This document shows positions 1-32,856 of a DNA stretch of 32,856 bases, in pieces (position 1 is the stretch's first letter; every line of letters begins with the position of its first letter). The stretch is from Spirochaetota bacterium. GTDB taxonomy: Bacteria; Spirochaetota; Brachyspiria; Brachyspirales; JACRPF01. The notes beneath the pieces were generated by a model. That model ran no database searches and had not been told where the DNA came from. It worked only from the letters and a program-made list of their open reading frames with translations. The DNA lies in NCBI GenBank assembly GCA_038043445.1, contig JBBTBY010000164.1:1-32856 (forward strand). The letters run 5' to 3'. The translations under genes were made by a program, and so were the position numbers.

Positions 1-1
1 G

Positions 2-730
2 GTCATCGTCGGGCGCATCGTCGACTTCATCAAGGCATATAATAATGCGATGCTCACGCTCAATAATACGACATCCTCGCCGCCCGGGGAAAGCGCACTG
101 AGCGGCATCGACGATATGAAAAAAAGCGATCTGTCAGCGCTCGCTGAGCGCCTGGGTATCGACCATGACGATGAAACGACCGAGACCGAGCTTCGGCGGC
201 GTATATCCATGCGCGGCATTTTTACCGGCGTGTTCAGCGTCAATAATGTGCGTCAGAAAACGAAGGATGCCGTCATTGTGCCGTACCCGACGCGATTACA
301 GCGCGAGCTTTCCCTCCTCGCACAGATAGGCGTTTCAGCCGGGAAGCCGGGCAGCGACTGGGAAACGGTGAGGAAGGGGTATCTCATCATCGATGAGAAA
401 CTGTTCATCGAGCAGCTCGAGAAGAACGTCGAGGGTGTGGCCGATCTTTTCGGCTACGATGCTGCCGGCGGTGACGGCATCATCGACGACGGTGCAGCGT
501 TCAAGCTCTCGGAACTCCTCACCCCGTACGTACGAAGCCGCGGCATTCTCGATGATTCCGCGGCCATGGCGAAACAGAAAACGAAGGACGAGGATAAGAA
601 CATCGAAAAGCAGACCGAAGCGCTTTCGGCGTTCCGCGCAAAACGCGAGATGGATTACGGCAAGATGCAGGCGGAGATGAAGAAAGGCGAACGCATGCAG
701 AAGCAGCTCAATATGGGCAGGAATGACTGA
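2..730 (+). CDS. fliD: Flagellar hook-associated protein FliD (filament cap), 3' part
   Basis: The reading frame is open from base 2, so the gene starts outside the window; only the last 242 residues are visible and the first ATG inside (50) is internal. The opening segment VDFIKAYNNAM is the FliD pattern that follows the D2/D3 domains. The later stretch (LAQIGVSAG, then DWETVRKGYLIIDE, then NVEGVADLFG) is the conserved FliD C-terminal region. The last 60 residues are charged and helical (KDEDKNIEKQTEALSAF), matching the coiled coil that packs into the filament end. FliD caps the growing flagellum and is exported by the flagellar type III system. The order AQIGVS/WET/LIIDE/VEGVADLFG resembles spirochaete FliD from memory. 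There is no fliS downstream; the gene converges on a glycosyltransferase 8 bp away. Confidence 0.88.
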   Translation, partial: VIVGRIVDFIKAYNNAMLTLNNTTSSPPGESALSGIDDMKKSDLSALAERLGIDHDDETTETELRRRISMRGIFTGVFSVNNVRQKTKDAVIVPYPTRLQRELSLLAQIGVSAGKPGSDWETVRKGYLIIDEKLFIEQLEKNVEGVADLFGYDAAGGDGIIDDGAAFKLSELLTPYVRSRGILDDSAAMAKQKTKDEDKNIEKQTEALSAFRAKREMDYGKMQAEMKKGERMQKQLNMGRND

Positions 731-738
731 GCACATAT

Positions 739-1815
739 CTATCGCTGATGATAGTTACTATCGATCCGTTCCCGGACCTTTTCGAGCACATCATCGACCG
801 TGATATCCTTCATGCATTTGTGATGCCCTTCGCGGCATATTCTGTCCCAGCAGGGTGAGCAGTACGGCTTCTTATAGATGACATCCTCGATGCGGTGATA
901 CGGCCCGGTGATGAGCGGGTTCGCCGTTCCGAACAGCACGACGAGCGGTTTGTTGAGCGCGCAGGCGAGGTGGGTATTCCCATTGTCGATGGTGACGACG
1001 CATCGGCATGTCGCCATGAGCGCGATGAGCTCGCCGATATCGGTCTTGCCGACGAGATTGACCGTGTTCGGCACGCCGTCAAGTGCCGCCCAATGCTCCG
1101 TGTCGTGCTCGGCGCCGATGACGATGAACTTGAGCGACGGGCGCTCGGCGGCAAGTCTGGTAATGAGCGCGCGCCAATTCTCCATTCCCCACAATCGGGC
1201 CACCCCGTACGATGTCCCGGGGCCGATGATGAGATAATCGTCAGCATCGATATCGATGCCCATCCCGGCAAGCTTTTTCCGCGCGGAATCGCGGTCGCGC
1301 GGCAGGGGGGCTATAGACAGGGGATATGATGTTCCGGGGAGCGCGAAGTATGCCGAGAGCATCTTCATATAATAATCGATCTGATGATACGTTGCTTTTG
1401 CCAGAGACCATTCATCCTCGGCTATCGGGTGCGTGAGGAGAAAACCGCGGTTATCGCTTGCGTACCCGAGGCGCATCGGGACTCCGGCAATGCGCATGAT
1501 GATGGCCGCTTCGATGGCACGCTGCAGGAGAAAGGCCGCATCGAATTTTCTTTTACGCAGCATGAGGCCGAAGCGTATGCGGGAGATGACGGAGCGATGC
1601 GTCGTCTCCGTGTCATAGCATATGACCTCGTCGATGGCGGGATTTCCTTCGAACACACGCGCGACACGCGGCGGGATGATGAGCGTAATGCGGGCGTTCG
1701 GGAACAATTCCCGCACCGCGGCTATGTACGGCGTGGTCATGAGCGAATCGCCGAGGCGCCAGTTCAGCCCGCGTATGACGATGGAGCGCAGTGCCCGGTC
1801 GATGGGTTCTTTCAT
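739..1815 (-). CDS. Glycosyltransferase family 9 (ADP-heptose:LPS heptosyltransferase-like)
   Basis: 358 residues, the normal length for GT9 (heptosyltransferase) enzymes, which transfer heptose or a related sugar from a nucleotide donor to lipopolysaccharide core or another surface glycan at the inner membrane face. Visible are the N-terminal Rossmann start (IVIRGLNWRLGDSLMTTP, about residues 12-29), the acceptor-side MRLGYA segment, the second Rossmann domain (LIIGPGTSYG), and the donor-site block VTIDNGNTHLACAL. A C-terminal cysteine cluster (PYCSPCWDRIC, then HHKCMKDI) is typical of GT9. It is last in an operon with the LemA protein (5-bp gap) and the TPR protein. No strong ribosome binding site precedes the ATG, so translational coupling is likely. 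The sugar specificity cannot be read from the sequence. Confidence 0.88.
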   Translation of the reverse strand: MKEPIDRALRSIVIRGLNWRLGDSLMTTPYIAAVRELFPNARITLIIPPRVARVFEGNPAIDEVICYDTETTHRSVISRIRFGLMLRKRKFDAAFLLQRAIEAAIIMRIAGVPMRLGYASDNRGFLLTHPIAEDEWSLAKATYHQIDYYMKMLSAYFALPGTSYPLSIAPLPRDRDSARKKLAGMGIDIDADDYLIIGPGTSYGVARLWGMENWRALITRLAAERPSLKFIVIGAEHDTEHWAALDGVPNTVNLVGKTDIGELIALMATCRCVVTIDNGNTHLACALNKPLVVLFGTANPLITGPYHRIEDVIYKKPYCSPCWDRICREGHHKCMKDITVDDVLEKVRERIDSNYHQR

Positions 1816-1820
1816 TCGCG

Positions 1821-2429
1821 TCAGTCCAGCCGCACGATGACGGGGGCTTTCTGGTCCTTGCCGAACTCGAAGTACGGTTTTTTGAACTTGCCCATGAAAC
1901 CGGCGATGATGCCCGACGGGATGCGCCCGACGCGGTTATTGTATTCAATGGCTTCGGTATTGAAACGCGTGATGGCGGCAGCTATCTGTTCATCCTGTGC
2001 GCGCAGCTCAGCACGGACGATAAGGTACGGCTCGGTCTTTTTTATTTCAAGATGGCGTTCAATGACCGTGATGAGCCGGTAGAGCGAAAAGGAGAGGGCG
2101 TTCTGCTCCATGATGAAATCGCGCAGCGACATGGGTTTACCGAGCGTCACCGCTCCCGCATCGGCATTTGTCGTCTTTGCATATGCCTCGAGCAGAGCGG
2201 CGATGGGCTCTTTTTCCAGGGTGGGGAACGACCGCACGGTCTGGATGAAACGGGGCAGGCCGTCGATACGCTTCTGATACGCGGTCACCACCGTAACGAA
2301 GGTATCTTCCGTACGTTCCTCAAGCGTGAGAATACGGGCATGTGTCGCAACGGTCCAGACGGAAATGACGGTGATGCCGAAAACGCCGATGACAATGGCA
2401 AGCAGGAGCCCGACGAACCAACCTTTCAT
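1821..2429 (-). CDS. LemA family membrane-anchored protein
   Basis: 202 residues. An N-terminal membrane segment (WFVGLLLAIVIGVFGITVIS, about residues 4-23) is followed by a helical domain. The LemA signatures are recognisable though diverged: a Y-x-x-R-x-x-x-L-P-x-x-I-x-T-V segment near residue 51, FNTEAIEYNNRVGRIPSGII near residues 154-173, and the terminal F-x-K-x-Y-F-E-F block. LemA proteins have a short periplasmic-facing anchor and a long helical bundle; their biochemical role is not established. The gene is the middle member of a three-gene operon, 16 bp after the TPR gene and 5 bp before the glycosyltransferase. Linkage to an LPS-type transferase suggests an envelope role, which is inference. 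Confidence 0.82.
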   Translation of the reverse strand: MKGWFVGLLLAIVIGVFGITVISVWTVATHARILTLEERTEDTFVTVVTAYQKRIDGLPRFIQTVRSFPTLEKEPIAALLEAYAKTTNADAGAVTLGKPMSLRDFIMEQNALSFSLYRLITVIERHLEIKKTEPYLIVRAELRAQDEQIAAAITRFNTEAIEYNNRVGRIPSGIIAGFMGKFKKPYFEFGKDQKAPVIVRLD

Positions 2430-2445
2430 CAGCTATTATCGCCCC

Positions 2446-2976
2446 TTACCGTGAATGCCGGTTCTTTTCCAGCCGCTTAAGATCGGTCTCAAGCTTCGGA
2501 TAGTAATCGAGCACGTATTCGTTGTTCGAATGGACGGCGAGCGCTTCGTCCCAGATGCGCTTGGCGGTCATGAGCAGTTTTATCTTGTCTTCCACATCCG
2601 GCGTCTTATTGACGAGTTCATAATAGAGTACCCCGTAATTATAATACGCTTTCTTGTAATTTTCCGCGTCAGCAGGGTTCGCTTTGAACAATGCAAGCGA
2701 TTCCTTGTAGAGCTCCTTGGCCGATGTTTTATCGCCGGAGGCTTTTTCCTTGCAGTATCCGAGGCGGAACACCAGCGTCCCGTTGCGAAGGCCGGCATCA
2801 TACGCCGCTTCAAGATGCTTTCGTGCCGCGGCATAATCCCGTTTTTCTTCATATAATTTGAATCCGGTCATCATGTCATTGCTCGCTTTTGTAAGCACCG
2901 ATGCGCTCGGCTTTGCGCCGGACGCCACAGCGGCGAACAGGATGGGGAAGAGGAAGGCGAGGAGTACACGCTTCAT
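2446..2976 (-). CDS. Exported TPR-like protein
   Basis: 176 residues from the ATG at 2976. This start is chosen over an in-frame one at 3033 because it has AAGGAG six bases upstream and begins a clean signal peptide (MKRVLLAFLFPILFAAVASGA, with cleavage expected near residue 21). The mature part is helical with tetratricopeptide-like spacing: YEEKRDYAAARKHLEAAYDAG, VFRLGYCKEKASGD, and KAYYNYGVLYYELV followed by AKRIWDEALAV. TPR modules act as protein-protein scaffolds, so this is probably a periplasmic or lipid-exposed adaptor. No lipobox Cys is seen. It is first in the operon with the LemA and GT9 genes, behind the promoter at 3006-3033. No specific function is assigned. Confidence 0.72.
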   Translation of the reverse strand: MKRVLLAFLFPILFAAVASGAKPSASVLTKASNDMMTGFKLYEEKRDYAAARKHLEAAYDAGLRNGTLVFRLGYCKEKASGDKTSAKELYKESLALFKANPADAENYKKAYYNYGVLYYELVNKTPDVEDKIKLLMTAKRIWDEALAVHSNNEYVLDYYPKLETDLKRLEKNRHSR

Positions 2977-3005
2977 ATCATGCTCCTTGGTTGAGTAATG
3001 GCGGT

Positions 3006-3033
3006 ATTCTAACACACCCCGATAAAATAACAA
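3006..3033 (-). promoter_or_regulatory. Sigma70-type promoter for the TPR-LemA-GT9 operon
   Basis: Read on the minus strand: TTGTTA (3033-3028), a 16-bp spacer, then TAGAAT (3011-3006). The -10 box has five of six consensus bases. The expected transcription start lies near 2999, giving a short leader with AAGGAG before the ATG at 2976. Confidence 0.6.
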
Positions 3034-3110
3034 GGGAATTCAGCGTCCGGCACCTATTGTTTTTTCACGCGATCCGATGTATCCCTTAGCGGAGGGATGA
3101 GAAGACTCGT

Positions 3111-4118
3111 ATGCATAAGCCGACACATCATCTGGGAAGACCGATCGATACGTTCCTTACGTCGTCGGTGCACGGGAAGAAGGGATATGTACGGCGTAAT
3201 CACTGCCAGATGACGCTCGCAGCCAATATGCCGCCCGTTACGCTCGGCTCGTTCACCGTGCATCTGTTCGAGTATTACACGCTCCTCAGAAGACCGGGAC
3301 CCGGTTTGGATAGACATATCCACGATCCGCTCTATGAACTTATCGTCATTCGCGAGGGCACCGGCACATATTATGCGGAGCGTACACCGATACGATATGT
3401 CCCCGGTACGGTCATCCTCCTTGCCCCCGGCATACCGCATCGATGGGGGGAATCCCGCTCGATGACGCGCATGCAGGTGATGTATCTCGGCATGCAGCAG
3501 AGCGAGAGCGCCGTCGATAGGGCCGACTACCGGAAGATAGATGCCGCCTTCCCGTTCACCTGTCACACACGTGCAATGTCGAAGGAAGCGGGTAATATCC
3601 TCGAGAACCTTGACAGCGAAGCGATGAGGATAGACGCCGACAGCGGCGAAGCCGCCGGCGATTTCTCCATCGCCTACTGCGAAAGTCTTTTCAAGAATTT
3701 TTTATACCTCATTCTGCGCGCGCGTGTGCCGGCTGCAGTCGTGCGCGGGCGGCGCGGCACGTCGGTCCGTACGAAGGCGCCGCACCGTGATGGGGAACTG
3801 ATATCCGCTATCGAAGGACTTATCGAACGCCGTTTTGGCGATGCTATTTCCATGGACGCCATTGAGCGGGAACTTTCGCTCCCGAAGAAAAAGATACAGC
3901 GGCTGTTCCGGCACTTCCATGGGATGACCTGCGTATCGTATATCAATAATAGGAGGATGCAGCGCGCCCGTGTGCTCCTGGCAGGCGGGCTTCCGATAGC
4001 GACGATCGCATCCCGGCTCGGGTTCGACAATGTGAACTATTTCTTCCGGATGTTCAAGCGCACGTTCGCCATGACGCCGGAGGAATACCGTGCCCGCATG
4101 AAGGACATCGACGGCTGA
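3111..4118 (+). CDS. AraC family transcriptional regulator (cupin sensor)
   Basis: Up to 335 residues. An N-terminal cupin-type sugar-sensing domain (about residues 50-130; HDPLYELIVIREGTGTYY, then VPGTVILLAPGIPHRW) precedes a C-terminal double helix-turn-helix (about residues 245-330; LPKKKIQRLFRHFHGMT, then IATIASRLGFDNVNYFFRMFKRTF and TPEEYR). This is the classic AraC/XylS layout. The start is uncertain: the ATG at 3111 has GGAGGG 14 bases upstream, which is far, and the ATG at 3210 has no visible ribosome site but lies closer to the cupin. The gene is divergent from the TPR operon and directly upstream of a UroD-like gene on the same strand. The intervening promoter carries AraC-like direct repeats, so that gene is the likely target. 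Confidence 0.88.
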   Translation: MHKPTHHLGRPIDTFLTSSVHGKKGYVRRNHCQMTLAANMPPVTLGSFTVHLFEYYTLLRRPGPGLDRHIHDPLYELIVIREGTGTYYAERTPIRYVPGTVILLAPGIPHRWGESRSMTRMQVMYLGMQQSESAVDRADYRKIDAAFPFTCHTRAMSKEAGNILENLDSEAMRIDADSGEAAGDFSIAYCESLFKNFLYLILRARVPAAVVRGRRGTSVRTKAPHRDGELISAIEGLIERRFGDAISMDAIERELSLPKKKIQRLFRHFHGMTCVSYINNRRMQRARVLLAGGLPIATIASRLGFDNVNYFFRMFKRTFAMTPEEYRARMKDIDG

Positions 4119-4132
4119 CGCCGTGCCGGTAC

Positions 4133-4168
4133 TGTCCGTTCTGTTCACTCATGTGTCCGTTCCGTTCA
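4133..4168 (+). promoter_or_regulatory. Pair of 15-bp direct repeats, candidate AraC activator site
   Basis: TGTCCGTTCTGTTCA (4133-4147) and TGTCCGTTCCGTTCA (4154-4168) differ at one base and are spaced 21 bp start to start, which is two helical turns. The second copy ends immediately before the -35 box at 4169. This is the geometry of AraC-type activator half-sites. A weaker third copy (TGTCCGGTCCG) starts at 4170 and overlaps the -35. Confidence 0.6.
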
Positions 4169-4197
4169 TTGTCCGGTCCGGCATCCGCTGATACTAT
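4169..4197 (+). promoter_or_regulatory. Promoter for the UroD-like gene
   Basis: TTGTCC (4169-4174), a 17-bp spacer, then TACTAT (4192-4197). The -35 is weak, as expected for an activator-dependent promoter, and the direct repeats abut it. The predicted transcript start is near 4204, with AAGGAG at 4230-4235 before the ATG at 4242. Confidence 0.5.
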
Positions 4198-4241
4198 TGA
4201 CGTGAACGATGAAGAATACCGGGACCGACAAGGAGTACATC

Positions 4242-5261
4242 ATGGCACCTGCAAAGTCTCACGCTGAAGCCGCCGGGACGATGACCGAAGAGCTCAGGAA
4301 GAAGTATGAGCGCATGGAAAAGCTCCTTCGTTTTGAACGCCCCGACAGGATACCCGTACCCGGGGACTATCATCAGGTGGAATATAACACGGAAAAATAT
4401 CATCTCGGCGAACCGGAGCTTGTCAAAGAGGGTGAAGTGTTCGTCTGGAAGGATGGCCGTACGAAAACGACGATCGATGGCGGCAATTGGCGGCAGGGCA
4501 ACCCCGAGCTCTATAAGGATTACAACGATGTGCTCAACGTGCCGCTCGAACGTTTCGCCGCGGAGACCGTCGATGCACGCATGACAGGGGAGATGTCTGC
4601 CGTCGTATCATCGCGTGACGGGAGCGGTTTTGTCACCCCTCTGCACTACGGAACGCTGATCACGCGGGCGACGCTGGAATTCGATTGGGAGCCGTTCCTC
4701 CTCGCCTCCGCGCTCGATGCGCCGAAATTCGGGCGCGTCCTCGACAGCTTCGGCGAAGCGACGCTTGCCGTCATCAAGGGCTGGTGTTCGCTCGACAGTG
4801 TCAAGCTCATCAACATCCATGATGATATTGCCAGCACCAAGAGTGTCATCCTGAGCCCCGATTATCTTCGCGAATACGTATTCCCCTGGTATGCACGGTT
4901 CTTCAGTGCCGTACATGCGCTCGGAAAAAAAGTGCTCTATATCTCCGACGGGAATTATTTCCCGGTCATCGACGATATCATCAAAACCGGTCCTGACGGA
5001 TTGTTCATCGAAAGTTCATCGATGGACCCGGAGGATGTGATGCGCGCCGGCGGAACGAAGATGATATACCGCGTGAAAACGAGCAATCAGAACATCGATG
5101 TCGGTACGCCGGAGGATATATACGCCGAGCTGAAAAAGCTCCGGGAGTTGAACGAGAAATACCCGTCCATCATGATGTACATGGGCGGCGGGGGCAAGAA
5201 GCCGGAGAACGTCCAGTGCTTCAAGGATTATTATCAGGAGCTGCTTGTCTACGAACGGTAG
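4242..5261 (+). CDS. Uroporphyrinogen decarboxylase (UroD)-like family protein
   Basis: 339 residues. The ATG at 4242 is preferred over 4209 because AAGGAG lies six bases before it. The opening (LLRFERPDRIPVPGDY) and the late segments (INIHDDIASTKSVILSPDYLREYVFPWY, ALGKKVLYISDGNYFPVIDDI, then KTGPDGLFIE) follow the UroD/corrinoid-methyltransferase TIM-barrel fold. True UroD makes coproporphyrinogen in haem synthesis. This shorter, diverged type resembles the large accessory UroD-like group, some of which are cobalamin-dependent methyltransferases. The position where methyltransferases carry the zinc-binding H-x-C reads YISDGN (Asp236 region), so zinc chemistry is doubtful. Context, an AraC regulator upstream and sugar genes nearby, suggests a catabolic role rather than haem synthesis. 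The substrate is unknown. Confidence 0.75.
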   Translation: MAPAKSHAEAAGTMTEELRKKYERMEKLLRFERPDRIPVPGDYHQVEYNTEKYHLGEPELVKEGEVFVWKDGRTKTTIDGGNWRQGNPELYKDYNDVLNVPLERFAAETVDARMTGEMSAVVSSRDGSGFVTPLHYGTLITRATLEFDWEPFLLASALDAPKFGRVLDSFGEATLAVIKGWCSLDSVKLINIHDDIASTKSVILSPDYLREYVFPWYARFFSAVHALGKKVLYISDGNYFPVIDDIIKTGPDGLFIESSSMDPEDVMRAGGTKMIYRVKTSNQNIDVGTPEDIYAELKKLRELNEKYPSIMMYMGGGGKKPENVQCFKDYYQELLVYER

Positions 5262-5319
5262 TGCGGCGATCGTTCAATGAAGAACAGTCCTCGCTTCTCT
5301 TTGATGCCGCTCCGTCATC

Positions 5320-6186
5320 TCACATCGTGTCGGCGTATTGCTTCCGGTACGCGGACGGCGTTACGCCGAAGCGTTCCTTGAACGAGCGGCTGAAATGGAA
5401 TTGGTCGGCGAACCCCGCCGAGCGCGCGATCTCGGCGAGCGTCGTATCGGTGGTGGCCACGCGGTAACGCGTTTCGGTCAATCGCAATTCCTTGACATAT
5501 TCCATCGGCGGAACGCCGACGGTCTCGCGAAAGAGCGTATGCAGATGCGACGGCGAAAGCCCCGCTGATCCCGCGATGTCCTTCACTTCGATATGACCAT
5601 GCAGCTCGCTGCGGATGAAGCTTAACGCCGGCGCGAGCGCAGCGGAGTGACGCATGATGACCGAGGCCGTCGGCGAGGGGCGGGACAGTGAGCAGAGTAT
5701 CTCCAATATGCGGAATGCACTTGCATTGCGCGCCGCCGTTCTTGCTATCGGCATCAACGGTGTATCACGGCTGTCGAGCATTGTCTGAATGATATCACCG
5801 AACCGGTCCGCCGTGTCCTTCGGGACGGTGAGCGGCATATCGAACAGCGATAGAAGATCGAGCGTGCCGAACACGGTGAAGTGTATATGCACCCAGCGGC
5901 CTTTCATGATGCCGTCGGAGCTGCCCTCGGCATAATGGCCTATCGTGAGCGCACTGTTCGCACCGACGATGTATGCGCCGCCGGCTTCGGTCTTGATCAT
6001 TTCGCGGTCTTCAAGCTGAATGCCGAATTTCCCGTCGTATGCCTGCGCGATGATGCTGCATGGCACGGTCTTTTTCGCGATGAATCCGTCGGAAAAATTC
6101 GCGTTCATCCCCGGCTCGATGAGCGGTACCCGTATCGATTCCTCGATGAGCGGGGCTATCTTTCCGGATATGAACGACCAGTCCAT
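5320..6186 (-). CDS. AraC family transcriptional regulator
   Basis: 288 residues. An N-terminal cupin-like half (about 20-130; AGGAYIVGANSALTIGHY, then GRWVHIHFTVFG) is followed by a C-terminal pair of helix-turn-helix motifs (about 185-285; IEVKDIAGSAGLSPSHLHTLFRE, then LAEIARSAGFADQFHFSRSFKERFGVTPSAYR). Both DNA-recognition helices and the second-motif GFxxxxxFSRxFK consensus are intact. It begins 8 bp after the stop of the glucose-6-phosphate isomerase gene with no ribosome site of its own, so it is probably cotranscribed and translated by reinitiation. It ends convergently against the UroD-like gene 58 bp away. Likely targets are its own operon or the nearby glycosidase promoter; this is inference. 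Confidence 0.9.
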   Translation of the reverse strand: MDWSFISGKIAPLIEESIRVPLIEPGMNANFSDGFIAKKTVPCSIIAQAYDGKFGIQLEDREMIKTEAGGAYIVGANSALTIGHYAEGSSDGIMKGRWVHIHFTVFGTLDLLSLFDMPLTVPKDTADRFGDIIQTMLDSRDTPLMPIARTAARNASAFRILEILCSLSRPSPTASVIMRHSAALAPALSFIRSELHGHIEVKDIAGSAGLSPSHLHTLFRETVGVPPMEYVKELRLTETRYRVATTDTTLAEIARSAGFADQFHFSRSFKERFGVTPSAYRKQYADTM

Positions 6187-6194
6187 GCGGGTGA

Positions 6195-7526
6195 TTACAG
6201 CCGCTTCGAGAGCGCCTCGCGTTCCTTCTCGTATCCTTTTTTCCCGAGGAGCGCGAACATGTTCTTCTTGTACGCTTCCACGCCGGGCTGATCGAAGGGA
6301 TTGACGCCGAGCATATAGCCGCTTATCCCGCAGGCTTTCTCGTAGAAATAGATGAGCTCACCCATGGTGAAGGGGCTTACCGCATCGAGCGATACGACGA
6401 TATTGGGCACGCCGCCATCGACGTGTGCGAGCATGGTGGCCGTACGCGCGGTGCTGTTTATCTCATGCATGTTCTTTCCGGCGAGATAATTGAGGCCATC
6501 GGCATCATCGGATTGCGATCTCATGACAACATCTTCCGATTCTGTGTTAACAGCGATGACCGATTCGAAAAGAGTGCGCCGGCCTTCCTGCACGTACTGG
6601 CCGAGGGAATGCAGGTCCGTGGTGAGATCTATCGATGCGGGGAATATGCCTTTATTGTCCTTGCCTTCGCTCTCGCCGTAGAGCTGTTTCCACCATTCAG
6701 CGATGAAGTGCATGCGCGGGAGATAATTGACCATGATCTCGGTCGTGTACCCTTTTGCATAGAGCGCATTGCGGAGCGCTGCGTACAGTGCCGCTGGGTT
6801 CTTTTCGAGAGAACCGTCCTTCGTCTGCTGCTCCATCGATACTGCCCCGTCGAGCAATCCGTCGATATCGATGCCGGCCGCAGCGATGGGAAGGAGCCCT
6901 ACCGGCGTCAATACCGAATAGCGTCCCCCGACATCATCGGGTATCACGAAGGTGCGGTATTTCTTTTCGTCAGCGAGCTTCCTCAATGCGCCCTTCGCCT
7001 TGTCCGTCGTGGCGATGATGCGCTCGGATGCCTTGGCACCGTAACGCTTCTCGGTATATTCCTTCAGGATGCGGAACGCTATCGCGGGCTCGGTAGTGGT
7101 TCCGCTTTTCGATATGACGTTCACATAGAAATCCTTTCCTTCGAGAAAGCGAAGCACATCCATATGATATTGCCCGCTCAGATTATTGCCGGCATATATC
7201 ACCGTCGGCGCGCCCTTTTTCGCCGATGCCGACACGAAACTGCCCGAGAACGCATCGATGACGGCGCGTGCACCGAGATACGAACCGCCGATGCCGACGA
7301 CGACGATGACCTCGGCGTTATTTTTCATTTCAGAAGCGATCTTCTTTACGGAAGCGGCATTGCCCTTTGCTGCCGAGGGAAGCCCTACCCAGCCGAGAAA
7401 ATCGTTCCCTGCGCCTTTTCCCGTATGGAGAAGCTCATTCGCCTGTGCGGCGCCGGCAGCGAGATTGGCAAGCTCATGTGCGGCAAGGAATTTCTTTGCG
7501 GCATTATAGTCGACGGAAACTGACAT
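6195..7526 (-). CDS. pgi: Glucose-6-phosphate isomerase
   Basis: 443 residues, the size of the shorter bacterial PGI type. It interconverts glucose 6-phosphate and fructose 6-phosphate in the cytoplasm. Visible are the VVVGIGGSYLGARA block (76-89), the sugar-phosphate loop SKSGTTTEP (139-147), PROSITE-like signature one around GGRYSVLTPVG (200-210), the catalytic-acid region YGESEGKDNKG (283-293), His306 in DLHSLGQ, and the second signature with the catalytic Lys in PGVEAYKKNMF (around 420). AAGGAG sits six bases before the ATG. The gene lies between a UroD-like gene (77-bp gap) and an araC gene (8-bp gap), an unusual setting that ties central sugar metabolism to a regulated catabolic cluster. 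It appears intact. Confidence 0.97.
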   Translation of the reverse strand: MSVSVDYNAAKKFLAAHELANLAAGAAQANELLHTGKGAGNDFLGWVGLPSAAKGNAASVKKIASEMKNNAEVIVVVGIGGSYLGARAVIDAFSGSFVSASAKKGAPTVIYAGNNLSGQYHMDVLRFLEGKDFYVNVISKSGTTTEPAIAFRILKEYTEKRYGAKASERIIATTDKAKGALRKLADEKKYRTFVIPDDVGGRYSVLTPVGLLPIAAAGIDIDGLLDGAVSMEQQTKDGSLEKNPAALYAALRNALYAKGYTTEIMVNYLPRMHFIAEWWKQLYGESEGKDNKGIFPASIDLTTDLHSLGQYVQEGRRTLFESVIAVNTESEDVVMRSQSDDADGLNYLAGKNMHEINSTARTATMLAHVDGGVPNIVVSLDAVSPFTMGELIYFYEKACGISGYMLGVNPFDQPGVEAYKKNMFALLGKKGYEKEREALSKRL

Positions 7527-7603
7527 GCGGTGCTCCTTTGCGTTCGTATCGATGACGCACCGAGTATATCAGAGCAGGTGAGGAAAAGCAATAATTCCGA
7601 TAT

Positions 7604-8848
7604 TTACGCGGCAGCAAGCGACGATGCTATCTTCGCCCAGTCGTCCAGCCGACGCGCATCGCCTCGGATAGTGGTGACATCTTTCAGTATCACTTCAACA
7701 GTACACGCTTTTGTTCTTTCAAGTTTCATCGCAAGATCATCGTGTGCTGCGGCAGCATCAAATCGATCGGTGGCAAGAAGTGCCGGCGAGGGCTTGAGCG
7801 AGAACACATAATCGCGACCGATGCGTTGCGCCGCCTCGTCGATATTCACCCACGGGCTCATCGATATCTTCCTCAGATTGGGTATCTTCTTTAAGATGTC
7901 TATCTTGCGATGTAAGGGCTCGCAGCAGCCGTAGTAGGTAAGGCCGAAACGCTTCAGTATCGGCAGCTCGTACTGCAGCGAGAATTCCTCGTGCATGGCG
8001 GGGGATACCTCGGAGAATATCTGCGCTGTCGAGCAGCCCCACTGCATATGCGCCGATATCGGGGTGCCGTTCTTCGACGCGGGCAATGCATCGGAAATGC
8101 CGAGCCCGCCCGACCCGATACGGTAATTCCCGTTGCCGACATCGAGCATGCCGAGTGCCTCCTGCTCATCGAGCACGGCGGTCAATGCTTTCGTGAAGTT
8201 TGCGAGTATGCGGTGCACGAGCGCGGGGCGTTCGTACATGTCCGTGTAGAGCTGTTCGATGCCGTACCAGTGTATTATCTGGTCCCACGGTGAATGCCAT
8301 TGATGGACAATGCCGCGTTCTTTCACCGGCAGAACGCCGTCAAAAACTTCCGCGAGCACCCTGAATTTATCTTCGGTCGCTTCCCTGTCGAACCACACCT
8401 TCGGCGTGCGAATCGCGTCGGCGTCCGCTTCGGATTGGATGACAGGGATATACCCCACATCATACCCGCCGTCGGCGCGCGCCAGTTTTTCAGTAATGCC
8501 GTAATCCGCGTAGCTCGATGACGGCCCGCCGACAATGCCGCTATAGATCACCGGCTCAACGACCATATCACATCGGAAATGATCCCATTGATAGAGTTCC
8601 TGCCGAAGCGAACGTTCCACGGCAGAAGCGAGGGAATGCGTGCATCGAATGCGAAGCGCCTCGTTATTCGCCGCAAGCTCATGCCAGGGGATCTCATTTA
8701 TCCATACGAGCGGGCGGACATGTTCAAGATCGTTCAATCGCCGCCAGAGCTCGGCCGTATCCTTCTGCACAGGAAGCCCGCCTATCTCCGCCTTTCTCCT
8801 GCCGAGCTCCCGAAGTATCGTTCTCTCGGACGATGGTATCGGTTCCAT
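7604..8848 (-). CDS. UroD-like family protein with Cys-Cys motif
   Basis: 414 residues from the ATG at 8848, which has GGAGG five bases upstream; the longer open frame back to 8986 reads through repeat-like intergenic DNA and is rejected. The fold is recognised from scattered UroD-superfamily patterns: SPWDQIIHWYGIEQLYTDMYERPALVHRILANF (about 187-219), MQWGCSTAQIFSEVSP (268-283), and LTYYGCCEPLHRKIDILKKIPNLRKISMSPW (303-333). His267, Cys272, Cys308, Cys309 and His313 could form a metal or corrinoid-related site. Such long UroD-like proteins are frequent in environmental spirochaetes and PVC bacteria, with no established substrate. It heads the pgi-araC unit and is divergent from a secreted glycosidase, suggesting a role in sugar or methoxylated-sugar catabolism (inference). 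Confidence 0.7.
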   Translation of the reverse strand: MEPIPSSERTILRELGRRKAEIGGLPVQKDTAELWRRLNDLEHVRPLVWINEIPWHELAANNEALRIRCTHSLASAVERSLRQELYQWDHFRCDMVVEPVIYSGIVGGPSSSYADYGITEKLARADGGYDVGYIPVIQSEADADAIRTPKVWFDREATEDKFRVLAEVFDGVLPVKERGIVHQWHSPWDQIIHWYGIEQLYTDMYERPALVHRILANFTKALTAVLDEQEALGMLDVGNGNYRIGSGGLGISDALPASKNGTPISAHMQWGCSTAQIFSEVSPAMHEEFSLQYELPILKRFGLTYYGCCEPLHRKIDILKKIPNLRKISMSPWVNIDEAAQRIGRDYVFSLKPSPALLATDRFDAAAAHDDLAMKLERTKACTVEVILKDVTTIRGDARRLDDWAKIASSLAAA

Positions 8849-8913
8849 GTGCGCCTCCGCGTCATTGTGTGCAGCAATAATACGAACGCGTATCCGGTAA
8901 TAGAACCGCTCGA

Positions 8914-8987
8914 AATGACAATATGGTAGCCGGGAATGACATGGCGTTCGGCGGCTCATGGTCAACCCGCTACCAGAAATTGTCATT
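8914..8987. repeat. Imperfect inverted repeat between divergent genes
   Basis: The left arm (8914-8934, AATGACAATATGGTAGCCGGG) pairs with the right arm (8966-8987, CCCGCTACC then ATTGTCATT), with small internal mismatches and a 31-nt loop that contains a further AATGACA copy (8935). It lies in the 216-bp gap between the UroD-like gene and the glycosidase. Translated on the minus strand it gives CHSRLPYCHFERF, a pattern often met in spurious ORFs over dispersed intergenic repeats. Confidence 0.5.
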
Positions 8988-8994
8988 GGTATAC

Positions 8995-9022
8995 TTGCAT
9001 GGAATATGCCTGCGGATATAAT
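8995..9022 (+). promoter_or_regulatory. Promoter for the secreted glycosidase gene
   Basis: TTGCAT (8995-9000), a 16-bp spacer, then a consensus TATAAT (9017-9022). The transcript start is predicted near 9029, leaving a leader of about 36 nt with a GGAGA ribosome site just before the ATG at 9065. Confidence 0.6.
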
Positions 9023-9064
9023 TATCGGGTATGATGCGCATCCAAGAACAATAGCGGAGAGACT

Positions 9065-11515
9065 ATGATGAGGTCATTCATGGCATGGTGCTGCGTGTTC
9101 GGGACAGCATTGATCGTATCGTACCCATTACAGGCATCGCTCCTCGTGAACGGCGATTTTGAATCGGGTGACAAGGAATGGAGCGGCTGGGCGAAGACGA
9201 AGGATGTTATGCGTGTCGTGTCCCGTGACGCACACGGCGGGAGCCGCGCGGCACAGATGACGGTGAGCAATGGCAATGTTGCAACCTGGTCGCAGCGATT
9301 ATCCGCTATCCCCCGCGGGGCATATCGGCTTTCCGGATGGGTGCGTACCGAGAGCGCATCGTCGGTATCGATCAAGCTTGAGAGCGACACGGGGTCATTG
9401 GGCGCCTGCCCCATCGTGAGCGGAACGCACATATGGAAACGCATCACCGCCGACATCGATATATCGAAGGACACACGCGCCGTCGTACGCTGTATCATCA
9501 TGAAGGAGGGTACTGCATGGTTCGACGACATCACGCTTGCGCCGGCCGGTTCGGACACCATATCGCTCGAGGGCCACTGGCGCTTCGCCCCCGGCGACGA
9601 TGCGGCGCGCGCTTCCGAACGCTTGGATGACAGTGCGTGGAAACAGATACGTGTTCCGGCTCTCTGGGAGAACGAGGGGTATCCCGATGTGGAAGGCTTC
9701 GCCTGGTATCGCCGCACGGTGACCATACCCGAAACCTGGCGCGGCAGAACGCTTGTGCTTCGTATCGGCGGCGTATCGAAAGCGGATGAAGCGTACATGA
9801 ACGGCGATATCATCGGGAGCACGGGCGCATTCCCTCCCGCCTTCAAGGATGCAACCGCCGCTCCGCGGGAATACGTGCTCGCACCCGAGCGTATCCGTTT
9901 CGGTGCGGAGAACTCCATTGCCATCCGCGTGTTCGACGGCAATGACGGACGGCGCGGCGGCATTATGAAAGCGCCGGTGACCGTGGAACCGGTGAGCGGG
10001 GCGATGATAACGCTTACGAAGAGAATACCGACGACCGTCATCGTGCGCGGCGGGACGATAGCCCTCGATGCCGGGGTACGCATCGCCGATCGTCACGACG
10101 GACTTACGTTCGTGTGCGCATTGCGCGATCATCGCGGCAGGGAGATATCGGCGATACGCCAGACGCTCGCCCCAGGCAGTACGTCGGCGAACGTTCCAAT
10201 AGTCTTCACGCCGGAAACGGAAGGCTATTTCATCTGTGACGCGAGGCTTGAGAACGGGCACGAAGAGCTCGCAGCGGCATCGCTGACCGCCGCTGTCATG
10301 CCGCCCGTATCGCCATCGCGCAATAATTTCGGCGTGGTGGCGCATCTCAAGCGCTTGCCGCCCGAGGAACTTTCGCTCAGGCTCGATATCCTCTCGCGCA
10401 TGGGTGCGAACTGGGTACGCGAGGGTTTTCTCTGGGATATGATAGAGCCATCGGAGGGCGATCTCCGATGGGAACGATTCGACACGATAATCGCGGAAAC
10501 GGCGAAGCGCTCCGTACGCGTGCTCCCCATCGCCGCATATGGTACGGCGTGGGCATCGACAGCGGGGCCGGAAGTGTCCCCCGCGGACAGAAAAAGCGCC
10601 ATGCCGCGCATCGATGCATGGGAACGCTATATTGCGGCAATGGTGGAACGCTATAAAAGATCGTGTCCGGTCTGGGAGATATGGAATGAACCCAACGGCC
10701 TCGGATTCTGGAAACCGTACCCCGATGCAGCGTCATACGCCGCGCTCCTTTCCTCGGCACATGCGGTGATCAAGAGGGTCGATCCGTCACTGTCCGTCAT
10801 GATCGCCGGGTTCTCCCCGAAATACTGGGTGGTCGATCACCCGAAAACGCACGAAGCGCTCTTCGTCAAGGCATTGTACGAGCGCACACCGCGGCCGTTC
10901 GATATCGCTGCGTATCATCCCTACACCGCTCCCGCGACCGAAACATCGAACCGCGCCGTCGTCGATAAATTAGTCTTCATGCCATCGTCGATACGCGATG
11001 TGCTGCGCGCGAACGGGGACGAGAACGTTCCGATGTGGTTCACCGAGATGGGTACGCCGACGCGGAGTTTCATGACGAAGGAGCGTGCGGCGGAATACCT
11101 CGTGCTCCTCTACGTAAAGGCGCTCTCGCTCCCGAACATCGGCACCTGTTTCTGGTACGACCTTGTCGATGACGGCACTGACCCGAACGATTCAGAGCAG
11201 AATTTCGGGCTGCTCCACGCCGACTATACGCCGAAACAGGGCTATGTCGCCTATGCAGTGCTTGTGCGCATGCTCGGCAATGCTGTTTTCATGCGCGATG
11301 AGTATCGCAGCGGCGCATCGTTTTATCATTTCAAGCGCGGCACGATCGCTGTCATTGCTGCGTGGGCGGACGGTCCCGCCGCGGTGTCCTGTCCGCTGCC
11401 CCGGCAGGATTCGCCTGCGCGCATCACCGATCACATGGGCATTATCATCGCGGGATCGGCGCGCGGCGTCTATGCTGTCGGTGAAAGCCCGGTCTATATC
11501 GAATACGACGAATGA
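9065..11515 (+). CDS. Secreted multidomain clan GH-A glycoside hydrolase
   Basis: 816 residues. A signal peptide (about 1-25) is followed by a CBM4/9-like jelly roll (about 27-160; begins LLVNGDFESGDKEWSGW), a GH2-type sugar-binding domain (about 168-300; LEGHWRFAPGDD, then FAWYRRTVTIPETWRG and MNGDIIGSTGAFPPAF), a beta-sandwich linker (about 305-415) and a TIM barrel (about 420-760). The predicted acid/base is Glu542 in WEIWNEPN and the nucleophile Glu661 in WFTEMGT, a spacing fitting the GH5/GH39-like families. It should cleave a plant or algal polysaccharide outside the cytoplasm; the exact linkage is not readable. The gene has its own promoter, lies divergent from the UroD-like/pgi operon, and ends 3 bp from a convergent araC gene that may control it. 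All domains and catalytic residues look intact. Confidence 0.85.
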   Translation: MMRSFMAWCCVFGTALIVSYPLQASLLVNGDFESGDKEWSGWAKTKDVMRVVSRDAHGGSRAAQMTVSNGNVATWSQRLSAIPRGAYRLSGWVRTESASSVSIKLESDTGSLGACPIVSGTHIWKRITADIDISKDTRAVVRCIIMKEGTAWFDDITLAPAGSDTISLEGHWRFAPGDDAARASERLDDSAWKQIRVPALWENEGYPDVEGFAWYRRTVTIPETWRGRTLVLRIGGVSKADEAYMNGDIIGSTGAFPPAFKDATAAPREYVLAPERIRFGAENSIAIRVFDGNDGRRGGIMKAPVTVEPVSGAMITLTKRIPTTVIVRGGTIALDAGVRIADRHDGLTFVCALRDHRGREISAIRQTLAPGSTSANVPIVFTPETEGYFICDARLENGHEELAAASLTAAVMPPVSPSRNNFGVVAHLKRLPPEELSLRLDILSRMGANWVREGFLWDMIEPSEGDLRWERFDTIIAETAKRSVRVLPIAAYGTAWASTAGPEVSPADRKSAMPRIDAWERYIAAMVERYKRSCPVWEIWNEPNGLGFWKPYPDAASYAALLSSAHAVIKRVDPSLSVMIAGFSPKYWVVDHPKTHEALFVKALYERTPRPFDIAAYHPYTAPATETSNRAVVDKLVFMPSSIRDVLRANGDENVPMWFTEMGTPTRSFMTKERAAEYLVLLYVKALSLPNIGTCFWYDLVDDGTDPNDSEQNFGLLHADYTPKQGYVAYAVLVRMLGNAVFMRDEYRSGASFYHFKRGTIAVIAAWADGPAAVSCPLPRQDSPARITDHMGIIIAGSARGVYAVGESPVYIEYDE

Positions 11516-11518
11516 ACG

Positions 11519-12247
11519 TTACGGCTGTCGAACGCTGCGATACGCCGTAGGCTTCATGCCGGTGCGCGCCTTGAAGAAACGCGAGAACGCTTTGTCATCG
11601 GAGAATCCGACCGCCGCCGCGACTGACACGATCTTTTCGCCCGAAGCGATAAGCCCTTTCGCGCGGACGATGCGCAGCTCTGCGATGTAGTCCTGCGGCG
11701 TCATCGAGAAGGTCTTTTCGAACAGGCGTATGAAATATTCGCGGCTTAATCCCGCGATGGCGGCAAGGCGCTCGTTGGAAGATGTCATGTCATCGTGTAC
11801 GGCTGCAAGTACGCGTGCAAGCCGCTCGTCGGAAATACTATCGATATGGCCTTCGGAGCGTATGACCGTGATAAGTGCTTCGATAAGCGACGGGAGTGCA
11901 TCCGTTATCCTGGTCCGCATCACCTCGGAGATCGATGCCAGCATGGACGATATCGCCCCGCGTATCGGGATGCGTACGAGCGGGCTTATTATCGGCGGGG
12001 ATATCGTGATGTGGAACCAGCGGCATGTCAATGGATCGCGCCGATCATGCGAAAGCGTATACGCGCGCTGCGACGGCAGGAGATAGAGCCCCTTCGAGAG
12101 ATGCGTATCCTTCCCATTCATTGAGAACGTGCATCCGCCGTCGTAGATGTGATAGAGGCGATGATACCCGCTCCCCGTTTCATCGACCGCCCACGAAGGA
12201 ACGCAGCGCGTATCGCCGTAAAGTATGATGGAAACCTGCAAGCGCAT
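11519..12247 (-). CDS. AraC family transcriptional regulator, probably leaderless
   Basis: 242 residues. A short N-terminal cupin-like sensor (about 10-90; GYHRLYHIYDGGCTFSMNG, then KGLYLLPSQRAYTL) precedes the AraC DNA-binding domain (about 135-238; NERLAAIAGLSREYFIRLFEKTFSM, then IVSVAAAVGFSDDKAFSRFFKARTGMKPTAYR). No ribosome binding site precedes the ATG. A good -10 box, TACAAT, ends only five bases before it, which predicts a transcript starting at or beside the start codon. The gene converges on the glycosidase (3-bp gap), its most likely target. An alternative is that the true start lies downstream, but residues 4-20 read as sensible cupin sequence. Confidence 0.88.
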   Translation of the reverse strand: MRLQVSIILYGDTRCVPSWAVDETGSGYHRLYHIYDGGCTFSMNGKDTHLSKGLYLLPSQRAYTLSHDRRDPLTCRWFHITISPPIISPLVRIPIRGAISSMLASISEVMRTRITDALPSLIEALITVIRSEGHIDSISDERLARVLAAVHDDMTSSNERLAAIAGLSREYFIRLFEKTFSMTPQDYIAELRIVRAKGLIASGEKIVSVAAAVGFSDDKAFSRFFKARTGMKPTAYRSVRQP

Positions 12248-12252
12248 GCGTC

Positions 12253-12281
12253 ATTGTAGCATGGTGTCGACAGGTATACAA
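12253..12281 (-). promoter_or_regulatory. Promoter giving a leaderless araC transcript
   Basis: Minus-strand TTGTAT (12281-12276), a 17-bp spacer, then TACAAT (12258-12253). The ATG at 12247 starts five bases after the -10 box. The spacer contains a perfect palindrome TGTCGACA (12265-12272) that could be an operator. Confidence 0.5.
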
Positions 12282-12318
12282 CCTGCATAGTCCCAATTCA
12301 TCATGTTAAGAGAAATGC

Positions 12319-12432
12319 AACCACAGAGAAAAAGCAGGAGAACACAGAGAAATTGCGGGGATTGATCTTTACCCAACAGGTGATTTTTTTTCGTTTCCTC
12401 TCGGCATTTTCTCTGTGACCTCAGTGGTTTTC
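12319..12432. repeat. Repeat-like intergenic element with CACAGAGAAA inverted repeat
   Basis: Two copies of an ACAGAGAA motif (12319-12330 and 12342-12352) face an inverted copy at 12407-12432; CACAGAGAAA (12343-12352) and TTTCTCTGTG (12408-12417) are perfect 10-bp arms. The whole gap from 12248 to 12471 has no credible gene. The minus-strand translation (LCVLLLFLCG) is of the low-complexity type seen over dispersed repeats. Confidence 0.5.
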
Positions 12433-12471
12433 TTCCCTCCCTTATGCGTGGATAGTGGATAGTGCTGCCGC

Positions 12472-12499
12472 TTGACTTTTTTTCGATGTTGCATATATT
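12472..12499 (+). promoter_or_regulatory. Promoter of the MarR/efflux operon
   Basis: TTGACT (12472-12477), a 16-bp spacer, then TATATT (12494-12499). Each box differs from consensus at one position. The transcript should start near 12506, 28 nt before the marR ATG. Confidence 0.65.
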
Positions 12500-12514
12500 T
12501 ACGTTCACCTAACT

Positions 12515-12530
12515 ATTCGTATAAGCGAAT
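12515..12530. promoter_or_regulatory. Candidate MarR operator
   Basis: ATTCG (12515-12519) and CGAAT (12526-12530) form a perfect inverted repeat with a 6-bp centre, just downstream of the predicted transcript start and four bases before the marR ATG. The size and position suit autorepression by a MarR dimer. Confidence 0.5.
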
Positions 12531-12533
12531 CAA

Positions 12534-12983
12534 ATGAACACCATTAACCGCGAGATCATCGAACACGTCGAAGCGATCATTAAGACGTTCCGGAGCAGGA
12601 AGTACGCCCCGATGATGTTCTCCGCGCACACCTCCGACCTGACGATGTCCGACATGCAGATCCTCGTCATGCTTTCAAAGACGGGGCCATCGACCGTGGG
12701 GGATATTGCTGCGTACGGCAATGTGAAGGCGCCGACGGCGAGCGCTATGGTAAAGAAACTTGAGCGGCTCGGTTATGTATCGCGGATCCATGGTACGGAA
12801 GACCGCCGTGTGGTACGCGTCGCCCTTACGCAGAAGGGTAAGCGCGTCTATGAGGACCATTCCTCGAAGGCGGCGAACTATATGGAAATGCTCATGAAAC
12901 GATACGATAGGTCCGAGCGGCAGAAACTTCTTACGCTCGTACGCGAGATACGCGAACTTTTCGAGAAGGTGAGCGAACGATGA
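12534..12983 (+). CDS. MarR family transcriptional regulator
   Basis: 149 residues, the standard MarR length. The dimerisation helices at both ends flank a winged helix-turn-helix (about 40-108): MSDMQILVMLSKTGPSTVGDIAAYGN, the recognition helix KAPTASAMVKKLERLGYVSR, and the wing with the family-typical EDRRVVRVALTQKG. MarR proteins repress multidrug efflux operons and release DNA on binding ligands or on oxidation. The gene lacks a clear ribosome site and starts 28 nt after a good promoter, with a palindrome between them. Its stop overlaps the start of the next gene by four bases (ATGA). It leads a five-gene efflux operon and most likely represses it. No Cys is present, so ligand sensing is likelier than thiol sensing. 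Confidence 0.93.
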   Translation: MNTINREIIEHVEAIIKTFRSRKYAPMMFSAHTSDLTMSDMQILVMLSKTGPSTVGDIAAYGNVKAPTASAMVKKLERLGYVSRIHGTEDRRVVRVALTQKGKRVYEDHSSKAANYMEMLMKRYDRSERQKLLTLVREIRELFEKVSER

Positions 12984-13546
12984 AACGCGCGATAGTGCTC
13001 CTTGTCCTTACGGCAGCGCATGCCGCATTGCTTGCCGCAGCCGATAAGATGATATTCACCGGCTTTTCCGTGGCCTATCAGACCATGCTTTCGCCGTCCT
13101 CGATAAAGAGCGCTTCGACGAATATCTACGATACGGTATCCATCGACGGTGTTGTGGGGGCTACGATAATACCCTGGGTCGATGTCTACGCAGGGCTGGG
13201 GTTCTCTATCTTCATCGTCACCAACGATGTGCAGCAGTATTTTTCGTTCCTCCCGTTATACGCCGGTGTTGCCGTTAATCCGCTCCCGAATTGGACATTT
13301 CGCCCGCAGGTATTCGCGGAGGCGGGCATCGCCTTCAACAACCGGCATAATCATGTCGGTACGACGCATTCCGATATTTCGTGGAACGGTTTCTTCACCT
13401 CGGTCGGTGCCGCCGTCTGCTATGAGTTCGTCAACAATTCGATACTGTCGCTCCGCGCGGCATTGTCGTTCTACCCGAAACCCGATTTCCTTGCCGACGG
13501 CTTCATGGCGCTGAAGATCGGCTTCGGGTGGAGGAATTACTTCTGA
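12980..13546 (+). CDS. Small outer-membrane beta-barrel protein
   Basis: 188 residues. A clear signal peptide (MKRAIVLLVLTAAHAALLAAA, cleavage near residue 21) is followed by alternating hydrophobic and polar strands with aromatic girdles (VGATIIPWVDVYAGLGFSIF, LPLYAGVAVNPLPNWTFRPQ, SILSLRAALSFYPK). The chain ends in KIGFGWRNYF, a terminal aromatic beta-signal recognised by BAM. This suggests an 8-stranded barrel of the OmpA/OmpX type. It overlaps marR by 4 bp and the TolC-like gene by 1 bp (TGATG), so it is translationally coupled inside the efflux operon. An extra barrel between regulator and pump is not standard; it could be an accessory pore or a stabiliser. No closer family is recognised. 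Confidence 0.75.
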   Translation: MKRAIVLLVLTAAHAALLAAADKMIFTGFSVAYQTMLSPSSIKSASTNIYDTVSIDGVVGATIIPWVDVYAGLGFSIFIVTNDVQQYFSFLPLYAGVAVNPLPNWTFRPQVFAEAGIAFNNRHNHVGTTHSDISWNGFFTSVGAAVCYEFVNNSILSLRAALSFYPKPDFLADGFMALKIGFGWRNYF

Positions 13547-14850
13547 TGAAAAAGCTCGTTCTATTCGCTATCGCAGCGGTCGCGCTTACCGCAGAGACAC
13601 GGACGCTCTCATTCGATGACTGCTATCGCGTTGCCCTTACGAACAATGACGATCATCGCATTGCCAGGCTCGATGTCGAGATCGCCGAGGCGCAATTCCA
13701 GAAAGCCACAGCGGATTTCGGTCCGACAGTGACGGCAAGCGGCGGGTATCTTGCTTCAACACGCGGCGCGCTCGTGACCATCCCGATGATGGGTTCGTTC
13801 GAGATGAGCACGCGGCAGCCGTATACCGCACAGATGTCGGTCAATCAGCCCCTCTTCACCTTCGGCAGGCTTTCGCTGGAGCTTAAGATACAGGAAGAGC
13901 AGCTGCGTATAGCAAAAGTAAAACTGAAGAAAGCGGGTGAAAAGCTGAAGGCTGATACGATCAGTGCTTTTTACGGCGCCCTCGTATCGCAGGAAAGTCA
14001 TCGCATACAGGAAGAATCGCTCAAGCGCGCGAAGGAAATGCTTGCCGTCAATCAGAGGAAATTCGCGGGCGGCGAGGCGTCGAGCTATGATGTACTGCGC
14101 TCGCGCATCGAGGTGGACAGCACGGCACCGAACGTGAAGTCGATGAAGAACGCATACGAGATGTCGCTCAAGCGGCTGAAGGCGTTCATCGGCATGGAGT
14201 TATCGGCACCGATAGCACTTGCGGGCGAACTTTCGTTCAGGAAGATAGAGATCGATTACCCGGAGGTGGAGAAACGCTTCCGGATTTCCAATGACGACCG
14301 CGAGATACAGGAACGCCTCTCGACGATATCTGAATGTCGCCGCTGGAAAGCGGTAAGTCAGCTTTTCCCTACGATATCGATCTCGGCGAACAATGTCTAT
14401 TCGCTCAGCAATTATAATTTCCGATGGGAGAACTGGCAGAATTCATGGGACATCAGCATTGGCTTTCAGTGGACACTTTATAATAATTTCAAGAACGTGA
14501 GCGATATCAAGCAGGCTTCGGCCGATGCCGAAAAACAGAGGATAACGCAGCAATCCATTGAAAAACAATTTCGGCTTCAGCTCGAATCGATATACCTCTC
14601 GCTTGATGAGTATAAGGATATCATCGAGGCGGCGGACCGCACGGTGAAGCAGGCGGAAGAGGGCTATCGCATCGCCCGGGAGAATTTCGTCAACGGTCTT
14701 GCGAAGAACATCGACCTGCGCGACGCGGAGGTGGCGCTCATGCGCTCGAAGCTCAATTATCTGAACGCACTCTATAATTACATCGTCAAGGCAGAGGAGT
14801 TCAGGAATCTTGCCGATATACCCGACGCCGAAACGAAAGCGGAGCATTAG
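13546..14850 (+). CDS. TolC-like outer-membrane efflux channel
   Basis: 434 residues from the ATG at 13546, with GGAGGA 11 bases upstream; a GTG at 13528 is possible but adds six residues before a clean signal peptide (MKKLVLFAIAAVALTA). The OEP repeat pattern is present twice: LSFDDCYRVALTNNDDHRIARLD with FGPTVTASGGYL in the first half, and RFRISNDDREIQERLSTISECR with LFPTISISANNVYSL in the second. Long periplasmic helices follow, with YGALVSQESHRIQEESLKRAKEML and LSLDEYKDIIEAADRTVKQAEE. The terminal helix has LRDAEVALMRSKLNYLNALYNY, the usual ending. TolC trimers form the exit duct of tripartite pumps. The stop is separated from the adaptor gene by one base. No lipobox Cys is seen. Confidence 0.92.
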   Translation: MKKLVLFAIAAVALTAETRTLSFDDCYRVALTNNDDHRIARLDVEIAEAQFQKATADFGPTVTASGGYLASTRGALVTIPMMGSFEMSTRQPYTAQMSVNQPLFTFGRLSLELKIQEEQLRIAKVKLKKAGEKLKADTISAFYGALVSQESHRIQEESLKRAKEMLAVNQRKFAGGEASSYDVLRSRIEVDSTAPNVKSMKNAYEMSLKRLKAFIGMELSAPIALAGELSFRKIEIDYPEVEKRFRISNDDREIQERLSTISECRRWKAVSQLFPTISISANNVYSLSNYNFRWENWQNSWDISIGFQWTLYNNFKNVSDIKQASADAEKQRITQQSIEKQFRLQLESIYLSLDEYKDIIEAADRTVKQAEEGYRIARENFVNGLAKNIDLRDAEVALMRSKLNYLNALYNYIVKAEEFRNLADIPDAETKAEH

Positions 14851-14851
14851 C

Positions 14852-15985
14852 ATGGCAAAAGCAAGTCCGGTATTGGAATTCTTTCAGGGGCTATGGAATG
14901 TCATCACCATTGCGTTCTTTGCGGCAGTGAAGCTCGCCGTTCGGGCGGCAAAAGCGGCTGCGGTCTTCGCGATAAAGGCTGCCGGCACTATCGCTGTGTC
15001 ATTTTTGCATATGATCATGCTCGTGCGCTCACTGCGCGATATCAAGTGCTTCAAGCGCGAGGTGAAGCAGCTGGGTACACGTACGCTCGTGACCGACGGC
15101 GCTGTCATCACCGTGACAGTGCTCGCCCTCATCATGATAGTGCAGATCGGGTTTTCCATCGCGAAAAGCCGTGCCGGGGTGCCGCCGCTCGAATACAATG
15201 TCGGCATAACGAAGATAGCGAAGGAAAGCGTGCGTGAGATAATGGAACTGCAGGGGATAGTTGAGGGCGACCCGCAGATAAAGCTCTATCCCTCCGTGCC
15301 GGGAAAATTCGACAGGAATGGCGTGCGCGAAGGAGCGGCCGTGAAAAAGGGCGATGCGCTTGTTTTCATCAACCGCGATATCGTAGGCTACGATTATCTC
15401 CCTGCGCCGGTCAGGTCCCCCATCGACGGCATCGTGACACGGCTCTATTTCGTCGACCGCGGGGCGGCCATATCGCCCGATCGTGCTGTCGCCGAGGTCG
15501 CCAATAGCGCGAACGTGAAGGTGGTCGTGAGCGTGGGTGAAAGCGATATCGCCGTGATACGAAAGGACCAGGTGTCACGCATCGTATCGCTTCAGAACAC
15601 GAATATAAGCGTCGACGGCACGGTCGATTCGGTGACGCCGTTCGTCGATAAGGATACGCTTGCCGGCACGGTCATCGTGCGTGCGGTGAACACGAACAGG
15701 AACAATGTATTCCCGCTCACCATCGGCATGTCGGTGAAGGCGGAGATCGATACCGGTGCGCATGATGCGTATATGGTCCCTGAGCGCGCGGTGCTCCTCG
15801 GTCAGGACCGCGTGTATGTGTATATCATGACCAACGGAAAGGCAAAGGCGCTTACGGTGCTTAAGGGATATGCCCGCGGGGAGATGACCGAGATCATCGG
15901 CGAACTGTCCGACGGCATGGAGATAGTGACCGACGGCGCCTTCAAGCTCTATGACGGGGCTGCGATAAAGGCGATGAAGAAATGA
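14852..15985 (+). CDS. RND efflux periplasmic adaptor with extended hydrophobic N-terminus
   Basis: 377 residues; the ATG at 14852 has GGAG seven bases upstream, overlapping the end of the channel gene. From residue 115 the protein is a membrane fusion adaptor: VREIMELQGIVEGDPQIKLYPSVPGKF (lipoyl strand), KKGDALVFI, RSPIDGIVTRLYFVDRG (second lipoyl half), then a beta-barrel (VKVVVSVGESDIAVI) and the membrane-proximal domain ending GAAIKAMKK. The central coiled-coil hairpin is very short or absent. The first 105 residues are odd: an Ala-rich hydrophobic or amphipathic stretch (10-57; AAVKLAVRAAKAAAVFAIKAAG), a charged linker, then a transmembrane helix (82-104). Typical adaptors have a single anchor. 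The partner pump gene lies 127 bp downstream. Confidence 0.88.
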   Translation: MAKASPVLEFFQGLWNVITIAFFAAVKLAVRAAKAAAVFAIKAAGTIAVSFLHMIMLVRSLRDIKCFKREVKQLGTRTLVTDGAVITVTVLALIMIVQIGFSIAKSRAGVPPLEYNVGITKIAKESVREIMELQGIVEGDPQIKLYPSVPGKFDRNGVREGAAVKKGDALVFINRDIVGYDYLPAPVRSPIDGIVTRLYFVDRGAAISPDRAVAEVANSANVKVVVSVGESDIAVIRKDQVSRIVSLQNTNISVDGTVDSVTPFVDKDTLAGTVIVRAVNTNRNNVFPLTIGMSVKAEIDTGAHDAYMVPERAVLLGQDRVYVYIMTNGKAKALTVLKGYARGEMTEIIGELSDGMEIVTDGAFKLYDGAAIKAMKK

Positions 15986-16010
15986 AGACGCAATGTGCGT
16001 ACAAGAACAA

Positions 16011-16073
16011 GGGGCTTCCCCTCGACTTCCACCTCGACACGCTCGGGGCAACGGCTCGGGGACCAAAGCCCCG
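16011..16073. repeat. Inverted-repeat element inside the efflux operon
   Basis: GGGGCTT (16011-16017) and AAGCCCC (16066-16072) are perfect 7-bp inverted ends around a 62-bp segment. A nested hairpin CGGGG/CCCCG lies at 16057-16073, and GGGG-CTT-CCCC at 16011-16021. The internal CTCGACACGCTCGGGGCAAC resembles dispersed intergenic repeats of environmental bacteria. It may form RNA structure between the adaptor and pump cistrons. Confidence 0.5.
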
Positions 16074-16112
16074 TGCACTCTCTTCTTGTCTATCATGCGT
16101 GAGTGACCGGCA

Positions 16113-19100
16113 ATGAATATAGCCCAATTTGCCGTAAAACGCCCCGTTCTCGTCGTGATGATAATCGCTTCGCTCATCACGCTCGGTGTCATCGGTTATT
16201 CGCGTCTGCCCGTCGATCTCCTCCCGAACGTGGAACTCCCCAACCTCATCGTGACCGTCGTGTACCCCGGGGCGTCCGCGGAAGAAGCGGAGAATCTCGT
16301 CGCGAAGGAGATCGAAAGCGAGTTCTCTTCGCTTGAAGGCATCGATATTGTGCGATCGATCTGTAAGGAAGGCGTTGCCGTCATCGTGGCGCAATTCTCG
16401 CTCGGTGTGGACATAAAATACGCCGAGATAAAAGTGCGCGAGAAGATGCAGCTCGTGCGCCCGCGTCTCCCGTCGGACATACTCGAACCCATCATGCGGC
16501 GCGTGTCGCTCAATGAGCTGCCCATCATGTACCTTGCGCTCAAGGGTGATCGCGATCTTGCGCGTCTGCGCGAAATACTCGTCGACGATGTGAAGCCGCA
16601 TCTTGAACAGCTTCCCGGCATGGCCTCCATCGATATTCAGGGCGGACGCGAGCGGGTGGTGCGCGTCACCGTCGATAAGGCGCTCCTTGAGGCGCGTTCG
16701 GTATCGTTCAATCAGATCATCAATGCCATAAAACTCCGCAATGTCAATGTCCCTGCCGGCGAGATAAAAGGCACGGCGAAGAACATCGTCGTCCGCGTGG
16801 TCGGCAAGTACGCAAGCGTCGATGAGATAGCGGCGACACCGATCAATGCCGGCGGGCGCATCGTGCGGCTCAAGGATATCGCCGGTGTGGCGTTCACTAT
16901 CGATGATGAGAAGACGCGCGCGCGCGTCGGCGGCGAAAGCGCGGTGCTCATGCTGCTCTACAAACAGAGCGGGGCGAACACCGTGCAGGTGGCAGAAGAA
17001 GTGCGCAAAGCGATGAAGGAGATCGCACAGGAGCTCCCCGAGGACGTGAAGCTCGACCTTGTCAATGATTCATCGCGTCTCATAGAGCGGAGCATTCGCG
17101 GCGTGCAGGAAGATATTCTCCTCGGCGCACTCCTTGCCGTCATCGTGGTATGGCTCTTTCTCGGCAATTTCCGGTCAACGCTCATCACCGCTGCCGCGCT
17201 CCCCAACTCGCTCATCGGCGCGTTCTTCTTTGTTTTTCTCGCCGGCTTCGGCATCAATACCATGTCGCTCCTCGCGCTTTCGCTCGCTATCGGGCTCCTC
17301 ATCGACGACTCCATCGTGGTGCGCGAGAACATATTCCGCTATGTTGAGAAGGGCTTAAGCCCGAAGGACGCCGCCGTCAAAGGCACGAACGAGGTAGCGC
17401 TCGCCGTCGTATCGACCACGCTCGCCATCATGGCGGTGTTCATACCGATATCATTCCTTTCCGGCGTCGTGGGCCAGTTCTTCAAGCAGTTCGGGCTTAC
17501 CATTGCCTTTGCGCTCGCGATATCGCTCCTTGACGCATTCACTACGGCGCCCATGCTTTCCGCGTACTGGATATCATCAAGGAAAAAAGCGGTCACATCG
17601 AGCGCAGGCAAATTCTTTCAGCGTATCACCGGCGGATGGAACGCGTTCTATGACCGAGTGAGCGGAATGTACAGAACGATAATCGGCTGGGCGCTCGATC
17701 ATAAGAAAGCCGTCGTGGGCCTCACCGCAGCGCTCATCGTGCTCTCCGTCATTGCGGCGCGTTTCGTCGGCACAGGCTTTTTCGCGTCCGAGGACCGCGG
17801 CACGTTCAGCGTATCGCTTGAGACATACCCCGGCGCGCCTATCAACACGATAGACGGCATTATGAAAAAGATCGAGAAGCACATTCTCTCGGTACGGGAC
17901 GTCGAATCCTGCTATGCCATCGTCGGCGGCGAGGCGTCGTCGTTCACGTCATCGTCGGCTTCGCATATCGGGAACATTTTCGTGAACATGAAGCCGCTCA
18001 AGGACAGGAAAACGACCACGCAGCAGATGATGGAGATAGTGCGATCGTTCATACGGACGAATCTCGATACCGAGGTCATGTTCAAGCTTCAGGAGCAGGG
18101 CATGGCCGGCGGCAATGAAGGATCGCCCATCCTGATAAATATCAGCGGCGAAGAGCTGTCCCTGCTCGAGGACCTTGCGATACGGCTTAAGCGCATCGTG
18201 CTTGAAACGCCGGGGGCCATCGATGTGGATTCGAGCTTCCGCCCCGGCAAGCCTGAGCTCATCGCGCGCATCGACGGCGTAAAGGCCGAACGCCTGGGCG
18301 TAACAGCTGCGGACGTGGGCGGGTTTCTCCGTTCGCTTGTCCAGGGATATAAGGCATCGAGCTTCCGCGACGGCGAAAAGGATTACGATATCATCGTGCA
18401 GCTTGATGAGAAGAACAGAAATTCCATCGATACGTTCAGGAATCTCGTGCTCACCGCGCGTGACGGAAGGAAGATACCGCTGTCCGCCGTCTGTACGTTC
18501 ACCTATTCGTCCGGACCGCTCGAGATACGCCGTGAGAACCGCATGCGCTATGTCCGCATCGGCGCGAACCTCGCGAAAGGGTATTCCTTTTCGACCGTAA
18601 AGGCCGGCATTGAGAAGCGGATACAGAAAGAGATCGCTTTCCCCGCGGGGTATAAGTATGAATTCGTCGGTCAGGCGAAGCAGTTCGCCGATCTGCAGAC
18701 GCAGATGATAACGGCGATGTTCCTCTCGGTGCTTTTCATGTACATGATACTTGCATCGCTTTACAACTCCTTCGTACAGCCGTTCTATGTCATGTTGACG
18801 CTGCCGCTCGCCATCATCGGCGCATTCCTGGCGCTTCTCATCACCGGCACCACGCTCGATGTGTACGGCTTCATCGGGCTCCTCCTCGTGCTCGGCCTTG
18901 TGGCGAAGAACGCCATATTGCTCGTCGATTTCACCAATCAGAAACGCGATGACGGGTTGTCGGTACGCGACGCGCTCCTCGCTGCAGGGCCCGTGCGGCT
19001 TCGGCCCATTCTCATGACGACATTCGCCATGATATTCGGCATGCTCCCGCTCGCGCTCGGTTTCAGCGAAGGCTCGAAGGGCCGCGAGGCATTGCCTGTC

Positions 19101-19214
19101 GGCGTCATCGGCGGTCTTTTGACATCGACATTCCTCACGCTTATCGTCGTGCCGGTGTTCTATGACACGATCGAATCATATTTCGCGCGCAGAAAGAAAA
19201 TAAAGATAGGGTGA
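16113..19214 (+). CDS. HAE1-type RND multidrug efflux pump subunit (AcrB-like)
   Basis: 1033 residues, full length for an RND inner-membrane pump with 12 membrane helices and two large periplasmic loops. It opens with the typical NIAQFAVKRPVLVVMI and LPVDLLPNVELP. The proton relay is intact: Asp398-Asp399 in LLIDDSIVVRENIF (helix 4) and Lys932 in VAKNAILLVDF (helix 10). The second-half repeat SLYNSFVQPFYVMLTLPLAIIGAF and the closing MTTFAMIFGMLPLALGFSEGSKGREALPVGVIGGL are canonical. It extrudes drugs, lipids or metabolites with proton entry, using the upstream adaptor and TolC-like channel. The ribosome site is weak (GAG, 11 bases upstream), and a repeat-like element precedes it. It is closest to the HAE1 group; the substrate is unknown. 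Confidence 0.95.
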   Translation: MNIAQFAVKRPVLVVMIIASLITLGVIGYSRLPVDLLPNVELPNLIVTVVYPGASAEEAENLVAKEIESEFSSLEGIDIVRSICKEGVAVIVAQFSLGVDIKYAEIKVREKMQLVRPRLPSDILEPIMRRVSLNELPIMYLALKGDRDLARLREILVDDVKPHLEQLPGMASIDIQGGRERVVRVTVDKALLEARSVSFNQIINAIKLRNVNVPAGEIKGTAKNIVVRVVGKYASVDEIAATPINAGGRIVRLKDIAGVAFTIDDEKTRARVGGESAVLMLLYKQSGANTVQVAEEVRKAMKEIAQELPEDVKLDLVNDSSRLIERSIRGVQEDILLGALLAVIVVWLFLGNFRSTLITAAALPNSLIGAFFFVFLAGFGINTMSLLALSLAIGLLIDDSIVVRENIFRYVEKGLSPKDAAVKGTNEVALAVVSTTLAIMAVFIPISFLSGVVGQFFKQFGLTIAFALAISLLDAFTTAPMLSAYWISSRKKAVTSSAGKFFQRITGGWNAFYDRVSGMYRTIIGWALDHKKAVVGLTAALIVLSVIAARFVGTGFFASEDRGTFSVSLETYPGAPINTIDGIMKKIEKHILSVRDVESCYAIVGGEASSFTSSSASHIGNIFVNMKPLKDRKTTTQQMMEIVRSFIRTNLDTEVMFKLQEQGMAGGNEGSPILINISGEELSLLEDLAIRLKRIVLETPGAIDVDSSFRPGKPELIARIDGVKAERLGVTAADVGGFLRSLVQGYKASSFRDGEKDYDIIVQLDEKNRNSIDTFRNLVLTARDGRKIPLSAVCTFTYSSGPLEIRRENRMRYVRIGANLAKGYSFSTVKAGIEKRIQKEIAFPAGYKYEFVGQAKQFADLQTQMITAMFLSVLFMYMILASLYNSFVQPFYVMLTLPLAIIGAFLALLITGTTLDVYGFIGLLLVLGLVAKNAILLVDFTNQKRDDGLSVRDALLAAGPVRLRPILMTTFAMIFGMLPLALGFSEGSKGREALPVGVIGGLLTSTFLTLIVVPVFYDTIESYFARRKKIKIG

Positions 19215-19310
19215 AGCGGAGGAGCGATCCGTCACTGCTGAACGACAGCGGCGGAATAGATGTTCTTCTCTTTTCGCGCACTATTTCATATATTCATACC
19301 GTGAGGTGAC

Positions 19311-19775
19311 ATGCAAAGCAAAGCGCTCACGGTCGCGGATTATCTCGAATCGCTGCCAGCCGACAGGCGGAAGGCGGTGTCTGCAATACGCGCCGTCATC
19401 AAAAATCGGCTCCCAAAAGGCTATGCGGAGATGATGCAGTACGGAATGATAGGCTATGTTGTCCCGCTCTCGCGGTATCCCGATGGCTATCTCGGTAAAA
19501 AGGATATACCGGTGCCGTATGCGGCGCTCGCATCGCAGAAGGGCTACATCGCGGTGTATCTCATGAACGTGTATGCGGACAAGGATGCGCTCACGGTGCT
19601 CAGGAGGGATTTCACCCGTGCGGGGAAAAAGCTCTCAATGGGAAAGTCGTGCATACGGTTCAAACGGATCGATGACGTTTCGCTCGATGCCATCGGTAAT
19701 GCGGTTGCACGTACATCGGTCGATGATCATATCGCTGCCTATGAGAAGGCGCGCGGGAAGAAGCGCGTACGCTAA
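19311..19775 (+). CDS. DUF1801 domain protein
   Basis: 154 residues. The DUF1801 pattern runs almost full length: TVADYLESLPADRRKAVSAIRAVIKNRLP, then YAEMMQYGMIGYVVPL, PYAALASQKGYIAVYLMN, and GKSCIRFKRIDDVSLDAIG. The fold is the small alpha/beta type related to iron-chaperone-like YdhG proteins; no enzymatic role is established. GAGG lies four bases before the ATG. It follows the pump gene by 96 bp with no convincing terminator between them, so readthrough is possible. Its last four bases overlap the stop region of zwf on the other strand, giving a tail-to-tail overlap. The basic C-terminus (ARGKKRVR) is unremarkable. Confidence 0.82.
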   Translation: MQSKALTVADYLESLPADRRKAVSAIRAVIKNRLPKGYAEMMQYGMIGYVVPLSRYPDGYLGKKDIPVPYAALASQKGYIAVYLMNVYADKDALTVLRRDFTRAGKKLSMGKSCIRFKRIDDVSLDAIGNAVARTSVDDHIAAYEKARGKKRVR

Positions 19776-21283
19776 AGCTCGCAGACCTCGCCGTCTTCGG
19801 CAAGGTTCTTGCACGGGTAGCGCCATTCATTGGGCGCGATAAGTTCTTCCGCTGCTTTCGGCCCCCAGCTCCCGGCAGGATAACCGAATATCTTTTTTGT
19901 CGGGTCCTTTGCAAACGCGGACAATATCGGATCGATGAATTCCCACGTCGCCTCGACGGCGTCGCCGCGGAGGTAGAGCGTCGCATCACCCTGCATGACA
20001 TCGAGCAGGAGGCGTTCATATGCGGACGACACATCGACATTTGCAAGATCGCTGTAATGGAAATCCATGTTCACCGTCTGCATGGCGAAACCGTCGCCCG
20101 GCGTCTTCATGTTGTATTTTACGAGAAGGCCTTCATCGGGCTGAATGCGCATGATGAGCTGATTGCCCGCATGCATCCCGGTCGCCGCTTTCGGGAAAAG
20201 TGCGAGCGGCGCACTTTTAAAATGGACGGCCACTTCGGTAACGCGTGTGGGGAGGCGTTTGCCGGTGCGCAGATAGAACGGTACGGACTGCCAGCGCCAA
20301 TTATCGATGAAGAATTTGAGCGCGGCGAACGTTTCCGTACGCGAATCGGGGGCAACACCTTTTTCTTCGCGATATCCCAGGACCCGTTTACCGGCTATCA
20401 TCGATGCGGTGTATTGTCCGCGCACGACAGAAGCGGACACATCCGTACCGGTGATCGGCCGAAGCGAGCGGAACACCTTTATCGTCTCATTGCGTATCGA
20501 TGATGCATCGGCGCGTGCGGGCGGTTCCATGGCCACGAATGACGCTACCTGCAGGAGATGGTTCTGCACCATGTCGCGAAGCGCTCCGCTTTCCTCGTAA
20601 TACCCGCCGCGATCCTCGACGCCGATGTCCTCGGCGGATGTTATCTCCACGCGTTCAATGAAGTTCCGGTTCCATACGGGCTCATAGATGGTGTTGCCGA
20701 AACGGGTGACGAGTATGTTCTGCACCGTCTCCTTGCCGAGGTAATGATCGATGCGGTATATCTGGTCCTCGCGGAAATGTTCCTTGAGTTCGAGATCAAG
20801 CTCCCGCGCGGAAGCAAGATCGCGTCCAAATGGTTTTTCAACGACGATGCGTTTCCAAGCGCCTTCGCGGCAGTCGCGGTTGAGCTTTGCATCGGCAAGT
20901 CCCCGGGCGGCGATGCGTGAAAGCGAGGGCGGCACCGCGAGATAAAAGATATAATTGCAGTCGATGCGGACCGTTGTCGAAAGCCGTGTGAGCTCGTCGG
21001 CGAGCGCGCCATACGCGGCAATGTCCTCGGTGTTCATCGAGATGTAGTTGAGGAGCGGCAGGAACGAAGCACGTGCATCGGCACCGGCATTCGTCAGCGC
21101 ACGGGCCATCTTTTCCCGGAAGGATGCCGTCGTGAGCGGCGATCGCCCGACGCCGAGTACGGCGAATCGCGCGGGAAGAAGCCTTTTGGCAAAGAGGTCG
21201 AAGAGCGCGGGAACGAGCTTTCGTTCGGTAAGATCGCCCGACGCCCCGAAAATAATAAGGATATGATCGTCGACGCGTTCCAT
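19772..21283 (-). CDS. zwf: Glucose-6-phosphate 1-dehydrogenase
   Basis: 503 residues, the family length. It oxidises glucose 6-phosphate to 6-phosphogluconolactone with NADP (or NAD), the entry step of the oxidative pentose phosphate pathway. Visible are the dinucleotide site IIFGASGDLTERKLVPALF (10-28), EKPFGRDLASA (149-159), the active-site signature RIDHYLGKE (177-185), the NHLLQ segment containing the catalytic His, and the C-terminal domain (NVDVSSAYERLLLDVMQGD, then FAKDPTKKIFGYPAGSWGP). No good ribosome site precedes the ATG. It is the last gene of the GntR/LacI-glycosidase-hydrolase run, 44 bp behind the hydrolase, so cotranscription with sugar-release genes is plausible. It looks intact. 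Confidence 0.97.
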   Translation of the reverse strand: MERVDDHILIIFGASGDLTERKLVPALFDLFAKRLLPARFAVLGVGRSPLTTASFREKMARALTNAGADARASFLPLLNYISMNTEDIAAYGALADELTRLSTTVRIDCNYIFYLAVPPSLSRIAARGLADAKLNRDCREGAWKRIVVEKPFGRDLASARELDLELKEHFREDQIYRIDHYLGKETVQNILVTRFGNTIYEPVWNRNFIERVEITSAEDIGVEDRGGYYEESGALRDMVQNHLLQVASFVAMEPPARADASSIRNETIKVFRSLRPITGTDVSASVVRGQYTASMIAGKRVLGYREEKGVAPDSRTETFAALKFFIDNWRWQSVPFYLRTGKRLPTRVTEVAVHFKSAPLALFPKAATGMHAGNQLIMRIQPDEGLLVKYNMKTPGDGFAMQTVNMDFHYSDLANVDVSSAYERLLLDVMQGDATLYLRGDAVEATWEFIDPILSAFAKDPTKKIFGYPAGSWGPKAAEELIAPNEWRYPCKNLAEDGEVCEL

Positions 21284-21327
21284 GGGAGCGATTCTATCAT
21301 GCTGCCATGGGGATTACAAGGAACGCA

Positions 21328-22080
21328 TCATGCCGCGCGGCAATGCTTCAGGATAAAATCGACTATCGGCCTCGGATCGGTAAGTCCGTGCGGATGATGT
21401 TTTACCCCCGGCTTCACGATAAGATCGATGCTGCCGCCGAGCGTTCGCACACGCTCTACGAGGAGCTTTGTGTTCTCTTCGAACGGTACAACTTCGTCGG
21501 CATCGCCGGCGACGTGAAGGAGCGGTATTTCTGCTGCGACTATTTTCTCAAGGATGTCGATCGGATTCTCACGGAACGATAATGCATCGCTTTCGGTGAA
21601 GCCGTATACGGCAAGGCATTTCTGCCAGTCATTGGGGCTTCCGGGGCCGGTGCCCTTCCCGCCGGGCCAGCTTTTTATGTCGCATACCGGTGCGTCGGCA
21701 TAGATACAGGATACTCGATCGGGGTAAAGCGCCGCCCAGCGGTACGCGGTGAGCCCCGCACGGCTTAACGCGATAAGTGCGGGAGTCTTGCTCATGCCGA
21801 GATCGTTCGTCATGAAGCGGTAGAGCTCATCGCCGCGCGCCAAACCTTTCGGCGAGCCGTAATGATCGACGATATCGATATAGGCGAGCGTAACCCCGCG
21901 GCGGCAGAGTTCGACGTCGGCATTGGCGAATGCGCCGAAGAACTCGGGGCGCCATGCCCAGCGCGTATCGGAATTCTCCGGAACGATGATCGTCGTTTTT
22001 CTTCCGTTCACGATGCCGTCATAACGCGGCAGTCCCTCCCACGATGAAACCTCCCACGATGTGACAGCCTCCCTCTTCAT
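21328..22080 (-). CDS. Alpha/beta hydrolase (esterase/peptidase-like)
   Basis: 250 residues. The alpha/beta hydrolase fold is shown by the nucleophile elbow ALSRAGL (Ser106, in a relaxed A-x-S-x-A-G form), the acid strand LLHVAGDADEVVP (Asp195 likely) and the terminal histidine in GVKHHPHGL (His229 or His231). The opening reads YDGIVNGRKTTIIVPE. No signal peptide is seen, so it acts in the cytoplasm. AAGGAG lies six bases before the ATG and overlaps the stop codon of the glycosidase frame, which implies tight coupling. In this context it may deacylate sugars released by the glycosidase, such as acetyl or feruloyl esters; that is inference. The unusual elbow warrants caution about activity. 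Confidence 0.78.
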   Translation of the reverse strand: MKREAVTSWEVSSWEGLPRYDGIVNGRKTTIIVPENSDTRWAWRPEFFGAFANADVELCRRGVTLAYIDIVDHYGSPKGLARGDELYRFMTNDLGMSKTPALIALSRAGLTAYRWAALYPDRVSCIYADAPVCDIKSWPGGKGTGPGSPNDWQKCLAVYGFTESDALSFRENPIDILEKIVAAEIPLLHVAGDADEVVPFEENTKLLVERVRTLGGSIDLIVKPGVKHHPHGLTDPRPIVDFILKHCRAA

Positions 22081-22090
22081 GATGTTCTCC

Positions 22091-22447
22091 TTATCGTTTT
22101 TTCAGGAACAGAGCACAGATGCTTTTTGCGGGAATGAATATTTTTTGGAACGCATGTTCTGCGCCGCTATGCTCTTCTACCGTGATCTCTTTCCGCGTGT
22201 CTTCGTTATGGGATTCCAGCGTTTTACCGCTGAGCGATCGCCATGAATCGAGCGTGTATCGTTCTTTCGCGGTGAATACGATCTCCCGTTCCGCATCCGG
22301 CTCCTGATTGATAATGAACAGTACGAGGCCGCTCACGGTTTTAATACAACTTACGGTAAGTGTTCCATCGTTCGCTCTGCTGTCCGTCCTGTCCCCGGAA
22401 AGCCTGACGGGCGCGACCGATACGGCATCGGCGATATCGCGTTTCAT
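22091..22447 (-). CDS. C-terminal fragment of the frameshifted glycosidase
   Basis: This frame encodes the C-terminal beta-sandwich of the upstream glycosidase (LVLFIINQEPDAEREIVFTAKERYTL, then HAFQKIFIPAKSICALFLKKR). Its ATG at 22447 is internal: the same frame continues upstream to about 22519 as YNDETGKTVRCAPYRTGLFD, which is exactly what should follow WGVYKH in the other frame. It has no ribosome site of its own. The stop TAA overlaps the ribosome site of the hydrolase. It is best read as the last 142 residues of a protein of about 522 residues. Confidence 0.75.
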   Translation of the reverse strand: MKRDIADAVSVAPVRLSGDRTDSRANDGTLTVSCIKTVSGLVLFIINQEPDAEREIVFTAKERYTLDSWRSLSGKTLESHNEDTRKEITVEEHSGAEHAFQKIFIPAKSICALFLKKR

Positions 22448-23661
22448 GATAGTAAAAAGATCGAAGAGCCCGGTGCGATACGGTGCGCATCGTACCGTTT
22501 TACCCGTTTCATCGTTGTACGATGCTTATACACGCCCCACGGGCCGCTGGTAAAGCAGTGCATCGTGGCGATGGCTACATCGGGGTTATTTATATTGCGT
22601 ACGATCCAATCACCGACGGCGAGACATCCGGCGAGGGAGTGTGTCGCATACCATTCCTGCTGCCAGGTCGTCTGCCCCGGACGTTTTTCCGGCCACACGC
22701 CGTACTCGCTGTTATAGATCTTAATGCGGTTGGTGCCGGTGATCGACTTGATATCATTGATGATGCGGTCCTGGCGATTCTCCCACCACGATCCGGGAAG
22801 ATAGCCGCCGCCTGATTTGCCGAAATAGGTGTGGGTTGTGATATAGTCGATATCATCACCGATCTCGCGCAATACCGTGCGATGGAATTCTTCCCACGTC
22901 CCGCCGTATTTTGCCTTATATTCCGGCTTATACACATGACCTTGCATGCTTGAAGCCTGCGCGGCGAACTTCGCCTTCGGCAAAACGGAACGAACAGCTC
23001 GTATCATAAGCTGACATCGCTCGATATAGAATTGAAAGCTCGGGAATCTTTCCGAGTTCTCGGAACCGTCCGATTCATTGCCGAGTTCCCAGACCACATC
23101 GAATGGTTCGATGACACCGAGCGCTGCCCTGCGTGCCGCCCAATTGACAGCCCCGCGCGGCTTCACCGTGGAAGCGACGCACAGGAATTCAGCAAGATCT
23201 GCCACATCGTTCGGGTCATCGAGCGGATTTATGATCCATGCCATTTTTACTCTTCTATCAAGATGTCGGATATAGTTCAGCTGTTCAACGATGCCGAAAT
23301 CCTTCGGGCCGAGCGTATCCCATGGCGTTAATTTCTGCGGCGGACGCTGTCGGAGCGGGCCGATGCGGTCCTTCCAGGGCATCGATGTTGTCGTATGTAC
23401 CGTACACCGCGCAAGGTCTATGGAAAAACCGCGGACGAGCGAAAGGATATCATCACGCAGCGCGCTTACCGAGGAAGCGGCATCGGTCTTCGATACGAGG
23501 GACTGGTCGGATGCCTGATCGAACGTAATGCCGATGATGCCCGGATCCCAGGGTTTGATCGCGATGGTCTCATCAACCGTCATGATGACGGGAGAAAGAC
23601 CATGTGCACCAGCGGAGATCGTGCCTGCAAGCAGGAAAATTGAAAGCAGTGAACGGATCAT
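22444..23661 (-). CDS. Secreted GH51/GH39-like glycoside hydrolase (arabinofuranosidase-like), frameshifted
   Basis: The ATG at 23661 has AGGAG seven bases upstream and begins a signal peptide (MIRSLLSIFLLAGTISAGA). Residues 22-380 form a TIM-barrel glycosidase with the acid/base Glu196 in WELGNES and the nucleophile Glu319 in YNSEYGVW, the clan GH-A arrangement of alpha-L-arabinofuranosidases. IGITFDQASDQSL near residue 43 fits the first barrel strand. After His380 (base 22522) the reading frame becomes nonsense (RTTMKRVKRYDAHR) and stops at 22444, while the adjacent frame carries the expected continuation. One base is missing, or two are extra, around 22517-22522. This is a pseudogene, a sequencing or assembly error, or less likely a programmed shift. 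It follows the GntR/LacI regulator by 43 bp. Confidence 0.8.
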   Translation of the reverse strand: MIRSLLSIFLLAGTISAGAHGLSPVIMTVDETIAIKPWDPGIIGITFDQASDQSLVSKTDAASSVSALRDDILSLVRGFSIDLARCTVHTTTSMPWKDRIGPLRQRPPQKLTPWDTLGPKDFGIVEQLNYIRHLDRRVKMAWIINPLDDPNDVADLAEFLCVASTVKPRGAVNWAARRAALGVIEPFDVVWELGNESDGSENSERFPSFQFYIERCQLMIRAVRSVLPKAKFAAQASSMQGHVYKPEYKAKYGGTWEEFHRTVLREIGDDIDYITTHTYFGKSGGGYLPGSWWENRQDRIINDIKSITGTNRIKIYNSEYGVWPEKRPGQTTWQQEWYATHSLAGCLAVGDWIVRNINNPDVAIATMHCFTSGPWGVYKHRTTMKRVKRYDAHRIAPGSSIFLLS

Positions 23662-23704
23662 GTGTTTGCTCCTGATATCTGTATTCATAGATTTGTATCG
23701 CTTG

Positions 23705-24799
23705 TTATGCATTGGATGCAGCTCTCGGGGCGCACGATCTTCCTTCCGCAAGTCGTGGGGTGATGCGCTCTGCTCGCAGCCAGAAATTATTTTCATCATG
23801 CGCCGATGCCGCCATTGCCAATGCTCGTGCGCCGACCTCGCGCGGGCGTGTATCGATCGTCGTGAGCACGGGATCGAATCTCGATGCGGACGTCGCATCA
23901 CAGCCGATGACGCTGATATCCATTGGTATGCGGAGCGTACGCTTGATGGCAGCACATACCGCCTGCGCCGCCTGATCGTTCACGCAGATAACGGCGCTCG
24001 GCCGTGCGGGAAGCGATATGAGCGTTTCTGCCGCTGCGAGCTGGGCATCGAATGAGGCGAAATCCGCAGAGATGATATGCTCTTCGGAGAACGGCATATC
24101 ATGTGCCGCGGAAAAATCCCTGAGCACCCGGGCCTTTATCCGGCTTCCGATATCCTCCCCGTGTCCGCCGATGAAAGCGATGCGTCGGTGCCCGAGCCCG
24201 AAGAGATATTTCAGTGCAATGAGCATTTCCATTTCCGAGTCGCCGGATACCGATGCGATGATATCAGCACTGGGGGTGCCGATGCGCACCATGGGGAGCG
24301 TTTCGCGCCGCTCGGCGATATATCCCGCAAGCGCGGGGAATTCGCCGAAGAATATCACAGCACTGTTGTCGCTCATGATGCGTTCCTGCAGCATGAACGA
24401 GAGCTGCCGCGAACTGTCTTCCGGCGGTACGAGGAGCTTCAGTGAAAAGCGTTCATAATCAAGCGCGTCGATGATGCCGTCGTATACCGCATCCCAATAC
24501 TCGAGCTTTCCGATGCGGAAATGCGGGTTCGCGATGATATACAAATTCTTCCTGGCAGCGCCGGTTGCGGCAAATCCTTTCACGAACGTTCCTTTGCCCT
24601 GTATCTTCACGATCTTGTTCTCGGCGATGAGCCGCGCCTCGGCAAGGCGTACCGTTGTTTTACTCACCTTCAATTCATCGACAAGCCTGTTCTCGGTGGG
24701 CAATTCACCGTTCTCGAACGATCCCTCGATGATGCGTTTATTCAGATGATCGTAGACGAATGTCGTCAAAGGACTGTTCTTCGGTAATTTCTTTGCCAT
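23705..24799 (-). CDS. GntR/LacI hybrid transcriptional regulator (AraR-like)
   Basis: 364 residues. An N-terminal GntR winged helix (1-75; PLTTFVYDHLNKRIIEGSFENGE, then LPTENRLVDELKVSKTTVRLAEARL and IQGKGTFV) is joined to a LacI-type periplasmic-binding-protein sensor (about 85-345; NLYIIANPHFRIG, RRIAFIGGHGEDIGSRIKAR, SAVICVNDQAAQAV, ISVIGCDATSASRFDPVLTTID). This architecture is that of Bacillus AraR, the arabinose repressor. It heads an operon whose next gene is an arabinofuranosidase-like glycosidase, so a pentose or related sugar is the likely inducer (inference). The promoter upstream is a perfect sigma70 consensus overlapping several palindromes, which predicts strong autorepression. 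No domain is missing. Confidence 0.92.
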   Translation of the reverse strand: MAKKLPKNSPLTTFVYDHLNKRIIEGSFENGELPTENRLVDELKVSKTTVRLAEARLIAENKIVKIQGKGTFVKGFAATGAARKNLYIIANPHFRIGKLEYWDAVYDGIIDALDYERFSLKLLVPPEDSSRQLSFMLQERIMSDNSAVIFFGEFPALAGYIAERRETLPMVRIGTPSADIIASVSGDSEMEMLIALKYLFGLGHRRIAFIGGHGEDIGSRIKARVLRDFSAAHDMPFSEEHIISADFASFDAQLAAAETLISLPARPSAVICVNDQAAQAVCAAIKRTLRIPMDISVIGCDATSASRFDPVLTTIDTRPREVGARALAMAASAHDENNFWLRAERITPRLAEGRSCAPRAASNA

Positions 24800-24810
24800 A
24801 GTTTTTATTA

Positions 24811-24832
24811 TACTATTATAGTACTAATAATA
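24811..24832. promoter_or_regulatory. Overlapping palindromes, candidate operator of the GntR/LacI regulator
   Basis: TACTAT-T-ATAGTA (24811-24823) is a perfect 13-bp palindrome. TATTAT (24814-24819) and ATAATA (24827-24832) form a second inverted repeat with a 7-bp centre. Both cover the -10 box and part of the spacer of the regulator promoter, so binding there would block RNA polymerase. Confidence 0.5.
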
Positions 24833-24843
24833 TCTATTGTCAA
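24815..24843 (-). promoter_or_regulatory. Perfect consensus sigma70 promoter of the GntR/LacI operon
   Basis: Minus strand: TTGACA (24843-24838), exactly 17 bp of spacer, then TATAAT (24820-24815). Both boxes match the consensus at all six positions. Transcription should start near 24808, about nine bases before the ATG at 24799, leaving little or no leader and no clear ribosome site. Confidence 0.8.
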
Positions 24844-25191
24844 TATGAAATAGTATCTATCAGTCAAAATTATGCTTACTCCTCATAGGTTTGTGCACAA
24901 AACAGTTAAAATTTCAATAATTTGGCGTATTTTATCGGTAAAAAATCCGATAATTATGACATTCACGCTTATCACGATCCATTAGGGAAAGTGATAGTCT
25001 TCCCCATATAAAATAGTGCGATCGGCATGGGAAATGAGCATCACTTGTTATGGGAAAGAGTTCACTTATTCATATGCTGTTTGTTACATATAAGTCGAGG
25101 TAGTGTGCAAGCGTTTTCACGGAGTGTTCGTTTGATCTTCAGCAGGAATGCTTTCAATACGCTGCCGTCCCGCCGCCGTTCGGGGAGAGAA
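24844..25191. other. AT-rich intergenic region before the giant beta-helix gene
   Basis: The first part (to about 25020) is much richer in A+T than the rest of the window. It holds a perfect 7-bp inverted repeat TTATCGG/CCGATAA with an 8-nt A-rich centre (24932-24953), and TATCAC/GTGATA arms about 15 bp apart near 24970-24996. A TATAAA near 25008 could be a -10 box, but I see no matching -35. The stretch 25027-25191 is open in the frame of the next gene but lacks a ribosome site and a sensible protein start, so it is treated as leader. Confidence 0.5.
24932..24953. promoter_or_regulatory. Inverted repeat TTATCGG-N8-CCGATAA
   Basis: Perfect 7-bp arms at 24932-24938 and 24947-24953 flank TAAAAAAT. 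It lies between two divergent genes, so it could be an operator. As RNA it could form a hairpin, but no U-tract follows, which argues against a terminator. Confidence 0.4.
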
Positions 25192-27156
25192 GTGTGCCTT
25201 CGGGCATTTTTCGGCGCATTGCTGGCTTTCGGTATGTTCTCTACCGCGTCACTCCGCGCACAAGTTGCCAGTAATTCTGCAACCGGTCTTTCTTACGGAA
25301 CAGTGCAGGCCGCGATCGACGCATGGGGAAGCAATTATACGGTATTCATCCTTGCAAACACCGCTGCGGCAATATCGATAAACAACAAGACAAATCTCGT
25401 CGTCACCGGCACGAATAATGTATCGCCGTTCCGCATCACCGGTGCGGGCACGGGGACCGGCGTTACCATCACGAACCGTTCTCGAAATATCGTCGTGTCG
25501 AACCTCATCATCGAGCGATTTGCCCTCGGCGTATCGATCGACCGCTGTCAGAGCAATGCGGTCTCCCTGACCGTGCGATCGAATCAGAACAGCGCGTGCC
25601 CGGGTGCCGGCGTGCATCTCAATTACGCCACCAATAATATTATTGACGGCATTATTCACGATAATACCAATGTGAGCGGCGCGAACGATTATGGCGGTGC
25701 CGGTCTGTACGCGATATACAGCGTCAGTAATACGATAAGCGCGCATATCGCAAGCAATGTTGTCACCAATACCACGGGTGTTCCGTCCGGCGGCGGCGTT
25801 TATATTGTCAGCGGGCGGTTCAATGTAGTAAGCGGGAACATCGTCGCCAATCGGATATCCAACAGTGTCGGCGGCGGCATAGATTTCGATTACGGTTACG
25901 GGAACAGCATAACGGGGAATGTCACGAAGAACTCCGCGTGGGAGGGCGGCGGCATCTACCTTTTTTACTGTACCAACACGTATGTGAACAGCGCTGTGGT
26001 GAGCAATATCGCAGCGGCCGGAAGCGGCGGCGGTATCTATATGGCGGGGTGTACCTCGAACGCAATTGCCGGTGCGTTGACGTATAACATCGCAACGAAC
26101 CCGGCCTATTACGACTACGGTGCGGGACTTGTCATGAAAAGCTGCATTACCAATATGGTTTCCGCGTCCGTGGGATGGAATACTGCGGCGAGCAGCGGGG
26201 GCGGCATATACTGCAGTAATGTCCGCTGGAGCGTATTCAGCGGACCGATATTCAGTAATTCGCAGTATGATCCGATGCAGTCCGGCGGCGGCATATTCCT
26301 GAATTTCAGCAGCAGTAACACCATCAGCGGCGATGTGTTCGACAACATATGCTCCAACGGATACGGCGGCGGCATCGACATTGATTATGGGTTCTCGAAT
26401 TCCATATTCGGAGCGGTGACCGGCAATTTTGCGAAATACGGCGGCGGGGTGTTTGTGTTCCAGACCGGGAACGTTCTCGTGAGCAATGCGAATATTTCGT
26501 TCAATACTGCCATCACCGATGATGGCGGCGGTGGTTTCTATGCGCTTGCCGGCGGTTCCATAAAGATATACGGCAGCGTATCATCGAATACGGCATCGCA
26601 TGCGAACGCCATGGGCGGCGGCATACGGCTTGAAGGCGCAACGAACTGCATTGTCGCTGCGGATATCATCGGAAACAGAGCGCCGTACGGCGGCGGGGGG
26701 ATATATCTGTCCGATACCCGCAATACAACGATCACGGGAAAAATAATATCGAATTACAGCGGCGGTAACGGGTCGTCCGGCGGCGGTGTGTATCTGGCAA
26801 GCTCCGACAGCAACTACATATCCGCACAGATCATGAGCAATCTCGGGCAGTTCGGCGGCGGTATATGCGTCGATTATGGGAAAACGAACATGATCGACGG
26901 CTATTTCTACGGGAACATCGCAACCAACGGGGCTGCGCTGTACGGATTTGTAGCAAGCAATCTTACGGTGAGCGGTTCCTACGGCGGGAATACCGCGTTC
27001 CGTTCGTTCTTCCTGCAGAGCGCGCTCTTCGGCATCTACAGTAATATGTCCGTGTTCGATGATAGATCGACGATATCGGTGTTCTATACTTACCAACGGG
27101 CTGAGCACAAAATTCCTCAGCAGTGCAATAACGTCACCGTCGTCCGATGCATTTGA
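25192..27156 (+). CDS. Giant secreted beta-helix surface protein, N-terminal part (frameshifted)
   Basis: The preferred start is GTG at 25192, four bases after GGGGAG, because it begins a signal peptide (CLRAFFGALLAFGMFSTASLRA). The ATG at 25027 in the same frame has no ribosome site and adds 55 residues. The mature protein starts with a helix-capping module (SYGTVQAAIDAWGSN). About 15 irregular repeats of roughly 25-32 residues follow, each with G-G-G-[IV]-[YDF] then N-x-I-x-G and S-N or T-N turns, recalling chlamydial Pmp/adhesin repeats and right-handed parallel beta-helices. Exported surface or secreted adhesion, or polysaccharide binding, is likely. Near 27085-27095 the frame fails: SVFYT continues as TNGLSTKFLSSAI in the next frame, while this frame ends at a TGA at 27156. 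Confidence 0.75.
   Translation: MCLRAFFGALLAFGMFSTASLRAQVASNSATGLSYGTVQAAIDAWGSNYTVFILANTAAAISINNKTNLVVTGTNNVSPFRITGAGTGTGVTITNRSRNIVVSNLIIERFALGVSIDRCQSNAVSLTVRSNQNSACPGAGVHLNYATNNIIDGIIHDNTNVSGANDYGGAGLYAIYSVSNTISAHIASNVVTNTTGVPSGGGVYIVSGRFNVVSGNIVANRISNSVGGGIDFDYGYGNSITGNVTKNSAWEGGGIYLFYCTNTYVNSAVVSNIAAAGSGGGIYMAGCTSNAIAGALTYNIATNPAYYDYGAGLVMKSCITNMVSASVGWNTAASSGGGIYCSNVRWSVFSGPIFSNSQYDPMQSGGGIFLNFSSSNTISGDVFDNICSNGYGGGIDIDYGFSNSIFGAVTGNFAKYGGGVFVFQTGNVLVSNANISFNTAITDDGGGGFYALAGGSIKIYGSVSSNTASHANAMGGGIRLEGATNCIVAADIIGNRAPYGGGGIYLSDTRNTTITGKIISNYSGGNGSSGGGVYLASSDSNYISAQIMSNLGQFGGGICVDYGKTNMIDGYFYGNIATNGAALYGFVASNLTVSGSYGGNTAFRSFFLQSALFGIYSNMSVFDDRSTISVFYTYQRAEHKIPQQCNNVTVVRCI
25600..26990 (+). 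repeat. Degenerate GGG[IV]Y beta-helix repeat array
   Basis: About 15 copies of a unit averaging near 90 bp, most marked at DNA level by GGCGGCGGCAT or similar (for example 25790, 25870, 25947, 26030, 26200, 26285, 26365, 26617). The copies are diverged, so this is an old protein-level repeat rather than a recent tandem duplication. Confidence 0.65.
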
Positions 27157-30100
27157 TATCATCAGAACGACGAATCTGTTCTTTTCCAACTGCCTCATCG
27201 CGTCGGTGCCGGGGACAGCGCTCATTTTTTCGAATGCCGGCACCAATATCATCATGCACTGTACGATAACGAACAATATCGCCGGTATATCCAATGTGGC
27301 TTTTTCATCGAACCGTATCCATAACAATAATATCGACAACCTCGGGATGAACCTTGCTTCAATGAACGTCGCCTCGTATGCAGCAAGTAATTTTTTCGGC
27401 ACACGTGCCTTCACGCAGATGAAGCTTCTGCGGACGAACCATGGGGTCACGCCGTGGAGGAACATGTTCGGCGGGCGCAACGGCGACTGGGTGCTGCCGC
27501 CGTCCCCCAACGGCTGCATCGCGGCTACGAATCTTGCGCTGGGACAGATAGTCATACAATGGCAGCAGATCGCTCTCGCCGATTTCAGCAATTATCAGGT
27601 GTATCGTACCCAAGCCGATTCCTTTTCGAATCTATCCGATGCCTCCCGGGTATTCACAGGCTTCAACAGTACGGTAACGCAGTTCGTCGAGAACGACATG
27701 GTCGGCGGCGTGTACCGGTACTATGCGACCGTCATGGATACGAACGGCAATGAGTCCTGGTACTCGCCGATGGGCATAGTCACGAACAATACCATAGTGG
27801 CGAGCAATGCGAATACGTTCGCTACCTACACCAATTTGCAGCAGGCGATAAATGCTGCGGCGGGCGGGCATACCATCATCGCGTATCGGACACGGCATAT
27901 CGGGAACTATGTGATAGACAGATCGCTCACATTGCGCTCGCGTGACTGGATCGATTTCGGCGAGAATATGAGGACGATCATAGAGTCGCCGAGCCTTACG
28001 ACCGATCCCCTGATGCTCAGCAATCCCGCGCCGATATCCGTTACGGTCGAGGGTTTCAATATATGCCGGGGGCAGACGGGCGTCCGCGTGCAGTCGAACG
28101 TAACGGCGAACATCCTCAACAATGTCATCTGCAGCAATGAGAGCCGCGGGGTGCTCCTCAATATCGGTTCGCTGTACTGTACCATCATATCGAACAGGAT
28201 ATTCAGCAATGCGGCACAGAATTTCAGCGGGCACGGGATATATCTCAACACTAATTTCGGCGGGGCGCTCATCGAATATAATATCATTGAGAACAATAAT
28301 GGTGATACGCCATACGGCATATTTGCGCGAAGCAGCAGCAATCTTCTGCAGATACGATACAACACCATCGTGAGCAATATCAGCGCCCGGACGAACACGG
28401 GCGGCGGCATACGTATCGAGGACTGCTTTTCGGAGGTGATCGGGAACACGATAGGCTACAATGGGAAGTACGCATGCGAGGGCGGGGGCATTGTCATCTC
28501 GAACATCGCAGCCTCGACGAATCTCATCGCGGACAATATCATCACGCATCACCTTGCGTCCAATTACAGTTACGGGATCTATGTGATAACCAATGCGCCG
28601 CTGTCGCTCATGATCATCTCGAACAACAGCATAAGTTCCAACGGGCTGAGCGTCATCTCCAATCTGCGCGCACGCGGCGTGTTCGTCGCTGCCGGCGGCG
28701 GCACCTATGTCATCTGCGATAATACGATAGCGGAGAACCGCGATGCGATCAATTGCGGCGGGGTGGGCGTGCATTTCAATACCGGCACGTTCGCGAACGC
28801 CTTCATCGAGCGCAACAATATCGTGCGGTCAGGGCAATCCGGGATATCCGCGTTCTCAACGGGTGCGGTGACGATACGGAGCAACAGCATCCGCGATTCC
28901 GGCATCGCCATGTCGCTCGCATCCGGCGCATGGGAGGCGTTCGGCATCTATGCATCGAAGTCATCGGCGCTCGTCATCGACGGCAATACGGTAACGGGAA
29001 CGACATCGGTGAACGTGACGAACATCTACGGCATTTCCGTCGGCACCAATGCATCGATCATCAATAATACCGTTGTGAGCAATATGCCGCCGAACTCGAA
29101 GTATGCATGCGGTATCGATATGTACGGGCCGTGCCACTATTCGCTCGTATCGAACAATTATGTGGCGTACAATGCCGGCACGAACACCGGCTACGGGATA
29201 CAGGTGTTCGCATCGGTGCCCGCGTCCAATCGGTTCATCAATAACACCGTCGTGAACAACCGTGACTTCGGCATCATCATGAGCGGGACGAACCGCAGCA
29301 CGGTCATCAGCGGCAGCGCGATATCATCGAACGGCGGATACGGCATCTATATCGGTACCGTGGCGAGCGCGAACAGGATTGTGAGCAACAGTATCGTCGG
29401 CAATAAATATGCCGGTGTGATGCTCAATAATGCCGCGGTTGCGACGAACATCATCTGCTCGAACATCATCCTCGGCCCCGGACAGGAAGAGGGCATCAAT
29501 CTGAGCAGCTGCCCGTCGAACCTTATCTTCAGGAACGTTATCGCCGATCATATGCGCGGCGTGTCCGTCGTCATGGCGAACAGCAATGACATCTTCAATA
29601 ATACCATCTATAACAACGGGAACGGCATCGACTGGAGTACCGCAACGAACGTGCGCATCAGGAATAATATCATTTTCGGCAGCACGAATATCGGCGTGAA
29701 TGACAGCGGGGCATCGGGGAATTCCGAGATAAACTATACCGTTTTCTATAACAATGCGTTCGGCGATACGAACGTAAGCGCCCGCAACAGGATCGGGCCG
29801 AGCAATATGTCTGGCGCCGATCCGTACATCGATACGTTCGGGTCGTATGATATCCTGAGCCCGATGAGCATGGCTGTGGATCGCGGTACGAACATTCCCG
29901 GGATAAGCAGTACGTTCCTCAGCAATGGTCCGGATATCGGGTGGAGGGAATCCGCCTTCTCGTCGGACCAGGCATTGTTCGTGTGCGCTATCACCAACCC
30001 CCCGGCGAATCAATGGATAGGGACGCCGATCGTGAATTTCTCGGGTTCTGCCGGGGCAAGTGTCACCGGCGTATACTTTGGAACGAACAGCACCATGGGG

Positions 30101-32856
30101 CTGGTTTCCGGGACCGGGGTATGGACGACGAATACTATCGATGTGAGCATGTTCTCGAACGCAACGAATGTGTTCTACGCCGCTGCCAGCAATGCGAGCG
30201 GTACGCTTTTCACCAATGTGCAGACGAACTTTTTTGATTTCACCGCGCCTGAGGTTTCGTTCACTGCGCCTGTGGCGCTCGAGGTCATAAGCAATACGGT
30301 GATCTATCAGGGTTCAAATGTCGATACGTCCGCACCGGTCATGGGGTTCTGGTACAATGTGAACGGCGGCGTATGGTCTTCGGTGCCGGTGGAGACGAAT
30401 TGGAGCGGGGACATCGATACCACGATGTACCCGAACGGGATTTTTGTTGTCGGGATACGATCGAGCAATGCTGCGGGGCTCGTTTCGTATGCCTACCGCA
30501 CGAATTACGTGGACAACATTCCGCCGATGTCAGCGACGTATAAATATCCGACAAATGCGGCGGTGAGTATCCTGACCTATTCAAATGCCGCGGCGTTCCC
30601 GCTCGCAAATCCTCCGCCGACCTTCGGGATTTTCGCCGGAGAATTGATCGTTGATCCGGGTACAAAGCTGAATGCCCCGGATGCGGTATCACTGAATGCT
30701 GATGCGAGCAGTACCGCCATGCACAGCGGGTTCCGGTACAAGATAAAGATCAACGAAAGCCTGATCTATGCGACGAATACCTATGTGCGGTGGCGGGGCT
30801 ATACCGATAAGACATCCGGCGGTGTCTATGTATGGAAGAACTCCGCTGGCGCATGGGCCCGGTGCGGGGCCGTTCCTGCAGCGAACGCCGATGTGATAAG
30901 CAATGCCGGACCGCTCAGTAACTATGCGACCAACGAGTATGGAACGAATTATATCTATATAATAGCGAGCGCCATACGTTCCGGAGGTGCGGGGACGATA
31001 TTCGGCGACTATGTAGAGGCGCGTATCGATTCATCGCCGGGTGTGCCGGGAGTGAATAATGACGCCGGGGCGTCGAACATCACCTTTAATTCGGCGCAGC
31101 TCAACGGCGTACTGGAATATGACAGCGGTGTGAACACCACCGTGCGCGTGTACTGGGGATCGGGCGACGGCGGCACAACGCCTGCGTCCTGGGCGAATAT
31201 GATAGACCTGGGGACGCGCAGCATCGGCGGATTTTCAACGAATGTATACGGATTATCTCCCGGGACGACACATTACTACCGAACGTTGGCGTCGAATGTC
31301 TATGGAACGAATTGGGCCGGGGTCACATCGAATTTTACCACAATGCCTATCATTATTGCGACCAATTTCACCATCGGCGGTGCGGGATATTATTCACTGC
31401 AGGCCGCTGTGAATGCCGCATCCGCCGGACATGAGATCCGCGTGCTAGCGACGAATCTTACGCGCAGTGCGGGGCAGCTCAATGCGCTTTCGATGACAAA
31501 CGCCGTTTTCATCACCAACAGGAACGATCTGAGGGTTATCGGCGGCTATGGTCCGGCGTTCGCTGTGCAGACAGGCTATACCGTACTTGACGGTTTGGGA
31601 GCGACGGCGGTCTCCAATCGGCTTGTGTACATTGCGAACCTTACCAACCTCATGTTCGACGGGTTCGTGATACGCGGCGGGGGGAGCAATGGCGGCGTTC
31701 CGATATTGACCGGAACAGGGGTCATTGCATCGAACGTGTCGAATTCGATATTTTCCAATATTGTCGTGAGCAACAATTGTTCGTCCAACGGCGGCGGTAT
31801 GTATATCGCTGATAGTGTCAACAGCGTCTATCATGGCGTGATCGCGGATAATAAGGCGTATAATTCCGCCGGTGGGATGTATTTCATGTACGGCAGCAAC
31901 AATACCATCGGCGGAATGATCGTCGGCAATACCGCGTCGAATTCCGGCGGCGGGGTGTGCACGTACTACAGCAGAGATTCACGCATAAGCGCCGATCTCA
32001 TCAGCAATACTTCATCGAATTTCGCGGCCGGCGCGTACCTGTACGCCAGCAGCAATATGAGCGTCAGCGGACGTATCTCGTACAATACCGCATCGAATGC
32101 CGGCGGCGGTCTGTATCTGAACCTCTCGTTCAGCAATGACATCGCAAGCGCTGTCGTGAACAACAGTTCGTCGAATTTCGGCGGAGGTGTGTATTCACTG
32201 AACAGCAGCAGTAACAGATTTACCGGCAGCATATCGAGCAATGCATCGAAAGATGCCGGCGGCCTCTATATGAGCCTTGGCGTCGGGAACAGCATCAGCG
32301 CGACGGTGAACGGGAATACGGCGACGAATATCGGCGGCGGATTGTATATCCTGAACAATACGAATTGCAGCGTCAGCGCAGTGCTCATGAACAACAGCGC
32401 GAGCAATTTCGGCGGCGGGATCTACTTCACCGGCGGGTCGAACATCATCATATCCGGCAGCTATTTTTCGAACAACAGCGCAGGGGCGACCAATGCCTCC
32501 ATCAGCTTCACGAACAGCACTGCGGCAGTAACGAACGATCCGTTCACGATATCCAATTGCACGTTCTTCGGCGGGGGCGCCAACAGCTATGCGATAATTG
32601 AGCACGGTACAAAAGATATAACGAATCAGACCATCGTATCCAATATTTTCTGGACAAATACGCTGTCCTATCTGTATGGCGACCTGACGGGTATAATTTC
32701 CAATAACCAGGTCGTTCTGTTGAATACGCCGAATACAAGGCATGATGCCATTGCGTCTGCGAAAAACGCTGTTATGCCGGTGATCCCGCTGCCGATCATC
32801 GCGACGAATGCAACGCTCGGCGGGGCCGGGTATTCGATGCTGCAGGATGCCATCGA
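27059..32856 (+). CDS. Giant beta-helix surface protein, continuation in shifted frame, open at window end
   Basis: This frame is stop-free from 26954 to the last base (about 1,930 residues) and contains the continuation of the preceding gene; the ATG at 27059 is only the first one in frame, not a proposed start. Domains in order: the end of the first helix; a fibronectin III-like domain (27505-27780; VIQWQQIALADFSNYQVYR); helix-capping module two at 27812 (TNLQQAINAAAGGHTI) with a NosD-like helix (28000-29750; repeated N-x-I-x-x-N); two Ig-like domains (about 29985-30525); a second fibronectin-like domain (31061-31347; VRVYWGSGDGGT, LSPGTTHYYRTLASN); module three at 31370 (GGAGYYSLQAAVNAASAGHEI) with Pmp-like GGG repeats; and module four starting at 32809. 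Asn and Ser are very frequent. Confidence 0.75.
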   Translation, partial: MIDRRYRCSILTNGLSTKFLSSAITSPSSDAFDIIRTTNLFFSNCLIASVPGTALIFSNAGTNIIMHCTITNNIAGISNVAFSSNRIHNNNIDNLGMNLASMNVASYAASNFFGTRAFTQMKLLRTNHGVTPWRNMFGGRNGDWVLPPSPNGCIAATNLALGQIVIQWQQIALADFSNYQVYRTQADSFSNLSDASRVFTGFNSTVTQFVENDMVGGVYRYYATVMDTNGNESWYSPMGIVTNNTIVASNANTFATYTNLQQAINAAAGGHTIIAYRTRHIGNYVIDRSLTLRSRDWIDFGENMRTIIESPSLTTDPLMLSNPAPISVTVEGFNICRGQTGVRVQSNVTANILNNVICSNESRGVLLNIGSLYCTIISNRIFSNAAQNFSGHGIYLNTNFGGALIEYNIIENNNGDTPYGIFARSSSNLLQIRYNTIVSNISARTNTGGGIRIEDCFSEVIGNTIGYNGKYACEGGGIVISNIAASTNLIADNIITHHLASNYSYGIYVITNAPLSLMIISNNSISSNGLSVISNLRARGVFVAAGGGTYVICDNTIAENRDAINCGGVGVHFNTGTFANAFIERNNIVRSGQSGISAFSTGAVTIRSNSIRDSGIAMSLASGAWEAFGIYASKSSALVIDGNTVTGTTSVNVTNIYGISVGTNASIINNTVVSNMPPNSKYACGIDMYGPCHYSLVSNNYVAYNAGTNTGYGIQVFASVPASNRFINNTVVNNRDFGIIMSGTNRSTVISGSAISSNGGYGIYIGTVASANRIVSNSIVGNKYAGVMLNNAAVATNIICSNIILGPGQEEGINLSSCPSNLIFRNVIADHMRGVSVVMANSNDIFNNTIYNNGNGIDWSTATNVRIRNNIIFGSTNIGVNDSGASGNSEINYTVFYNNAFGDTNVSARNRIGPSNMSGADPYIDTFGSYDILSPMSMAVDRGTNIPGISSTFLSNGPDIGWRESAFSSDQALFVCAITNPPANQWIGTPIVNFSGSAGASVTGVYFGTNSTMGLVSGTGVWTTNTIDVSMFSNATNVFYAAASNASGTLFTNVQTNFFDFTAPEVSFTAPVALEVISNTVIYQGSNVDTSAPVMGFWYNVNGGVWSSVPVETNWSGDIDTTMYPNGIFVVGIRSSNAAGLVSYAYRTNYVDNIPPMSATYKYPTNAAVSILTYSNAAAFPLANPPPTFGIFAGELIVDPGTKLNAPDAVSLNADASSTAMHSGFRYKIKINESLIYATNTYVRWRGYTDKTSGGVYVWKNSAGAWARCGAVPAANADVISNAGPLSNYATNEYGTNYIYIIASAIRSGGAGTIFGDYVEARIDSSPGVPGVNNDAGASNITFNSAQLNGVLEYDSGVNTTVRVYWGSGDGGTTPASWANMIDLGTRSIGGFSTNVYGLSPGTTHYYRTLASNVYGTNWAGVTSNFTTMPIIIATNFTIGGAGYYSLQAAVNAASAGHEIRVLATNLTRSAGQLNALSMTNAVFITNRNDLRVIGGYGPAFAVQTGYTVLDGLGATAVSNRLVYIANLTNLMFDGFVIRGGGSNGGVPILTGTGVIASNVSNSIFSNIVVSNNCSSNGGGMYIADSVNSVYHGVIADNKAYNSAGGMYFMYGSNNTIGGMIVGNTASNSGGGVCTYYSRDSRISADLISNTSSNFAAGAYLYASSNMSVSGRISYNTASNAGGGLYLNLSFSNDIASAVVNNSSSNFGGGVYSLNSSSNRFTGSISSNASKDAGGLYMSLGVGNSISATVNGNTATNIGGGLYILNNTNCSVSAVLMNNSASNFGGGIYFTGGSNIIISGSYFSNNSAGATNASISFTNSTAAVTNDPFTISNCTFFGGGANSYAIIEHGTKDITNQTIVSNIFWTNTLSYLYGDLTGIISNNQVVLLNTPNTRHDAIASAKNAVMPVIPLPIIATNATLGGAGYSMLQDAI
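31780..32450 (+). repeat. Second GGG[IVL]Y repeat array, about 25-residue period
   Basis: Units such as NTASNSGGGVCTYYSRDSRI, NTASNAGGGLYLNLSFSND, NSSSNFGGGVYSLNSSSNR and NTATNIGGGLYILNNTNCS recur about every 75-81 bp. They are more regular than the array near 26 kb, suggesting a younger expansion. Each unit would form one helix coil with an Asn at the turn. Confidence 0.65.

What the first reader, a model, noticed from the sequence alone, without database searches (positions are those of the whole stretch)
25192..32856. Giant modular beta-helix surface protein built from repeated capping modules
Four copies of a module with the pattern GY-x-x-[LV]-Q-x-A-[IV]-[DN]-A (25285, 27812, 31370, 32809) each begin a new beta-helix, separated by fibronectin-like and Ig-like domains. 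Three helix styles alternate (Pmp-like GGG[IV]Y twice, NosD-like once). The protein exceeds 2,500 residues with no end in the window. Such a serial-helix design could make a long rod for adhesion or for holding polysaccharide near the cell. I do not recognise a named family with this order.
Basis: partly seen in the sequence, partly recalled or inferred. Interest (0 to 1): 0.62.

Follow-up and report, generated by a model that had tools for sequence, protein, structure and literature searches.

The report
Giant serial beta-helix surface protein, spirochaete
A little-known spirochaete lineage carries genes for enormous surface proteins, more than 10,000 amino acids in its closest relative, built by stringing many rod-like beta-helix segments end to end, and they may leave the cell by a route so far described only in Bacteroidota and their relatives.

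Summary
The gene starts at GTG 25192 behind a signal peptide. One extra base (A, 27088) shifts the frame, and the gene then runs open off the contig end at 32856. The cap is the ordinary N-cap of right-handed beta-helices, and the GGG helices follow the known Chlamydia-Pmp rung rule ([FIVLM]xxN...GG[GA][ILV]). What is new is the architecture: tandem cap-helix-exit modules mixed with FN3/Ig-like linkers. Sibling contigs supply 7 more caps in one 5,135-codon open contig and an Ig-repeat C-terminus ending in a marginal T9SS-type sorting domain. In the two family genomes, 16 of 27 PorV-family genes sit 72-348 nt downstream of such a domain, and a SprA-like protein is present. Best reading: a very long cell-surface adhesive or polysaccharide-holding rod, probably exported by a T9SS-like route in Spirochaetota. 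Export and function are inferred; single-sequence fold predictions were too weak to count.

The parts
25192..25263 (+). GTG start and signal peptide (VCLRAFFGALLAFGMFSTASLRA|Q); a GGGGAG ribosome-binding-like stretch lies just upstream
   Evidence: sequence; ortholog has a signal peptide at the same place; no signal-peptide predictor was run
25264..25420 (+). N-cap 1 of the first beta-helix (SYGTVQAAIDA)
   Evidence: cap profile 56 bits
25421..27087 (+). Beta-helix 1, GGG/xxN (Pmp-like) rungs, frame 1; its last rungs continue past the frame break
   Evidence: PF13229 49 bits; 13 of 13 paired motifs
27088..27088 (+). One extra base (A): TTC TAT [A] CTT ACC; frame 1 then stops at 27154-27156
   Evidence: comparison with the unbroken G001 ortholog
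27089..32856 (+). Continuation of the gene in frame 2, open to the contig end
27482..27796 (+). FN3-like linker
   Evidence: profile A4 reaches fibronectin chains only at E 0.01-0.04; 2 of 5 members match Pfam fn3, best 2.9e-4; the window's own copy matches none
27794..29960 (+). N-cap 2 and beta-helix 2 (NosD-like rungs)
   Evidence: PF13229 and PF05048; cap 59 bits; ends are approximate
29961..31030 (+). Ig-like linkers and a domain of unknown kind
   Evidence: read by eye; no Pfam match at E 10; conserved in the ortholog
31031..31351 (+). Second FN3-like linker
   Evidence: profile A3 matches titin chains, best E 8e-8 for the whole chain
31352..32755 (+). Complete GGG-type module: N-cap 3, beta-helix 3 and exit piece (HDAIASAKNAVMP)
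   Evidence: 240 bits to module profile A1; cap 54 bits
32789..32856 (+). Start of the next module: N-cap 4, cut by the contig end
   Evidence: sequence IIATNATLGGAGYSMLQDAI

Best explanation
The window holds the 5' part of a gene for a giant secreted, surface-displayed protein of a spirochaete that is a deep relative of a low-G+C order. Shown from sequence: a signal peptide, then helix after helix, each started by a standard N-cap and followed by an exit piece or an FN3/Ig-like linker; the ortholog has 13 caps in 10,811 codons and still runs on. Inferred: the chain crosses the inner membrane by Sec; a C-terminal type-A-like sorting domain, such as the one on sibling contig C21, hands it to an outer-membrane SprA/PorV-type translocon; and it folds outside into a rod perhaps 100 nm or more long (from about 0.48 nm per rung). 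The repeated caps would let each helix fold on its own and keep neighbours from aggregating. Loops on the rungs would bind carbohydrate or neighbouring cells. The single extra base is either an assembly error or a local inactivating mutation; the sister genus keeps the gene intact.
For: Ortholog unbroken and collinear with the window: Wb 11-1494 to G001 992-2465, 53% identity. Caps in series across C84 (7, in a contig open from end to end for 5,135 codons), C6, C38, C25 and G001 C13 (13), C2, C1, C10. C84's 3' end shares exactly 55 nt with C21 and nothing else fetched, as neighbouring contigs of a k=55 assembly would. C21 ends in PKD domains and a Por_Secre_tail-like domain. 19 and 35 such domains in the two family genomes against 1 each in four order-mates. 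PorV-family genes directly downstream of 16 domain-bearing genes; 0.3-0.5% expected. SprA-like protein of about 2,200 aa in G001 and a truncated copy in the own genome. FlaA hits mark a spirochaete.
Against: No single contig joins the window to C84 or C21; the link rests on the ortholog's order. The sorting domain of C21 scores 25 bits in the genome search but 19.7 by hmmscan against a cut-off of 23. The SprA-like match is partial and far below its cut-off. No GldM found, GldL weak, no PorU catalytic part. AlphaFold models from single sequences are of low confidence (pLDDT 48 and 35) and Foldseek found nothing significant. Function is not tested.
Confidence: 0.6

Rival explanations
1. A decaying pseudogene: the extra base is real, so this cell makes only the first, about 650-residue helix and the rest is dead DNA.
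For: Frame break at 27088; a second frame change in the paralog on C25 near 11103-11172.
Against: The frames on both sides are clean: 5.8 kb open after the break, third-position G+C alike on both sides (0.66 and 0.70), 5,135 open codons in C84, ortholog intact. Draft assembly in 178 contigs broken at these repeats.
Confidence: 0.2
2. An autotransporter (type V) passenger of the Pmp kind: the beta-helix rod is pushed out through its own C-terminal barrel.
For: GGG/xxN rungs like those of Pmps (PMC10715098).
Against: No PF02415 match; the candidate C-terminus on C21 ends in a sorting-type domain and PKD domains, with no barrel.
Confidence: 0.07
3. A secreted polysaccharide-degrading enzyme array: several beta-helices are lyases or hydrolases of the pectate-lyase type, kept on one chain.
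For: The fold is shared with polysaccharide lyases; a glycoside hydrolase-like gene lies elsewhere in the window (9065-11515).
Against: No lyase or hydrolase family match in the window's helices or in C84; few Lys; highly regular rungs of the structural type. No catalytic residues were mapped.
Confidence: 0.1

Closest known systems
Chlamydial polymorphic membrane proteins (Pmps)
   Same: GGG helices 1 and 3 obey the same rung rule (xxN paired with GGA/GGG-hydrophobic; PMC10715098; tested)
   Different: No Pmp family match, no autotransporter barrel seen, many separately capped helices in one chain, far longer
Adhesin-like proteins of Methanobrevibacter and Methanosphaera (PMC11532034)
   Same: Right-handed beta-helix plus Ig-type stalk domains, rich in Asn, capped helix
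   Different: 128-4,691 aa in M. smithii with an archaeal membrane anchor; here at least 10,811 codons (ortholog) and probably a T9SS-type tail
Giant surface proteins of Chlorobium chlorochromatii (Cag_0614/0616; PMC4053972) and Omnitrophota (PMC10066038)
   Same: Bacterial proteins of tens of thousands of residues with a proposed role in adhesion
   Different: Different domains (RTX/hemagglutinin-like, or few known domains and transmembrane helices); no serial capped helix in the passages read
NosD / PF13229-type beta-helix proteins
   Same: Rungs of helix 2 and the N-cap
   Different: Fold-level similarity only; TIGR04247 31 bits against cut-off 300

Membership tests
Right-handed parallel beta-helix proteins (PF13229) | Profile match over the gathering score | tested here: met
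   49 and 122 bits against 25.9; C84 part 490 bits
Right-handed parallel beta-helix proteins (PF13229) | Predicted or solved beta-helix structure | tested here: inconclusive
   Models of low confidence, no significant fold match
Chlamydial Pmp | PF02415 match | tested here: not met
   No match at E 0.001
[quoted passage not shown]
   13 of 13 and 6 of 6; shuffles at most 3 and 2
Chlamydial Pmp | C-terminal autotransporter barrel | tested here: inconclusive
   The window ends before the C-terminus; the candidate end on C21 has none
T9SS type A cargo | C-terminal sorting domain (TIGR04183/PF18962) | tested here: inconclusive
   On C21, not in the window: 25 bits in the genome search, 19.7 and 20.2 by hmmscan, under the cut-offs 23 and 27
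T9SS type A cargo | Sec signal peptide | tested here: inconclusive
   Read by eye at 25192 and in the ortholog; no predictor was available
Type IX secretion system in this genome | SprA translocon | tested here: inconclusive
   About 178 collinear residues, 73.5 bits against 200 in G001; own copy truncated by its contig start, 54% identical to it
Type IX secretion system in this genome | PorV/PorQ family shuttle | tested here: met
   18 hits in own genome, three over the cut-off
Type IX secretion system in this genome | GldL/GldM motor | tested here: inconclusive
   GldM none, but its control rang nowhere either; GldL weak, below cut-off
Type IX secretion system in this genome | PorU sortase | tested here: not met
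   Only the C-terminal domain region of the profile matched
NosD (TIGR04247) | Match over the curated cut-off | tested here: not met
   31.3 bits against 300

The most novel reading that the evidence does not exclude
A spirochaete family exports a large set of surface proteins, including serial beta-helix giants, through a T9SS-like outer-membrane route (type-A-like tail, a PorV-type shuttle encoded next to many cargos, SprA-like translocon) but with a different motor, outside the FCB phyla to which T9SS is said to be confined (PMC11285876).
Probability: 0.4. Interest if true: 0.72.

Novelty: new variant of a known kind. Interest (0 to 1): 0.52.

Why it matters
It adds a spirochaete lineage to the few bacteria with proteins over 10,000 residues and shows a simple way to build a very long rod, by repeating independently capped beta-helices. 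It also points to a T9SS-like export route in Spirochaetota: SprA-like proteins turned up in 73 of 198 genomes of the phylum, while the literature read says T9SS genes are absent outside FCB phyla.

Tried and rejected
Programmed frameshifting at 27088: rejected, because the ortholog has no extra base there. The window as a part of a longer contig: no, the contig ends at 32856. An exact continuation of the window's end elsewhere in the assembly: none found. AlphaFold on two window pieces without an alignment: too weak to use. Viral and phage collections hold no relative of the cap module. The named genome collection gave only one remote hit, 28% identity, in candidate division TA06. C6 and C38 cannot be assigned with certainty to this gene or to the second giant gene on C25.

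Full report
Where it is. The window is the whole of contig C164 of a 5.13-Mb draft genome in 178 contigs. FlaA flagellar genes are found in it and in eight relatives but in none of 14 control genomes, which marks the phylum as Spirochaetota. The four order-mates sampled are 28-30% G+C over short loci, which would fit Brachyspira; that name is my inference. The window itself is 55% G+C. Only one other genome of the same family turned up (G001).

Observation. Frame 1 runs from GTG 25192 to a stop at 27154-27156; frame 2 is open from before 27059 to the contig end. The protein is continuous across the change. The window reads TTC TAT A CTT ACC where the G001 ortholog reads TTC TAT CTG ACC, so one base (27088) is extra in the window. 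G001's protein is open for 10,811 codons through this place and to the end of its own contig, and window residues Wb 11-1494 align with its residues 992-2465 at 53% identity.

Modules. A cap profile made from 27 copies finds 1 and 2 full caps in the window frames, 7 in C84, 3 in C6, 4 in C38, 4 in C25, 13 in G001 C13 and several in other large genes of G001; ten shuffles of all the proteins gave one hit. C84 is open from end to end, 5,135 codons in 15,405 nt. The caps are of the usual kind for right-handed beta-helices (Y..[LIV]Q.A[IV]..A..G..I.V; established knowledge); PMC11532034 cites work that such caps hinder aggregation.

Helix styles. Pfam Beta_helix and NosD match along the protein. 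GGG motifs are mostly 25-31 residues apart in helix 1, and in helix 3, C6 and C38 the hydrophobic pattern peaks at 26 residues above shuffles; helices 1 and 2 show no such peak above shuffles. In Pmps, GGGI and [ILV]xxN are described as stand-ins for GGA and FxxN (PMC10715098); the window's GGG motifs in helices 1 and 3 are all preceded by such an xxN. So helices 1 and 3 most likely have Pmp-type rungs, without the protein being a Pmp. Structure prediction from single sequences was not informative.

The other end. Sibling contig C21 begins inside about 380-residue Ig-like repeats and ends with PKD domains and a C-terminal domain resembling the T9SS type A sorting domain. The 3' end of C84 has 55 nt identical to C21 and to nothing else fetched. 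The G001 giant has the window-like part first, C84-like parts in the middle and C21-like repeats last, so the simplest reading is one gene: C164, missing modules (C6 and C38 are candidates), C84, C21. If so, it has at least about 9,800 codons. This order is inferred. C127 carries a similar Ig-repeat end and could be the tail of this gene or of the second giant gene, whose start is on C25.

Export. The two family genomes have 19 and 35 matches to the sorting domain, each of four order-mates one. 16 of 27 PorV-family hits lie 72-348 nt downstream of such a domain on the same strand, where under 1% would by chance. PorV is the T9SS shuttle in Bacteroidota (title and abstract of PMC5562754). A protein of about 2,200 aa in G001 has a collinear stretch of SprA (73.5 bits, cut-off 200); the truncated own-genome copy is 54% identical to it. 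Across the phylum, 73 of 198 genomes have such a SprA-like match, all under the cut-off. GldM was not found (the control was silent too), GldL only weakly, and PorU only by its own C-terminal domain. So a T9SS-like outer-membrane half is plausible and the rest is open. PMC11285876 states that T9SS genes are absent outside FCB phyla; PMC4793230 found them only in Bacteroidetes.

Verdict. A real, very large modular beta-helix surface protein, with a one-base frame break in this assembly. It is a new variant of a known kind (modular adhesin-like beta-helix giants). Its possible export route is the more surprising lead.

Noticed in passing
G000 C127, C13, C69, C111, C178, C45, C64, C75, C134, C167; G001 C1, C4, C5, C14, C21: Genes with a T9SS-type sorting domain are followed within 72-348 nt by a PorV-family gene, 16 cases in two genomes, like cargo and shuttle pairs.
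   Followed up: partly
L081:6867-13493 (G001), L080:1-4401 (own genome): SprA-like protein of about 2,200 aa; similar partial matches in 73 of 198 Spirochaetota genomes.
   Followed up: partly
L011:7102-13682: A second giant serial-helix gene begins on C25; its frame also shifts near 11103-11172.
   Followed up: no
L046 and L047 (G001 C13): One open frame of 10,811 codons that runs off the contig, with 13 beta-helix caps and Ig-like repeats at the end.
   Followed up: yes
L014:6339-9833 and L011:3211-6000: Large TPR-repeat proteins lie next to the giant genes.
   Followed up: no
window 12980-19214: An efflux set: a 188-aa protein without a family match, TolC-type outer membrane protein, HlyD-type adaptor and AcrB-type pump.
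   Followed up: no
window 25192-25263; G001 C13 and C2: The signal peptides of these giants seem to be followed by Gln (A|QVASN, S|QVASN, A|QVASN), reminiscent of the Bacteroidetes 'Q-rule' (abstract of PMC5837995).
   Followed up: no
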